The notes under the pieces: generated by a model | What the model saw: the letters and a program-made list of their open reading frames with translations, nothing else | Databases searched by the model: none | What the model was told of the DNA's origin: nothing | Part shown: one piece after another, positions 1 to 47,021 of the stretch | Layout of the letters: each line of letters begins with the position of its first letter | Position numbering within the stretch: the first letter of the stretch is position 1 | From: Komagataeibacter intermedius TF2 | GTDB taxonomy: Bacteria; Pseudomonadota; Alphaproteobacteria; Acetobacterales; Acetobacteraceae | Direction of reading: 5' to 3' | Assembly: GCF_000964425.1 (NCBI RefSeq) | Contig: NZ_BANF01000138.1 | Span: forward strand, 1 to 47,021 | Length of the DNA: 47,021 nt | Made by a program: the position numbers and the translations under genes

Positions 1-40
1 CAAGAACTCTGGATATGCATCAATCTAATCACAGAATGCT

Positions 41-2788
41 CTAAAAAGCGCGAAGCAGCCGGTCGAGATATTCCAGTTCTTCTGGCGGGCGGGTGCGGTC
101 AGCATCGCGGCGGCGCAGTTCCTGCTCAATTTCACGCGCGCGTTCGCGGCTGACATTGTCAGGCACATGGGTGTCGTTATCCATGCCCGCATGGGTGCCA
201 CCGGTCTTGCGACCCAATGGGTCACGATCGCCCTTGCCTTCGGCCTGCTGGTCGGTGTCGTCCTCATCATCCTGGCCGCCGGGGTGGTTGCCGCCACTGC
301 CATGGCTGCCCTTGCCATTCTCCTGCGACATCATGGGCAGGAACACGGTCATGCCGCCATGCGCACTCTGGCTGCGCATGGACTGGCGCATCTGCTGGTC
401 GCCCTGCTGCAGGTCCGCCAGAACCTTTTTCTCGGCCGCTGCCGCATCGGGGTCCTTGCCCGCGCCAAGTGCTGCGCGTACGGCCTTCATGTCCGTCTGT
501 GCCTTGTCCAGCGCGGGCATGTCCTTGCCGCTGGCCTGCCGGAATTCGCGTTGCAGTTCATGCAGCGCGCGGGACAGGGCGTGCTGCATGGCCCGGTCGG
601 CATGCTGCTGCGCCGTGTGGGCTTCCGGCGTCATGCTTTCCGGTGGCGGGGGGGCGGCCTGCTGTTGCGGCTGGGGCGCACCGCCGGATGGCGTGATGCC
701 AAGCTGGCGCAGCAGGTCGGCTGTGGACATGGAGGACAGGTCGCCGCCTTCCTCATCCATATCGGTCTGGCGGCTGGCGGCGTCACGGTCCTGCTGGCGC
801 TGGGTCTGATCCATGCGGGACTGGGCGTGGTCCAGCAACTGGGACTGGCGGCTGATCAGATCACGCAATGCGTGGCGCAGTTCCTTCGCCTGCTGGCGGG
901 CCTGCATCTGCTGCGCCAGCTGCATCATGTCCTGCGGGGTGGCGTTGCGGATGCCGTTGGCCATGTCCTCCATCTGCTGCAGCTTCTGCATTGCATCGGC
1001 ATTGCGGCCATTGGCGGCGTCGTCCTGCAACTGCTGCATCATCCGGGCCATGTTCTGTTCACCGCGTGATGTCATTTCCGGCATGGCGGGAATGGCCGAA
1101 TGCTCGCGCATTGCCTGTTGCGCCAGCGCCTGCATCTTGCGCGAAATCGCGTCCTTCAGCGCCTGCATGCGGTGCTGCAGTTCCGCCTGCTGTTCCGGTC
1201 CCTGTCCCCTGGGGCCCATGTCGCGCATGTGTTCAAGCTGTTCGCGTACGGCGTCCTGTGCCGCCTGAACGCCAAAGTCAGCCTGCTCGTTACTGATGTC
1301 CCGTCGGTTGTGTTCGATATCCAGCGCAAGGAACCACAGCCGTCCGGTGGCCTGCGTAATGGCGTAATCATCGGTCACGTCATCCGCGTCACCCAGCACG
1401 GCGGCCACGCTGGTCAATGCCAGCAGCAGGCCGACATGATGGGTCAGCATCGTGTCGGCCTGACCCAGCGCCAGCAGTTCACGCGCTGCCTGTGCCCGGT
1501 TTTCGCGGTGCAGGGCTACGCGCTTGCGGATATCCAGTATCGCCTTGGCCAGTGGATTGCTGAAGGGCCGTGCCCCCATGCGCAGCCGGATGGAGGCGGA
1601 GGTCGCGGTCATGCCGCTGGTGCTGGTGGCGACCAGGCGCGCGGTCACGTCCTCACCCGCCCACGGATTTTGTGACAGGTCGGGTGTTGCCACGTCATCT
1701 GCCACATGTGGGTGGCCATTCAGCGGGATCGGCACCGTCAGGACATCCTGTGGGCCGTCGGGCATGACCAGCTCCGCATGCATTGCGGCAATCCCGTAAG
1801 GCTGGGCCACGTGGTAGGGCAGGCGGGTGCGCCATTCACCTTCGCGGCTGCCGGGATCCTTGCCCCACGCGATGTCCGGCGCGGGATTGGGTGTTACGGT
1901 CAGGTTCCATTGCCCCAGCGTACGTCCGCGTCCGCGCAGGCGCAGCGTGCCACTGGCCAGAAGGGTCGCCTGCGCATTCCAGCTTGCATTGCCCAGGGCG
2001 TGAAAATCATGGGGACCGATCGCGGGGGATGGCCCGCTGGCATGCATGCGCAGGGCGGGACGGCCATTCAGCCCGTTCAGCGTTATGGTCAGTTGCGCGC
2101 CCGCGGGGACGGTGGCGCTGGTATGTGTTGCATCCAGAAAAACCGGCGCGCCGGGCGCGTAGTCGGGCATGGTGATCCATGCATTGATCTGGGGGGCAGG
2201 GGTATCGGCATCATCCGTGCCGGGCAGGAAGGCTGCCGTAACCCGGCTTGCGGCATGGTCGCCGCTCCATATCATGCCGCCAGCCAGCAGTAAGGCAAGG
2301 ACCGGCGTGGCCGCCCACCATGTGGCGCCACGCAGGCGCGGGCGCGGCCACCCACCCCGCAGGCGGCCCAGTGCCGCCGTGGTGCGGTGCAGGTGGACCT
2401 GCCACAGATAGGTGGTTTCGGGCGTGATGGCGTTGGCGGGCCGGTCATGCAGCGTGCGGAGCGGCTGGCCGGTCAGGCCGGATGCCTGTTCCACCCGGCG
2501 GTCGGTTTCGGACGCGGTGGGGGGATGGATGCCACGCCACTGCCGCCACGTGGCATAGAGTGTTCCGGCTCCTGTCCCTGTCAGGAGGGCAGCATGCAGG
2601 CTGTCGGGCATGTGCTGGGGCAGGCGCGCAAGCCCCAGCAGCGCAACCCCCATGGTGGCATCAACCGCAGGCAGCATGAGCGGCCATAGCTGTTCCACCC
2701 ACAGGGCACGGCGCGCCTGCTGGCGGGCACGGGCCAGGCGTCGCGGCAGGCTGCCGCCGGGCTGGGTGCTGTCCTGCCCGGCTGTCAT
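41..2788 (-). CDS. TIGR02302 / DUF4175 family membrane protein
   Basis: A 915-residue protein of the alphaproteobacterial TIGR02302 family, whose function is unknown. The first ~80 residues hold a hydrophobic pair (from about WVEQLWPLMLPAVDA), and a further membrane segment (TPVLALLLAGGMIW) lies near residue 165. A long periplasmic-type beta-rich region follows. The last ~350 residues are rich in Gln, Met and charged residues and probably form coiled coils, broken by a Pro/Gln stretch and a Gly/Asp/Glu stretch. The C-terminus keeps a charged RRRDADRTRPPEELEYLDRL block that looks conserved rather than low-complexity. I chose the ATG at 2788, which overlaps the lysA stop as ATGA; an in-frame ATG at 2851 would lie deep inside lysA. 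Its place behind argH-lptM-lysA agrees with the family's usual neighbourhood. The strong compositional bias makes long shadow frames on the other strand. Confidence 0.85.
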   Translation of the reverse strand: MTAGQDSTQPGGSLPRRLARARQQARRALWVEQLWPLMLPAVDATMGVALLGLARLPQHMPDSLHAALLTGTGAGTLYATWRQWRGIHPPTASETDRRVEQASGLTGQPLRTLHDRPANAITPETTYLWQVHLHRTTAALGRLRGGWPRPRLRGATWWAATPVLALLLAGGMIWSGDHAASRVTAAFLPGTDDADTPAPQINAWITMPDYAPGAPVFLDATHTSATVPAGAQLTITLNGLNGRPALRMHASGPSPAIGPHDFHALGNASWNAQATLLASGTLRLRGRGRTLGQWNLTVTPNPAPDIAWGKDPGSREGEWRTRLPYHVAQPYGIAAMHAELVMPDGPQDVLTVPIPLNGHPHVADDVATPDLSQNPWAGEDVTARLVATSTSGMTATSASIRLRMGARPFSNPLAKAILDIRKRVALHRENRAQAARELLALGQADTMLTHHVGLLLALTSVAAVLGDADDVTDDYAITQATGRLWFLALDIEHNRRDISNEQADFGVQAAQDAVREQLEHMRDMGPRGQGPEQQAELQHRMQALKDAISRKMQALAQQAMREHSAIPAMPEMTSRGEQNMARMMQQLQDDAANGRNADAMQKLQQMEDMANGIRNATPQDMMQLAQQMQARQQAKELRHALRDLISRQSQLLDHAQSRMDQTQRQQDRDAASRQTDMDEEGGDLSSMSTADLLRQLGITPSGGAPQPQQQAAPPPPESMTPEAHTAQQHADRAMQHALSRALHELQREFRQASGKDMPALDKAQTDMKAVRAALGAGKDPDAAAAEKKVLADLQQGDQQMRQSMRSQSAHGGMTVFLPMMSQENGKGSHGSGGNHPGGQDDEDDTDQQAEGKGDRDPLGRKTGGTHAGMDNDTHVPDNVSRERAREIEQELRRRDADRTRPPEELEYLDRLLRAF

Positions 2789-4155
2789 AGGCCTCCGCCA
2801 GCGGGGAGGAGGGTTGCCTCCACCCAGTCGGGAATACGGTCGGAGGCCCACAGGTCCTCGGGCTGCTGGCGTTCACGGATGACGGACCAGCGGTTTCCAT
2901 CCACCATGACCTGTGCCGCCAGCGGGCGGGCGTTGTAGGTGGAACTCATGACCATGCCATAGGCCCCGCAATCCAGCAGCGCCACGCGCGCCCCGGCATC
3001 CATATGCGGCAGGGTACGGTCATGGCCGAAGGTGTCGCCGCTTTCGCATACCGGCCCCACCACATGCACCTGTTCGGTGGGGGCCGTGGCGGTCGTGGCG
3101 GACAGGGGCACGATACCATGCCATGCATCATACAGGCTGGGACGCATGAGGTCATTCATCGCGGCATCCAGCACAAGGAACGGCGGCATGCCGTCATATC
3201 CCGTCTTGCGCAGGATCACGGTGGACAGCAGCACGCCGGCGGGGCCAGCCAGCCAGCGCCCGGGTTCAATGGCAAGCCGTGTGCCCAGGTCACCCAGTTC
3301 GGCATGGATGGCGGCGGCGAGGGCTTCGGGTGCGCCTTCGGTTTCATCACGATAGGAAATGCCCAGTCCTCCGCCACAGTCCAGGGCTTCAACCGTCAGC
3401 CCCCGCGCGCGGATCGCGCGGACAAGGTCAGCGAGTCTGGCATAGGCGGTGCGGTAGGGTTGCATGCGCACGATCTGGCTGCCGATATGCATTGCCAGCC
3501 CGACGGGCCGGATACCCGGTAAAGTGGCGGCGCGGGCATAAAGTTCAACCGCGCGGTCATAGGGAATTCCAAATTTGTTGGTGGCGAGGCCGGTCGTGAT
3601 CTTGGCATGGGTGCCGGCATCGACATCGGGATTGATGCGCAGCGCCACGCGTGCTTCCAGCCCTTCGGCTTCCGCCACGGCGGAGAGAAGCTCAAGCTCC
3701 TCGGCGCTTTCCACATTGATCTGCGCGATGCCCGCCTGCAGGGCGCAGCGCATTTCCTCCAGCGTCTTGCCTACGCCTGAAAAGACGATTCTGGCCGCAG
3801 GGATGCCTGCCATCATGGCGCGGCGCAGTTCACCGCCGCTGACCACGTCGGCTCCGGCTCCTTCGGCGGCCAGCACGCGCAGTACCGCCAGGTGGTCGTT
3901 GGCCTTGACGGCAAAATGAATGGAAACAGGGCGGCCCGTGGCCGCAAGGGCCGCGGCAAGCCTGCGGTACCGTGCGCGCAGGGTCCCCGCACTCATGACC
4001 CAAGTGGGCGTGCCAAGCGCATCGGCAATGGCGTTGAGGGGAACGTCTTCCAGCACAAGTCCATCCATGGCATGCATGGATAGCGCCGGACGGACGGCCA
4101 GCAGGGCGGCAACGGATGGGTCCTGTCCACGACAGGTAGGGGTAGCATCAGCCAT
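2785..4155 (-). CDS. lysA: Diaminopimelate decarboxylase
   Basis: Last enzyme of lysine synthesis: PLP-dependent decarboxylation of meso-diaminopimelate to L-lysine in the cytoplasm. The 456 residues show the alanine-racemase-fold barrel with the PLP lysine in HFAVKAND (K84), the HIGSQI strand, the glycine-rich phosphate loop CGGGLGISY, and EPGRWL. The C-terminal beta-barrel carries the CESGDTFGHD motif, whose Cys closes the active site across the dimer. The ATG at 4155 gives about 25 residues more than many homologues; an internal ATG at 4077 (MHAMDGLVLEDVPL) would give a more typical N-terminus, so the start is uncertain. The gene overlaps the downstream TIGR02302 gene by 4 bp. A divergent cytidine deaminase gene begins 78 bp away, so lysA must have its own promoter in that gap. 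Confidence 0.96.
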   Translation of the reverse strand: MADATPTCRGQDPSVAALLAVRPALSMHAMDGLVLEDVPLNAIADALGTPTWVMSAGTLRARYRRLAAALAATGRPVSIHFAVKANDHLAVLRVLAAEGAGADVVSGGELRRAMMAGIPAARIVFSGVGKTLEEMRCALQAGIAQINVESAEELELLSAVAEAEGLEARVALRINPDVDAGTHAKITTGLATNKFGIPYDRAVELYARAATLPGIRPVGLAMHIGSQIVRMQPYRTAYARLADLVRAIRARGLTVEALDCGGGLGISYRDETEGAPEALAAAIHAELGDLGTRLAIEPGRWLAGPAGVLLSTVILRKTGYDGMPPFLVLDAAMNDLMRPSLYDAWHGIVPLSATTATAPTEQVHVVGPVCESGDTFGHDRTLPHMDAGARVALLDCGAYGMVMSSTYNARPLAAQVMVDGNRWSVIRERQQPEDLWASDRIPDWVEATLLPAGGGL

Positions 4156-4233
4156 GATGTCCGCACGATACCGCCTTGCCCCGTTGCTTCCAAGGTGCTT
4201 GACGCATGAAAGAACGAGAAGGAGAAGCCGGTT

Positions 4234-4632
4234 ATGAACAATGATCCCCTGATACAGGCTGCCGTTGATATCCGGCTGCGTGCCTATGCGCCGTATTCAC
4301 GCTTTCTGGTGGGGGCGGCGGTGGAAACCACGGACGGCCAGATATATTCAGGCTGCAATGTTGAAAATGCGGCCTACCCCGAAGCCACCTGTGCCGAAGC
4401 CGGGGCCATTGCGGCCATGGTGGCGCAGGGCGGTCGGCATATCCGCCGTGTCGCAATATCTGGCGGCGTGGATACCGCCTGTCCCCCATGCGGGGGATGC
4501 CGGCAGAAAATCAGGGAATTCGCAAGCCCTGACACGCCCGTCACCATGGCGTCGCCCACAGGGGAGATCCTGCTGGTCCGCACGCTGGCGGAACTGCTGC
4601 CAGACAGTTTCGGGCCCGATAATCTGGCCTGA
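4234..4632 (+). CDS. cdd: Cytidine deaminase
   Basis: Hydrolytic deamination of cytidine/deoxycytidine to (deoxy)uridine in pyrimidine salvage. At 132 residues it matches the small homotetrameric Cdd class. The zinc site is complete: ATCAEAGAI supplies one Cys and the catalytic Glu, and PPCGGCRQ supplies two Cys. The substrate-binding YSRFLVGAAVE and CNVENAAYPE segments are also present. A purine-rich AGAAGGAGAAG stretch lies just upstream of the ATG. The gene points away from lysA and converges on the small lipoprotein gene, with only 9 bp between the two stop codons. It sits between two members of an otherwise leftward argH-lptM-lysA group, which suggests a local insertion or rearrangement. 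Confidence 0.96.
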   Translation: MNNDPLIQAAVDIRLRAYAPYSRFLVGAAVETTDGQIYSGCNVENAAYPEATCAEAGAIAAMVAQGGRHIRRVAISGGVDTACPPCGGCRQKIREFASPDTPVTMASPTGEILLVRTLAELLPDSFGPDNLA

Positions 4633-4641
4633 ATGCAGGTA

Positions 4642-4803
4642 TCAGCGCTGCGGGTTGGGGTAGGTCATGTAATAGTTCCGCGAACCCGCAGGCTGGTGCG
4701 GCGGCCCGATGCGCCCGCACGCGCCAAGCGTGGAGGCGGCAACCAGGCCGAGCAGTGTCAGCAGCATGATGCTGCGCCCGCGCGTGCGAAGGTGGATGTT
4801 CAT
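4642..4803 (-). CDS. lptM: LptM-like small lipoprotein
   Basis: A 53-residue reading frame begins at an ATG that overlaps the argH stop by 4 bp (ATGA). It encodes a basic N-terminus, a hydrophobic stretch ([13 protein letters not shown]) and a lipobox LGAC at 26-29, followed by [13 protein letters not shown] lipidated Cys followed by G-x-x-GP is the hallmark of the LptM (YifL) family, small outer-membrane lipoproteins that in E. coli assist maturation of the LptD/E LPS translocon and often lie beside lysA. The tail is short and Tyr/Pro/Asn-rich. Assignment rests on the lipobox, the CGRxGP motif, size and neighbourhood. Confidence 0.8.
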
Positions 4804-6239
4804 CTGTCGTTTCCTTCCGTCCCCAGGGTATCAAGCCAGCGCGTGGCCTGCGCACGCACGTTGCCCGACGCCGTACCGCCATGGCTGGTGCGCGAGGCGA
4901 TGGAGGAATCGACATCCAGCACGGTGAAGATGTCGGCGGTGATGCCCGGCTCTTCCGCCTGCATTTCCTCCAGCGTCAGGTCAGACAGCCCGACGCCCTT
5001 CGCTTCCGCCCTGCCAACCAGGCGGCCGGTCACATGGTGGGCCGTGCGGAAGGGGACCTTCAGCACCCGCACCAGCCAGTCGGCCAGGTCGGTTGCGGTG
5101 GAAAAGCCCGATCCGGCATAGGCGCGCATCTGATCCGCATTGACGCTGAGGTCGCGGATCATGCCATCCATCGCCGCAAGGCTGAGCGCGGCGGCATCGG
5201 TCGCGGCGAAGACGGGTTCCTTGTCTTCCTGCATGTCCTTGGCATAGGCCAGCGGCAGGCCCTTCATCACGGTCAGCAGGCCAACCAGCGCGCCGGTAAT
5301 GCGTCCGCCCTTGGCGCGGACCAGTTCCGCCGCGTCGGGGTTGCGCTTCTGCGGCATGATGGACGACCCGGTCGTGAAGGCATCGGACAGGCGGATGAAG
5401 GAGAAGGGGGCGGAACACCAGATCACGATTTCTTCCGCCAGCCGCGACAGGTGCACGGCCATGATGGACAGCGCGGACAGGTATTCCAGCGCGAAATCAC
5501 GATCCGACACCGCATCGAGCGAATTGGCCGTGGGGCGGTCGAAGCCCAGCGCCCGTGCCGTCATGTCCCGGTCGATGGGGAAGGACGTGCCCGCAAGGGC
5601 TGCCGATCCCAGTGGGGATTCGTTCAGCCTGCGCCGTGCATCCGCCAGCCTGCCACGATCACGCGCCAGCATTTCCACATAGGCCAGCAGGTGATGGCCA
5701 AAGGTCACGGGCTGCGCGGTCTGCAGGTGGGTGAAGCCGGGCATGGGGGTCGCGGCATGTTCCGTCGCCCGCCGCGCCAGCGCGCGCATGAGGGACGCCG
5801 CCTGCTGGTCCAGCCCGTCGATCGCGTCGCGCACCCACAGGCGGAAATCGGTCGCAACCTGGTCATTGCGCGACCGTGCGGTGTGCAGGCGCTTTCCCGC
5901 CTCGCCAATCCGGTCGGACAGGCGGGCTTCGATATTCATGTGAATATCTTCCAGCGCGGTGCTGAATTCAAAGGTGCCAGCCGCGATTTCACGCCCGATC
6001 TGGTCCAGCCCTTCGGTAATGGCGCGGGCATCCGCATCGGAAATGATGCCGGTTTTCGCCAGCATGGCGGCATGGGCCTTTGATCCGGCGATGTCCTGCC
6101 GCCACAGGGCCCTGTCAAAACCGATCGAGGCATTGATGTCCTGCATGATCGCCGCCGGTCCCCCGGCAAAGCGGCCGCCCCATTGTGCGTTCGCCTTCTG
6201 CGCGTCGTGATCGGTCGGCGTTTTTGCGTTCCCCGGCAT
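4800..6239 (-). CDS. argH: Argininosuccinate lyase
   Basis: Final step of arginine synthesis: argininosuccinate to arginine plus fumarate. The 479 residues carry the fumarase/aspartase superfamily regions: the N-terminal [22 protein letters not shown] around residue 120, [10 protein letters not shown] around 165, and the signature loop [11 protein letters not shown] near 290 that holds the catalytic Ser. The length is typical (about 460-480). The start [14 protein letters not shown] lies only slightly before the conserved region. The gene leads a leftward unit and overlaps the lptM-like gene by 4 bp. The 212 bp to the divergent amidohydrolase gene must hold promoters for both directions. Confidence 0.97.
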
Positions 6240-6451
6240 CCTGTGTTCCAGCTACCCCAAGTGTGAAAAGGATCGTGTCTCGTGCATTGTGGCATGACGC
6301 CATCACATGCGGCGCACCCTACCCATCTGGCGCGGCAGATACAATCGTTCGCGTGGCGGGCAGTCCGTCCCATGCGATGGATGGGCGGCAGGGGTCTTTC
6401 ACTCCCGCGGCGGGACCTGTAACATCGGGGCGAACCCGCCCATGGCACAGG

Positions 6452-7279
6452 ATGTCCCGCACAATGCAGCATACAGCCCTTGCGCAGGAGCCGTTACGGT
6501 TGCTGACGCAGGATGATCCGGCTCCCGTCATCCAGTATGGCACCTCCGCGCTTGATGGCGTCATGCCGCCCGGCCTGCCGTTCGTACTGGTCAGCGATCA
6601 TGCAGGGCGCGGCATCCCGTCCGCGCTGGGGGATATGGGGGTCAGCGCCGCTGATCACGCACGCCATATCGCCTGCGACCTGGGAATGGCCGAAACCGGG
6701 CGGCTGCTGGCGCGGGAACTGGACTGCGTGCTGATCGAACAGGCCTATTCACGCCTTGTGATCGACTGCAACCGCGCGCCGGGGCACCCGACATCCATCG
6801 TGCGTGAAAGTGACGGCACGCGGGTTCCGGCCAATATCGATATCACGGCAGCGGAAGAAGGCAGCCGGGTGGAGGAAATCTTCCTGCCATACCACGACCG
6901 GATCAGCCGCGAGATCTCGACACGGCTGGAGGCCGGGCGGCCTGTGGTGCTGGTGTCCCTGCACAGCTTTACCGACCGCATGAACGGCATGGCGCGGCCA
7001 TGGCATACGGGTGTGCTGCATAATCGCAACCCGGCCTTCGGCCTGCGGGTGCGTGACCTGCTGGCGGCGGAAGACGGGCTGGTGGTCGGCAGCAATGAAC
7101 CCTATGCCCTGACGGATGTCAGTGATTATACCGTGCCGGTCCATGCTGAAGGGCGCGGGGTGCCCTATCTGGAAATCGAGATACGCCAGGACCTGATCGC
7201 CACCGCGCAGGGGCAGGCGGAATGGGCGCAGCGCCTGGCCCGCATCCTGCCGCAGGCATGGGAAGATTTCAGGCACTAG
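6452..7279 (+). CDS. N-formylglutamate amidohydrolase family protein
   Basis: Member of the FGase (HutG-like) family of zinc hydrolases that release formate or another acyl group from N-acylated glutamate-type substrates. Visible family features are LVSDHAGRGIP near residue 40, with a metal-binding Asp-His pair, RLVIDCNRAPGHPTSI in the middle, LVSLHSFTD with a second His, and VGSNEPYALTDVSDYTVPVHAE near the end. No histidine-degradation genes are nearby, so the physiological substrate is open. I use the ATG at 6452 (MSRTMQHT), giving 275 residues; an ATG at 6464 is equally possible, and the much longer upstream frame lacks family similarity and runs into argH. Confidence 0.85.
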   Translation: MSRTMQHTALAQEPLRLLTQDDPAPVIQYGTSALDGVMPPGLPFVLVSDHAGRGIPSALGDMGVSAADHARHIACDLGMAETGRLLARELDCVLIEQAYSRLVIDCNRAPGHPTSIVRESDGTRVPANIDITAAEEGSRVEEIFLPYHDRISREISTRLEAGRPVVLVSLHSFTDRMNGMARPWHTGVLHNRNPAFGLRVRDLLAAEDGLVVGSNEPYALTDVSDYTVPVHAEGRGVPYLEIEIRQDLIATAQGQAEWAQRLARILPQAWEDFRH

Positions 7280-7322
7280 CCACCCGTATCAACATATCCG
7301 GCATTTGATGGATTGGAAGACA

Positions 7323-8189
7323 ATGGAACGCAGGCCACGCATTGACGGGCATACCCTTCTGGCCGGGGTGATCGGCTGGCCGGTGGCGCATTCGCGCTCG
7401 CCGCTCATGCATAATTTCTGGCTGGGACAGCGTGGGATCAACGGGGCATATGTTCCATTGCCCGTGGCGCCGGGTGCGTTCGATGTCGCGGTGCGGGGGC
7501 TGCAGGCGGCAGGATTCCGTGGCGTGAACGTGACCATTCCGCACAAGGAATCGGCCTACCGGATCGTGGACCGCCTGGACCGTTCGGCCCGACGTTCGGG
7601 ATCGGTCAACACGCTGGTTTTTGCATCCGATGGCAGGATCGAAGGATATTCCACCGATGGCGACGGGTTCGTGGCCAATGTGGAGGCGCATGGAATTCCC
7701 GTTACAGGTGGTCGCGCCCTGCTGCTGGGGGCAGGCGGGGCGGCGCGCGCCATTGCCGCAAGCCTGCTGGACCGGGGGGTGGATGTTGTCGTGGCCAACC
7801 GCACCCGCGCACGGGCGGATGCACTGGCGGCACAGCTTGCGGGCATTACCGTCATTGACTGGGTCGCAGCAGGAGAGATGCTGTCATCGTGCCAGTTTCT
7901 GGTCAACACCACGTCCATCGGCATGGAAGGAGGGGCGGACGCCACGCTTCCGCTGGATCTGGCGCGTGCGGATGCCGGGCTGGTTGTCTGTGACATCGTT
8001 TATGTGCCGCGCCAGACCGCGCTGCTCAGGCAGGCGGCGGAACGTGGGCTGCGTACCGTCGACGGGCTGGGCATGCTGATCCATCAGGCCGGGCTGGGGT
8101 TTGAAAAATGGTTTGGGGCGACACCGGATATCGGGCCGGAGGTCGAAGCCCTTCTGGATGCCGACCTGCACCGCACGCACGCGGACTGA
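7323..8189 (+). CDS. aroE: Shikimate dehydrogenase
   Basis: NADPH-dependent reduction of 3-dehydroshikimate to shikimate, the fourth step of the shikimate pathway. The N-terminal substrate domain has VAHSRSPLMHN and NVTIPHKESAY, whose Lys is catalytic. The Rossmann domain has LLLGAGGAARAIAASL and a downstream NRT basic cluster (VVANRTRARA) that selects NADP. A C-terminal QAGLGFEKWFG completes the fold. The ATG at 7323 follows GGAAG closely and gives 288 residues; the upstream TTG-ATG pair at 7305/7308 is in frame but adds only a few residues. The gene is followed 11 bp later by coaE, so aroE-coaE-dnaQ probably form one transcript. Confidence 0.96.
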   Translation: MERRPRIDGHTLLAGVIGWPVAHSRSPLMHNFWLGQRGINGAYVPLPVAPGAFDVAVRGLQAAGFRGVNVTIPHKESAYRIVDRLDRSARRSGSVNTLVFASDGRIEGYSTDGDGFVANVEAHGIPVTGGRALLLGAGGAARAIAASLLDRGVDVVVANRTRARADALAAQLAGITVIDWVAAGEMLSSCQFLVNTTSIGMEGGADATLPLDLARADAGLVVCDIVYVPRQTALLRQAAERGLRTVDGLGMLIHQAGLGFEKWFGATPDIGPEVEALLDADLHRTHAD

Positions 8190-8200
8190 ACGGGGCCGCC

Positions 8201-8830
8201 ATGCGCGTGCTGGGGCTGACAGGCGGGATCGGCATGGGCAAGTCCACGACGGCCGCCCTGCTGAAACGGGCGGGCATACGGGTGTTCGATGCCGACGCCA
8301 CTGTTGCCGCCCTGCAGGCCCCGCATGGGGCGGCCCTGCCTGCCATCGGGCGGCTGGTGTCCGGTTCGGTGCATGATGGCGTGCTGGACCGCGCGGTATT
8401 GCGGCAGGCGGCGCTGTCCGATCCTGTGGTCATGCGTGGTCTGGAGGGAATTATCCACCCGCTGGTGCGCCGGGCGCGTCAGCGGTTTCTGGCGCGCGCC
8501 CGGCGCGATGGCTGCCGGTGGATCGTGCTGGATGTCCCGCTTCTGTTTGAAACCGGAACCGACCGGATATGCGACCGCGTGGTGGTGGTCAGCGCGCCCG
8601 CGGCCATACAGCGCCAGCGCGTGCTGCGGCGGGGGCGGATGACGCCGGCCCAGATCGATGCCGTCATCGCCCGGCAGATGCCCGATGCCGTAAGGCGGCG
8701 CCGGGCCGACGTGATTATTGAAACCGGCCTGTCGCGCCACGAAACGGTGCGGCAGGTCAGGCGTTTGCTGTATGCACTGCGCGAAGGAAGTCCCGCCGCA
8801 TGGGCGGCAGCCGGGGGGAAGCGAGCATGA
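8201..8830 (+). CDS. coaE: Dephospho-CoA kinase
   Basis: Last step of coenzyme A synthesis: ATP-dependent 3'-phosphorylation of dephospho-CoA. The 209-residue protein opens with MRVLGLTGGIGMGKST, the P-loop typical of CoaE, followed by FDADATVAAL (the D-x-D motif of the substrate site), HPLVRRARQRF, and LDVPLLFETG with the lid region after it. The ATG at 8201 puts the P-loop at the very N-terminus as in all homologues, whereas the frame extending upstream to 8108 overlaps aroE. The stop overlaps the dnaQ start (ATGA), pointing to translational coupling. Confidence 0.96.
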   Translation: MRVLGLTGGIGMGKSTTAALLKRAGIRVFDADATVAALQAPHGAALPAIGRLVSGSVHDGVLDRAVLRQAALSDPVVMRGLEGIIHPLVRRARQRFLARARRDGCRWIVLDVPLLFETGTDRICDRVVVVSAPAAIQRQRVLRRGRMTPAQIDAVIARQMPDAVRRRRADVIIETGLSRHETVRQVRRLLYALREGSPAAWAAAGGKRA

Positions 8831-9510
8831 AACGTACCATCCTGTTTGATACGGAAACCACCGGCCTTGATCCGCTCAAGGGGGACCGGGTGATTGAAAT
8901 CGCGGCCCTTGAACTGGTGGGTGACCTGCCCACGGGGCGCAGTTTCCATGTCCTGATTGACCCGGAACGCGACGTGCCGGAAGAAGCGTCGCGCGTGCAT
9001 GGCTTCACGCGGGCGGATCTGGAAGGGAAGCCGAAATTCGCGGAAATCGCCCCGGATTTTCTGGAATTTGTCGGCACTGATCCCCTGATCGCGCATAATG
9101 CCCGCTTCGACTTTGGCTTCATGAACGCGGAACTGTCGCGCGCGCGCCTGCCGGAACTTGATATGGGGCGGATGGTCGATACGCTGGATATGGCGCGGGA
9201 GCGTTTCCCGGGCATGCCCAACAGTCTCGATGCCCTGTGCCGCCGCTTTTCCATCGACCTGTCGGAACGTACCACCCATAACGCGCTGCTCGACTGCAAA
9301 CTGCTGGCGGCGGTCTATCTGGAACTGACCGGCGGCAGGCAGCGCGGATTCAGCCTGGCGGTGGATGATAATGGCGGCGGGGGGATCGCAACCTATACCT
9401 ATGCGCGTCCCGCCGGGCATGTTCCGGTGCGCGTCAGGCCCGATCCGGTGGAACTTGAAGCCCATCAGGCGTTTGTCGGACATCTGTCGGACCCGCTGTG
9501 GCTCGCCTGA
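8827..9510 (+). CDS. dnaQ: DNA polymerase III epsilon subunit (proofreading exonuclease)
   Basis: 3'-5' exonuclease of the replicative polymerase. All three Exo motifs are intact: FDTETTGL (Exo I, Asp and Glu) at 7-14, IAHNARFDFGFMN (Exo II) in the middle, and HNALLDCKLLAAVYLEL (Exo III, the His and Asp of the DEDDh type). The 227-residue length and a C-terminal tail, which in the family contacts the polymerase alpha subunit, fit. The ATG overlaps the coaE stop by 4 bp; coaE next to dnaQ is common in alphaproteobacteria. A small GTCCC/GGGAC hairpin at 9537-9549 follows the gene but lacks a clear T-run. Confidence 0.95.
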   Translation: MKRTILFDTETTGLDPLKGDRVIEIAALELVGDLPTGRSFHVLIDPERDVPEEASRVHGFTRADLEGKPKFAEIAPDFLEFVGTDPLIAHNARFDFGFMNAELSRARLPELDMGRMVDTLDMARERFPGMPNSLDALCRRFSIDLSERTTHNALLDCKLLAAVYLELTGGRQRGFSLAVDDNGGGGIATYTYARPAGHVPVRVRPDPVELEAHQAFVGHLSDPLWLA

Positions 9511-9608
9511 ATGGGCGGTATGTAACAATGGGAGTGGTCCCGCCGGGACGTTTGGTCTAACCTGCCACGTATTATTCGTACCTGACGTATTGAAACAGGA
9601 AGAGAGCA

Positions 9609-11954
9609 TTGGCCACGGACGAGATTGTCGATCCCACGATTGCCCCTTCCGACCAGTTCAGACGCTTCCTGTTTCATATCGGCATTCCGGTGGCCGGTGT
9701 GGTTTCGGTCATTGCCGTCATTGCTGGTGTGGGGTGGCATTCCTACCGGACTGTTCGCACTGGCGCATTGACCCTGACGCATGACCTGCTGGTCAGCCAG
9801 CAGGATTATGTCGCCAAGGAAGTCAGTTCCTTCCTCATGCCAGCCTCTGCCGGGGCGATCGTGGCGCGCGACATGCTTGAACATGGCGCGCCAGAGGTGG
9901 AGCAGAAGATCTTCACCGGCTACAGCAGCACCATGATGCGGAATGTTCCGCAGATCCAGTCCTTCTACATTGCCGACAGCGACGGCAATTTCAGCACGCT
10001 GGAACATGGGGAAAAGCAGGGCGAGACCGCGCTGACCACCCTGCATGGCGTCGGCACGCCCCAGGCCAGCTTCAGCCATGAACTGCGTGACGACAATGGC
10101 AAGCTGCTGAAACAGTGGCAGACCCCGGCGGGCACGTACGACCCCCGCGGGCATGGCTGGTTTGCCGATACGGTCAAGGCGGGACAGGAATTCTGGACCC
10201 GTCCCTATATGGTGGAGGTGACCAAGCAGGTCACCATTACGGCGGCGGTTCCGTACAAGGGCAGTAATGACAAGACGTATGTCTATGCCATCAACATGTC
10301 CCTCAATCATCTCAACAGTTTTCTCAATTCGCTGAAAATTGGTGAAAGCGGTACCGCGATCCTGCTTGATCAGGACGGGCATGTCGTCGCCGGCCACGGC
10401 ATGCAGGAAACGCAGACCAAGGCGCATGGCGATCCGTCAAAGATGACGCTGGACCCGGGGAAATTCCCGGTCATGACCAAGGCGTTCGATGAATATCGCG
10501 TCCATGGTTATGGGGCCCGTACGGTCAAGGTAAAAGGCCGGCAGTATGTCACCATCACCGCCAACCTGCCGGTTGGCAAGGATAGCTGGGTTCTGCTGCT
10601 GGTCGCGCCCGAAGACGATTTTTCGCGCTTCGCCATGGCGGACGGGCGGCAGAACCTGCTGTTCTTCGTCCTGGTGGTGATCATGGCGCTGGGCTTCGGG
10701 CTGCTTCTGTTCCTGCAGGCGCGGCGCAGTGACCGCCTGCGCAACAGGATCCGTCAGAGCGAAGCCGTCGCCAATTACGAAAGCCACGCCCTGCAGTCGG
10801 TCGCGGCCTATCCTGACCTGTTCAATCCGGAGGACAACGCCCTTGTCCTGACCGAGACACTGGCCGACCAGTCCCATGCCCGCCGCGCCGCCATATGGCG
10901 TATCCTGCATGACGGGCATACGCTCATGTGCATTGATTCCTATGACAGGCAGCAGGACGTGCATTCCGGTGGCTTCGAAATGGCCACCACGGACCTGAAG
11001 AAGTTCTTTGATGCCGTTTCCCATGGTGATGCGCTGGTCGCAACCAATGCATCGACCGATGACCGAACGACAGCCTTCTACCGCGTGTACATGCGGGCCT
11101 TTGGCAGCAGTTCGCTGTTCTGCAACCCGATCCAGGGAAGTAGCGGTCCCGTAGGTGTCATTACGCTGGAAGACGCCCCCCGCGCGGAAATGGTCTCCCA
11201 CTTCGTGGACATGATCGCAGGTGTCGCGGCGGCCCGTTTCTCCGCGCAGCATTATACGGCGGTGGCCGCCGCGCGAGAGGAACTGGAATCAGAGCCCGCC
11301 ACAGGCGAAGAGGAACCCCAGGACCCCAGTCAGGGTTTCCTGCTGTCGCCCGGTGCGCTGTCCATTAACGGGCAGGCCGGCAGCGTGGACCTGACGAAGC
11401 TGGACGGGTTCTATCCCGCCGTCACCATCATGGTCATCAGCCTGTCTGACATGATCATGACGGCCCAGAATGATCCGGCCGCGAATATCAAGCTGATCGA
11501 TACGATGGCCGGCACGCTGCAGGATATCGCCCACCAGTGCGGGCTGTATTCCATCCGCATGCTGGGGCACCGGGTCGTCTGCGTCGCGGGGTGTTCGCGC
11601 ACGCCGGACAAGGGGGCGGTGTTCCGTATGGCGAATGCCGCGCTCATGATGCGTGAAAACGTGCTGGCCATGCTGTCGCAGGCCGATCTTGACCCGGTCT
11701 TCCGCATCGGCATTGACGTGGGGCCGGTATTCGGCGGCATGCTGGGCAAGAACCCACAGGCATTCAACCTGTGGGGCGATGCGATGGGCATGGCCGAGAT
11801 GATGGCGCAGGGCGCGCCGGATGTCGGCACGATCCAGGTGTCGGAAAATGTCTATCAGCGCCTGCGTCAGTATTTCCTGTTCCGTGAACGTGGCCGGTTC
11901 TTCATTCCCGGCATGGGGCTGACACGGACCTATGTGCTGGCCGGACGGCGATGA
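9609..11954 (+). CDS. Cache-domain membrane protein with catalytically degenerate class III cyclase domain
   Basis: A 781-residue inner-membrane protein. TM1 lies at about 22-45; a periplasmic dCache-like sensor domain follows to about 345 (YSSTMMRNVPQIQSFYIADS, GHGWFADTVKAG); TM2 is at 349-370; then come a GAF-like cytoplasmic domain and a class III adenylate/guanylate cyclase homology domain from about 600. The cyclase fold is recognisable (FRIGIDVGPVFGGMLG, NLWGDAM), but the metal Asp positions read Ser611 and His654, and the transition-state Asn and Arg after LWGD724 read Gly727 and Met731. By family knowledge it should not make cAMP or cGMP, so it may be a ligand-sensing pseudoenzyme. 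Start is TTG, preceded by a strong GGAAGAGAG site. The stop overlaps the mlaE-type start (ATGA), tying this sensor to the lipid-transport genes downstream. Confidence 0.85.
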   Translation: MATDEIVDPTIAPSDQFRRFLFHIGIPVAGVVSVIAVIAGVGWHSYRTVRTGALTLTHDLLVSQQDYVAKEVSSFLMPASAGAIVARDMLEHGAPEVEQKIFTGYSSTMMRNVPQIQSFYIADSDGNFSTLEHGEKQGETALTTLHGVGTPQASFSHELRDDNGKLLKQWQTPAGTYDPRGHGWFADTVKAGQEFWTRPYMVEVTKQVTITAAVPYKGSNDKTYVYAINMSLNHLNSFLNSLKIGESGTAILLDQDGHVVAGHGMQETQTKAHGDPSKMTLDPGKFPVMTKAFDEYRVHGYGARTVKVKGRQYVTITANLPVGKDSWVLLLVAPEDDFSRFAMADGRQNLLFFVLVVIMALGFGLLLFLQARRSDRLRNRIRQSEAVANYESHALQSVAAYPDLFNPEDNALVLTETLADQSHARRAAIWRILHDGHTLMCIDSYDRQQDVHSGGFEMATTDLKKFFDAVSHGDALVATNASTDDRTTAFYRVYMRAFGSSSLFCNPIQGSSGPVGVITLEDAPRAEMVSHFVDMIAGVAAARFSAQHYTAVAAAREELESEPATGEEEPQDPSQGFLLSPGALSINGQAGSVDLTKLDGFYPAVTIMVISLSDMIMTAQNDPAANIKLIDTMAGTLQDIAHQCGLYSIRMLGHRVVCVAGCSRTPDKGAVFRMANAALMMRENVLAMLSQADLDPVFRIGIDVGPVFGGMLGKNPQAFNLWGDAMGMAEMMAQGAPDVGTIQVSENVYQRLRQYFLFRERGRFFIPGMGLTRTYVLAGRR

Positions 11955-12841
11955 CCGATACGCCACCCCTAGCCCCTGATCACACGGCACCGCAGACGAA
12001 CCCGTTTTCCGGCCCACAGCCGGACGATGCCGGTCGCTTTGTCCATCTGTTGCGGCGTTTCGCGCCGTGGCTTGCCGCCATCGGGCGCCTGACGCGCCAT
12101 CAGATCCGGTTCACCCTGCTGGTGATCGGGGCCGGATGGGGCACCATCCGCGAAAGCCTGCGGCCCAATTCATGGCGCAGGCCGGTTATCTATGAATTCC
12201 GTGCATCACTGAGGCAGGTTGTCAGTGGCGGGTTCCTGAGCATCGTGGTCACCGCGACGCTGACGGGTCTCATGGTGGTGTCGCAGGCCGCGTACTGGCT
12301 GGGGTTTGCAGGCATGGCGCAGATGACGGGGTCTATCCTCGTATCCGTGCTGGTGCGTGAAATCTCGCCCATCCTTGTCGGTATCATCCTGATGGGGCGG
12401 AGTGGCATGCTGTCCCTGACGGAAATCGGCATGATGGTGCTGGGTGGGGAAGTACGTGCCCTGCAGGCGCGTGGTATCGACCCGTTTCTGGCGCTGGTCA
12501 TGCCGCGTACGTTTGCCTTCACGCTGGGCGGCTTCACGCTGGGCATGATCTTCGCGGTCGTGTCGCTGCTGATGGGGTTTGTCATCGCGCATTCCACGGG
12601 GGCGATCACGACGTCAGTCTGGACGTTCTTTTTCAATGTCCTTGCGGCGATGACTACGTGGGATTACCTGATCATTCCGCTTAAATTCGTGCTGGTTGGC
12701 TTCTTCGTCGGGCTGGGGTCCTGCATTTCGGGGCTGACCGTCAGCAGTAATGATACGATGGCCACCATCATGCCACGCGGGTTCGCGCGCGGGATCATGC
12801 TGGTGCTGGTGGTCAACGTCCTCTTCATGCTGGATTTCTGA
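11951..12841 (+). CDS. mlaE: MlaE-family ABC permease
   Basis: Integral permease of an MCE-type (Mla-like) lipid ABC transporter that moves phospholipids between inner and outer membrane. The 296 residues have a polar N-terminal extension of about 75 residues, then the conserved hydrophobic core with VVSGGFLSIVVTATLTGLMVV, VLVREISPILVGIILMGRSG and the loop MMVLGGEVRALQARGIDP, which is the family's cytoplasmic coupling segment. About five membrane helices follow to the C-terminal LVLVVNVLFMLDF. The gene starts inside the stop of the pseudo-cyclase gene and is followed 2 bp after its own stop by the ATPase homologue. The coupling loop is well kept although the partner ATPase looks inactive. Confidence 0.9.
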   Translation: MTDTPPLAPDHTAPQTNPFSGPQPDDAGRFVHLLRRFAPWLAAIGRLTRHQIRFTLLVIGAGWGTIRESLRPNSWRRPVIYEFRASLRQVVSGGFLSIVVTATLTGLMVVSQAAYWLGFAGMAQMTGSILVSVLVREISPILVGIILMGRSGMLSLTEIGMMVLGGEVRALQARGIDPFLALVMPRTFAFTLGGFTLGMIFAVVSLLMGFVIAHSTGAITTSVWTFFFNVLAAMTTWDYLIIPLKFVLVGFFVGLGSCISGLTVSSNDTMATIMPRGFARGIMLVLVVNVLFMLDF

Positions 12842-12843
12842 CC

Positions 12844-13539
12844 ATGACAGCCAACGCTCCCCTGCTGGAACTGCGTGATGCCGTCCCGTCATTCGAGGAA
12901 AGCGGCCTGATGCCCGCGCCCTATAACCTGCGTATCATGCCCGGTGAGTGCGCGGTGATCGACTGCCGTGATTTCGAACGCGCCGCCATGTTCGCGGACC
13001 TGTGCTCGGGCATGATTTCGCTGACGCAGGGCAGTATCAAGTTCATGGGGCTGGACTGGAGCACGCTGCGCGACCGGCAGCTGAACGCGCTGCGGGGGCG
13101 TATCGGCCGCATTTCACGCAGCAGCAGCTGGCTCAACCTGTTTGGCACGCATCTCAATATCATGCTGCCGCACCTGTACCATACAACGGACCCGTTTGAT
13201 CGTGTGGTCCTGTCCGCCACGGAACTGGGGCACCGGTTTGGTTTTCCCGGCCTGCCCACCTCGACGCCTGACCGGCTGTCGGGGGCGGATCTGGCGCGGG
13301 CGGCATGTGTGCGGGCCTTTGTGGGGCGGCCGGACCTGCTGGTGCTGGAGGATATATCCGACACGCTTCCAGAGGAGAATATCCTGCCGTTCCTTGAAAT
13401 GATGACCGCGGCGCGGGATCGCGGCTGTGGCGTGTTATGGTTCGTGCGGTCAGCAGCAGCGTGGCATGAATATCGCAAGGCGGTGAATATCCACATGCGC
13501 CTTCTTGATGAAGGTCTTTTTCCCATGCGGGTGGTGTAA
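12844..13539 (+). CDS. MlaF-like ABC ATPase homologue lacking nucleotide-hydrolysis motifs
   Basis: A 231-residue protein with the layout of an MCE-system ABC ATPase, placed between permease and MCE genes, but with every nucleotide motif altered. The Walker A position reads IDCRDFERAAM (39-49) with no GKS/T. The Q-loop region is ISRSSSWLNLFG without the Gln. The signature is LSGAD at 145-149. Walker B is DLLVLEDIS (164-172), with Glu and Asp where Asp and catalytic Glu belong. The H-loop reads FVRSA (200-204) with no His. The frame is uninterrupted and its codon use matches its neighbours, so this is not a simple frameshift pseudogene. Either the complex works without hydrolysis here, the protein is regulatory, or an ATPase encoded elsewhere serves the permease. 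Its stop overlaps the mlaD start by 1 bp. Confidence 0.82.
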   Translation: MTANAPLLELRDAVPSFEESGLMPAPYNLRIMPGECAVIDCRDFERAAMFADLCSGMISLTQGSIKFMGLDWSTLRDRQLNALRGRIGRISRSSSWLNLFGTHLNIMLPHLYHTTDPFDRVVLSATELGHRFGFPGLPTSTPDRLSGADLARAACVRAFVGRPDLLVLEDISDTLPEENILPFLEMMTAARDRGCGVLWFVRSAAAWHEYRKAVNIHMRLLDEGLFPMRVV

Positions 13540-14492
13540 TGGTCCAGAAACAACAGTCAGACGGAATCCGGCAGCTTGTGCGTGTCCGTTACGCCGATGA
13601 ATGGGTGGGGATACTTGTCCTTGTGTCCCTTGTCATCCTGCTTGGGGCGGTGATAGAAGCTGGCGTGCTGCGTGACTGGCTAACCCCTGCGGGCAAGCTG
13701 CGGATTGTGCTGCCTGAAAACGGGGTCAGTGGCCTGTCGGTCGGTGATGACCTGCAGGTGATGGGCATCCATGCCGGCACCGTGCGGCGCGTGCGGATCA
13801 ACCCGGCGGGCGGCATGTACGCCATTGCCGAAATCGATCCCGACATCGAACCCTATATCCGCCGCGACAGCACGGCCATCATCCGCAAGCAGTTCGTCGT
13901 GGCCGGGGCCAGCTACATCGATATTTCACGCGGGACAGGGGACAAGCTGGACTGGAGCTATGCGGTGCTGAGCGCCACCAACGCCCCGAACCCGGCTGAT
14001 ACCATTACCCAGACCTTCAGTGACATCCGTGACCGTGTCATTCCGGTTCTGGATAATGCCCAGCATATGATGGCGACGCTGGACGCCACCATTACGGACA
14101 TGCATGCGGGCAAGGGCTCCATCGGGCGTCTCATGACCAATGATGACCTGATCCGCCAGGCGGAACAGATGATCACCAGCCTGAACGCGACGGTCAGCCA
14201 GCTGACGCCGATTGAAAAACAGCTTGCCGGCGTCATGGACAAGGCCAGCGCCAGCATGACCAACGTGCAGAAGGCGACAGGTGATCTGAGCAACGCCTCC
14301 CCGGCCATTACCCAGAACCTGAAGGATGCCAGCCAGCAGTTGCCGGTGCTTCTGGTGCAGGCGCAGACGACCGCCAGCAGCCTGCAGAAGCTGGTCGATC
14401 AGATGCGTGGTCTGTGGATACTGGGCGGCAACGGCAACAAGACGGCGAAGCATGCCCATGCCCGTCTTCCGGCGCAGAAGGTGCAGCCATGA
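13539..14492 (+). CDS. mlaD: MlaD-like MCE domain protein
   Basis: Periplasmic lipid-binding subunit of an Mla-type transporter, anchored by one N-terminal helix (WVGILVLVSLVILLGAVIEAGV, about 17-38). One MCE domain follows at roughly 47-128 (LRIVLPENGVSGLSVGDDLQVMGI, AIIRKQFVVAGASYIDIS). The remaining ~170 residues are a helical coiled-coil stretch with repeated Met/Gln/Thr patterns, terminated by a basic His/Lys-rich tail. In other MCE proteins such helices form a tunnel or contact partner proteins. It overlaps the ATPase homologue upstream by 1 bp and the lipoprotein downstream by 4 bp, so all five genes are likely co-translated. Confidence 0.9.
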   Translation: MVQKQQSDGIRQLVRVRYADEWVGILVLVSLVILLGAVIEAGVLRDWLTPAGKLRIVLPENGVSGLSVGDDLQVMGIHAGTVRRVRINPAGGMYAIAEIDPDIEPYIRRDSTAIIRKQFVVAGASYIDISRGTGDKLDWSYAVLSATNAPNPADTITQTFSDIRDRVIPVLDNAQHMMATLDATITDMHAGKGSIGRLMTNDDLIRQAEQMITSLNATVSQLTPIEKQLAGVMDKASASMTNVQKATGDLSNASPAITQNLKDASQQLPVLLVQAQTTASSLQKLVDQMRGLWILGGNGNKTAKHAHARLPAQKVQP

Positions 14493-15376
14493 GAATGAAG
14501 AAGGAATACGCCACCCTCGGCCTTGCCCTGGCGCTGGCAGGATGTGGCGGGGGGCAGGCTGTCACTCAGCCGAGCGACACCACCCTGTCGCAGGACATGG
14601 ATACAGCGAAGGATGCCGTGGGGCTTGAGCGTCTTGCCGTGGCGGAGCAGCAGTACCGTGCAGCCGGGCAGCGGGCCATTGCACGCGATGATGTGACGGC
14701 CATAGGTGATGCTGGCTACAACCTTGCGACGGTGCAGTTGGATGAAGGCAAGCCGCAGGATGCGCTGTCCACGGTAACCGCGACGCGTTCGGCCCTGGCG
14801 ACGCGTGGCCAGACGGGCGATGATGCCGGTCTGGATCTGGTGCAGGCAGGCGCGCTGCACCGGCTGGGGCGGGAGACCGAAGCGGCTGCGGCTGCAGCAC
14901 GCGCCGCAGGCGCGCAGGACACCGATATTGTCGAGAAAGCCCAGCTGATCCGGGGGCTGATTGCCGATGACAGCGGGGATCAGGCCACGCTGGCTTCTGT
15001 TGATGCCTATTTTGCCAACCTGACCGGAAAGCTGCCGGATGGCTGGACGGCGGACGCGAAGGAAATCGCCGCCCGTAACCTGCTGCTTACTGGTGGCAGC
15101 ACGCAGACCGCGATGCAGGACGCGATGCAGGCGGCGACCATTCGCCAGACACAGGTGGATTACCGTGATATGGCCCGCGCCCTTGGCGTTGCCGGTCGTG
15201 CAGCGGCCAAGGCAGGAAATACGCAGGCTGCCGCACAGCTTTATACCCGCGCCAGCCAGAGCTCGCTGCAGGCGGGAGACAAGACGACAGCCGATCAATG
15301 GGCGAAACTGGCGGGCACCACCACTGCCGTTGATCCCTTTGCGCTACCTGCGACAGCAACGACGAAGAAAAAATAA
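14489..15376 (+). CDS. Lipoprotein with helical (TPR-like) repeats, MCE operon
   Basis: A 295-residue lipoprotein. The start MRMKKEYATLGLALALAGC has a clear lipobox LAGC, so the mature protein begins with Cys followed by GGG. The rest is strongly helical and Ala/Gln-rich with TPR-like alternation (AVAEQQYRAAGQRAIARDD, AGYNLATVQLDEGKPQDAL, AARAAGAQDTDIVEKAQLI). It is last in the operon, occupying the place of an outer-membrane or periplasmic partner of the MCE system, but it is not of the ABC-type auxiliary lipoprotein (LptE/MlaA) kind that I would recognise. The start at 14489 overlaps the mlaD stop (ATGA). A hairpin directly after the stop is a likely terminator. Confidence 0.8.
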   Translation: MRMKKEYATLGLALALAGCGGGQAVTQPSDTTLSQDMDTAKDAVGLERLAVAEQQYRAAGQRAIARDDVTAIGDAGYNLATVQLDEGKPQDALSTVTATRSALATRGQTGDDAGLDLVQAGALHRLGRETEAAAAAARAAGAQDTDIVEKAQLIRGLIADDSGDQATLASVDAYFANLTGKLPDGWTADAKEIAARNLLLTGGSTQTAMQDAMQAATIRQTQVDYRDMARALGVAGRAAAKAGNTQAAAQLYTRASQSSLQAGDKTTADQWAKLAGTTTAVDPFALPATATTKKK

Positions 15377-15377
15377 A

Positions 15378-15406
15378 GGGTCACGCCGCGCATGTGCGGC
15401 CGACCC
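15378..15406 (+). terminator. Hairpin after the MCE operon
   Basis: A two-part stem (GGGTC with GACCC outside, GCCGC with GCGGC inside) begins 2 bp after the lipoprotein stop. The following sequence (GGCTGTAACACTTTT) has only a weak, distant T-run, so it is a terminator-like stem rather than a textbook one. Confidence 0.5.
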
Positions 15407-15499
15407 GGCTGTAACACTTTTCCGTATGATTCCATCCACAGGGTTCAGGACACATGGGCTGCGTCTTGACCCGTTCCGTATCCCGATCAATGCTGGGAT

Positions 15500-16087
15500 A
15501 TGGAACAGGAGCAGGTGAAAGGCGCGGGGTTGCCGATCCTGGAAACCCCACGCCTGTATTTACGGCCGCTGGGGGTGAAGGATGCCCCTGCGCTGCAGCA
15601 GACCTTTCCCCGGTGGGAAATCGTGAAGTATCTGTCCCGTCGCATTCCCTGGCCTTATGGCCCGGATGCGGCGCTGACCTACATACGGGATATTTCCCTG
15701 CCCGCCATGGTGCGTGGCGAACTGTGGGAATGGTCGATCCGGCCGCGTGAGGCCTCTGACACGCTGATTGGCGTGATCACCTTGATGAAAAGTGAAAAAA
15801 AACCGCAAGGGGATAACCGGGGGTTCTGGCTTGCGCCGGAATGGCAGGGACAGGGCCTGATGACCGAAGCGGTCGAGGCCGTGACCGATTACTGGTTCAC
15901 CGTACTGGCGCAGCCAGTCCTGCGCACTGCCAAGGCCGAGGAAAACCGGGCCTCGAGCGCAATCTCACACAAGACGGGCATGCGGCTTGTCGAGCGGTTC
16001 CACCGTGATTTTCTGTGCGGCGATCAATTGCCAGCTGAGCGATGGGAAATAACTCGTGAGGAGTGGCTGGCCCGGAAAATCGCCTGA
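15500..16087 (+). CDS. GNAT-family N-acetyltransferase (RimJ/RimL type)
   Basis: A 195-residue acetyltransferase of the ribosomal-protein-N-acetyltransferase subgroup. LETPRLYLRPL at 14-24 is the usual N-terminal strand; FWLAPEWQGQGLMTEAVEAVTDYWF carries the acetyl-CoA pyrophosphate-binding Q-x-x-G-x-x/A loop, and AEENRASSAISHKTGMRLVERF is the later helix-strand pair. The substrate cannot be told; this subgroup acetylates N-termini or small amines. It stands alone, behind the terminator-like hairpin of the MCE operon and facing the SulP gene across an AT-rich gap. Confidence 0.88.
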   Translation: MEQEQVKGAGLPILETPRLYLRPLGVKDAPALQQTFPRWEIVKYLSRRIPWPYGPDAALTYIRDISLPAMVRGELWEWSIRPREASDTLIGVITLMKSEKKPQGDNRGFWLAPEWQGQGLMTEAVEAVTDYWFTVLAQPVLRTAKAEENRASSAISHKTGMRLVERFHRDFLCGDQLPAERWEITREEWLARKIA

Positions 16088-16155
16088 AGACTGTCTGACT
16101 GTGAATCTGATAAACGTTTTTGGTGACGTTTTTTTTTCAAAATGCCTCGGGAAAC

Positions 16156-16177
16156 GGCACTTTTTTAAAAAAGTGCC
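16156..16177. repeat. Perfect 22-bp palindrome in an AT-rich gap
   Basis: GGCAC, six T, six A and GTGCC form a perfect self-complementary 22-mer between the convergent GNAT and SulP genes. The surrounding ~100 bp is much richer in A/T than the rest of the window and contains further T-runs (after GTGACG at about 16124-16139, and from 16188). It could serve as a bidirectional terminator, or be one copy of a dispersed intergenic palindrome; no second copy is seen in this window. Confidence 0.7.
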
Positions 16178-16289
16178 ATCCAGAAACTTTTATTATTTTT
16201 TATCAATTCTTTATTCGGAATTAGCCACTCAGTTTCCTTCCGCAGGGGGGCTGGTCCTTGCAGCAACCACACCCACTGAACGCCTGATC

Positions 16290-16312
16290 GGTGGTCGCCT
16301 GATACGACCACC
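16290..16312 (-). terminator. Stem-loop after the SulP gene
   Basis: An 8-bp perfect inverted repeat (GGTGGTCG and CGACCACC, 7-nt loop) starts 9 bp past the SulP stop. There is no T-run on the leftward side, so termination by this stem is plausible but not shown. Confidence 0.4.
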
Positions 16313-16321
16313 ATCGCGTTT

Positions 16322-17782
16322 TCAGTCCGCTGGTTGCAGGCGTGTATGGCGTGCCAGCAGTTTTGTGCTGGCACCGTTCAGGCCGATCAGCTGTACGTCC
16401 ATGCCCTGCGCCTCCATCTTGCCAATCAGTTCTTCCAGCATGCCGGCAGCCGTCATGTCCCATATATGGGCATGCGTCAGGTCGATCGTGATGTGACGGG
16501 CCGTATCATGCAGGTCGAACGCATCGGCAAACCCGTCGGATGATGCGAAAAAGACCTGTCCGTTCACGATATAGGTGCGTCGCGTGCCGTCATCGGACAG
16601 CGTGCTGCTGACCGACAGCATGCTGGATACCTGAAAGGCAAAGAACAGTCCGTTCAGCAGCACGCCCACGGCCACCCCGGCGGCAAGGTCATGCGTGCCA
16701 ACGACAACCGCCACCGTCGCCAGCATGATGACGCTGGTGGTGCGCGGGTGATGGACAAGGTCACGCAGCGAGGACCAGGAGAACGTACTGGCCGAAACCA
16801 TGATCATGATGGCCACAAGGGCGGCCACCGGCACCTGTGCAACCCACGGACGCAGCACCACCATAAGCAGCAGCAGGAACGCGCCCGCAACAAAGGTGGA
16901 CAGCCGCCCCCGTCCGCCATAGCGCAGGTTGCCCACTGTCTGTCCGATCATGCCGCAGCCCGCAATCCCGCCAAACAGGCCGACTGCGATATTGGCGACC
17001 CCCAGCCCCATGCATTCCTGTCGCTTGCTGCTGTGGGTTTCCGTCAGGTCGTCCACCACGCGCGCCGTCATCATGGATTCCAGCATGCCTACGCTGGCCA
17101 TGGCCAGTGCGTAGGGGGCGATGATGTTCAGGGTATCCAGTGAGAACGGCACATCCGGCCAGACCAGATGCGGCAGACTGTCAGGCAGGCGGCCAAGGTC
17201 CGCCACCGTGTGCAGCGGCATGGGGCACAGGACCGATACCACGGTCAGCACCAAAATGCAGATCAGCGGCGACGGGATGGCCGAAAAAAGACGCGGCAGG
17301 GTATAGATGATCACCAGCCCCAGCGCGATCATGGCATAGGTATGCCATGTCACATGCAGCATGTGCGGGACCTGTGCTGAAAAGATCAGGATTGCCAGCG
17401 CATTGACGAATCCGGTCCGCACCGGGCGCGAGACATACCGCATCAGCACATGCAGGCGCAGGACGCCGAAGACGACCTGCAGCAGCCCACACAGCAGGGT
17501 CGCCGCCAGCAGGTACTGAACTCCGTGTCCACGCACCAGGGCTGCCGCCACCAGCGCCACGGACCCGGCTGCGCCCGAGATCATGCCCGGCCTGCCACCG
17601 GTAAAGGCAATGACCACGCTTATGACAAAGGACGCATAAAGCCCGACTGCGGGATCGACCCCGGCGACAAAGGAAAAAGCAATGACTTCGGGGATCAGCG
17701 CAAACGTGCCGACCATACCGGCCAGAGTGTCACGCGTAATGTTGCCGAACCATTCCTGACGGTAGCGGGCGAGTGCAGACAT
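16322..17782 (-). CDS. SulP-family anion transporter with C-terminal STAS domain
   Basis: Inner-membrane transporter of the SulP/SLC26 family, which carries sulfate, bicarbonate or other anions. From the ATG at 17782 (MSALARYRQEW) it has 486 residues. The membrane region contains the family loop GLYASFVISVVIAFTGGRPGMISGAAGS, about ten to twelve hydrophobic segments, and LGVANIAVGLFGGIAGCGMIGQT. The last ~90 residues form a STAS domain (TYIVNGQVFFASSDGFADAF, HITIDLTHAHIWDMTAAGML). The longer frame to 17905 would run into queD and adds no family sequence. The substrate cannot be assigned; no sulfate-assimilation genes or carbonic anhydrase lie nearby. Confidence 0.92.
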   Translation of the reverse strand: MSALARYRQEWFGNITRDTLAGMVGTFALIPEVIAFSFVAGVDPAVGLYASFVISVVIAFTGGRPGMISGAAGSVALVAAALVRGHGVQYLLAATLLCGLLQVVFGVLRLHVLMRYVSRPVRTGFVNALAILIFSAQVPHMLHVTWHTYAMIALGLVIIYTLPRLFSAIPSPLICILVLTVVSVLCPMPLHTVADLGRLPDSLPHLVWPDVPFSLDTLNIIAPYALAMASVGMLESMMTARVVDDLTETHSSKRQECMGLGVANIAVGLFGGIAGCGMIGQTVGNLRYGGRGRLSTFVAGAFLLLLMVVLRPWVAQVPVAALVAIMIMVSASTFSWSSLRDLVHHPRTTSVIMLATVAVVVGTHDLAAGVAVGVLLNGLFFAFQVSSMLSVSSTLSDDGTRRTYIVNGQVFFASSDGFADAFDLHDTARHITIDLTHAHIWDMTAAGMLEELIGKMEAQGMDVQLIGLNGASTKLLARHTRLQPAD

Positions 17783-17816
17783 GAAAAAGACGGGGCCTTT
17801 CGGGGCAGAAGGATAA

Positions 17817-18344
17817 TCAGGTATCGGAAATGGTCGTGTCCGCACGTCGCCACCAGCAGTGCGGGGCAGTGCGGGGCTGGGGCAAAACTGCCAGCGGGTC
17901 GCCACTGTAACGGACCGTGTTGGTGGGCGTTTCCTCGATTTCGATGCTGGCGCAGGTCAGCGCCCCGCCATCAGCCGCAAGGAAGGCGTTCAGTTTGGCC
18001 ATGAGCAGACAGGCCAGCAGTTCGGTCGTGGGATCGCCGGGTGTGACCAGTATGCGCCGTGCACGCTGTGGCTCATTCCCGGCAAACCATGCAAGTAGCG
18101 GATCGTTTTCCGCCAGTTGCAGGGCATGATCGACATGGTTGTCAATAAAACCATGCCACACACCCTTCGCGCGCTGGAAGGGCATGACCATGTTGGCGTG
18201 GCCATCCAGCGCTGTGGGGTTCGTGGCGCGCAGGTGTGCACGGATATATTCATTATGGCCGTGGGGCAGGGCGCAGCGTTCGCTATCACCGGACAGCAGC
18301 CGGTGCGCCATGGAAAAGCGCCGGGTAAAAACCAGTTCAAACAT
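17817..18344 (-). CDS. queD: 6-carboxy-5,6,7,8-tetrahydropterin synthase
   Basis: Second enzyme of preQ0/queuosine synthesis, converting 7,8-dihydroneopterin triphosphate to 6-carboxytetrahydropterin. The 175 residues include the zinc histidine in FSMAHRL, the catalytic Cys with two zinc His in CALPHGHN, an internal NHVDHAL segment with the catalytic Asp-His pair, and [13 protein letters not shown] at the end, whose Glu binds the pterin. The ATG at 18344 ([16 protein letters not shown]) fits the family; the upstream extension in frame is antisense-like sequence overlapping queC. It overlaps the queC stop by 8 bp. Confidence 0.93.
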
Positions 18345-19074
18345 GCTGGCGCGCCGCCATGAACTGCTCCCACCCCGCCTTGCGCAACTGGCAGGCGGGG
18401 CAGGTGCCGCAGCCATGTCCCCATGCATGCAGCGTGCCGCGCGTGCCAAGGTAGCAGCTGTGGCTTTCACGGTTGATCAGGCGGACAAGCGCATTACCGC
18501 CCAGCTGGCGGGCCAGTTCCCATGTCTGCGCCTTGTCGATCCACATAAGCGGCGTGTGCAGCACGTAATGGCTGTCCATACCCAGGTTGAGCGTGACCTG
18601 CAGGGATTTGATCGTGTCGTCGCGGCAGTCCGGGTAGCCGGAATAATCCGTCTCGCACACGCCGGTCACGATATGGCGGATATGGCGGCGCGCGGCCAGG
18701 GCTGCCGCAAATGTCAGGAAAATCAGGTTCCGGCCGGGCACGAATGTATTGGGCAGGCCGTTTTCATTCATCGTGATTTCGGCTTCGCGCGTCAGCGCCG
18801 TGTCCGAGACGGTGCCAAGGGCCGCAAGGTCGAGCGTATGGTCCGCGCCCAGGCGCTGCGCCCACTGGGCATTTTCTGTCGCCATTCCATCACGCAGCGC
18901 GTCACGGCATTCCAGTTCGACTGCATGGCGCTGTCCGTAATCGAACCCCAGCGTTTCCACCCGGCCAAAACGCGACAGCGCCCATGCCAGACAGGTGGCC
19001 GAATCCTGTCCACCGGAAAACAGCACCAGCGCCGCTTCGTTTTCAGGATGGGAAGGGGGAGGGGAAACGCTCAT
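18337..19074 (-). CDS. queC: 7-cyano-7-deazaguanine synthase
   Basis: ATP-dependent conversion of 7-carboxy-7-deazaguanine to preQ0. The PP-loop [13 protein letters not shown] lies at about 17-29, followed by [11 protein letters not shown]. The C-terminal zinc site is present as a Cys upstream in SHSCYLG plus [16 protein letters not shown]. The length of 245 is slightly above the usual 220-235 because of a polar N-terminus. queE ends 1 bp before its start and queD begins inside its end, so queE-queC-queD form one leftward unit; no queF or preQ1 riboswitch is visible in the window. Confidence 0.96.
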
Positions 19075-19075
19075 G

Positions 19076-19711
19076 TCAGGGGATCCCGATCAGCTTGTGG
19101 GTCTGCAATGACAGTCGCCATTGTGGATGGTGCATGCAGTATGTGACCGCATCATCAGTGTTCTGGGCACGGCGGGCGTTATCCATGGGCTGGAGCCAGA
19201 ACTGCCGGAAATCAAGCCCGGCCACCTGATCGGGCATCAGGTCGGGCTGGGGAAAGACCAGCTTCAGTTCATGCCCGCGCGTCTGGACCAGTGGCGCGCC
19301 CGCTTTCGGACTGACGCATATCCAGTCGATACCATCGGGCGCGGGCAGGGTGCCGTTGGTCTCCACCGCAATTTCAAAGCCACGCGCATGAAGGGCCGCG
19401 ATCAGCGCGTCATCCAGCTGCAACAGGGGTTCGCCGCCGGTAAAGACGACAAAGGCGGCATTTCTGTCCGGTGTCGGCCACTGCTGTGCAATGGCGTCAG
19501 CCAGATCGTCAGGACTGGCGAAACGGCCCCCACCGGCGCCATCCGTGCCAATAAAATCCGTATCACAGAACCGGCAGGTCGCCCGGTCGCGGTCGCGTTC
19601 CAGGCCGGACCACAGGTTGCAGCCTGTAAACCGGCAGAATACCGCCGTACGGCCCGCCTGCGCGCCCTCACCCTGCAGGGTGGGGAATATTTCCTTTACG
19701 GTATAGGACAT
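19076..19711 (-). CDS. queE: 7-carboxy-7-deazaguanine synthase (radical SAM)
   Basis: Radical-SAM ring contraction of 6-carboxytetrahydropterin to 7-carboxy-7-deazaguanine. The 211-residue protein begins [16 protein letters not shown], the family's substrate-binding start. The [4Fe-4S] cysteines are spaced C-x14-C-x2-C (C in TGCNLW, then CRFC) instead of the canonical C-x3-C-x2-C; this variant is known in some QueE proteins. FTGGEPLLQ and ETNGTLP bind SAM, and CVSPKAG follows. The ATG at 19711 is right because upstream sequence in frame has no family character and overlaps bioB. Confidence 0.95.
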
Positions 19712-19796
19712 GTTCCAGATTTCATACTGCACGCGGCCAGCAGCGGGCCGCGCGTGGGAACTGCCCCAGCCGGTCCCGCGCCCGGCTGCGTCGGGT

Positions 19797-20816
19797 TCAG
19801 CCCTGTCTGTGTGATGTATGCATGCCAAGGCGGTCCAGCAACTGCCGGTCGCGCAGGGCGGCGGGATTGGGGGTTGTCAGCAGGCGTTCGCCATAGAAAA
19901 TGGAGTTGGCGCCAGCAAGGAAGCACAGCGTCTGGGCCTCATCGGTCATGTCCTCGCGGCCTGCGGCAAGACGCACGCGGCTGGCGGGCATGGTGATGCG
20001 GGCGGCGGCAATGGTGCGGACGAATTCGATCGGATCGACCGTTTCGTCCGACCTGTCCGCAAGCGGCGTGCCCTCCACCCGGACCAGCATGTTGATCGGC
20101 ACGCTTTCGGGGTGGCGGGGCAGGCTGGCCAGCGCCGCGATCATGCCGGCGCGGTCCGTGCTGTCTTCTCCCATGCCGACAATGCCGCCACAGCAGACAT
20201 TGATCCCGGCGTCGCGCACGTTTTCCAGTGTGTCCAGCCGGTCCTGAAAGGTGCGGGTGGAAATGATGTCGCCATAATATTCGGGCGAGGTGTCGATGTT
20301 GTGGTTGTAGTAATCCAGCCCCGCGGACTTCAGCTTATGTGCCTGCGTGTTGTCGAGCATGCCCAGCGTCACGCAGCTTTCCAGTCCCAGCGCCTTGACG
20401 CCCTCGACCATGGCGCACACGGTGTCCAGATCATGGTCCTTGGGGCTGCGCCACGCGGCCCCCATGCAGAAGCGCGCGGCCCCGGCAGCCTTGGCCGCAC
20501 GGGCTTCCTTCAGCACTTCCTCCACCGCCATCAGGCGGCTGGCCTTGACGCCGCCATCTTCATGCATGGCGCTCTGCGGGCAGTAGGCACAGTCTTCGGG
20601 GCACCCGCCGGTCTTGATCGACAGCAGGGTGGAAATCTGCATTTCCGTGGGATCGAAGCGGGCGCGATGCACAGTCTGCGCCCGGTAGATCAGGTCCGGG
20701 AATGGCAGGGCCATAAGGGCCGCAACTTCATCACGCGTCCAGTCTGTCCTTATGGGGGGCAGGCTGGTGGCCCCGGCGTGCATGGACAGGGTGTCCGGGC
20801 TGCTCCCATCGGGCAT
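19797..20816 (-). CDS. bioB: Biotin synthase
   Basis: Radical-SAM insertion of sulfur into dethiobiotin. The 339 residues have the cluster motif [13 protein letters not shown] near 70, [13 protein letters not shown], and further [2Fe-2S]-associated cysteines in [16 protein letters not shown] and [14 protein letters not shown]-terminal [15 protein letters not shown] closes the barrel. The ATG at 20816 follows an AGAGGA site; an ATG at 20783 is an alternative. No bioF/A/D genes are adjacent; the KAPA-synthase-like gene at 41303 is better assigned to sphingolipid synthesis. The 107-bp upstream gap to sucD is AT-richer and probably holds its promoter. Confidence 0.96.
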
Positions 20817-20923
20817 CGGTCTGGATCCTCTGGTGGTCAGGTGGAAAACGCTTCCGGCTGTGCCATACAAAGCCGACGATGACCACACTTTTATTGTTAT
20901 GGGGCCATCGCCGGAAGCTGGGG

Positions 20924-21796
20924 TCAGCCCAGCACGCGCGCCAGTGTCGTGCCCAGTTCGGCCGGGCTGGGGGCGACATGGATGCCCGCTTCACGCAGGG
21001 CCTCGATTTTGGCTCTGGCGGTTTCGTGGCCGCCGGTAATGACGGCGCCCGCATGGCCCATGCGGCGGCCCGGCGGTGCGGTGGCGCCTGCAATGAAGCC
21101 CACCACCGGCTTGCGCGTGCCGCTGGCACGGATCAGTTCGGCGCCATCAATTTCGGATGTGCCGCCGATTTCACCGATCATGACGATGGAATGCGTGTCC
21201 GGGTCCGCGATCATGCGTTCCAGCACATCGGTAAAGTCCATGCCCTTGACCGGGTCGCCACCAATGCCGACGCAGGTGCTCTGCCCCTGCCCGATGGCCG
21301 AGGTCTGCGCCACGGCTTCATAGGTCAGGGTGCCCGAGCGCGAGACGATGCCCACATGGCCCCGGCGGTGGATCGGACCGGGCATGATGCCGATCTTGCA
21401 TTCATCGGGGGTGATGATGCCGGGACAGTTCGGACCGACCAGCAGGCTGTCGGAGCGGTCGAGGGCAGCACGCACGCGCACCATGTCCTGCACCGGAATG
21501 CCTTCGGTAATGCACACGATCAGCGGGATACCGGCGGCGATCGCCTCAAGGATCGCATCCGCCGCACCGGCGGGCGGCACGTAGATGACGGAGGCGTCGG
21601 CCCCTGTGGCCTCACGTGCCTGCGCCACGGTGTCGAATACCGGCAGGCCAAGGTGCAGGCTGCCGCCCTTGCCCGGCGTGACGCCGCCGACCATGCGGGT
21701 GCCATAGGCAATGGCCTGTTCGGTATGGAAGGTGCCCTGCGCGCCGGTAAAGCCCTGCGTGATCACCTTGGTGGACTGGTTGACAAGAATGGACAT
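20924..21796 (-). CDS. sucD: Succinyl-CoA ligase alpha subunit
   Basis: Alpha (CoA-binding) subunit of the ADP/GDP-forming succinate-CoA ligase of the TCA cycle. The 290 residues match the family end to end: [66 protein letters not shown] and [17 protein letters not shown], with the phosphorylated His in RMGHAGAVI. It lies 4 bp behind sucC. Many acetic acid bacteria use a succinyl-CoA:acetate CoA-transferase (AarC) in place of this enzyme, so an intact sucCD pair is informative about the TCA cycle of this strain. Confidence 0.96.
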
Positions 21797-21800
21797 TCAC

Positions 21801-23000
21801 TCAGGCTCCCGCATTACGGACGGCGGATACGATCTTGCGGGCGGCATCGCCCAGATCATCGGCGGGGATGATGGTCAGGCCGGATTCAGCCAGCAGCGCC
21901 TTGCCGCGTTCGACATTCGTGCCAGCCAGACGCACGACCAGCGGCACGTTCAGCCTGGTTTCGTGCGATGCGGCGATGATGGCCTCCGCAATCACGTCGC
22001 AGCGCATGATGCCGCCGAATATGTTGACCAGGATGCCACGCACCTTGGGGTCGCCAATCAGGATGCGGAAGGCTGCCGCCACCCGTTCCTTGGACGCGCC
22101 GCCACCGACATCAAGGAAGTTGGCGGGTTCCTCGCCTTCCATCTTGATGATGTCCATCGTCGCCATGGCCAGGCCCGCGCCGTTGACCATGCAGCCGATA
22201 TTGCCGTCCAGCCCGACATAGGCCAGCCCGTATTCGGCGGCTTCACGCTCACGCGGGTCTTCTTCGTGCACGTCGCGCAGTTTTGCGATGTCCGGGTGGC
22301 GGAACAGCGCGTTCTCATCGAACGACATCTTGGCGTCCAGCGCCAGCAGGTCGCCCGTCCCGGTCACGACCAGCGGGTTGATTTCCACGATCGCGGCATC
22401 AAGCCCGGTAAAGGCGCTGTAGGCGGAACGCACGACGTTCTGGAACGCTCTGATCTCGCGACCTTTCAGGCCAAGGCGCACGGCCACGTCACGTGACTGG
22501 TAATCACACAGGCCCTTGGCCGGGTCGATATATTCCTTGAGGATACGTTCAGGCGTGCGGGCCGCCACGTCCTCGATCTCCATGCCGCCATCGGGGGAGG
22601 CAACAATGACGATCTGGCCCGTGCTGCGATCGACCAGCATGGAAAAATACAGTTCGCGCGCGATATCGCAGCCGGATTCGATATACAGCGTACGGACAAG
22701 GCGGCCCGCGGGGCCGGTCTGCTTGGTGACCAGCACTTCGCCCAGCATGGCCTGTGCCGCGTCAGTCACGTCGTCCGCGCTGCGGGCCAGGCGCACGCCG
22801 CCCTTGCCCCCGGGCTTGCCCGCGAAATGCCCGGCGCCGCGGCCACCGGCGTGGATCTGCGCCTTGACCACGGTAACGGGCGCGTTCAGGGCGCTGGCGG
22901 CGGCAGCAGCTTCCGCAACGGTGGTGGCGGCACGTCCTTCAGGCACGGGCATGCCGTAGGAGCGCAGAAGCGCCTTTGCCTGATATTCGTGAATATTCAT
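21801..23000 (-). CDS. sucC: Succinyl-CoA ligase beta subunit
   Basis: Nucleotide-binding beta subunit partnered with SucD. The 399 residues begin [20 protein letters not shown], contain the ATP-grasp segments [22 protein letters not shown] and [20 protein letters not shown], the [11 protein letters not shown] loop, and end in the CoA-ligase domain [16 protein letters not shown]. The length is normal (about 385-400). The ATG at 23000 is chosen over one 12 bp upstream because homologues begin here; the ribosome site is weak. The gene leads the sucC-sucD pair and is divergent from the ferritin-like gene at 23185. Confidence 0.96.
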
Positions 23001-23184
23001 TTGGCGACCCAATCTGTCGTTCTTATTGGCGGTGTCGGGCTACGCCCCTAGCACGATATGGCCCCGGAATGACAGGGGTGGGATGGATGCGGGATTGGCG
23101 TAATCATGAAACATGTGTCATGTCCTCTCCAGCAGTGGCACGCGCGGCGCGCCGTCATGGAGAAAATGCAGAAGACAGGTAGCG

Positions 23185-24009
23185 ATGAAACACTGGCGCA
23201 TTGAACAGATGAACTGGGACCGTTTCGATCCGCGACGTGTGGACCCTGACATTGTCCCCTTGGTCAAGGCCGCATCGGTCGTGGAACGGAATGGCCTGGA
23301 TTATGCCTGTTACCTGAAAAATGTGTTCGCCGATGACCCCGATTTCAGCAGGGCGGCGGACAACTGGGCGCAGGAAGAAGTCCAGCATGGTGACGCGCTG
23401 GGCCGGTGGGCCATGCTGGCGGACCCGTCATGGGACTACATGGCGGCGTTTGACCGGTACCGGCAGTCCTACCGGCTGGATCTGGATGTCGATGCCTCCA
23501 TCCGCGGGTCGCGCACGGGGGAACTGATCGCGCGCTGCATGGTGGAAACGGGCACATCGTCATTCTATACCGCACTGGCCGATGCGACGGACGAACCGGT
23601 GCTCAGGGCGATATGCCGCCAGATCGCGGCGGATGAATACCGCCATTTCAAGCTGTTCTATGACCACATGCACCGCTACCTGCAGCGCGAACACCTTGGG
23701 GTGTGGCAGCGCACGCGCATCGCGCTGGGGCGGGTGACGGAAAGCGAGGATGACGAACTGGCCTCTGCTTTCCATACCACCAATGAACCCAGCACCGTGC
23801 CCTATGACCACAAGCGCTGCATTGCCGCCTACATGTCGCGTGCGCTGCGGTTTTACCAGCCGCGCCATGCCGTGCGGGTGACGGGTATGATCCTCAAGAC
23901 CATCGGCTGGACGCCGCACGGGCGGCTGCATGCGCTGATCGCGCGGGCGGTGTATCGCCTGCTCATGATGCGCCAGCGCAAATTTGCGCGGGTCATGGCC
24001 GTAGCCTGA
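23185..24009 (+). CDS. Di-iron ferritin-like domain protein
   Basis: A 274-residue protein with a four-helix di-iron site: Glu34 (VVERNG), E65-x-x-H68 (EEVQHGD), Glu121 (METGTSS) and E151-x-x-H154 (DEYRHFK). That set of six ligands is the arrangement of acyl-ACP desaturases and ferritin-like oxidases. The N-terminus (MKHWRIEQMNWDRFDPRRVDP) and a basic C-terminal tail (ALIARAVYRLLMMRQRKF) are outside the core. The reaction is unknown; oxidation or desaturation of an acyl chain is one possibility. The start at 23185 has an AGG 6-7 bp upstream. It begins a run of five co-oriented genes ending just before fabD. Confidence 0.75.
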   Translation: MKHWRIEQMNWDRFDPRRVDPDIVPLVKAASVVERNGLDYACYLKNVFADDPDFSRAADNWAQEEVQHGDALGRWAMLADPSWDYMAAFDRYRQSYRLDLDVDASIRGSRTGELIARCMVETGTSSFYTALADATDEPVLRAICRQIAADEYRHFKLFYDHMHRYLQREHLGVWQRTRIALGRVTESEDDELASAFHTTNEPSTVPYDHKRCIAAYMSRALRFYQPRHAVRVTGMILKTIGWTPHGRLHALIARAVYRLLMMRQRKFARVMAVA

Positions 24010-24063
24010 GCGCATCCCACACGACAGACAGGAATGAAGACAGACATAATGAAGGTTCGGGAC

Positions 24064-24681
24064 ATGAAGACGGGGTATCTTGCCCTTCTGGCGGCAGGCT
24101 GCCTGCTTGTGGCGGGCACGGCGCGGGCCGACGCACCCGCCGCCCCCGATGCGGCGGGGACGGATACCCCGCCCGAAGCCCAGATCAGCGACGCCGCCCA
24201 TGCCGAGCGGCTGATCGCATCCCAGGTCGGGCTGCTGCACTTCACGGCCCCCACGTTCCATCCGGGCACGGTGCGGCATATCGTCATGTTCCGTTTCCTG
24301 CCCACCATTACCGACGCCCAGCGCGCGGAGGTCGTGCGCCGCTTCATGGCGCTGCGCCAGATTTCCCGGCGCAGCGATGGCAGCCCGGTCGTCACTTCCA
24401 TCGAGACGGGCGCGCAGATGAGTGGCGAGGGTCTGGATGAAGGGCTTCAGCAGGCCTTCGTGGTCACATTCCGTTCGGAAGGCGACCGCAATTATTATGT
24501 CGGTCGTCCCGTCGTGACCGATCCGGCCTATTTCGATCCCGCGCACGAAGCCTTCAAGAAATTCGCGGCCCCCTTCATCGTCAGCACCCTCGTGTTCGAT
24601 TATGCCCTTCCTTCCGGGCATCCCCAGCCCAAGGCCCCGGTCCGGACCGGTCGCCTGCGCGTGCCCCTGCAGCAGGGCTGA
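24064..24681 (+). CDS. Exported Dabb (stress-responsive A/B barrel) domain protein
   Basis: A 205-residue protein with a signal peptide (MKTGYLALLAAGCLLVAGTARA) and an acidic Pro/Ala-rich linker. A Dabb domain follows: VRHIVMFRFLPTITDAQRAEVVRRFMAL, FVVTFRSEGDRNYYV, and DPAHEAFKKFAAPF near the end. Dabb proteins form small dimeric alpha/beta barrels, some of them enzymes and many of unknown role. A periplasmic location is less usual for the family. In-frame ATGs at 24034 and 24049 exist, but the start at 24064 gives the cleanest signal peptide. Confidence 0.75.
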   Translation: MKTGYLALLAAGCLLVAGTARADAPAAPDAAGTDTPPEAQISDAAHAERLIASQVGLLHFTAPTFHPGTVRHIVMFRFLPTITDAQRAEVVRRFMALRQISRRSDGSPVVTSIETGAQMSGEGLDEGLQQAFVVTFRSEGDRNYYVGRPVVTDPAYFDPAHEAFKKFAAPFIVSTLVFDYALPSGHPQPKAPVRTGRLRVPLQQG

Positions 24682-24718
24682 CACGCCGGGCGCATTCCCA
24701 TTAATGGAGTAAGATTAC

Positions 24719-25477
24719 ATGACAACCGTGACCCTGGGTCATCTGGACAACACCCTGCAGCAGGCATCGGCGGCGGCGGTGGCGCGCGTGCTGGAAGCCT
24801 ACGAACTTGAAATCGAATACGTCGTGGCCACCCGTGACGACATGGTGGAACACATGCGCCGTGGCGATGTGGACCTGTTCGTGTCCGCATGGCTGCCCGA
24901 TGTGGATGCGGCCTTTCTTGCCCCCGACCTGGGCATGGAGGCGTTTGGCCAGCTCTACCGTCCCGCCTTTGGCTGGTGCGTGCCTGAAGCCGCGGCGACC
25001 GGCATCGCGTCGGTGGCCCAGCTGGCGGGTGAGGGCTGCCCCATCGGCCGTGAGATCGTGACCCCGGAATCCATCCTTGACCGCGTGCGTCAGGTCGTCG
25101 CCGCCTACAACCTGACGGAAGCGGGATACACCATCGCCAGCCGTCCCGACGCGGAAGCCTGTGACCACGCGGCCCATGTCCTTGCCGGTGGCCTGCCTGA
25201 AATCATCCCGACCTGGCAGCCGTCCTTCCTGCATTACGGGCAGCGCCTTGTGCAGCTGGATGATCCGAAGGGGGCATTCGGGGCCGAACAGGACGCCCGT
25301 ATCCTGCTGCGTTCCGCCATCAAGGGGGACATGGATCAGGATCTGCTGGATGAACTGGATGAACTGACGCTGGGCAACAAGGTGGTCAGCGCGCTGGATC
25401 ACGCCATGCGCTTTGACGGCATGAGTGCCGATGACGCGGCCGAGGCATGGCAGCGCGGCAAGCTGCTGCCGCGCTGA
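24719..25477 (+). CDS. OpuAC-like substrate-binding protein without signal peptide
   Basis: A 252-residue protein of the glycine betaine/choline-binding (OpuAC) fold: VTLGHLDNTLQQASAAAVARVL at the start, GDVDLFVSAWLPDVDAAF in the middle (the position of the family's tryptophan cage loop), and IIPTWQPSFLHYG and LTLGNKVVSALDHAM later. It begins directly with the first strand, with no signal peptide or lipobox, so it should be cytoplasmic. No permease or ATPase gene lies beside it. This argues against a transport role and for a ligand sensor or a binding protein serving the adjacent methyltransferase, whose ATG is 9 bp downstream. The start at 24719 follows ATGGAGTAAG. Confidence 0.75.
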   Translation: MTTVTLGHLDNTLQQASAAAVARVLEAYELEIEYVVATRDDMVEHMRRGDVDLFVSAWLPDVDAAFLAPDLGMEAFGQLYRPAFGWCVPEAAATGIASVAQLAGEGCPIGREIVTPESILDRVRQVVAAYNLTEAGYTIASRPDAEACDHAAHVLAGGLPEIIPTWQPSFLHYGQRLVQLDDPKGAFGAEQDARILLRSAIKGDMDQDLLDELDELTLGNKVVSALDHAMRFDGMSADDAAEAWQRGKLLPR

Positions 25478-25486
25478 GGCCCCGCC

Positions 25487-26761
25487 ATGAGCCAGCATGA
25501 AACCGACGCCCTGCCCGCCCATGATGCACGTGACGCAGGCCTTCAGGCCCAGTACGAGCAGTATCCCTATCCCGCCCGCGACCCGCGTGAGGAAAAGAGC
25601 CGCCTGCTGATCGGCAGTCCCAGCCACCTGCGCGAAATCGATTACTGGGTGTTCGGGGCGACCCGACCGCAATCACTGCCGCTGCGGGTGCTGGTGGCCG
25701 GGTGCGGCACGGGGGACGGGGCCATCATGCTGGCCACCCACATGGCGCGCGCGGGACGGGCGGGGGAGGTGCTGTGCCTTGACCGTTCCACCGTTGCGCT
25801 GGAAACGGCGCGGGCGCGGGCACAGGTGCGTGGTCTGGAAAACATGCGCTTCGTGCGCGGTGACCTGACCTGCCTTGCTTCGGTGGCGCCCGGACCGTTC
25901 GACTATATCGACTGCTGTGGCGTGCTGCATCACCTGCCGGACCCGGATGCCGGGCTTGCGGCGCTGGAGGGCGTGCTGGCCCCCGGTGGGGGGATGGGCC
26001 TCATGGTCTATGCCCCGTACGGGCGCACGGGCGTGTACATGCTGCAGGACGCGCTGGAGCGGCTGGCCCCGGTGGGGGATGCGCCGGGGCAGCGGCTGGA
26101 CGTGGCGCGCCGTGTCATGCGGCACCTGCCCGCCACGGCATGGCTGCGGCAGAATGGCAATTTTGGCGATCACCTGACCGGGGGGGATGCGGGGCTGTAT
26201 GACCTGCTGCTCAACCCGCGTGACCGGGCGTATGACATCACGGCCTTCCACGGCCTGCTGGACCGCGCGGGGCTGGCTGCCACATGCCTGATGGAACCGG
26301 CCCGTTACGATCCCGCCCTGCTGCTGCCCGACCCGCGCCTGCGCGACCGGATCGCAGCCCTTCCCGAACGCGTACGTCAGGCCGTGGCGGAGGACGTGGC
26401 GGGCAACATGGCCACCCATGTCGCCTATGTCCGCCGCGCGGACGAACCCGTGACCCGCGCCGACGCCATGGCGCCGGATGCGGTGCCCATCATGCGTGAA
26501 ATCCCGGGCGTCGAGCTCGCCCGCATGATCGGCGGCAATGATCGGTTGCCCTTCGCTTTTGGTACGTTGCAGGTCGCAATCGCCGTGCCGCCGCAGACAC
26601 GCGGCATCCTGCCCCTGATTGATGGGGAGCGCACGGTGGGCGAAATCGGTGCGATCATGGAAACGCGTGGCCTGTCCGCCAGCCGGTTTGCAAAGGTCTG
26701 GGAACAGGTCTTCACCACGCTGGAATCACTGAACCGGGTGCTGCTGCGCGCGCCAGGCTGA
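25487..26761 (+). CDS. Class I SAM-dependent methyltransferase with C-terminal winged-helix-like region
   Basis: A 424-residue protein. After a polar start with QYEQYPYPARDP, the Rossmann domain shows LRVLVAGCGTGDGAIML (SAM loop, about 66-82), VLCLDRSTVALETAR (acidic end of strand 2), VRGDLTCL and DYIDCCGVLHHLPDP. A middle helical region follows (roughly 195-340). The last ~75 residues (VPPQTRGILPLIDGERTVGEI, MMETRGLSASRFAKVW-like) have the strand/three-helix pattern of a PqqD-like or winged-helix module. Substrate unknown. It is closely spaced with the OpuAC-like gene upstream and the YdcF-like gene 2 bp downstream. Confidence 0.8.
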   Translation: MSQHETDALPAHDARDAGLQAQYEQYPYPARDPREEKSRLLIGSPSHLREIDYWVFGATRPQSLPLRVLVAGCGTGDGAIMLATHMARAGRAGEVLCLDRSTVALETARARAQVRGLENMRFVRGDLTCLASVAPGPFDYIDCCGVLHHLPDPDAGLAALEGVLAPGGGMGLMVYAPYGRTGVYMLQDALERLAPVGDAPGQRLDVARRVMRHLPATAWLRQNGNFGDHLTGGDAGLYDLLLNPRDRAYDITAFHGLLDRAGLAATCLMEPARYDPALLLPDPRLRDRIAALPERVRQAVAEDVAGNMATHVAYVRRADEPVTRADAMAPDAVPIMREIPGVELARMIGGNDRLPFAFGTLQVAIAVPPQTRGILPLIDGERTVGEIGAIMETRGLSASRFAKVWEQVFTTLESLNRVLLRAPG

Positions 26762-26763
26762 CC

Positions 26764-27291
26764 ATGGCGGGCCATACGCTGCCGGTCATCATATTCGGCG
26801 CGAGGCTGAAACCTGATGGCACGCCCACGCGTACGTTGCGACTGCGGGTGGCGGCGGCGCGCGCCTTTGGCGCGCGGCAGGGCAGGGTGGTGTACGTGCC
26901 CACGGGAGGGCCCTCACAGCCCTCGGGGCGGAGGGAGGCAGCCGTCATGGCCGATATGCTGCACGCTGCCGGCGTCCCGCCCGATGACGTGATGGTGGAG
27001 GATACGGCACCGGATACGCTGGCCTCGGTCATCCGGTGTTCGACGCTGTTGCGGCGGCGGGGATATGCGGGGCCGGTGGCCGTGGCCAGCAGCGCCTACC
27101 ACCTGCCGCGCTGCCTGCTGCTCATGCGCATGATGGGTTGGCGGGTGGTGCGTGTGCCCCCGCCCCTGGTGCCTGCGGCCCGTGGGGTGGGCAGGCGGTG
27201 GTTCTGGCGCCTGCGCGAAGGGGCGGCGCTGCCGTGGGATGCGCTGCTGCTGGCCTGTCACCGGCTGCGCGCATGGCGGGATGGTGATTGA
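26764..27291 (+). CDS. YdcF/ElyC-family (DUF218) protein
   Basis: A 175-residue DUF218 domain protein: IIFGARLKPDGTPTRTLRLRVAAA at the start, PTGGPSQPSGRREAAVMADML (the family's Gly-rich loop plus E), EDTAPDTLASV, and VASSAYHLPRCLLLMRMMGW. Related SanA, ElyC and YdcF proteins act in envelope or cell-wall lipid-carrier processes, but most have N-terminal membrane helices that are missing here. It starts 2 bp after the methyltransferase stop and is the last gene before fabD. Confidence 0.82.
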   Translation: MAGHTLPVIIFGARLKPDGTPTRTLRLRVAAARAFGARQGRVVYVPTGGPSQPSGRREAAVMADMLHAAGVPPDDVMVEDTAPDTLASVIRCSTLLRRRGYAGPVAVASSAYHLPRCLLLMRMMGWRVVRVPPPLVPAARGVGRRWFWRLREGAALPWDALLLACHRLRAWRDGD

Positions 27292-27356
27292 CACTGCCTG
27301 CCGCAACCCGCATCACGCGGATGAACCGAAAAACAATATGAGTGTGGATGGAAGTC

Positions 27357-28334
27357 ATGCCTGTGCAAGCCTTTGTTTTCCCCGGTCAGGGAAGTCAGTC
27401 TGTTGGAATGGGACGCGATCTGGCCGAGGCATTCGCCCCTGCGCGGGAAGTGTTCCAGGAAGTGGATGACGCGCTGGGACAGCATCTCTCGAAGCTCATG
27501 TTCGATGGCCCGATGGAGGACCTGACCCGCACCGACAATGCCCAGCCCGCGCTCATGGCGGTCTCGCTTGCCGTCCTGCGGGTGCTGGAGCGTGAGGGAG
27601 GCGTGGATCTCAAACGTGACGTGGCGCTGGTTGCCGGTCATTCGCTGGGCGAATATTCGGCCCTTGCGGCGGCGGGCGCGCTGGGCGTTGCCCAGACGGC
27701 TCGCCTGCTGCGTCTGCGCGGCAACGCCATGCAGAAGGCCGTACCGCCGGGTGTGGGGGGCATGGCGGCCCTGATCGGTGTGGGCATGGATATGGAACGT
27801 GCCACCAGCCTGTGCGCAGAAGCCGCGATCTTTACCGATGACGCGGGCAGGACCCATACGCAGGTACTTGAGGTCGCCAACGACAATGGCGGTGGCCAGG
27901 TGGTCGTGGCGGGGGAAATGGCGGCAATTGACCGCGTGATCGTGCTGGCCAGGGCGCAGGGCGTCAAGCGCGCGCTCAAGCTGCCGGTGTCCGCCCCGTT
28001 CCACTGTTCGATGATGGCCCCCGCTGCAGAGGAAATGCGCGTGGCCCTTGCCGACACGGACATAAAGGCCCCGCTCGTGCCCGTGGTGGCGAACGTGACG
28101 GCGGCCAAGGTCACGGACCCGGCCACGATCCGCGACCTGCTGGTGCGTCAGGTGACCGGCACCGTGCGCTGGCGTGAAAGCGTGGATGCGATGGTGGCCA
28201 TGGGCATCGACAGCTTTGTCGAAATCGGGTCGGGCAAAGTACTGTCGGGTCTGGTGAAGCGGATCAATGGCGATGTGGCCACCCGTCCGGTCGGGACCCC
28301 GGCCGATATCGAGGCCTATCTGGCCGCGCGCTGA
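27357..28334 (+). CDS. fabD: Malonyl-CoA:ACP transacylase
   Basis: Loads malonate from CoA onto acyl carrier protein. The 325 residues begin MPVQAFVFPGQGSQSVGMG (oxyanion-forming GQGSQ), carry the nucleophile elbow VAGHSLGEYSALAAAGAL near 90-107, the Arg in LLRLRGNAMQ, and the catalytic His region PVSAPFHCSMM near 205. The ATG at 27357 fits homologues; upstream in-frame residues add nothing. It is followed by a terminator-like hairpin, then fabG, acpP and fabF, the classic fatty-acid synthase order. Confidence 0.97.
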   Translation: MPVQAFVFPGQGSQSVGMGRDLAEAFAPAREVFQEVDDALGQHLSKLMFDGPMEDLTRTDNAQPALMAVSLAVLRVLEREGGVDLKRDVALVAGHSLGEYSALAAAGALGVAQTARLLRLRGNAMQKAVPPGVGGMAALIGVGMDMERATSLCAEAAIFTDDAGRTHTQVLEVANDNGGGQVVVAGEMAAIDRVIVLARAQGVKRALKLPVSAPFHCSMMAPAAEEMRVALADTDIKAPLVPVVANVTAAKVTDPATIRDLLVRQVTGTVRWRESVDAMVAMGIDSFVEIGSGKVLSGLVKRINGDVATRPVGTPADIEAYLAAR

Positions 28335-28347
28335 AAGAGGCGTCTGT

Positions 28348-28380
28348 CCCACGGCCCCGGCCGTGGGATCGTGTTTTGTT
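28348..28380 (+). terminator. Intrinsic terminator between fabD and fabG
   Basis: A stem of CCCACGGC with GCCGTGGG (4-nt loop) 13 bp after the fabD stop is followed by ATCGTG and then TTTTGTT. The T-rich tail makes it a reasonable intrinsic terminator or attenuator that would partly separate fabD from fabG. Confidence 0.6.
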
Positions 28381-28408
28381 GATGGATACCGAAGGGAACG
28401 GACAGGTC

Positions 28409-29164
28409 ATGTTCAGGCTGGACGGAAAGGTTGCTCTGGTTACCGGGGCATCGGGTGGAATCGGGCGCGAGATCGCGCGTGCGCTGCATGCGCAGGGCGC
28501 AGTCGTGGTGCTGTCGGGCACCCGGCAGGCGGTGCTGGAAGACGTGGCGGCGGCCATCGGCGCGGAAGGTGGCGCGGAGCGGCTGCATGTGTGCCCCGCC
28601 GACCTGTCGGACGCGGCCGCTGCCGATGCGCTGGTGGCCAGTGCTGAGGACAAGGCCGGCGCGCCACTGGCCATTCTGGTCAACAATGCGGGGCTGACAC
28701 GCGACACGCTTGCGATTCGGATGAAGGATGACGACTGGAACCGCGTGCTGGATGTTGACCTGGCCGCCCCCTTCCGCCTGTGTCGCGCGGCGCTGAAGGG
28801 CATGCTGCGCCGTAGGGCGGGGCGGATCGTCAACATTGCCTCGGTCGTAGGGGTGACGGGCAATGCGGGGCAGGCCAATTATGCCGCCGCCAAGGCCGGG
28901 ATGATCGGCATGGGCAAGTCGCTGGCGCAGGAAGCGGGCGCGCGCGGCGTGACCGTCAATACCGTGGCGCCGGGCTTCGTGCAGACCGCCATGACCGATG
29001 TGCTGCCTGATGCGCAGAAGGAAAAGCTGGTGGGTTCCATCCCGCTGGGGCGCATGGGCCAGCCTGACGACATTGCCCCGGCCGTGGTTTACCTTGCGTC
29101 AGACGAGGCCGGGTGGATCACCGGGGCCACGATCCACGTCAACGGCGGCATGGCGATGGTCTGA
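28409..29164 (+). CDS. fabG: 3-oxoacyl-ACP reductase
   Basis: NADPH-dependent reduction of beta-ketoacyl-ACP in fatty-acid elongation. A 251-residue short-chain dehydrogenase: MFRLDGKVALVTGASGGIG (cofactor loop), VNNAGLTRD, Ser in VNIASVVG, Y-x-x-x-K in NYAAAKAGMIG, and PGFVQTAMTD. The ATG at 28409 fits FabG; a start at 28382 (MDTEGNGQV) is possible, but nothing in the family extends that far. The nearby terminator suggests a separate promoter or attenuation control. A partial hairpin around 29306-29330 lies in the 257-bp gap before acpP. Confidence 0.95.
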   Translation: MFRLDGKVALVTGASGGIGREIARALHAQGAVVVLSGTRQAVLEDVAAAIGAEGGAERLHVCPADLSDAAAADALVASAEDKAGAPLAILVNNAGLTRDTLAIRMKDDDWNRVLDVDLAAPFRLCRAALKGMLRRRAGRIVNIASVVGVTGNAGQANYAAAKAGMIGMGKSLAQEAGARGVTVNTVAPGFVQTAMTDVLPDAQKEKLVGSIPLGRMGQPDDIAPAVVYLASDEAGWITGATIHVNGGMAMV

Positions 29165-29421
29165 CAGATGTGATATTTTGCTGGACAGCAGGCCGGAAGT
29201 GACAAAAAAGATAGTCCTGACAGCCGCGCTGTCCCCTTAATTGCGGGGCAGGCAGACAGGAAATGCATTCGCCGCCTTGGCGATCGCATCAAAACCGTGC
29301 TAATCGCCCGCAGCTTCGTCCGAAGCGGGCTGGTGTGCAACACTGGTTTGCAGGGACGTTACACGACGAACACGTTTCGAACCGCCCGTTTCTTTCAGGG
29401 GCAGACAGGAAGCAGAGACAG

Positions 29422-29661
29422 ATGAGCGAAATCGCCGATAAGGTTAAGAAGATCGTAGTCGAGCACCTTGGTGTGGACGAAAGCAAGGTCACCCCCGACG
29501 CCTCTTTCATTGATGATCTGGGCGCCGACAGCCTGGACACGGTTGAACTGGTCATGGCGTTCGAGGAAGCGTTCAGCGTCGAGATCCCCGAAGACGCAGC
29601 CGAAAAGATCACGACCGTGAAGGACGCGATCGACTACATCGAGAAGCAGAAAGCTGCCTGA
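29422..29661 (+). CDS. acpP: Acyl carrier protein (fatty-acid synthesis)
   Basis: The 79-residue housekeeping ACP. The phosphopantetheine serine is S37 in [17 protein letters not shown], and acidic helices II and III are typical. It differs clearly from the second ACP at 42512, which has FDSLAVMNFV in the same place. The start follows GGAAG by about 11 bp. The 257-bp upstream region is the longest gap in the fab block and most likely carries the promoter that gives acpP its usual high expression; I could not pick out a convincing -35/-10 pair. Confidence 0.97.
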
Positions 29662-29731
29662 TCGGTCTGTTTCCGATCATAGTTACACGAATTCAGTCAG
29701 GTATCGTTACTTTCAGGAGCAGGACGGGTTG

Positions 29732-31015
29732 ATGCAGTCTACCGGATTAACGTCTGGACAGCGGCGCGTTGTCGTAACCGGTATGGGCATTGTCAGCCCT
29801 CTCGGACTGGGTGTGGAGCGGAACTGGTCACGCCTTGTGGCCGGGGAAAACGGCTTTGGCCGCATTTCTTCGTTCGACGCGTCCGACCTGCCGGCACAGG
29901 TTGCGGGTGAAGTGCCCGCAGGGCCAACGGAAAGTGGCGGCCTGACCCTTTCGGACTGGATACCGGTCAAGGACCAGAAAAAGATGGATCGTTTCATCCA
30001 TCTTGGTCTTGTCGCCGCGACCGAGGCGGTCGAGGATTCGGGCTGGAAGCCGGAATCGGAAGAAGACCGCTGCCGCACCGGCGTCATGATTGGCGCGGGT
30101 ATCGGTGGTCTCCAGACCATTTACGAGGCATCCGTGACGGTGAAGGAAGGACGGGCGCGTCGCCTGTCGCCTTTCTTCATTCCGTCCGCCCTGATCAATC
30201 TGGTCTCGGGGCATGTCTCCATCAAATACGGATTCAAGGGACCGAACCATTCGGTTGTTACGGCCTGCGCCACGGGCGTGCATGCCATTGGCGACGCTGC
30301 CCGCATGATCATGCTGGGTGATGCGGATGTCATGGTTGCCGGTGGCGCCGAAGCCGCCGTGTGCCCTCTGGGCATTGCGGGATTCTGCTCCGCCAAGGCG
30401 CTGTCCACCCATTTCAACGACACCCCGGAAAAGGCATCCCGTCCGTGGGACCGTGACCGCGACGGTTTCGTAATGGGTGAAGGCGCCGGTATCGTGGTGC
30501 TGGAAGAATACGAACACGCCAGGGCCCGTGGCGCCAAGATCTATGCCGAGGTCATCGGTTACGGCATGTCAGGTGATGCGCACCACATCACGGCCCCGGC
30601 AGCAGGGCATGAAGGTGCCTTCCGCGCCATGCAGAACGCCATGCGCAGCGCAGGCCTGACGCCTGCTGATATCCAGTATGTCAACGCCCATGGCACATCG
30701 ACCATGGCCGATGACCTGGAACTTGATGCGGTTGAGCGCCTGTTCGGTGATGACGCGCGCAATCTGGCCATGTCGTCCACCAAATCCGCCACGGGGCACC
30801 TTCTGGGTGCGGCTGGCGCTGTGGAAGCGATCTATTCCATCCTGGCCATTCGCGACAATGTCGCGCCGCCAACGCTCAATCTGGATAATCCGTCGCGTGA
30901 AAGCGTGATCGACCGGATTGCGCATACGGCACAGGAACGCAGGATCGATACGATCCTGTCCAACAGTTTCGGGTTTGGCGGAACCAATGCCAGCGTAATC
31001 CTGCGCGGCGTGTGA
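29732..31015 (+). CDS. fabF: Beta-ketoacyl-ACP synthase II
   Basis: Condensing enzyme that extends acyl-ACP with malonyl-ACP. The 427 residues show the catalytic triad: Cys in VTACATGVHAIGDA, His in VNAHGTSTMADD and His in SATGHLLGAAGAVEAI, plus the closing NSFGFGGTNAS. The TTG at 29729 is directly followed by the ATG at 29732; the latter is preferred, with AGGA 7 bp upstream. It follows acpP with a 70-bp gap that contains a GATCGG/CCGATC stem, and ends before a good terminator. Confidence 0.97.
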   Translation: MQSTGLTSGQRRVVVTGMGIVSPLGLGVERNWSRLVAGENGFGRISSFDASDLPAQVAGEVPAGPTESGGLTLSDWIPVKDQKKMDRFIHLGLVAATEAVEDSGWKPESEEDRCRTGVMIGAGIGGLQTIYEASVTVKEGRARRLSPFFIPSALINLVSGHVSIKYGFKGPNHSVVTACATGVHAIGDAARMIMLGDADVMVAGGAEAAVCPLGIAGFCSAKALSTHFNDTPEKASRPWDRDRDGFVMGEGAGIVVLEEYEHARARGAKIYAEVIGYGMSGDAHHITAPAAGHEGAFRAMQNAMRSAGLTPADIQYVNAHGTSTMADDLELDAVERLFGDDARNLAMSSTKSATGHLLGAAGAVEAIYSILAIRDNVAPPTLNLDNPSRESVIDRIAHTAQERRIDTILSNSFGFGGTNASVILRGV

Positions 31016-31020
31016 AACCG

Positions 31021-31043
31021 GGGCGCCTGCAAGGCGCCCTTTT
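31021..31043 (+). terminator. Intrinsic terminator after fabF
   Basis: GGGCGCC, a 5-nt loop, then GGCGCCC followed at once by TTTTC starts 5 bp past the fabF stop. This is a textbook stem plus T-run. mltG begins 35 bp later, so it is either expressed by read-through or has a promoter overlapping this site. Confidence 0.8.
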
Positions 31044-31077
31044 CATTTCAGGAACATCTCAGGGGTAAGGAGAGGGC

Positions 31078-32076
31078 GTGCGCAGGGTTCTGGCTGCACT
31101 TGGACTGGCGTTTCTGGTGCTGGTCGTGTCTGCTCTGGGTATCGCCTTCGTCGGGATGCGACAGTATGAAGCCCCCGGTCCCCTGACTGAACAGCGCACG
31201 GTCGTCATTCCGCACGGGGGCACGGAACAGGTCCTGCTGACATTGCAGCAGGCGGGTGTTCTGGATCCCGGAATGCTGACCCGGAACGTGTTTGAAACCG
31301 CAACCGCCCTGACCCGCGTGGATGGGGCATTCCATGCCGCCGAACTGGTTTTTCCTGCCCATGCATCCATACAGCAGGCATTGTTCGTGCTGCGCCATGG
31401 CAGGCCGGTGGTGCACAGGCTGACGGTACCCGAAGGCCTGTCCGCGATCCAGATCGCAAACCTGCTGGAACATGCACCGTATATGGATGGCAGCTTTCCG
31501 TTTCCTGCCGAAGGGTCGGTCATGCCGCTGACCTATGATTATGAATGGGGCATGCCGCGCGCGCAGATGCTGGCCCGCATGCAGCATGCCATGGATCATG
31601 CGCTGGATCAGGCATGGGAGGGGCGGGACGTGGACCCCACCATCATGAACCGCCATGACCTGCTGGTTCTGGCATCCATGATCGAACGGGAGACAGGAAA
31701 CCCGGCGGAACGACCAATGGTGGCGCGCGTATTCCTGAACCGTCTGCATCAGGGCATGAAACTGCAATCCGATCCGACCGTGGTGTATGGGCTGAATCAG
31801 GGGGCCGGGCCGTTGGGTCATGCCCTGACACATGCCGACCTTGCACAGCCTACGGCCTATAACACGTATGTGATTACGGGACTGCCGCCGGGACCGATCT
31901 GTTCACCGGGGCTGGCTGCACTGCAGGCAGCAGCCCACCCGGCTCCCGGTGAACAGCTGTATTTTGTAGCGAATGGCCATGGTGGCCACGATTTCGCGGC
32001 GACGCTGGGGGATCATAACCGCAACGTATCCGCATATCGGGCCGGCAGGCATCTGCAGGCGGCTCCCCCCCGGTAA
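31078..32076 (+). CDS. mltG: Endolytic murein transglycosylase
   Basis: Inner-membrane lytic transglycosylase that cleaves nascent glycan strands and so sets their length. The 332 residues have one N-terminal membrane helix (about 4-26), a LysM-like subdomain (RTVVIPHGGTEQVLLTLQQAGVL) and the YceG catalytic domain with LASMIERETGNPAERPMVARVFLNRL; the ERETG motif at 203-207 includes the catalytic Glu. GLPPGPICSPGLAAL is the conserved end. Start is GTG behind AAGGAGAGGG. mltG after fabF is a common proteobacterial order. Confidence 0.95.
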   Translation: MRRVLAALGLAFLVLVVSALGIAFVGMRQYEAPGPLTEQRTVVIPHGGTEQVLLTLQQAGVLDPGMLTRNVFETATALTRVDGAFHAAELVFPAHASIQQALFVLRHGRPVVHRLTVPEGLSAIQIANLLEHAPYMDGSFPFPAEGSVMPLTYDYEWGMPRAQMLARMQHAMDHALDQAWEGRDVDPTIMNRHDLLVLASMIERETGNPAERPMVARVFLNRLHQGMKLQSDPTVVYGLNQGAGPLGHALTHADLAQPTAYNTYVITGLPPGPICSPGLAALQAAAHPAPGEQLYFVANGHGGHDFAATLGDHNRNVSAYRAGRHLQAAPPR

Positions 32077-32085
32077 AGGGGGGGG
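32065..32085. terminator. C-run/G-run stem between convergent mltG and SYLF genes
   Basis: Seven C, a 6-nt loop and eight G span the mltG stop codon, 17 bp before the end of the convergent SYLF gene. It could act as a bidirectional stop, although neither side has a T-run. The mononucleotide runs are also places where a read or replication slip could occur. Confidence 0.4.
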
Positions 32086-32102
32086 CGGCCTGTTGCGATC
32101 CG

Positions 32103-32927
32103 TTACTGGGGCGGCAGGCTCTGGCTGCTGACCGATCCGGACGGGGCCGTGGCAACAGGCTGTGTCTGGGTGGTGGTTGTATTTGTGGTGGTGGTCTGGC
32201 CGCTGCTCTTGTCCGGGCGGCTCTGGGCCGTGGTCAGGACTTCACTCAGGGCGGAGCGCAGCGGGTCTGCACCGGAATTGTTGACACGCATGGAGATCAC
32301 AATGTCTTCCGGCCCGACAATCTGGTTGTAATAGGCCCGGTTGGCGGCACTGTTGACCCGCATCTTGGACCCGCCCAGTGCGGCACCTGCGAACAGGCCC
32401 TTGGATTTCTGCACGCCGCGGATGGACGTGTTATGTTCACCCGCCGTGCCAGTTTCCAGCCCCGACCCGGAGGATGCGAAGGACGTGCCGACATCCGCGC
32501 TCAGCTTCATCTGGCTGTCCAGCAGGGACTGCACGCCATCATCAGTCATGACGAACAGCATGACCTCGACATCCTGCATGCCCAGCTGGAGACCGAAATT
32601 GGCCGAGGACATGCGATAGAACGCCGGATCGGACCATGACCCATGGGCATCACGCGTCAGGAAAACACAGCCGCCGCCGCCGCCGCCAAAGGCGATCGAC
32701 ATACGGAAGACGGACGGGCAGACAATGACCCCGCGCGCTTCGGCCAGGTAACGGGTCACCTTGCTGCCTGCGGTTGCGGTGGAAAACATGTCGCGAACGG
32801 TCAGGGTGGCGCGGTCCACCAGGCTCTGTTCTTCTTCCATGCTGGCGGCCATGGCCGTGTGCAGCGGTATCATCAGGGCCAGGGTGGCGAGTGATGTCCT
32901 GATGAGATGAAACTTGTGCAAACCCAT
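32103..32927 (-). CDS. SYLF (Ysc84-like) lipid-binding domain protein, exported
   Basis: A 274-residue protein with a signal peptide (HLIRTSLATLALMIPLHTAMAAS). The SYLF domain follows: FSTATAGSKVTRYLAEARGVIVCPSV, a Gly run in FGGGGGGCVFL, FYRMSSANFGLQLGMQDVEVMLFVMTDDGVQSLL, and AGEHNTSIRG. SYLF domains bind phosphoinositides in eukaryotes; in bacteria the role is unclear, perhaps in the outer membrane or periplasm. The C-terminal ~45 residues are a Thr/Gln/Ser low-complexity tail. It stands alone between convergent mltG and the inositol-phosphatase-like gene. Confidence 0.88.
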   Translation of the reverse strand: MGLHKFHLIRTSLATLALMIPLHTAMAASMEEEQSLVDRATLTVRDMFSTATAGSKVTRYLAEARGVIVCPSVFRMSIAFGGGGGGCVFLTRDAHGSWSDPAFYRMSSANFGLQLGMQDVEVMLFVMTDDGVQSLLDSQMKLSADVGTSFASSGSGLETGTAGEHNTSIRGVQKSKGLFAGAALGGSKMRVNSAANRAYYNQIVGPEDIVISMRVNNSGADPLRSALSEVLTTAQSRPDKSSGQTTTTNTTTTQTQPVATAPSGSVSSQSLPPQ

Positions 32928-33053
32928 GCTCCCTTTCCGATTCGTAACGGCAGATCCACCAAAACGGCCCGTGCCTTGGAGTGGTCCGTTTTCATGGCTG
33001 AATCATGGTCCATAAGGCAAGCCCGTGTGGCGCGATACAGCCATATATTGCGG

Positions 33054-33842
33054 TTATTTAAGGGAGACCCCGACCGCGTCCGACAGCGCATCGGCAATGC
33101 CCGGCGCGGCGGCGAGGATACAGACGCCCCCCGTCAGTCCACCGTCACGCAGGAAGGGCGATACACGCGCCCCTGCTTCATCCAGTAGCACGAGGGCCGC
33201 GGCCACATCCCACAGGTTGATGCAGATTTCCAGATACCCGTCCTGACGCCCGCAGGCGACTTCCGCCAGGGCAATGGCACCGGACCCGCCCGAACGCGGC
33301 ATGGCGCCAAGGTTCAGGATCGCGTCGATTTTCTGCTGGAATACGCCGGGGGGCACGCGGTTGCTCCATCCCATCTCGATCAGGGAGGATGTGGTGTCGG
33401 TAACCGGGGAGGCATGGATGCGCTGACCATTGAGGAACGCGCCATGCCCGCGCACTGCCGTATAGGTTTCGCCCAGCATGGGGGCTTCGATAATACCGGC
33501 AACAGGTGTGTCGCCATCCATCAGGCCAAGCGAGATGCACCACCGGTTGCGGCCACGCGCGTAATTGGATGTGCCATCAATCGGGTCCACCACCCAGCGC
33601 AGGCTGCCGGTGCGGGTGCGCCCCTCCTCCTCGCCCTGGAAGCCGTCTTCGGGGAACAGCATGCCGATTCGTTCGGATATGAAGGCTTCCACCGCGCCGT
33701 CGGTTTCCGTCAGCCAGTCCTGCGCGCTTTTCTGCGTGCCCTTGGGGCCGCCGGGGGCGGGACGCATTTTCATGGCGAGGTCTGCAGCATCGCGCACGAC
33801 CGAACGGGCGGCTTCAAAACGGGTCAGAATGGCCTGTGTCAT
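33054..33842 (-). CDS. Inositol-monophosphatase-family phosphatase
   Basis: A 262-residue Mg-dependent, Li-sensitive-type phosphatase. Metal motifs are DWLTETDGAVEAFI, QGEEEGRTRTGSLRWVVDPIDGTSNYARG (the E-E-x and DPIDGT site at about 70-98) and INLWDVAAALVLLDEAGA near 213-230. Substrate could be inositol phosphate (SuhB), histidinol phosphate (HisN) or PAP (CysQ); the sequence alone does not decide. It follows mmcB by 31 bp on the same strand. Confidence 0.9.
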   Translation of the reverse strand: MTQAILTRFEAARSVVRDAADLAMKMRPAPGGPKGTQKSAQDWLTETDGAVEAFISERIGMLFPEDGFQGEEEGRTRTGSLRWVVDPIDGTSNYARGRNRWCISLGLMDGDTPVAGIIEAPMLGETYTAVRGHGAFLNGQRIHASPVTDTTSSLIEMGWSNRVPPGVFQQKIDAILNLGAMPRSGGSGAIALAEVACGRQDGYLEICINLWDVAAALVLLDEAGARVSPFLRDGGLTGGVCILAAAPGIADALSDAVGVSLK

Positions 33843-33873
33843 CGGTTCACCTTACTTTCAGGGTCTGAAAATC

Positions 33874-34374
33874 CTAGTCCACGCGTAACGCCGTTTTCAC
33901 CGCGTGTTCCACCTGGGGCATTTCCATCCTGCCTAACCGTTCAGCGGCCTGCATGGCAAACTGTAACGTAAGCTGCTTTCGTCGCGCCGGGGCCAGCATG
34001 GCAAGCGGGGAGGGGCGGATGATGGCACAGTCAACGCATGCGGCCATCCCGTCCACGCCGTGATCCGTTGCCGCCATGATCAGGCCAGTGGCCTGTGGCA
34101 GGACGGTCTGGGGAAAGTCCTGGTTGACGGCAAAATATATCTGGTCGCACCACGGCACGTAATCCTGCCATTTCTGGTCGGCACGGAAATCGGGCAGGCC
34201 GGATTTGATCTCGATACAGATGAAATGGCCTTTGGGCGTCAGGGCCATGATATCGGCGCGCCTGCGGTCCGGCAGGGTGAATTCATGCAATATCGCCCAG
34301 CCATGCAGCCTGCACATCCGGCTTGCGCCGGTGCGGATGGCGGACTGGACCTGTGGCGCAGGCGGGCGGGACAT
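33874..34374 (-). CDS. mmcB: MmcB-family DNA repair protein
   Basis: A 166-residue protein of the alphaproteobacterial MmcB family, which resembles restriction-endonuclease-like nucleases and in Caulobacter belongs to the mitomycin response. Visible are EFTLPDRRRADIMALTPKGHFICIEIKSG, which has the D...E-x-K spacing of a PD-(D/E)xK nuclease, and DFRADQKWQDYVPWCDQIYFAV. The rest is helical. It is 16 bp downstream of the nucleotidyltransferase gene, so it may be read from the same leftward transcript as the sphingolipid-type genes, although its role is different. Confidence 0.85.
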   Translation of the reverse strand: MSRPPAPQVQSAIRTGASRMCRLHGWAILHEFTLPDRRRADIMALTPKGHFICIEIKSGLPDFRADQKWQDYVPWCDQIYFAVNQDFPQTVLPQATGLIMAATDHGVDGMAACVDCAIIRPSPLAMLAPARRKQLTLQFAMQAAERLGRMEMPQVEHAVKTALRVD

Positions 34375-34390
34375 GGGATGCCCGAACGGG

Positions 34391-35170
34391 TCAGGCAGCG
34401 GGGGTGGCGGATAGCAGCCGGGTCACCAGCTCCAGGTCGGCAGGTTTATCCACATCGACTGCGGCACGCCCGTCCGGCAGGGGAATCATGGCGACCCGCG
34501 CATGCGACAGTTGCCCGATGCGTCGGCAGACATCTGCGCGCGTCAGGCGCCTCAGGATGAACCGCAGCAGGATTCCCGCCCCCAGGGTGCGCGCCATCCT
34601 GAACGGGTGCTTGCGGTCGGCTTCCAGTTTCTGCCACAGCCGGATCACGCCACAGGCGGCAGGCGTGCGGAACAGGAACATGTTGCAGCCCGAAAATGCG
34701 CCATCCGCCAGCCGGATCATGGTGCGTCTGGTACCCGGCACATCGCGCAGGATATCCGGCTCCATCGCGATACCGGCGGCGACGTCACAGCCGCTGTCCT
34801 GCGCCCCCTGCACGAAGGCACGGACCCAGTCGGGCTGCAGCAGGGCATGGTCGGCGGTGGTGACCAGCAGCGGGGTACCCAGTGTGTCCAGCGCCCGCAT
34901 GACACTGGCGCTGGGGCCTGCTGCGGGGGGGATGAAGGTCACATTGTCCGGCACAGCGCCGGACAGCACCTCAGGCCGTTCGATACAGACGGCAATCCTG
35001 CCGATGCCCGCCACTGCCTGCAGGGCCGTAATGACCCGACTGATCATGGGAACGCCGCATACCGGCAGCATGGCCTTGTGGGAAATCCCTGCCGCCTGCG
35101 CCATGGGGTCGGGGCGCCCCGGTCGGCTGCCTGCCAGTATGAGAACATTCAGCCCCATCTGCGCGTTCAC
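34391..35170 (-). CDS. NTP-transferase-like protein, sphingolipid-type locus
   Basis: A 259-residue protein with an NTP-transferase (GT-A-like) fold. The N-terminal LNVLILAGSRPGRPDPMAQAAGISHKAMLPVCGVPM has the G-x-G-x-(R)-x-x-K pattern of the nucleotide loop; LLVTTADHALLQPDWV carries the metal-binding D, and VAMIPLPDGRAAVDVDKPADLELV the closing Asp pair. MobA/IspD/GlmU-type enzymes look like this; the substrate here is unknown. Start is GTG overlapping the hydroxylase stop (GTGA), with an ATG at 35158 as alternative. Its place at the end of the LptF/LptG-like operon suggests that it prepares an activated headgroup precursor, an inference only. Confidence 0.75.
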   Translation of the reverse strand: MNAQMGLNVLILAGSRPGRPDPMAQAAGISHKAMLPVCGVPMISRVITALQAVAGIGRIAVCIERPEVLSGAVPDNVTFIPPAAGPSASVMRALDTLGTPLLVTTADHALLQPDWVRAFVQGAQDSGCDVAAGIAMEPDILRDVPGTRRTMIRLADGAFSGCNMFLFRTPAACGVIRLWQKLEADRKHPFRMARTLGAGILLRFILRRLTRADVCRRIGQLSHARVAMIPLPDGRAAVDVDKPADLELVTRLLSATPAA

Positions 35171-35949
35171 GCCGCGTTACGGGTGGTGTTTGCGCCATCA
35201 GGCCGGTCGCGGGGGGGGGAACCGGTTTCCTCCATCACCCACGGATACTGCTTGGCCTCTTTTACGTCATAACCAAGATTGAACACCGTCGGGCTGCGGG
35301 GGCAGCCACGGGCATCAGTATAATAGCTGCGGAACAGGCGGTCCGCCACAAAGCTGGTAATGCCGTAATTGCCATTTTCGTTATGAAAATGATGCAGCAC
35401 GTGGCGCTGCTTCATCCGCTGGATCCAGCTCATGCGCGGCTTGTAGTTCAGGTGCTGGATGCAGTGGAAGAATTCATAGATGCACGTAATGGTCAGTCCC
35501 GCGCCAAAGGCCGCCGACGCCCCTGCCGCGCCGCCAATGGCGTAACCGATGGGAATGGTGACGATGGCAATCGTGGGAATGGTGTTCAGCGGGGAACCGA
35601 ACAGCACGTCAAGCAGGTGGGGATCCTGGTGATGATCGAAGTGGATGCGCTTCCACAGCGTGGCGCTCCATTTCATGCGATAGAGAAACCGTCCGTGCAG
35701 GATGAAGCGATGAATGGCGTACCACACCAGCGGGTAGACCAGTATGACGGACACGATGCTGATCGCAACCGGTGCCAGCGAGGTGAAATTATAGACCATC
35801 AACGCATAACTGGCGATTGCCAGCGCAAAATACAGCAGGATGGTGGGATAGGTCAGGTAGGCAATCCAGAGCTGACGCAGGTTCATCTTGCCCAGGTCGA
35901 AACTGCGTCCTGTTCGGATGGAACTGTTTTTGAGGGTATTCGTAATCAT
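35167..35949 (-). CDS. Fatty-acid-hydroxylase-superfamily membrane enzyme
   Basis: A 260-residue integral membrane di-iron enzyme. Four or five hydrophobic segments surround the His motifs HRFILHG, HFDHHQDPH, EFFHCIQHL and RHVLHHFHNENGNYG, the eight-histidine pattern of the sterol desaturase/fatty acid hydroxylase superfamily. The HHFHNENGNYGITS ending resembles 2-hydroxylases of ceramide acyl chains, and acetic acid bacteria are known to carry 2-hydroxyacyl sphingolipids, so ceramide hydroxylation is the favoured idea. The ATG at 35949 overlaps the LptG-like stop (ATGA). Nine consecutive G at 35211-35219 (C on the coding strand) fall about 17 codons before the stop. Confidence 0.82.
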   Translation of the reverse strand: MITNTLKNSSIRTGRSFDLGKMNLRQLWIAYLTYPTILLYFALAIASYALMVYNFTSLAPVAISIVSVILVYPLVWYAIHRFILHGRFLYRMKWSATLWKRIHFDHHQDPHLLDVLFGSPLNTIPTIAIVTIPIGYAIGGAAGASAAFGAGLTITCIYEFFHCIQHLNYKPRMSWIQRMKQRHVLHHFHNENGNYGITSFVADRLFRSYYTDARGCPRSPTVFNLGYDVKEAKQYPWVMEETGSPPRDRPDGANTTRNAA

Positions 35950-37055
35950 CGCTCTTCGATCCTCAGTAGCACGGTGATGACGCCAAGGATGAAAATCAGG
36001 ATCCCGACGAATATCGCCATAAGCGAGGGCAATGTTCCCGCATTTCCCAGTGCGCGCAATAGCCCCTGAAATACGATAAATAGCAGGCCCGCGCCCAGAC
36101 ACCAGATTGGCAGCCAACTGCGCGTTCCGGCCCGCGGTGGGATATAGACCACCGGCACGGCCAGTAACAGCATTACCGTGAACGTCACGGGTAACATGAT
36201 GCGTCCCAGTATTTCCGTCAGGAAAAAGGACGGGGACTGGCTGGAAGGCAGCGCGCCACGCTGTTCCTCCAGCATTGTGTTGATGGACTGTGTATAGCTG
36301 ACCGTCAACTGGATGAGGTATTCTGGCGTCAGGGACGCAGGCCAGTCCAGACGTATGCTCTGCCCGGGCGGGGTGTCCAGCAGGTCCACGCGCGTGGGAC
36401 TGACCACGCTGAGGACACGGGTCGGCGTGCCATACCAGCGACCATGGATATAATGCACGTCCGCCAGCGTCGTGACTTTCTGCAGCAGGTTGCGGTGATC
36501 GCGGTGATAGACGGTCACCTGCTTCATCATTGCGCCGCCAGCACTGAGAAAGTTTATGTTTATCAGGTCATTATGAGCCCTGATCCAGTAGTTGCGCCAG
36601 TCATTCGGCGCATTGGGGGACGTGGCGTTCCACCATTGCGCCAGGGCCTGTTCCGTTCTGGGGGTGATCTGGTCATCGACAATGCCGCACAGCACGCCCA
36701 GGGCGATGACGGTAGGCAGCAGCAGCTTGATCAGTCCCGGCGTGGACAGGCCGGCCGCGCGCATGATCGAGATCTCGTTCGAGGTGGTCAGTTGCAGCAG
36801 CGTCAGCAGTGTGCCGATCAGCACGGCAATGGGCATGGCGTTGCCAAACAGCAGCGGCATGTGCATCACCGCGTAGTAAAGCACCCCCGTCAGGCCAAGG
36901 TGGCGGTGCATGATTTCCGTCACCTGCTCCAGCAGCGCGAGGATTTCCATAAGCGCCACCACGATGATGGTGGTTGTCATCACCTTGGACAGCAGTTCAC
37001 GCGACAGATAGCCCAGCAGGACCGTGCCGCTGGCCAGGCGTAGCCGGAATTTCAT
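35946..37055 (-). CDS. LptG-like (YjgP/YjgQ family) permease
   Basis: A 369-residue inner-membrane permease of the LptF/LptG family. MKFRLRLASGTVLLGYLSRELL leads into TM1 (VMTTTIIVVALMEILALLEQV), TM2-3 follow with VLIGTLLTLLQLTTSNEISIMRAAGLS, the conserved coupling-helix region, then a periplasmic jellyroll-like domain (about 140-265) and three more helices with a short tail. In LPS export LptF and LptG span the inner membrane and work with the ATPase LptB2. No lptD, surA, pdxA or lptB is near. Its ATG overlaps the stop of the partner at 37052, and its stop overlaps the hydroxylase start, so it belongs to a lipid-modification operon. Confidence 0.85.
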   Translation of the reverse strand: MKFRLRLASGTVLLGYLSRELLSKVMTTTIIVVALMEILALLEQVTEIMHRHLGLTGVLYYAVMHMPLLFGNAMPIAVLIGTLLTLLQLTTSNEISIMRAAGLSTPGLIKLLLPTVIALGVLCGIVDDQITPRTEQALAQWWNATSPNAPNDWRNYWIRAHNDLININFLSAGGAMMKQVTVYHRDHRNLLQKVTTLADVHYIHGRWYGTPTRVLSVVSPTRVDLLDTPPGQSIRLDWPASLTPEYLIQLTVSYTQSINTMLEEQRGALPSSQSPSFFLTEILGRIMLPVTFTVMLLLAVPVVYIPPRAGTRSWLPIWCLGAGLLFIVFQGLLRALGNAGTLPSLMAIFVGILIFILGVITVLLRIEER

Positions 37056-38284
37056 GCTCCGGCTTCCGTAATGCGGCGCGGCAGTCCATCGGCCGACAGT
37101 TCGCGCGGCGGCAGGGCGGGACCACGGGTCAGCAGGATACGGATGCCACCGGCCTGATGGATCAGCATGCAGATACAGATCACGGCGAACGCCAGCGTGG
37201 GCAGCCAGATCACCAGCAGCGGGGACGTATGCATGTTGGCGACAAAACTCATCCCCATCTGCAGCGTATGGTCAAAGCCGACCAGCGTGATCGCGGCGAT
37301 GGCCAGGCCGGGGTTGCCCTTCTGTCGCTTGCGCACACCGGCCAGCGCACAGGCAAGGATGGGGATGAACGGGATCGCCGCCGTACGGGCCAGACGGAAA
37401 TGCAGTTCGGCAATCATGTAGGAATGGCTGATGGTCGGGTTGCCGTGCCGTATGCCGTAATACAGTTCCGGCACGGTCAGTTCGCGTTCAGTTTCTCCCC
37501 GGCGGCGATAGGCTTCGTCATCCAGCTTGGCTTCAGGGGAAATGAGGCGGGTGGTGCGCGTGAATTCCGTAATGGAGGGAGATTTGTCGGCGCTATCCGT
37601 CACGATCGTGCCATCGACCAGGTCAAGGCGTATCTTCGAGCCATCCGCAGGGATATAGATATACCCTTTCTGTGCAGAAATAAGACGGACATGCGCCTTG
37701 TCCGTCTGGTCACGGATAAAGACATTCCACATGCGTGATCCGGCGTGATCGACCGTTTCAGCGGTCAGCAGGATATTGTCCGATTCCGCGAACATCTTGG
37801 ACTGCAGGTGCGGTGTCCAGCCCGCATGGCTGGCGAAATAGAAGGCCGAGCGGTAATCGTAACGCGCGTATGGCTGTATGAATCCATACAGCGAAAAGGC
37901 CAGAAGGCCGAATATGGCCCCCGTCAGGACAAAAGGCTGGCATATGCGGAAGATCGAGACCCCGCCCGCGGTCAGCGCGTCGATTTCGTGGTTGGCGCTC
38001 ATGCGCCGGATTACGGAAAAGACGCTGACGCACATGGCGGCAGGCAGTGCCAGGCCCAGATAATGGGGCACGAGATCGCTGAGTAGCGCGACGAAGGTTT
38101 TCATCGAACTGCCATTGGCCGCCAGCAGGTCGAACAGGACCAGCAGCCGCTCCAGCAGCAGGGCCGCCATGACCACGCCCAGCGCAATGGCAAAGGGCGG
38201 CACGACCTGGCGCAGCAGGTAGCGGTCCATTGTGTTGGGACTGAGTTTCCCCACAATCCGATGTGGCAAGGACATGCGACTCAT
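37052..38284 (-). CDS. LptF-like (YjgP/YjgQ family) permease
   Basis: A 410-residue LptF/LptG-family permease. MDRYLLRQVVPPFAIALGVVMAALLLERLLVLFDLL is the usual LptF start region (after an extension of about 20 residues from the ATG at 38284); AMCVSVFSVIRRMSANHEIDALTAGGVSIFRI is the coupling region. A large periplasmic domain (about 140-300) precedes three C-terminal helices and a basic tail. It forms an obvious pair with the next gene. The start at 38284 overlaps the metallophosphoesterase stop (ATGA); the frame continues to 38311 without a better signal. A canonical pair for LPS export is expected elsewhere in the genome. Confidence 0.85.
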   Translation of the reverse strand: MSRMSLPHRIVGKLSPNTMDRYLLRQVVPPFAIALGVVMAALLLERLLVLFDLLAANGSSMKTFVALLSDLVPHYLGLALPAAMCVSVFSVIRRMSANHEIDALTAGGVSIFRICQPFVLTGAIFGLLAFSLYGFIQPYARYDYRSAFYFASHAGWTPHLQSKMFAESDNILLTAETVDHAGSRMWNVFIRDQTDKAHVRLISAQKGYIYIPADGSKIRLDLVDGTIVTDSADKSPSITEFTRTTRLISPEAKLDDEAYRRRGETERELTVPELYYGIRHGNPTISHSYMIAELHFRLARTAAIPFIPILACALAGVRKRQKGNPGLAIAAITLVGFDHTLQMGMSFVANMHTSPLLVIWLPTLAFAVICICMLIHQAGGIRILLTRGPALPPRELSADGLPRRITEAGA

Positions 38285-39198
38285 GCAGGCGTGCTTACAC
38301 CGGAACCACACTGTGATGGAGAGGGCAGGTCAAAAATAGTTTCCTGCCCCGTGCCTGTCGTCGCATCCGCCATGAAGAAACGACGCACGACATGCAGGGT
38401 ATAACCCGCGTCATGCGGGGTGATCGAAATACGGTTCCACCCCGCCGCGCGCAGCGGGTTACACGCACGTGCGGAAGCCGATGCGATCCCGACGACCGGC
38501 ACCGGTCCCATGCGACCGGGAAGGGAGGACAGGGTGGATGTATGGGTATGGCCGTGCAGGATCATCTCCGCACCTTCATCTGCGATGCAGGCGTCAAAAT
38601 CCTGTATATCCGTCAGGGCTTTACGGCGTATGGCCAGTCCCGATACCGGCGGATGATGGATCATGATGATGCGGCACAGCCCCTGTCTGCCAGTGTCGCG
38701 CAGGATATTGCGCAGCCGGGCTGCCTGCCGTGCGCCAACGGTTCCGGTCGCCATGAACCATGGTGTAGGCACTGCCGAACTGACCCCGATCAGCGCCACG
38801 TTTCCTACCCGCCGGACGAAGGGAAATGGCAGGGGCCCCATCCACGGCTGCCACAATCCCACGGTCTGGGGCCATCTGTCATACACAAGGGTGTCATGAT
38901 TCCCCGGAATGACTGTGCATGGTGCAGGCATCTGCTCCAGCCAGCGCAGTGCCTGCCTGCATTCTCCCGGCAGGCCCATATTGGTCAGGTCGCCCGTTAC
39001 GGCGATCATGTTGACCGGACAGGTCGCGATATCCGCCATGACCCTGGCCAGGATTTCCGGGCGATGGAGATGGCGGCGGCGGCCTTTCCACGAAAAATAG
39101 CTGAACATGCGCTTGTTGAGTCGTTCCCCCACACGGGGCGGCACCATTTCGGTGGGCAGGTGGGGGTCGGACAAATGCGCGATGGTGATGGTGTTCAA
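38281..39198 (-). CDS. Metallophosphoesterase
   Basis: A 305-residue calcineurin-like phosphoesterase: ITIAHLSDPHLP (D-x-H), MIAVTGDLTNMG (GD), VIPGNHDTL (GNHD), IIMIHHPPV and ILHGHTHTSTL (GH-x-H) make a complete bimetal site. Substrate unknown; phosphodiesters or phosphorylated lipid intermediates are candidates from context. The likely start is TTG at 39198 with AAAGAGG five bases upstream; the ATG at 39279 would add 27 residues with no family similarity. It is the first gene of the five-gene unit and is divergent from the lipid kinase across 159 bp, which must hold the two promoters. Confidence 0.85.
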   Translation of the reverse strand: MNTITIAHLSDPHLPTEMVPPRVGERLNKRMFSYFSWKGRRRHLHRPEILARVMADIATCPVNMIAVTGDLTNMGLPGECRQALRWLEQMPAPCTVIPGNHDTLVYDRWPQTVGLWQPWMGPLPFPFVRRVGNVALIGVSSAVPTPWFMATGTVGARQAARLRNILRDTGRQGLCRIIMIHHPPVSGLAIRRKALTDIQDFDACIADEGAEMILHGHTHTSTLSSLPGRMGPVPVVGIASASARACNPLRAAGWNRISITPHDAGYTLHVVRRFFMADATTGTGQETIFDLPSPSQCGSGVSTPA

Positions 39199-39357
39199 GC
39201 TGACCTCTTTCCTTGCCTCATGCCTGCCGGTAACGCTGTCGGCATGTGTTATGGCTGCGTGCGCGGGAGGGCGCTCCATCTTTTCGTGCCTTGCAATAGA
39301 AGGCAGATGGTTGCTTATGGCCTGTAAGTCAAATTTCAGACAGGGATGGAATGATCA

Positions 39358-40338
39358 GTGACCGGACGATTTGCGCTTGTTTATAACCCGCGCAGCCGGC
39401 GGAACATGGGCGACAGGAGCTTATACGCCCAGACAGCCCGTGATCTGCTGGGAGAAAACTTCGTTGATCCGGCTGACCGTTCCCGTCTGGATGCCAATAT
39501 TGCGGAATTCGCGTCACGCGGGACCGATTGCATTGTCATAGATGGAGGGGACGGGACCGTCAGTGACGTCCTGACCGCCATACACCGGCATTATCCATCG
39601 GACAGGCTGCCTGCCCTGGCTATCCTGCCATCCGGCAATACCAACCTGATTGCGGGGGATGTCGGTTTCGGGCTGCGGGGCATCAGGGCGCTGGAACACC
39701 TGCAGCGGCTTGATGCGTCGGGCCTGTTGCGTCGGAACGTGCGCCGGCGCTGCGGGCTGGTTGTGGAATGGCCGGAACCCGATGGTCGCGCGCCCGTCGT
39801 GGGCATGTTCCATGGGGCGGCCGCGTTTACGCGCGGCATCGAACTGGCCCACCAGCCAGCCATCCTGAACAATTATTCACATGAAATGGCGGTCGTCGTC
39901 TCGTTCCTGTCATCGGTAGCGCATCTGCTGACGCGGCGGTCCCGGCAGGAATGGATGCGCGGCAACGCGCTTGTCATGCGGGCCGGGGCGCGCATTCAGC
40001 GTCAGGGCAACTGCTTCCTGTTCCTGTCAACGACGCTCCAGCATCTGCCCCACGGCATATGGCCGTTCTGGACCGCGCCTGGCGCGCGTGATGACGTCAT
40101 CAACTTCCTTCATGTCGCAGGCCAGCCGTCGCGACTGGCGGCGGCGGCATGGGCGCTGCTGCGGGGGCGACACCCGGCATGGCTGCGACAGAATCCAGAT
40201 TATTGCAGCGGGTGTGAAGACCGTATTGAAATGCTGCTGGAATCCGATTTCGTGCTGGATGGGGAGGTGTTCTCACCCGGTCCCGCTGGCCGGATCGTGC
40301 TGTCCGCGACTGCCCCGATAGATTTTATTCACGCGTAA
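39358..40338 (+). CDS. LCB5 / diacylglycerol-kinase-family lipid kinase
   Basis: A 326-residue kinase homologous to sphingosine, ceramide and diacylglycerol kinases. FALVYNPRSRRNMG opens the catalytic domain; IDGGDGTVSDVL (GGDGT at 63-67) is the ATP loop, and LAILPSGNTNLIAGDVGFG is the next nucleotide-binding segment. The C-terminal half gives a lid domain ending FSPGPAGRIVLSATAPIDFIHA. In this neighbourhood ceramide or a long-chain base is the likeliest substrate; a similar kinase is part of Caulobacter's anionic sphingolipid pathway. Start is GTG at 39358 after GGAATGATCA. The next gene follows with a 12-bp gap. Confidence 0.88.
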   Translation: MTGRFALVYNPRSRRNMGDRSLYAQTARDLLGENFVDPADRSRLDANIAEFASRGTDCIVIDGGDGTVSDVLTAIHRHYPSDRLPALAILPSGNTNLIAGDVGFGLRGIRALEHLQRLDASGLLRRNVRRRCGLVVEWPEPDGRAPVVGMFHGAAAFTRGIELAHQPAILNNYSHEMAVVVSFLSSVAHLLTRRSRQEWMRGNALVMRAGARIQRQGNCFLFLSTTLQHLPHGIWPFWTAPGARDDVINFLHVAGQPSRLAAAAWALLRGRHPAWLRQNPDYCSGCEDRIEMLLESDFVLDGEVFSPGPAGRIVLSATAPIDFIHA

Positions 40339-40350
40339 GGAAGGGTGACC

Positions 40351-41319
40351 ATGCCCCAGTCCAGTCCTTCAGACCGTACTGCCGCAGCCGGTCGGGTCGC
40401 CCGCCTGCTGGCCCATGATCTGGTTCAGCCGGTCGCCCCCTTTGTGAGCGGGTTTGTGACGCGCCTGCTGGGCGGGACGCAGCCACTGGGCGTGATTTTT
40501 TATGGTTCCACCCTGCGCACGCCAGACCCGGAAGGCATTCTGGATTTCTATGTGATTGTTGAACGGCTGGAAGACTGGACTGCTGGTACGCTGTCGCGTG
40601 AAGCCAACCGTATCCTGCCGCCCAATGTGGAATATCACGAAATTACGATTGAGGGACGCATCATCCGGGCCAAGGTGGCGATCCTGTCGATTGCACAGTT
40701 CCGGCGCATGACAGGGCGCGCCACGCTGGATACGACGGTCTGGGCACGCTTCTGCCAGCCCGTGCGACTGGTATGGGTAAGGGGGCCGGAGGCGGCGGAT
40801 GCCATTCTGGCCTGCATCATCCGTGCGGTGGCACAGGCCGGGCGTTGGGCTGCGGTACTTGGTCCTGCGCACGGGACGGCGGATAAATACTGGCTGGCCC
40901 TGTTTGCGCATACCTATGGCGCGGAACTGCGTGTCGAGAACGGACGCAGGCCGAAGAGCCTGCTGCAGGGGCAGGAGACGCGGTACAGGACCCTGTTACC
41001 CGATATATGGCGGGCCGATGGCCTGCCCTTTACATGCACGGGGGATGAACTGTCGCCCAGGCTGACACCAGAACTGCGTCAGACCATGCGTAAAGGCTGG
41101 TGGCTGCGCGGCCGCCTGGGCCGTGTGCTGAATGTCAGCCGCCTGTTCAAGGCCGCCTTCACGTTTGAAGGCGGGGCACGCTATATCGCGTGGAAGATCA
41201 GGCGCCATTCCGGGATTGAACTGCCACTGGGGCCGTTTTCGGAACGGCATCCGCTTATCTGCCTGCCGTATCTGTTATGGAAGCTACGGCAGGCAGGTTT
41301 TTTCAGGCGGCGCGATTGA
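40351..41319 (+). CDS. Tam41-like phosphatidate-cytidylyltransferase homologue
   Basis: A 322-residue protein that I relate to Tam41/Mmp37, the nucleotidyltransferase-fold CDP-diacylglycerol synthase of mitochondria. The N-terminal third has IFYGSTLRTPDPEGILDFYVIVE (YGS at 51-53, then D65-F) as in the Tam41 metal site. EGRIIRAKVAILSIAQFRRM followed by FCQPVRLVWVRGPEAADAIL parallels the Tam41 central region. A basic C-terminal half with ARYIAWKIRRHSG may lie on the membrane. By analogy it would use CTP to activate a lipid phosphate. It follows the lipid kinase by 12 bp with a strong GGAAGGG site and overlaps the convergent SPT gene by 17 bp. Confidence 0.65.
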   Translation: MPQSSPSDRTAAAGRVARLLAHDLVQPVAPFVSGFVTRLLGGTQPLGVIFYGSTLRTPDPEGILDFYVIVERLEDWTAGTLSREANRILPPNVEYHEITIEGRIIRAKVAILSIAQFRRMTGRATLDTTVWARFCQPVRLVWVRGPEAADAILACIIRAVAQAGRWAAVLGPAHGTADKYWLALFAHTYGAELRVENGRRPKSLLQGQETRYRTLLPDIWRADGLPFTCTGDELSPRLTPELRQTMRKGWWLRGRLGRVLNVSRLFKAAFTFEGGARYIAWKIRRHSGIELPLGPFSERHPLICLPYLLWKLRQAGFFRRRD

Positions 41320-42505
41320 TACCCATCTCGCCCGCCACTACGGCGAAGATCTCGACCGCCCTGTCTATCTGCTCCGGCGTGTGCGTCGCCATGACGGACG
41401 TCCGCAGCAGCGGATGCTGGTCAGGCGTTGCGGGCGGCAGGCTGAGGTTGACGTAAACCCCCAGATCCAGCAGTCGGTTCCAGAATGCAACCGCAACCGC
41501 CACATCATCCAGAATGACGGACACGACAGGGCTGGCCTGGGGGCCGGTGCGCAGCCCGGCAGCCTGCAGTCCGGCATGAAGCCTGCGGGCGTTATCCATA
41601 AGCCGCACACGCAATTCGGGCCTGTTCTCCAGTTCCGTCAGTGCTGCCATGGTCGCAGCGATGACTTCTGGCGGCAGGGACGCCGTGAACATGTAGGGAC
41701 GCGAACACAGCCGGATCAGGTCCAGCCCGTCATGATTGGACACACAGTAACCGCCAACCGTGCCAAGGCTTTTTGAGAAGGTGCCGACAACGAAATCGAC
41801 ATCATCCTCCACCCCGTCGGCTTCCGCCACGCCACGGCCATGTTCGCCCATTACACCAACGGAATGCGCTTCATCCGCCAGCAGCCACGCACCGGTTTCC
41901 CGCTTGACGGCCGCGAATTCCGCCATGGGCACGACATCGCCCATCATGGAATAGATGCCTTCAACCACGATCAGCTTCGATCCCGGCGTTCCTTCAAGGC
42001 GGCGCAGGCGTTTATGCAGGTCATCGGCGTCGTTATGACGGAAGCGGATGACCTGTGCATGGCCAAGGCGGCTGCCATCGTAAATGCTGGCATGACTGTC
42101 GGCATCGAGCAGGAGGTAGTCGTCCTTGCCCGCAAGCGCGGAAATCGTGCCCAGATTGGCCTGGTACCCGGTGGAAAACACCATGCAGTGCCGGCGGCGG
42201 AAGAAGGCGCACAGCCGTTCCTCCAGCTGACGGTGCAGCCCCTGCGTGCCGTTGGCGATGCGCGAACCGGTCGTGCCGACACCATACGCCCTGACAGCGT
42301 CCACTGCGGCTTCGATCGCGGCGGGGGACTGGCTCAGCCCGAGATAGTTGTTTGTACCGAACAGAAGCGTCTCACGTCCTTCGATCAGCCCGACCGTGGA
42401 GGAAATGGGCTTTTCGATCACGACGTTGAAAGGATTGCGTCCGCCGCCAGCCGTCACGGCCGACAGGGCGGACGCGAGACCTTCATATTTCGAGAAAATT
42501 GACAT
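41303..42505 (-). CDS. spt: Serine palmitoyltransferase (alpha-oxoamine synthase)
   Basis: PLP enzyme condensing L-serine with an acyl thioester to give 3-ketosphinganine, the first step of sphingolipid synthesis. The 400 residues show NNYLGLSQSP, DADSHASIYDG (PLP-stacking His138), LADEAHSVGVMG (Asp211) and VVGTFSKSLGTVGGY (Schiff-base Lys245). The family also contains KAPA synthase (BioF) and ALA synthase; assignment as SPT rests on the G-T-F-S-K-S motif form and on the adjoining ACP, acyl-activating enzyme and lipid kinase genes. It lies 6 bp downstream of the dedicated ACP gene. Confidence 0.85.
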   Translation of the reverse strand: MSIFSKYEGLASALSAVTAGGGRNPFNVVIEKPISSTVGLIEGRETLLFGTNNYLGLSQSPAAIEAAVDAVRAYGVGTTGSRIANGTQGLHRQLEERLCAFFRRRHCMVFSTGYQANLGTISALAGKDDYLLLDADSHASIYDGSRLGHAQVIRFRHNDADDLHKRLRRLEGTPGSKLIVVEGIYSMMGDVVPMAEFAAVKRETGAWLLADEAHSVGVMGEHGRGVAEADGVEDDVDFVVGTFSKSLGTVGGYCVSNHDGLDLIRLCSRPYMFTASLPPEVIAATMAALTELENRPELRVRLMDNARRLHAGLQAAGLRTGPQASPVVSVILDDVAVAVAFWNRLLDLGVYVNLSLPPATPDQHPLLRTSVMATHTPEQIDRAVEIFAVVAGEMGINRAA

Positions 42506-42511
42506 GGTGTA

Positions 42512-42763
42512 TCAGGATGCCTGCTTGAGAGAGACGATGCAGGCCGCCAGATCATCAATCGTGCGGATATCCGCCAGCCGGTCAAGCGGCACGGAAACGT
42601 CGAGGGTGTCCTCGATTTCCATGACAAAATTCATGACGGCCAGTGAATCAAAGGCCAGATCTTCAACGATCTTGCTGCTGCCATTGATATCACGGGGAAC
42701 CTTGGGGTTCGCCAGCAGCGTCTTCACGATCAGCGCGGAGACGCTCGCTACCGTTTCACTCAT
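42512..42763 (-). CDS. Dedicated acyl carrier protein for the sphingolipid locus
   Basis: An 83-residue ACP with phosphopantetheine Ser40 in LAFDSLAVMNFVMEIEDTLDV. It is clearly distinct from the fatty-acid-synthesis AcpP at 29422 ([10 protein letters not shown]). Caulobacter's ceramide cluster has an equivalent special ACP (AcpR) beside SPT and an acyl-ACP synthetase, and this arrangement matches. It probably carries the acyl chain handed to SPT or to a ceramide synthase. A 199-bp gap with no recognised gene separates it from the acyl-activating enzyme upstream; that gap holds a GGAGCC/GGCTCC stem at 42941-42956. Confidence 0.85.
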   Translation of the reverse strand: MSETVASVSALIVKTLLANPKVPRDINGSSKIVEDLAFDSLAVMNFVMEIEDTLDVSVPLDRLADIRTIDDLAACIVSLKQAS

Positions 42764-42962
42764 TCCTACATCCTTATGGCATGTCCTGCCTGCTTACAGG
42801 CAGGGGATCAGCATGAATGGCCTGCCCCACGATCCATGACCGGGGGAGCGGGGACTGCAATCGGTCCCCTGATCGGAAGTCTTATGATCGAAAAACAGGT
42901 TTTTGGCCAGTCCTGCTTTACAGTCTTGCCCGACCGGGCGGGAGCCGTGCGGCTCCGCTCCA

Positions 42963-44759
42963 TCAGGCCACGGAAACCGATGATGTTTCCAGCGGCTGGA
43001 ACGCACCCGACAGCAGCATGGCCTTCGCGCGCGCGCGCGTCAGCTTGCCCGAGGACGTCTGCGGCAGCGTATGGGGCGGCACCAGAATGACGGAGACATC
43101 CACCCCGTGCTGCCGGCGGAACAGGCTGGCTGTTTCGGTTTTAAGTGTTTCACGCGCTTCTGGGGAGGAGGCGCGGCACTGGACCAGTGCTACGATTTTT
43201 TCGCCTTCATCCTCATCAACCGAAAAAACAGCGACATCGCGGCTGCGCAGGCTGCTGATTTCGGTCTCGGCAGACCATTCCAGATCCTGCGGCCAGATAT
43301 TGCGGCCGTTGATGATGATCAGGTCCTTGGCGCGGCCGGTTATGACAACCTGCCCATCCAGCATATATCCCAGATCGCCGGTATTCAGCCAGCCATTGGC
43401 ATCCACCACGCGGGCGGTTTCCTGCGGGCGGCGGAAATATCCCTGCATCAGGCTGGGACCGCGTACGAATACGGCCCCGATCTGGCGGTCATGCAGCACG
43501 TTGCCCTGCGGGTCGCGTACTTCCAGTTCATGGCGCGGCAGGACTTCACCGCAGATGACAAAGGTGCGCAGGGCGCGTGTGGGATCATTGGAAGGAATGG
43601 CTTCCCCCCGCGTTTCAAGCGCGCGCAGGTCGATCGTATCCGTCCGGATGCCCGAACCCAGCGGCGCGAAACTGATGGCCAGCGTGGCTTCAGCCATGCC
43701 GTAGCTGGCGGTAAATGCGCCGCTGTCAAACCCGACCGATGCAAAGCGCTGGGCAAAATCCTCAAGGATATGATAGCGGATCATGTCACCGCCAATACCC
43801 GCCACGCGCCATGATGACAGGTCAAGCTCGATCGAGGTGGCGCGACGTGCGCACAGTTCATAGCCAAAGGACGGGCTGTAGGAAATTGTGCCACGATTAC
43901 GGCTGATCAGGTCCAGCCAGACATGCGGGCGCCGCGCGAATTCGCGGGTGGGCAGCATGTCGACGCTCAGCTGGCAAGTCATGGGGGTCAGGAAAAACCC
44001 CACCAGACCCATGTCGTGATAAAGCGGAAGCCATGAGACGCAGCGGTCGCCCGTTTCACGGACTTTCAGGCCGTTCAGGGCGATGGCATGGGCATTTGCC
44101 ATGCCGGAACGCTGGGTGACCGCGATTCCCATGGGGAAACGGGTGCTGCCCGAGGAAAACTGCAGATAGGACAGGTCATCAGGCTGGACCGCCGGCAGCG
44201 TTTCGACCGTAATGGGCGTTTCCAGCAGTTCAGCTGGCGTGCCGGAGAATTTCAGATCCAGCCCGGCGGTGATTTCATCCGTCCATGATGAAATGATGGA
44301 GGCGATGACCACGGCGGAGGCCGCAGCCCCTTCGATCATTCCACGCAGCGTACCCACATAACCTTCACGCCCGCCAAATGCGACAGGTAACGGCAGGGGG
44401 GCAGGAACAAGGCCCGCATACTGGCAGCCAAAGAAAATACGGGCGAAATCCCCATCGCTTTCGGCGACGATGGCGACACGGTCACCCGGCTCCAGACCCA
44501 GGGACAGCAGGCGCCTGCCGGTCTCGATCGCCTGCGCGCGCAACGTGCTGTACGGCAGCGTTTCGAGCAGTACGCCCTTGCCAGAGTAAATATTGAAACC
44601 GCTCTTGCCCTGTGCGGCATAATCCAGCGCTGCCGGGAACGTCGGAAAATCGCCGTAACGACGCGGCAAACCAGAATCGGAGGGGGTCGGGAGGCTTATC
44701 ATTTCCGGTAATGTGACTTCCACAGACGTAACTTGAAACGGCGAATGGGCGGTGTTCAA
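42963..44759 (-). CDS. Acyl-ACP synthetase / fatty acyl-AMP ligase
   Basis: A 598-residue acyl-adenylate-forming enzyme. LQFSSGSTRFPMGIAVTQ is the P-loop-like A3 motif, SYGMAEATLAISFAP is A5, NTGDLGYMLDGQVVITGRAKDLII is A7-A8, and LPQTSSGKLTRARAK is A10 with the catalytic Lys. The set, and a neighbouring ACP, point to activation of a fatty acid and loading on that ACP, as AasR does in Caulobacter. The start is TTG at 44759, sharing bases with the upstream stop (TTGA) and preceded by GAGGG; an ATG at 44702 is an alternative. It is translationally coupled to the glycerophosphotransferase-like gene. Confidence 0.88.
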   Translation of the reverse strand: MNTAHSPFQVTSVEVTLPEMISLPTPSDSGLPRRYGDFPTFPAALDYAAQGKSGFNIYSGKGVLLETLPYSTLRAQAIETGRRLLSLGLEPGDRVAIVAESDGDFARIFFGCQYAGLVPAPLPLPVAFGGREGYVGTLRGMIEGAAASAVVIASIISSWTDEITAGLDLKFSGTPAELLETPITVETLPAVQPDDLSYLQFSSGSTRFPMGIAVTQRSGMANAHAIALNGLKVRETGDRCVSWLPLYHDMGLVGFFLTPMTCQLSVDMLPTREFARRPHVWLDLISRNRGTISYSPSFGYELCARRATSIELDLSSWRVAGIGGDMIRYHILEDFAQRFASVGFDSGAFTASYGMAEATLAISFAPLGSGIRTDTIDLRALETRGEAIPSNDPTRALRTFVICGEVLPRHELEVRDPQGNVLHDRQIGAVFVRGPSLMQGYFRRPQETARVVDANGWLNTGDLGYMLDGQVVITGRAKDLIIINGRNIWPQDLEWSAETEISSLRSRDVAVFSVDEDEGEKIVALVQCRASSPEARETLKTETASLFRRQHGVDVSVILVPPHTLPQTSSGKLTRARAKAMLLSGAFQPLETSSVSVA

Positions 44760-45889
44760 CCAATTACCCTCAAAAAGTCAATAATCGATTTCGCGCCTTT
44801 GGCCGCCGTATCTTCCGGAGCCGCAAACCCGAACGTATCGCGTATATACTCTTTTTGTCGATCAAGGAAATTTGCATGCGTGAGGAAGGCCCTGTCAAGG
44901 GTGGGGGCGAAGTCATCCATGCCTGCAACAACAGGGCCAAGGGTCCAGTTTTCATAATTCGGGTCGCCACGCCATTGTACCCGATGTGCATTCAGAAAGA
45001 CGCAGGGGCGCGGTTTTGTCAGGAATTCGCTGACCTGGCTGCTGACATCTCCAAGATACAGGTCTGCTGCCAGCGTATAGCTCATATCCACGCTGCGGTC
45101 GCTGCCTGGATCAATGATCATATGCGGGTACATCCCATATCGCGCCAGTATGTCATCACTTTTGAGGCGATGGGTATCAAATAAACGGTAATGCGGCGCG
45201 AAGATCAGGTTGTATTTTTTCTGTTGGGCAAAATGATCAAGAATTGCCGTGCCAAACCGGTGCCATGATGACAGACGCGGACTAAAATGGGGATTGTAGA
45301 GAATGGTCGGGCGGATATTGGGGAATAATGGCGAACCATGGGCGTGCAGTCGACGCACCATGTCGAATTTTGCATATATTCCAGTGGCATAATGGCCGGG
45401 GCGTAAAACGCCAGCCCGGTTCAGTCGTTCCTCTATCTTGTGTCCCGCCATAAGAATGAAATCGAACTGCCGCGTATCATGGGTGAATCCAATGGCCCGG
45501 TCACCTGCACCGTGACGGGTCCAGATCAGGCGGGGGGAAGAGACGCCCATTTTGCGTAAATACAGCGATGTACGTTCCGGTACGACAATCGCCTGAAATC
45601 TGTTGAAATAATTTCTGTTCAGCAAAAGGACTGCCATTTTACCCAGAGGGGTCTGTCCGTGCTGTCTGATATGGTGCCGGAGCCACCGGGGCATCTGCAA
45701 AATATCGAAGATGACCGAAGATTCGGGGTACAATTTGCAAAGAGCGCGGATACGGGAGTCGCGTTCCGGGGTCAGGCTGGCAATATGAACCTTAATTTCC
45801 GGATAAAGCCGCGCCATTTCCAATGCGATTGGAAGTGAATGGAATTCCTGATGCGGCTGGGCAATATAGGGAAACAGGATATGAAGCAT
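44756..45889 (-). CDS. CDP-glycerol glycerophosphotransferase-like enzyme
   Basis: A 377-residue protein with the TagB/TagF glycerophosphotransferase layout: RLIWTRHGAGDRAIGF (acceptor-side His-Gly), FDFILMAGHKIEERL, TILYNPHFSPRLSSW, NLIFAPHYRLFD, then SVDMSYTLAADLYLGDVSSQVSEFLTK, which is the D-x-S-S-x-x-x-E nucleotide-binding helix, and PCVFLNAH. Such enzymes transfer glycerol phosphate from CDP-glycerol, and the relatives of known sugar/alditol-phosphate transferases share the fold, so a related headgroup donor is possible. The ATG at 45889 (MLHILFPYIAQPHQEF) is chosen; the 80 residues further upstream lack family character. The gene is visibly less GC-rich than its neighbours, hinting at recent acquisition. 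Confidence 0.7.
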   Translation of the reverse strand: MLHILFPYIAQPHQEFHSLPIALEMARLYPEIKVHIASLTPERDSRIRALCKLYPESSVIFDILQMPRWLRHHIRQHGQTPLGKMAVLLLNRNYFNRFQAIVVPERTSLYLRKMGVSSPRLIWTRHGAGDRAIGFTHDTRQFDFILMAGHKIEERLNRAGVLRPGHYATGIYAKFDMVRRLHAHGSPLFPNIRPTILYNPHFSPRLSSWHRFGTAILDHFAQQKKYNLIFAPHYRLFDTHRLKSDDILARYGMYPHMIIDPGSDRSVDMSYTLAADLYLGDVSSQVSEFLTKPRPCVFLNAHRVQWRGDPNYENWTLGPVVAGMDDFAPTLDRAFLTHANFLDRQKEYIRDTFGFAAPEDTAAKGAKSIIDFLRVIG

Positions 45890-46145
45890 TTGCGGTTGGC
45901 CTGGTGATCCTTGGTAGACCGTGCCATGGGAAAATATCTCATCAGAATTTACAATAAATTTAAGGAAATAACACTGTGATATATTGTATATGAATCCTGT
46001 ATATTCATGAACCCGTCTTGGGATTATCTCATGTTCTTTTGAAATACATGGGTAATGAAGAAGGGGGGATGGCTCCCTCCTGTATGGCCTGTTCCCTTGG
46101 GCGGATTGAAACGCCCAGCGTGCCGACACATGCGTAGGGGGGCGG
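45890..46145 (-). promoter_or_regulatory. AT-rich upstream region of the leftward sphingolipid unit
   Basis: The 256 bp before the glycerophosphotransferase-like gene have no recognised gene. The first ~130 bp are very AT-rich (TTTACAATAAATTTAAGG, TATATTGTATATGAATCC), as expected of a promoter region for unit 3. I cannot fix a -10/-35 pair. From about 46146 the sequence becomes IS-derived. Confidence 0.5.
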
Positions 46146-46351
46146 GACCTGCCGACGTATTTCGGGTATTGGAACTCGGTTTTCCCGCGCTACAGTGACT
46201 GGGCGAAAGCCGGTGTTTTCCAGAAAATTTTTGAGGTCGTCTCTGATGATCCCAACATGGAATATGCGATGATTGACGGCACGGCGGTGCGGGTTCATCT
46301 CCATGGTCAGGACGCAAAAGATGAGGGCGGAAAACAGGCGATAGGACGCAG
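46146..46351 (+). pseudogene. IS5-family transposase fragment (central part)
   Basis: A rightward frame reads RDLPTYFGYWNSVFPRYSDW, then AKAGVFQKIFEVV, NMEYAMIDGTAVRVHLHGQD and QAIGRS, a stretch of an IS5-family DDE transposase that includes the first catalytic Asp (MIDGT). The start and end of the gene are missing: an in-frame stop lies about 40 bp upstream, and at 46351 the sequence switches to an opposite-strand fragment. Confidence 0.8.
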
Positions 46352-46746
46352 CTTCACGCCGATCCCCGGCCAGCATTACAGCGGCGATTTCATCCAGGAG
46401 AGGCCCTGCTTCAGTAATGTTGGCCCTTTGCCCGGGTGTCAGGGAAAGAGCTACGGTCTTGCCCGCAGCATCGATAACGGTGTGGATTTTCGTGGTCAGT
46501 CCGACACGGGACCGTCCGATGGCCTGATCTGTGGTCCTTTTTAACGGGCGTCCGCACTATGACTGGTGAGCACGAACAATCGTGCTGTCGATACATTATG
46601 TAGCCATTGGCGTGATCGGCGGCCTGATGCCGGAAAATCCATTCGATACGGTTATCCGCAGTCGTGCCTTCGACATGACCGTCACGATCAGGGAGAAAAT
46701 CCTTTATCCGCTCCCGCTGGCTGTCACTCAGGTCATGCCGTCGCAT
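46352..46746 (-). pseudogene. IS5-family transposase fragment (N-terminal and central parts)
   Basis: Leftward remnant of an IS5-family transposase. It starts MRRHDLSDSQRERIKDFLP and continues to about TTADNR, then skips a stretch (internal deletion) to FRHQAADHANGYIM. The frame then shifts to IDSTIVRAHQ, meets a stop, and resumes as DQAIGRSRVGLTTKIHTVID and VALSLTPGQRANITEAGPLL. It ends abruptly at about 46352 against the rightward fragment. With a deletion, a frameshift, a stop and no C-terminus it cannot be active. Confidence 0.8.
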
Positions 46747-47021
46747 CCACGTCTCTCCCCGTTCCAAAAACACGGATCAGACGGAAGTGCAGGCATCATG
46801 CACATCATACGCTAACTGGCGACACGCCCAGACTGCCGACGGAGACTGGCGGAGGTGGTATCGGAGGACAGGTTAATCCTTATGTCATGGTATCCGGTGA
46901 CCTGTCCTGACTGTCACGATAATGATCGTGCCTCGAACAGCGACGAAAATCGTATCTGAACATTTTGACCATATATGCCGACTGATTCCGGCGATCGGGA
47001 CTGTTTATGAGGAAAGGAGGG
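46747..47021. other. Window end beside the IS remnant, no gene recognised
   Basis: About 275 bp without a supported gene. It contains a CACGAT/ATCGTG inverted repeat with a 4-nt loop at 46915-46930. The terminal inverted repeat of the IS could lie here, but I cannot identify it. Confidence 0.4.

Follow-up and report, generated by a model that had tools for sequence, protein, structure and literature searches.

A probable Caulobacter-type phosphosphingolipid locus in Komagataeibacter intermedius and a candidate replacement for its missing ceramide reductase

Among the closest described systems is the phosphosphingolipid (CPG/CPG2) locus of Caulobacter crescentus, CC_1168-CC_1152 (PMC11324152, PMC12275187, PMC10331486). 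In that organism it is disputed whether reduction takes place before or after N-acylation, and it is not evident where a CerR in the periplasm would obtain NADH (PMC11087976, PMC11324152). Gluconobacter oxydans, which like Komagataeibacter belongs to the Acetobacteraceae, has spt, acpR and aasR together (GOX2056-2058), with epi (GOX1849) and aca, corresponding to cerS (GOX2417), located elsewhere (PMC9386255). Acetic acid bacteria (AAB) have been given to people as a source of dihydroceramide (cited in PMC11722302). Here we analysed a stretch of 47,021 nucleotides from K. intermedius TF2 (hereafter the window) together with its relatives. The Caulobacter-type gene set itself was already known; what is new is a candidate for the missing reductase, since the genomes, when compared, indicate that ceramide reductase is replaced by another enzyme, whose gene lies outside the window beside that of the ceramide synthase.

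The initial annotation had described a sphingolipid-type locus at positions 34391..45889 of the window, and each gene that it claimed was found there, open, on the strand given and with 0 internal stops:

34391..35170, minus strand: NT, MobA-like nucleotidyltransferase (PF12804, E 3e-16; best PDB match TTHA0179, E 1e-18)
35167..35949, minus strand: FAH, fatty-acid hydroxylase (PF04116, E 3e-20)
35946..37055, minus strand: LptG2, second LptG-like permease (PF03739, E 2e-53)
37052..38230, minus strand: LptF2, second LptF-like permease (PF03739, E 3e-56; open reading frame to 38311)
38281..39279, minus strand: MPE, calcineurin-like metallophosphoesterase (PF00149, E 2e-11)
39358..40338, plus strand: DAGK, lipid kinase (PF00781, E 3e-13; GGDG at 63)
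40345..41319, plus strand: TAM, initially labelled "Tam41-like" (no Pfam match; FYGS..DFY motif)
41303..42505, minus strand: SPT, serine palmitoyltransferase (NF047599, 644.7 bits, cut-off 500)
42512..42763, minus strand: ACP, dedicated acyl carrier protein, AcpR (PF00550, E 3e-10; DSL motif)
42764..42962, no strand: 199-bp gap between ACP and AAS, the site of cerR in many other alphaproteobacteria
42963..44759, minus strand: AAS, fatty acyl-AMP ligase, AasR (NF006624, 896.4 bits, cut-off 600)
44756..45889, minus strand: GPT, CDP-glycerol glycerophosphotransferase-like protein (PF04464 via relatives)

Although the FAH reading frame extends as far as 36117, it has an ATG at 35949 that shares 4 bp with the stop of lptG2. 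On the minus strand, MPE, LptF2, LptG2, FAH and NT follow one another in this order; DAGK and TAM lie on the plus strand, divergent from MPE across a gap of 78 bp; and GPT, AAS, ACP and SPT form a third block on the minus strand, convergent with TAM, with SPT and TAM overlapping by 17 bp. Judging from strand and overlaps, these blocks would correspond to three transcripts. In pattern scans, promoter-like sites were not in excess (5, with 6.6 expected), whereas terminator-like sites were slightly more numerous than expected (16 against 9.5). The order and strands of FAH-LptG2-LptF2-MPE, DAGK-TAM and SPT are kept in 34 of 55 SPT loci retrieved from Acetobacteraceae, some of which are truncated by contig ends, and in 40 if FAH is waived, which argues that the locus is more than a chance assemblage.

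The description as a phosphosphingolipid-type locus is supported. The gene set is nearly colinear with CC_1165-CC_1152, in the order told in PMC11324152, and SPT exceeds its profile cut-off. Common to both loci are spt, acpR, aasR, a kinase, the gene at the CC_1161 position, the phosphoesterase (MPE, at the position of CC_1158), lptF2, lptG2 and a nucleotidyltransferase. In contrast to Caulobacter, the window locus lacks cerR and has the 199-bp gap instead, cerS lies elsewhere in the genome with FAH in its place, GPT is extra, and the nucleotidyltransferase is single, MobA-like and at the position of CC_1153 (CofC-like in the account of PMC11324152), where Caulobacter has two such genes in its locus (CpgD/CC_1153). 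No CpgA was found either, with no Pfam match to a CDP-alcohol transferase among the 15 window proteins scanned. The hydroxylase of the window locus is of the Scs7 family, whereas PMC11324152 cites a DesA-family enzyme, CC_0202, encoded elsewhere in Caulobacter. A further comparison is offered by locus L141 of E. coli BL21 (yghO-aasR-cerR-acpR-spt-lptG-lptF), where spt likewise adjoins a second lptF/lptG and a CerS-family acyltransferase is present; there, however, cerR lies between aasR and acpR, and the 35 kb searched held no match to the window kinase or TAM.

Several of the accessory genes could be assigned more closely. FAH carries the His motifs HRFILH, HFDHH and HVLHH, and the sole significant relatives of it in the PDB are yeast Scs7 structures (E 5e-5 and 1e-4); with its PF04116 domain, its His boxes and Scs7 as nearest solved structure, it fits the Scs7/FA2H type and is probably a ceramide fatty-acid 2-hydroxylase. 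DAGK, at the position of CpgB/CC_1160, is by analogy a probable ceramide kinase, having a DAGK_cat domain with GGDG and no CxxxCxxC, as reported for CpgB (PMC10331486). For TAM, at the position of CpgC/CC_1161, the FYGS..DFY motif suggests a nucleotidyltransferase, and Y53, G54, D67, K110, R135, Q138 and P139 are invariant across 35 aligned sequences. The label "Tam41-like" did not survive sequence tests: PF09139 (Tam41) was absent among the matches at E<=1 of 35 TAM relatives, in a search whose filters drop most matches above ~0.1, and the best match of the TAM profile in the PDB (E 0.08) was not Tam41, with no Tam41 chain among the matches. "Glycerophosphotransferase-like" is supported through relatives only: PF04464 is matched by 14 members of an alignment of 20, at best with E 1.8e-7, but not by the window protein itself. 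Counts of GPT across relatives are left out, and its absence in many was rejected as biology, because several loci are N-masked at its site (2.5-5-kb) or end there. Two long open frames that would encode giant proteins, in L036 and L055, were likewise discarded, as they cross a masked N stretch.

Whether the flanking genes track spt, a check that the initial annotation had called for, was assessed across 150 Acetobacteraceae genomes, 56 with SPT (>=54% identical) and 94 without, and they do. Four or more copies of LptF/G are present in 55/56 SPT-positive versus 2/94 SPT-negative genomes, FAH in 49/56 versus 2/94, MPE in 46/56 versus 1/94 and TAM in 48/56 versus 1/94 (Fisher p from 1.5e-27 to 2.0e-37, although the genomes are related and the events hence not independent). 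In three genera that contain both kinds of genome (G003 versus G091/G136; G033 versus G106/G147; G048 versus G113), TAM, MPE, LptFG and CerR are concordant with SPT, while FAH is concordant only in the first, being missing from the SPT-positive members of the second and third. Such tight co-occurrence of a second LptF/LptG with SPT lends genomic support to the proposed dedicated machine for sphingolipid export.

CerR is found inside 18 of 20 SPT loci drawn from other families of the class. In the window genome, by contrast, a profile search returned no CerR ortholog, which is absent from the locus too; across the sample, 16 genomes scored 336-411 bits with the CerR profile and all others listed scored <=145.4 bits, in searches that scored the best 14-17 candidates per genome from a loose first look, so that a very divergent CerR could escape. 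The synthase and a classical short-chain dehydrogenase (SDR) lie together on another contig: a CerS-family acyltransferase (GNAT) at C934:7347-8504 on the plus strand and, beside it, the SDR at C934:6396-7190 on the minus strand. The earlier expectation that reductase and synthase are encoded elsewhere or replaced was thus borne out, the synthase being elsewhere and the reductase most likely replaced by the SDR. At E<=1e-55 the SDR occurs in 43 genomes, 39 of them SPT-positive, and the CerR profile found no ortholog in SDR-carrying genomes. The 56 SPT-positive genomes divide into 15 with CerR only, 39 with the SDR only (that of the window included), none with both and 2 with neither; as SDR-positive genomes belong mostly to one lineage, the 39 may reflect a single event. 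One SPT-positive genome, G019, has CerS without CerR or the SDR; at a distance of ~3.4 kb from SPT it carries an SDR-like frame with 44% identity.

The SDR (PF00106, E 1e-33) is head-to-head with a CerS-family GNAT in 76 of 80 named loci. It keeps GASSGIG, Asn, Ser and YxxxK; in a 12-sequence alignment N121, S149, Y162 and K166 are kept, the exceptions being the neighbours of S149 and the second Gly of GxxxGxG. These motifs match those of the 3-ketosphinganine reductases Tsc10 and BT_0972 (PMC9278070). The likeness to KDSR/Tsc10 and BT_0972 is one of motifs (classical SDR, GxxxGxG, YxxxK; PMC9278070), in a huge family for which the PDB profile matches are generic; the AAB enzyme is in addition linked to sphingolipid genes. 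The AAB GNATs, those of SDR-positive genomes forming one clade, fall inside a CerS tree with E. coli YghO, albeit on a long branch and in a quickly built tree, in which the fork that joins them has an SH-aLRT of 86; of the 22 rows labelled CerR-linked in this tree, 21 are so, the remaining one, L082 of G019, being without CerR by profile. The GNAT profile had no match in the PDB. Taken by itself, the presence of a CerS-family gene is not a marker of SPT: 70 genomes match, 15 of these are SPT-negative, and 11 of the 15 are without the SDR. Joint decay of SPT and the SDR-GNAT pair in G111 was rejected, since frames of unrelated neighbours are broken too and assembly errors are likelier.

The gene taken for spt might instead encode 8-amino-7-oxononanoate (KAPA) synthase or another oxoamine synthase, in a locus that makes no sphingolipid; the enzymes share a superfamily, and the bioF model does match at 332.8 bits. 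This falls short of the bioF cut-off (426.45), however, and the Kbl model is failed too, whereas the curated SPT model is passed; moreover, the dedicated ACP and acyl-ACP synthetase (AAS) adjoin spt, and the window genome has an additional oxoamine-synthase gene at C905. By profile the enzyme is an SPT rather than a KAPA synthase, and we find the alternative scarcely credible. LptF2 and LptG2, in turn, could be mere neighbours of the sphingolipid genes, with a variant of LPS or some other lipid as their cargo. They are ordinary members of the LptF/LptG family, and PMC11324152 proposes sphingolipid transport by the Caulobacter pair as a possibility not investigated there. Nonetheless, LptF/G copy number follows SPT, extra copies being present also in 7 of the 8 SPT-positive genomes without TAM, and we judge such a different cargo quite unlikely. 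Both permeases score below their equivalog cut-offs (LptG2 183.7 versus 240, LptF2 187.1 versus 230), and a separate LptF/LptG pair is found on contig C872.

For the reductase, it is possible, if unlikely, that a distant CerR-like epimerase encoded elsewhere, of the Gluconobacter epi type, does the work and the SDR something else. In PMC9386255, epi is given as GOX1849 and aca as GOX2417, and an epimerase of the window genome matches the CerR profile (E 1.8e-33). Yet the tier at <=145.4 bits is found equally in SPT-negative genomes and is unreached at E<=1e-25 in 14 SPT-positive ones, and hence does not follow SPT. The SDR, in contrast, follows it, and its gene is linked to cerS and, in strain KSS8, to all of the cluster. 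That there is no dedicated reductase, the base being left oxidised or reduced by a housekeeping ketoreductase such as FabG, draws on the SDR role being a matter of genomic inference, but Acetobacter malorum, which has the SDR-GNAT pair (L190), is reported to make ceramide/dihydroceramide (PMC10626005, PMC11722302), and we hold this highly improbable. Among the matches listed in a literature search that lay mostly outside subscription papers, GOX1849 (PMC9386255) was the only AAB 3-ketosphinganine reductase named.

We therefore consider it probable that the locus is what AAB have as their version of the phosphosphingolipid locus known from Caulobacter, with the SDR replacing CerR. AAS would charge ACP with a fatty acid, and SPT, by profile and literature, would condense acyl-ACP and serine to 3-ketosphinganine, which the SDR is predicted to reduce to sphinganine in the cytoplasm. 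The CerS-family acyltransferase, placed by the tree, would N-acylate sphinganine to dihydroceramide, FAH would 2-hydroxylate the N-acyl chain as its Scs7 match suggests, and DAGK, as for CpgB, would yield ceramide 1-phosphate. Least certain is the headgroup, which may bear phosphate and involve TAM, NT and, where present, GPT, with MPE perhaps trimming. Co-occurrence suggests that the lipid, destined for the outer membrane, is extracted by LptF2/LptG2, presumably together with the LptB that both systems share.

The best reading of the genomes is that AAB reduce the base by a cytosolic SDR of the Tsc10/BT_0972 type rather than by periplasmic CerR; a cytosolic SDR paired with cerS would allow the base to be reduced ahead of N-acylation, which is the eukaryotic order. 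If true, bacteria in which a cytosolic SDR takes the place of CerR would offer a natural test of the reaction order, and the published reductase assignment in Gluconobacter, an epimerase in PMC9386255 as opposed to the SDR beside cerS proposed here, would be replaced.

Outside the main lineage, the SDR is found in KSS8/G115 and G009/G094; in KSS8, G009 and G094 it is linked to an oxoamine synthase (AOS). Those of KSS8 and G009, the two that were scored, lie below every SPT and BioF cut-off, and the SDR could consequently serve a different amino-ketone in loci of this type. In KSS8, where a different oxoamine synthase may replace SPT-ACP-AAS and make an unusual sphingoid base, the genes form a single locus: NT-FAH-LptG2-LptF2-MPE, DAGK-TAM, AOS-SDR and GNAT. 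This arrangement suggests modularity, the block for headgroup, hydroxylation and export being kept and the base-forming block exchanged. That AAB both swapped CerR for a cytosolic SDR and have a gene set modular in this way is a proposition to which we assign even chances.

All genes that the initial annotation had listed for the sphingolipid-type locus were found in their places in the window, one entire contig (G000:C806) of a 3.88-Mb assembly, with intact frames:

NT: MobA-like nucleotidyltransferase (domain match)
FAH: FA_hydroxylase (domain match), start better set at 35949
LptG2 and LptF2: two LptF_LptG permeases (domain match)
MPE: calcineurin phosphoesterase (domain match)
DAGK: DAGK_cat kinase (domain match)
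TAM: without Pfam match
SPT: serine palmitoyltransferase (domain match)
ACP: acyl carrier protein (domain match)
AAS: acyl-AMP ligase (domain match)
GPT: labelled via relatives, 14/20 of which match Glyphos_transf

The three interlocked transcription units proposed for these genes correspond to three real strand blocks, while the units themselves are predicted from strand and 4-bp overlaps. The enzyme is SPT and not KAPA synthase, scoring 644.7 bits against the SPT model NF047599 (cut-off 500) and 332.8 bits against the bioF model (cut-off 426.45). Another oxoamine-synthase gene of the genome (37% identical) lies at C905, and the LptF/LptG pair of the window is an extra one, with a second pair on C872. 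Near the contig end is a short ORF (46411–46773, minus strand), which we take to resemble the start of an IS5-type transposase.

SPT sharply divides a single sample of 150 Acetobacteraceae genomes (completeness ≥90%): 56 carry it with at least 54% identity (E ≤ 7.5e-126), and the next best match is at 1.1e-70. Among the genes flanking spt, co-occurrence was detected for TAM (48/56 SPT-positive versus 1/94 SPT-negative genomes), MPE (46/56 versus 1/94), FAH (49/56 versus 2/94, with an empty gap between E 1e-30 and 6e-91), and the presence of at least four LptF/LptG genes (55/56 versus 2/94). Fisher p-values for co-occurrence with SPT were 1.5e-27 to 2.0e-37, which overstate the number of independent events because the sampled genomes are related. 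Within three mixed genera (G003 versus G091 and G136; G033 versus G106 and G147; G048 versus G113), TAM, MPE, LptFG, and CerR all agree with SPT, and FAH does so in the first only. The SPT-negative genomes with LptFG and FAH (G051 and G115) belong to one genus. Of 55 family loci with SPT, 34 keep the order and strand of FAH-LptG2-LptF2-MPE/DAGK-TAM/SPT, or 40 if FAH is not required. The NT-FAH-LptGF-MPE-DAGK-TAM block is intact on a contig other than that of SPT in G049 and G103, and about 20 kb from SPT in G061. In the small genomes G027 (L079) and G102 (L078), NT, FAH, DAGK, and TAM adjoin SPT, none of the four LptFG genes of each lies beside the block, and MPE had no genome match at E ≤ 1e-25. 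In E. coli BL21 (L141:19283–27067), a second lptG and lptF directly follow spt, and the SPT-LptFG link thus also occurs in a gammaproteobacterium.

What the whole genome adds is a synthase encoded elsewhere, a reductase most likely swapped for an SDR, and a base-forming block that is apparently exchangeable. The Caulobacter cluster CC_1168–CC_1152 is described in PMC11324152 in the order aasR, cerR, acpR, spt, CC_1161 (CDP-DAG-synthase-like by InterPro), CC_1160 (ceramide kinase CpgB), CC_1159, CC_1158 (phosphoesterase), CC_1157, lptF2, lptG2, cerS, CC_1153 (CofC-like), and CC_1152 (CpgD); the main text of the paper contains neither the word Acetobacter nor Gluconobacter. The window has the same gene order (AAS, a 199-bp gap, ACP, SPT, TAM, DAGK, MPE, LptF2, LptG2, FAH, NT), but lacks cerR between its usual neighbours, has FAH in the place of cerS, and has no counterpart in place of CC_1159 (CpgA), CC_1157, or one of the two Caulobacter nucleotidyltransferases. 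Gene by gene, order and domain suggest orthology with the Caulobacter namesakes. Elsewhere in the class, outside this family, CerR is present in 18/20 SPT loci. Among the 150 genomes, a CerR query (from L065) matched 16 at ≥43% identity (E ≤ 1.3e-64; the rest only at E ≥ 3.9e-29), and a sharper 21-sequence profile gave 336–411 bits for 16 genomes and at most 145.4 bits for all others listed. All CerR genomes except G054 are SPT-positive (15/16). The best profile match in the window genome (E 1.8e-33) is at the level of SPT-negative genomes. By query and profile, no CerR ortholog was found in 41/56 SPT-positive genomes, including the window's and two congeners, in searches that score the best 14–17 candidates per genome from a loose first look, which a very divergent CerR could escape. 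The epimerase GOX1849 is assigned as the Gluconobacter reductase in PMC9386255, an assignment that may be a superfamily-level match.

At E ≤ 1e-40, a CerS-family query found matches in 70/150 genomes. Of these, 16 (the 15 CerR-bearing SPT-positive genomes and G019) match with ≥49% identity, 39 further SPT-positive genomes, including the window's (G000:C934:7338–8501), with 28%–37%, and the other 15 are SPT-negative. The window genome's acyltransferase, on this other contig, is 99% identical to that of Komagataeibacter oboediens LMG 18849 and 91%–96% to those of other Komagataeibacter, which makes this genus of acetic acid bacteria (AAB) the most likely source, in line with the initial annotation. 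In a quick tree (53 sequences, SH-aLRT only), the acyltransferases of AAB and of G009, G094, G051, and G115 formed one clade (100), nested in a group that also holds the other CerS and E. coli YghO; the AAB stem is long, and its exact sister is weakly placed (86). Three oxoamine-synthase-linked acyltransferases were placed away from this group. Head-to-head with the AAB CerS-family gene is a classical SDR (PF00106), whose orthologs (E ≤ 1e-55, then a gap to 1e-42) occur in 43/150 genomes, 39 SPT-positive and four SPT-negative (G009, G051, G094, G115). Among the 56 SPT-positive genomes, 15 have CerR only, 39 SDR only, none both, and two neither, namely G111 (assembly errors, truncated SDR match) and G019 (where a frame resembling the SDR, with 44% identity, lies ~3.4 kb away from SPT). 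Across 241 genomes of the class, only the four SDR-bearing Acetobacteraceae reached 335–417 bits with an SDR profile (next 225.6). In named genomes, all Acetobacteraceae, SDR and CerS are adjacent in 76/80 loci (88–563 bp between alignment ends), in genera including Komagataeibacter, Novacetimonas, Gluconacetobacter, Acetobacter, Gluconobacter, Neokomagataea, Bombella, Commensalibacter, and Endobacter; the other four (L164, L159, L160, L162) are Gluconacetobacter loci in which the CerS-family gene has no SDR beside it, at least one being a second copy (G. diazotrophicus L164, besides L155 with the pair). The initial annotation left reductase and synthase to be encoded elsewhere or replaced: the former holds for the synthase, and the reductase of the window's genome has most likely been exchanged for the SDR.

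The SDR is also physically tied to the pathway by linkage. At the KSS8 locus (L194), NT, FAH, LptG2, LptF2, and MPE (minus strand), DAGK and TAM (plus), an oxoamine synthase and SDR (minus), and an acyltransferase (plus) follow the order of the window, with the oxoamine synthase at the place of SPT and the SDR-CerS pair attached; ACP and AAS had no match within the 20 kb searched. With 34% identity to the SPT of the window, this synthase falls below both SPT and BioF cut-offs; a similar one adjoins the pair in G009 and G094 without the remaining cluster genes. The sphingolipid locus can apparently exchange its base-forming block. In L131 (G013), L227 (G139), L228 (G005), and similar places, all in SPT-negative Acetobacteraceae, an oxoamine synthase (35%–39% to SPT) adjoins a GNAT that is 31%–34% like CerS; the GNATs of the three named loci form their own clade, and loci of this type possibly represent another N-acyl amino-ketone lipid pathway.

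Twelve aligned SDR sequences keep a GASSGIG-type cofactor motif, Asn121, Ser149, Tyr162, and Lys166. WGR is invariant after the second strand, which would presumably favour NADPH. FAH has yeast Scs7 as its closest solved structure (E 5e-5), a likeness that fits the 2-hydroxylated ceramides of AAB. The SDR shares the glycine motif and YxxxK with Tsc10, KDSR, and BT_0972, for which both are named in PMC9278070, and is probably cytosolic, its N-terminus running directly into the Rossmann motif. Acetobacter malorum, reported in PMC10626005 and PMC11722302 to make ceramide/dihydroceramide, has the SDR-CerS pair (L190), indicating that a reduced base is made in the AAB group. DAGK would yield ceramide 1-phosphate, which TAM, with its FYGS...DFY nucleotidyltransferase-like motif, may activate, in line with the suggestion of Olea-Ozuna et al. 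for CC_1161, as told in PMC11324152. A CDP-linked group, with glycerol phosphate and phosphoglycerate as candidates, would be made and transferred by NT and GPT. Production, decoration, and export of a phospho-sphingolipid by the locus stand as a genomic prediction.

In genus g89 (L065 and L087), the SPT locus (4.5–13.8 kb) contains FAH, a CerS-family gene, CerR, and genes for myo-inositol-1-phosphate synthase, an NTP transferase, and a CDP-alcohol phosphotransferase (Pfam on L065), and looks like an inositol-phosphoceramide variant without kinase and TAM. Beside AAS, about 1–4 kb from SPT, an N-masked stretch of 2.5–5 kb was observed in twelve loci (L035, L036, L044, L045, L050–L052, L055, L059, L063, L081, L085), and contigs of several draft genomes break off close to this position; our guess is a repeat of some kind, for instance an rRNA operon.

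What the first reader, a model, noticed from the sequence alone, without database searches (positions are those of the whole stretch)
34391..45889. Sphingolipid-type locus in three interlocked transcription units
Seen: SPT-like enzyme (41303), dedicated ACP (42512), acyl-activating enzyme (42963), lipid kinase (39358), Tam41-like protein (40351), hydroxylase (35167), two LptF/LptG-like permeases, a metallophosphoesterase, a nucleotidyltransferase and a glycerophosphotransferase-like enzyme, all within 11.5 kb. Known: Caulobacter makes ceramides with SPT, AcpR, an acyl-ACP synthetase, a ceramide reductase and a bacterial ceramide synthase, and acetic acid bacteria contain hydroxylated dihydroceramides. 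Inference: this locus makes, decorates and exports a phospho-sphingolipid. The reductase and synthase are absent from the window, so they must be encoded elsewhere or replaced.
Basis: partly seen in the sequence, partly recalled or inferred. Interest (0 to 1): 0.85.

Follow-up and report, generated by a model that had tools for sequence, protein, structure and literature searches.

The report
Vinegar bacteria's rewired sphingolipid pathway
This stretch of a vinegar bacterium's DNA is a gene set for making, decorating and exporting sphingolipids; the usual bacterial ceramide reductase was not found in it or in the rest of the genome, and comparison of related genomes points to a different reductase, sitting beside the ceramide synthase gene elsewhere, as its replacement.

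Summary
The locus is real. It is the acetic-acid-bacterium form of the known Caulobacter phosphosphingolipid cluster: SPT, AcpR, AasR, a ceramide-kinase-like protein, a Tam41-fold protein, a metallophosphoesterase, a MobA-like nucleotidyltransferase, LptF/LptG paralogues, an SCS7-like hydroxylase and a TagF-fold protein. The three core genes are in print for Gluconobacter oxydans.

The ceramide synthase (bCerS) lies elsewhere in the same genome. No CerR was found. Instead a classical short-chain dehydrogenase (SDR) is divergently paired with bCerS. In 64 SPT-positive Acetobacteraceae genomes, 19 have CerR, 42 have the bCerS-paired SDR, none has both, and 3 have neither arrangement. SDR-linked bCerS form their own clade, while SPT rejects a single SDR clade. 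A plasmid and three genomes carry SPT-like–SDR–bCerS together. The NDUFA9-like relative of CerR is in 133 of 136 SPT-negative genomes and is missing from 16 SDR-type ones.

I infer that the SDR replaces CerR and that synthase and reductase travel as a matched pair. Whether reduction precedes acylation, the eukaryotic order, is not shown. No biochemistry was done. New variant of a known kind.

The parts
34391..35170 (-). MobA/CofC-like nucleotidyltransferase (NTP; CC_1153-like by description)
   Evidence: PF12804 E 3e-16; 50% identity to the nucleotidyltransferase next to bCerS in the Roseomonas marmotae cluster
35167..35949 (-). Fatty acid hydroxylase (SCS7-like), start corrected
   Evidence: PF04116; only PDB matches up to E 0.1 are yeast SCS7, best E 6e-5; ATGA overlap; neighbour of bCerS in 11 of the 21 surveyed loci that hold bCerS
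35946..37055 (-). LptG2, LptG-type permease paralogue
   Evidence: PF03739; NCBIfam LptG 183.7 bits, below cut-off 240
37052..38311 (-). LptF2, LptF-type permease paralogue
   Evidence: PF03739; NCBIfam LptF 187.1 bits, below cut-off 230
38281..39279 (-). Metallophosphoesterase (MPE)
   Evidence: PF00149; 43% identity to the Roseomonas cluster's metallophosphoesterase
39358..40338 (+). Lipid (ceramide) kinase-like protein (CC_1160-like by description)
   Evidence: PF00781 DAGK_cat; 36% identity to the Roseomonas cluster kinase
40351..41319 (+). Tam41-fold nucleotidyltransferase, possible CDP-ceramide synthase (CC_1161-like by description)
   Evidence: AlphaFold model pLDDT 92; Foldseek ranks 1-5 all Tam41; 45% identity to the Roseomonas cluster's counterpart
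41303..42505 (-). Serine palmitoyltransferase (SPT)
   Evidence: NF047599 644.7 bits, cut-off 500; TFSKSLG with K245 (that this is the PLP lysine is recalled)
42512..42763 (-). Dedicated acyl carrier protein (AcpR)
   Evidence: PF00550; DSL serine 40; present in all 59 SDR- and CerR-type loci examined
42963..44759 (-). Fatty acyl-AMP/acyl-ACP ligase (AasR)
   Evidence: NCBIfam PRK09192 896 bits, cut-off 600
44756..45889 (-). TagF-fold (CDP-glycerol glycerophosphotransferase-like) GT-B protein
   Evidence: no Pfam/NCBIfam hit; AlphaFold pLDDT 88, Foldseek rank 1 TagF 3l7j E 1.4e-10; found in 26 of 40 SDR-type loci and 1 of 19 CerR-type loci

Best explanation
The window (a Komagataeibacter genome) holds the acetic-acid-bacterium version of the Caulobacter-type sphingolipid locus. 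AasR loads a fatty acid onto AcpR, and SPT condenses it with serine to 3-ketosphinganine. The two ceramide-finishing enzymes are encoded as a divergent pair elsewhere in the genome: bCerS (N-acyltransferase, G000:C934:7347-8507) and, in place of CerR, a classical SDR (G000:C934:6393-7190) that reduces the 3-keto group. The FA hydroxylase then 2-hydroxylates the N-acyl chain; the kinase makes ceramide-1-phosphate; the Tam41-fold enzyme activates it with CTP; the nucleotidyltransferase, phosphoesterase and TagF-fold enzyme build a phospho-headgroup; and LptF2/LptG2 move the lipid toward the outer membrane. Shown here: gene content, co-occurrence, mutual exclusion of CerR and SDR, coupling of the SDR with its own bCerS clade, and folds. 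Inferred: every catalytic step and the identity of the product.
For: Locus. bCerS in the own genome E 1.4e-62. No CerR in the own genome: the best hit to a 20-row CerR profile is an NDUFA9-like protein beside gltBD (E 2e-33), the next HpnA in a hopanoid operon (E 2e-19), against E 5e-91 or better in the 22 of 200 genomes that pass as CerR-positive. SDR: of 64 SPT-positive genomes among 200, CerR in 19, bCerS-adjacent divergent SDR in 42 (gaps over all 46 adjacent pairs 79-565 bp), both in 0, neither arrangement in 3. 26 of 26 named Komagataeibacter/Novacetimonas/Gluconacetobacter/Nguyenibacter loci have the divergent pair. G056 carries LptG2, LptF2, MPE, CK, Tam41, SPT', SDR and bCerS in one stretch; G010 and G105 carry SPT'-SDR-bCerS. 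Acidisoma sp. PAMC 29798 plasmid: bCerS, SDR, PLP enzyme, sterol desaturase, glycosyltransferase. bCerS tree: 32 SDR-type rows in one clade, SH-aLRT 99. SPT tree: one clade for the 40 SDR-type rows rejected, p-AU 1e-6. N121, S149, Y162 and K166 (the SDR tetrad, recalled) conserved in at least 95% of 32 rows.
Against: No enzyme activity or lipid was measured. Most SDR-type genomes form one clade, so independent events are few (2 changes on the SPT tree when other families are counted as CerR and G021 is left out; plus the SPT'-bearing lineages). G021 fits neither class: its bCerS is of the CerR-linked type and its SDR-like ORF is only 43% identical. G123 has the SDR on another contig than bCerS. 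11 of 57 genomes with an SDR hit have it away from bCerS, and a Novosphingobium plasmid has a 52% identical SDR beside a sterol desaturase with no SPT or bCerS annotated in the 20.7 kb fetched. In CerR-positive G059 (not among the 64) a distant SDR, 27% identical, lies next to CerR. Only 11-13 best candidates per genome were scored. Of 15 profile matches in the own genome, only the NDUFA9-like and HpnA proteins were looked into. None of the 25 NCBIfam models shown for the SDR (of 191 hit) is a ketosphinganine reductase, and comparison with Tsc10, FVT1 or BT_0972 was not made. The NDUFA9-like protein is present in the own genome and in 26 of 42 SDR-type genomes.
Confidence: 0.8

Rival explanations
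1. The CerR role is filled by the NDUFA9-like NAD-dependent epimerase/dehydratase relative; the SDR beside bCerS does something else.
For: PMC9386255 (section 13 read) assigns an epi homologue (GOX1849) in Gluconobacter oxydans, apart from the spt genes; PMC11087976 says CerR is homologous to NDUFA9; the NDUFA9-like protein is the best CerR-profile hit in the own genome.
Against: It is near-universal, 133 of 136 SPT-negative genomes and 19 of 19 CerR- and SPT-positive ones, so it looks housekeeping. 16 of 42 SDR-type SPT-positive genomes have neither it (E 1e-40, 10 or fewer candidates scored per genome) nor CerR. It lies beside gltBD in the own genome, and it does not explain the SDR/CerR exclusion. 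I did not identify GOX1849 by sequence.
Confidence: 0.12
2. The SDR does replace CerR, but acts after acylation on oxidised ceramide, so the order is the same as proposed for Caulobacter.
For: In Caulobacter a cerR deletion accumulates oxidised ceramide (PMC11087976 Discussion); nothing in the sequence fixes the order. The CerR proteins also lack an obvious N-terminal signal by simple hydropathy, so location cannot be read off.
Against: The SDR comes with its own bCerS clade, which is easiest to explain if the acyl acceptor changed from 3-ketosphinganine to sphinganine. Distant SDRs of this family (38-41%) also lie next to SPT-like enzymes in three other genomes with no bCerS hit in the fetched stretch.
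Confidence: 0.4
3. The PLP enzyme is a biotin (KAPA) or other alpha-oxoamine synthase and the locus is not a sphingolipid locus.
For: SPT and BioF are homologous; bioF model 332.8 bits.
Against: Below the bioF cut-off and above the SPT cut-off; two other family members in the genome; with AcpR in 59 of 59 and AasR in 56 of 59 SDR- and CerR-type loci, and with ceramide-decorating genes in most SDR-type loci.
Confidence: 0.02

Closest known systems
Caulobacter crescentus CC_1152-CC_1168 phosphosphingolipid (CPG/CPG2) cluster (PMC11324152)
   Same: spt, acpR, aasR, lipid kinase, CDP-DAG-synthase-like protein, phosphoesterase, CofC-like nucleotidyltransferase and second LptF/LptG in one region (by the paper's description)
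   Different: cerR and cerS absent from the locus; no CDP-alcohol phosphatidyltransferase (CC_1159-like) and no cytidylyltransferase (CC_1152-like) at the locus; has an SCS7-like hydroxylase and a TagF-fold protein
Gluconobacter oxydans 621H GOX2056-2058 with GOX2417 and GOX1849 (PMC9386255)
   Same: spt-acpR-aasR together, acyltransferase (aca) elsewhere in the genome
   Different: the paper names an epimerase-type reductase (GOX1849); the data here point to an SDR paired with bCerS in this clade. The GOX genes themselves were not examined
Bacteroides thetaiotaomicron BT_0972 3-ketosphinganine reductase (PMC9278070)
   Same: a classical SDR as bacterial sphingoid-base reductase
   Different: BT_0972 is reported not to cluster with SPT; here the SDR is paired with bCerS and excludes CerR. 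No sequence comparison was made
CerR-type cluster on Roseomonas marmotae plasmid p1318-4
   Same: same decoration and export genes in one stretch
   Different: has CerR, CerR-type bCerS, CDP-alcohol phosphatidyltransferase and phosphocholine cytidylyltransferase

Membership tests
Rhodobacterial ceramide pathway (Spt, AcpR, AasR, bCerS, CerR) | SPT with adjacent specialised ACP and acyl-ACP synthetase | tested here: met
Rhodobacterial ceramide pathway (Spt, AcpR, AasR, bCerS, CerR) | bCerS acyltransferase in the genome | tested here: met
   G000:C934:7392-8495, E 1.4e-62 to the E. coli BL21 YghO homologue
Rhodobacterial ceramide pathway (Spt, AcpR, AasR, bCerS, CerR) | CerR in the genome | tested here: not met
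   best profile hits are NDUFA9-like (E 2e-33) and HpnA (E 2e-19); the 13 weaker match lines were not looked into; draft genome, 943 contigs, listed as 100% complete
Caulobacter-type CPG/CPG2 locus | ceramide kinase, CDP-DAG-synthase-like protein, second LptF/LptG | tested here: met
   kinase and Tam41-like orthology through the Roseomonas cluster, not by direct comparison with Caulobacter sequences
Caulobacter-type CPG/CPG2 locus | CDP-alcohol phosphatidyltransferase (CC_1159-like) and cytidylyltransferase (CC_1152-like) | tested here: not met
   no hit at E 1e-6 in the window or any fetched SDR-type SPT locus; the rest of the own genome was not searched for them
Caulobacter-type CPG/CPG2 locus | makes ceramide phosphoglycerate | not testable with these tools
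   needs lipidomics
3-ketosphinganine reductase (KDSR) role for the SDR | classical SDR domain and catalytic tetrad | tested here: met
   PF00106 E 1e-33; N121, S149, Y162, K166 in at least 95% of 32 rows (tetrad recalled)
3-ketosphinganine reductase (KDSR) role for the SDR | genetic link to SPT/bCerS | tested here: met
3-ketosphinganine reductase (KDSR) role for the SDR | reduces 3-ketosphinganine | not testable with these tools
   needs an enzyme assay
3-ketosphinganine reductase (KDSR) role for the SDR | homology closer to Tsc10/FVT1/BT_0972 than to other SDRs | not tested
   those sequences were not fetched
Tam41 CDP-DAG synthase | Tam41 fold | tested here: met
   Foldseek ranks 1-5, E 1e-8 to 4e-7, TM about 0.5-0.6; no meaningful sequence-level hit
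TagF glycerophosphotransferase | GT-B fold like TagF | tested here: inconclusive
   rank 1 but TM about 0.6, and UDP-GlcNAc 2-epimerases and other glycosyltransferases score nearly as well; no meaningful sequence-level hit
SCS7/FA2H N-acyl 2-hydroxylase | PF04116 with sequence match to SCS7 | tested here: inconclusive
   SCS7 is the only PDB match, E 6e-5; comparison with C4-hydroxylases (Sur2) not made

The most novel reading that the evidence does not exclude
Acetic acid bacteria (and lineages that acquired the cassette) make ceramide in the eukaryotic order: an SDR reduces 3-ketosphinganine first, and a distinct clade of bCerS, inherited and transferred as a matched pair with it, acylates sphinganine. 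The reductase-acyltransferase pair is thus a swappable module that resets the order of the pathway, while SPT and the decoration/export genes stay.
Probability: 0.45. Interest if true: 0.75.

Novelty: new variant of a known kind. Interest (0 to 1): 0.6.

Why it matters
The order of acylation and reduction in bacterial ceramide synthesis is disputed, and CerR is described as periplasmic with an unexplained electron source (PMC11087976, Discussion read). [quoted passage not shown] A clade of food bacteria that lacks CerR and pairs bCerS with an SDR gives a natural comparison: one deletion plus LC-MS tells whether the ketone is reduced before or after acylation. Surveys that count producers by Spt, bCerS and CerR together (as PMC11334938 describes an earlier study, passages read) could miss such genomes. 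PMC11334938 itself raises replacement of CerR and bCerS by non-homologous proteins as a possibility for Cloacimonadota; here a concrete candidate is named for another group. It also supplies a matched enzyme pair for making ceramides in microbes.

Tried and rejected
Tried with little or no result: PDB sequence search for the kinase (only YegS/DAGK/BmrU-type), the TagF-fold protein (nothing meaningful) and the Tam41-like protein (nothing meaningful). Literature on the head group and exact ceramide of acetic acid bacteria: only reviews naming ceramide in Acetobacter (passages). The first E. coli region, L007, missed the spt cluster and was followed by L008.

Considered and rejected: KAPA synthase; HpnA as reductase (487 bits to the HpnA model, inside a hopanoid operon); the NDUFA9-like protein as the dedicated reductase. 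G126 looked like co-decay of the pathway with the SDR, but its IMPase is broken too, so sequence quality cannot be excluded and I drew nothing from it. The Fisher test (p 2e-14) is not relied on: the genomes are related, and its table counted G123 as SDR and G021 and G126 as neither.

Rows dropped: the SPT tree leaves out G126 and the unfetched G136, G158 and G170. The bCerS tree holds 31 of the 46 SDR-adjacent genomes plus G123; the others were not fetched; one partial CerR-type row (L070) fell below the length limit. G021 was labelled SDR by default in both trees and is treated as undetermined here. Locus survey: 61 of 64 SPT-positive genomes plus 14 from other families; several loci are cut by contig ends, so counts of neighbours are lower bounds.

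Full report
What was checked. The window is the whole of contig C806 of a 3.88 Mb draft genome in 943 contigs. The closest named bCerS is from Komagataeibacter oboediens, 98-99% identical, so the host is a Komagataeibacter. The second is weaker, since UDP-GlcNAc 2-epimerases and other glycosyltransferases score nearly as well as TagF.

What it is. The gene set matches the Caulobacter phosphosphingolipid region described in PMC11324152 (abstract, section 8 part 1, sections 9 and 13 and passages read). There, kinase CC_1160 and the CDP-DAG-synthase-like CC_1161 are needed for CPG; CC_1159, CC_1158, CC_1153 and CC_1152 for efficient CPG2 formation; and second LptF/LptG copies are suggested to export the lipid. 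Caulobacter sequences were not fetched; the gene-by-gene bridge is the annotated Roseomonas marmotae plasmid cluster. Its kinase, Tam41-like protein, phosphoesterase and nucleotidyltransferase are 36-50% identical to the window's, while its CDP-alcohol phosphatidyltransferase, phosphocholine cytidylyltransferase and flippase have no hit in the window. The first two have no hit in any fetched SDR-type SPT locus either; flippase relatives do occur in some of them. By the published logic this locus would support a CPG-like lipid but not Caulobacter's CPG2; the TagF-fold protein could build a different head group. That is inference. PMC9386255 (section 13 and passages read) already lists spt, acpR and aasR of Gluconobacter oxydans, with the acyltransferase GOX2417 and the epimerase homologue GOX1849 elsewhere.

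Survey. 64 of 200 Acetobacteraceae genomes have SPT at E 1e-100 or better. I mapped 61 of these 64 loci plus 14 from other families. In 40 loci of the SDR type, ACP is present in 40, AasR in 39, CK and Tam41 in 35, FAH in 34, MPE, LptF2, LptG2 and NTP in 33, and the TagF-fold gene in 26. 31 of 40 have all of CK, Tam41, MPE, LptF2, LptG2, FAH and NTP. In 19 CerR-type loci CK, Tam41, MPE and FAH are each in 8, and LptF/LptG-like genes in 11. In 11 of the 21 surveyed loci that hold bCerS, the hydroxylase is its neighbour, which supports action on the ceramide. The only PDB matches of the hydroxylase are yeast SCS7.

The missing enzymes. bCerS is at G000:C934:7347-8507. CerR is not found. The two best profile hits are an NDUFA9-like protein next to gltBD (gene names read from the sequence) and HpnA, which passes its own NCBIfam cut-off and lies in a hopanoid operon; weaker hits were not looked into. 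Next to bCerS, divergently and 156 bp away, is a classical SDR. Across the 64 SPT-positive genomes: bCerS 64 of 64, CerR 19, divergent bCerS-adjacent SDR 42, both 0, neither arrangement 3 (G021, G123, G126). G123 has the SDR on another contig; G126 has many broken genes, including an unrelated one; G021 is undetermined. None of the 22 CerR-positive genomes has an SDR hit at E 1e-35, though only the best 13 candidates per genome were scored; CerR-positive G059 has a distant SDR, 27% identical, beside CerR. Of all 57 genomes with an SDR hit, 46 have the divergent pair and 11 do not. In the named collection 26 of 26 loci show the divergent pair. A search of 5.8 billion proteins (best 120 of 827 listed) finds SDR relatives annotated in Komagataeibacter, Acetobacter, Gluconobacter, Gluconacetobacter, Novacetimonas, Swingsia and Acidisoma, and a few in Sphingomonas and Novosphingobium.

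Independent contexts. Four genomes have the SDR-bCerS pair without an SPT at E 1e-100. In three of them (G010, G105, G056) a different SPT-like enzyme sits beside the SDR; in the fourth (G132) the contig ends just beyond the SDR. In G056 the stretch reads LptG2, LptF2, a DUF2141-like ORF, MPE, CK, Tam41, SPT', SDR, bCerS, so the SDR lies inside a sphingolipid cluster. G181, of the same genus, has the CerR type. The Acidisoma sp. PAMC 29798 plasmid has bCerS, SDR, the same SPT' family, a sterol desaturase family protein and glycosyltransferases in a row. SPT' passes no SPT cut-off, so its activity is open. On a Novosphingobium plasmid the SDR adjoins a sterol desaturase family protein without annotated SPT or bCerS nearby. 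In three more genomes (G096, G178, G006) a 38-41% identical SDR adjoins an SPT-like enzyme; in G096 the next gene is a polyketide synthase, in the other two the long neighbouring ORFs were not classified.

Trees (quick method, SH-aLRT). bCerS: 32 SDR-type rows form one clade (support 99, stem 0.61), including G001, G056, G132, G010 and G105. SPT: 39 SDR-type rows form one clade, but G001 lies among CerR-type rows, and holding all 40 together is rejected (p-AU 1e-6). So reductase type follows bCerS type, not SPT. The simplest reading is that SDR and bCerS move as a matched pair.

The published alternative. CerR is homologous to NDUFA9 (PMC11087976, abstract and Discussion read), so an NDUFA9-like protein could be taken for CerR. 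That protein is in 180 of 200 genomes, 133 of 136 without SPT, and is missing (E 1e-40) from 16 of 42 SDR-type genomes that also lack CerR. It looks housekeeping. I did not identify GOX1849 by sequence.

Order of steps. The coupling of the SDR to its own bCerS clade suggests that the acyl acceptor changed to sphinganine. The sequence does not prove this; simple hydropathy shows no clear signal peptide in 9 SDRs or 20 CerRs, although CerR is reported periplasmic in Caulobacter. That acetic acid bacteria contain ceramide is taken from reviews (passages).

Print status. I found no paper naming this SDR as a sphingolipid reductase or reporting CerR absence in acetic acid bacteria in searches. These cover only the open-licence library; for broad queries I saw only the top of the listing (25 of 1,343, 15 of 885).

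Noticed in passing
L196 7882-15282, 6494-7885, 5706-6494 (minus); L198 5095-12483 with the AONS and bCerS-like genes of L175 (same contig): Other Acetobacteraceae carry a polyketide synthase (about 2460 aa: KS-AT-DH-ER-KR-ACP) followed by an SPT-like oxoamine synthase and either an SDR of this family (L196) or a bCerS-like protein (L198/L175), a logic like fungal sphinganine-analogue loci (recalled). A FemAB-like gene lies near the L196 set. L176, L178, L180 and L181 hold similar pairs beside long ORFs that were not classified..
   Followed up: partly
L008 4283-9886 (E. coli BL21(DE3), NC_012971): BL21(DE3) carries a full yghO-aas-cerR-acp-spt cluster. PMC9278070 used BL21 as a host on the ground that E. 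coli lacks native sphingolipid synthesis (passages read); worth checking in reductase assays.
   Followed up: no
window 46130-47021 and contig end; L010, L020: The contig ends about 4.5 kb upstream of spt, and many related drafts break at a similar distance; in L010 and L020 a 23S rRNA match lies in the fetched stretch, none in L028, so an rRNA operon probably flanks the locus.
   Followed up: partly
L015-L018, L021, L023, L028, L031, L033, L035, L036 upstream of the TagF-fold gene: A flippase-like gene ('lipopolysaccharide biosynthesis protein' homologue) sits upstream in 11 of 40 SDR-type loci but not in the window.
   Followed up: no
L066, L184 (genome G126): SPT, kinase, LptF2, bCerS and SDR are all broken into pieces, but so is an unrelated IMPase: genome decay or poor sequence.
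   Followed up: no
L065 (genome G021): SPT locus with CerR-type bCerS but no CerR at E 1e-45; a weak epimerase-like ORF and a 43% SDR-like ORF lie nearby. Reductase undetermined.
   Followed up: partly
G025:C1, G079:C1, G037:C9 SPT matches: Three of the 64 SPT matches are flagged with one stop codon inside the matched stretch; whether it is at the end or within the gene was not checked.
   Followed up: no
18 SPT-negative genomes with a bCerS-like hit (G005, G011, G015, G016 and others): Besides the four SDR-paired ones, most are 28-35% relatives, several beside another SPT-like oxoamine synthase.
   Followed up: no
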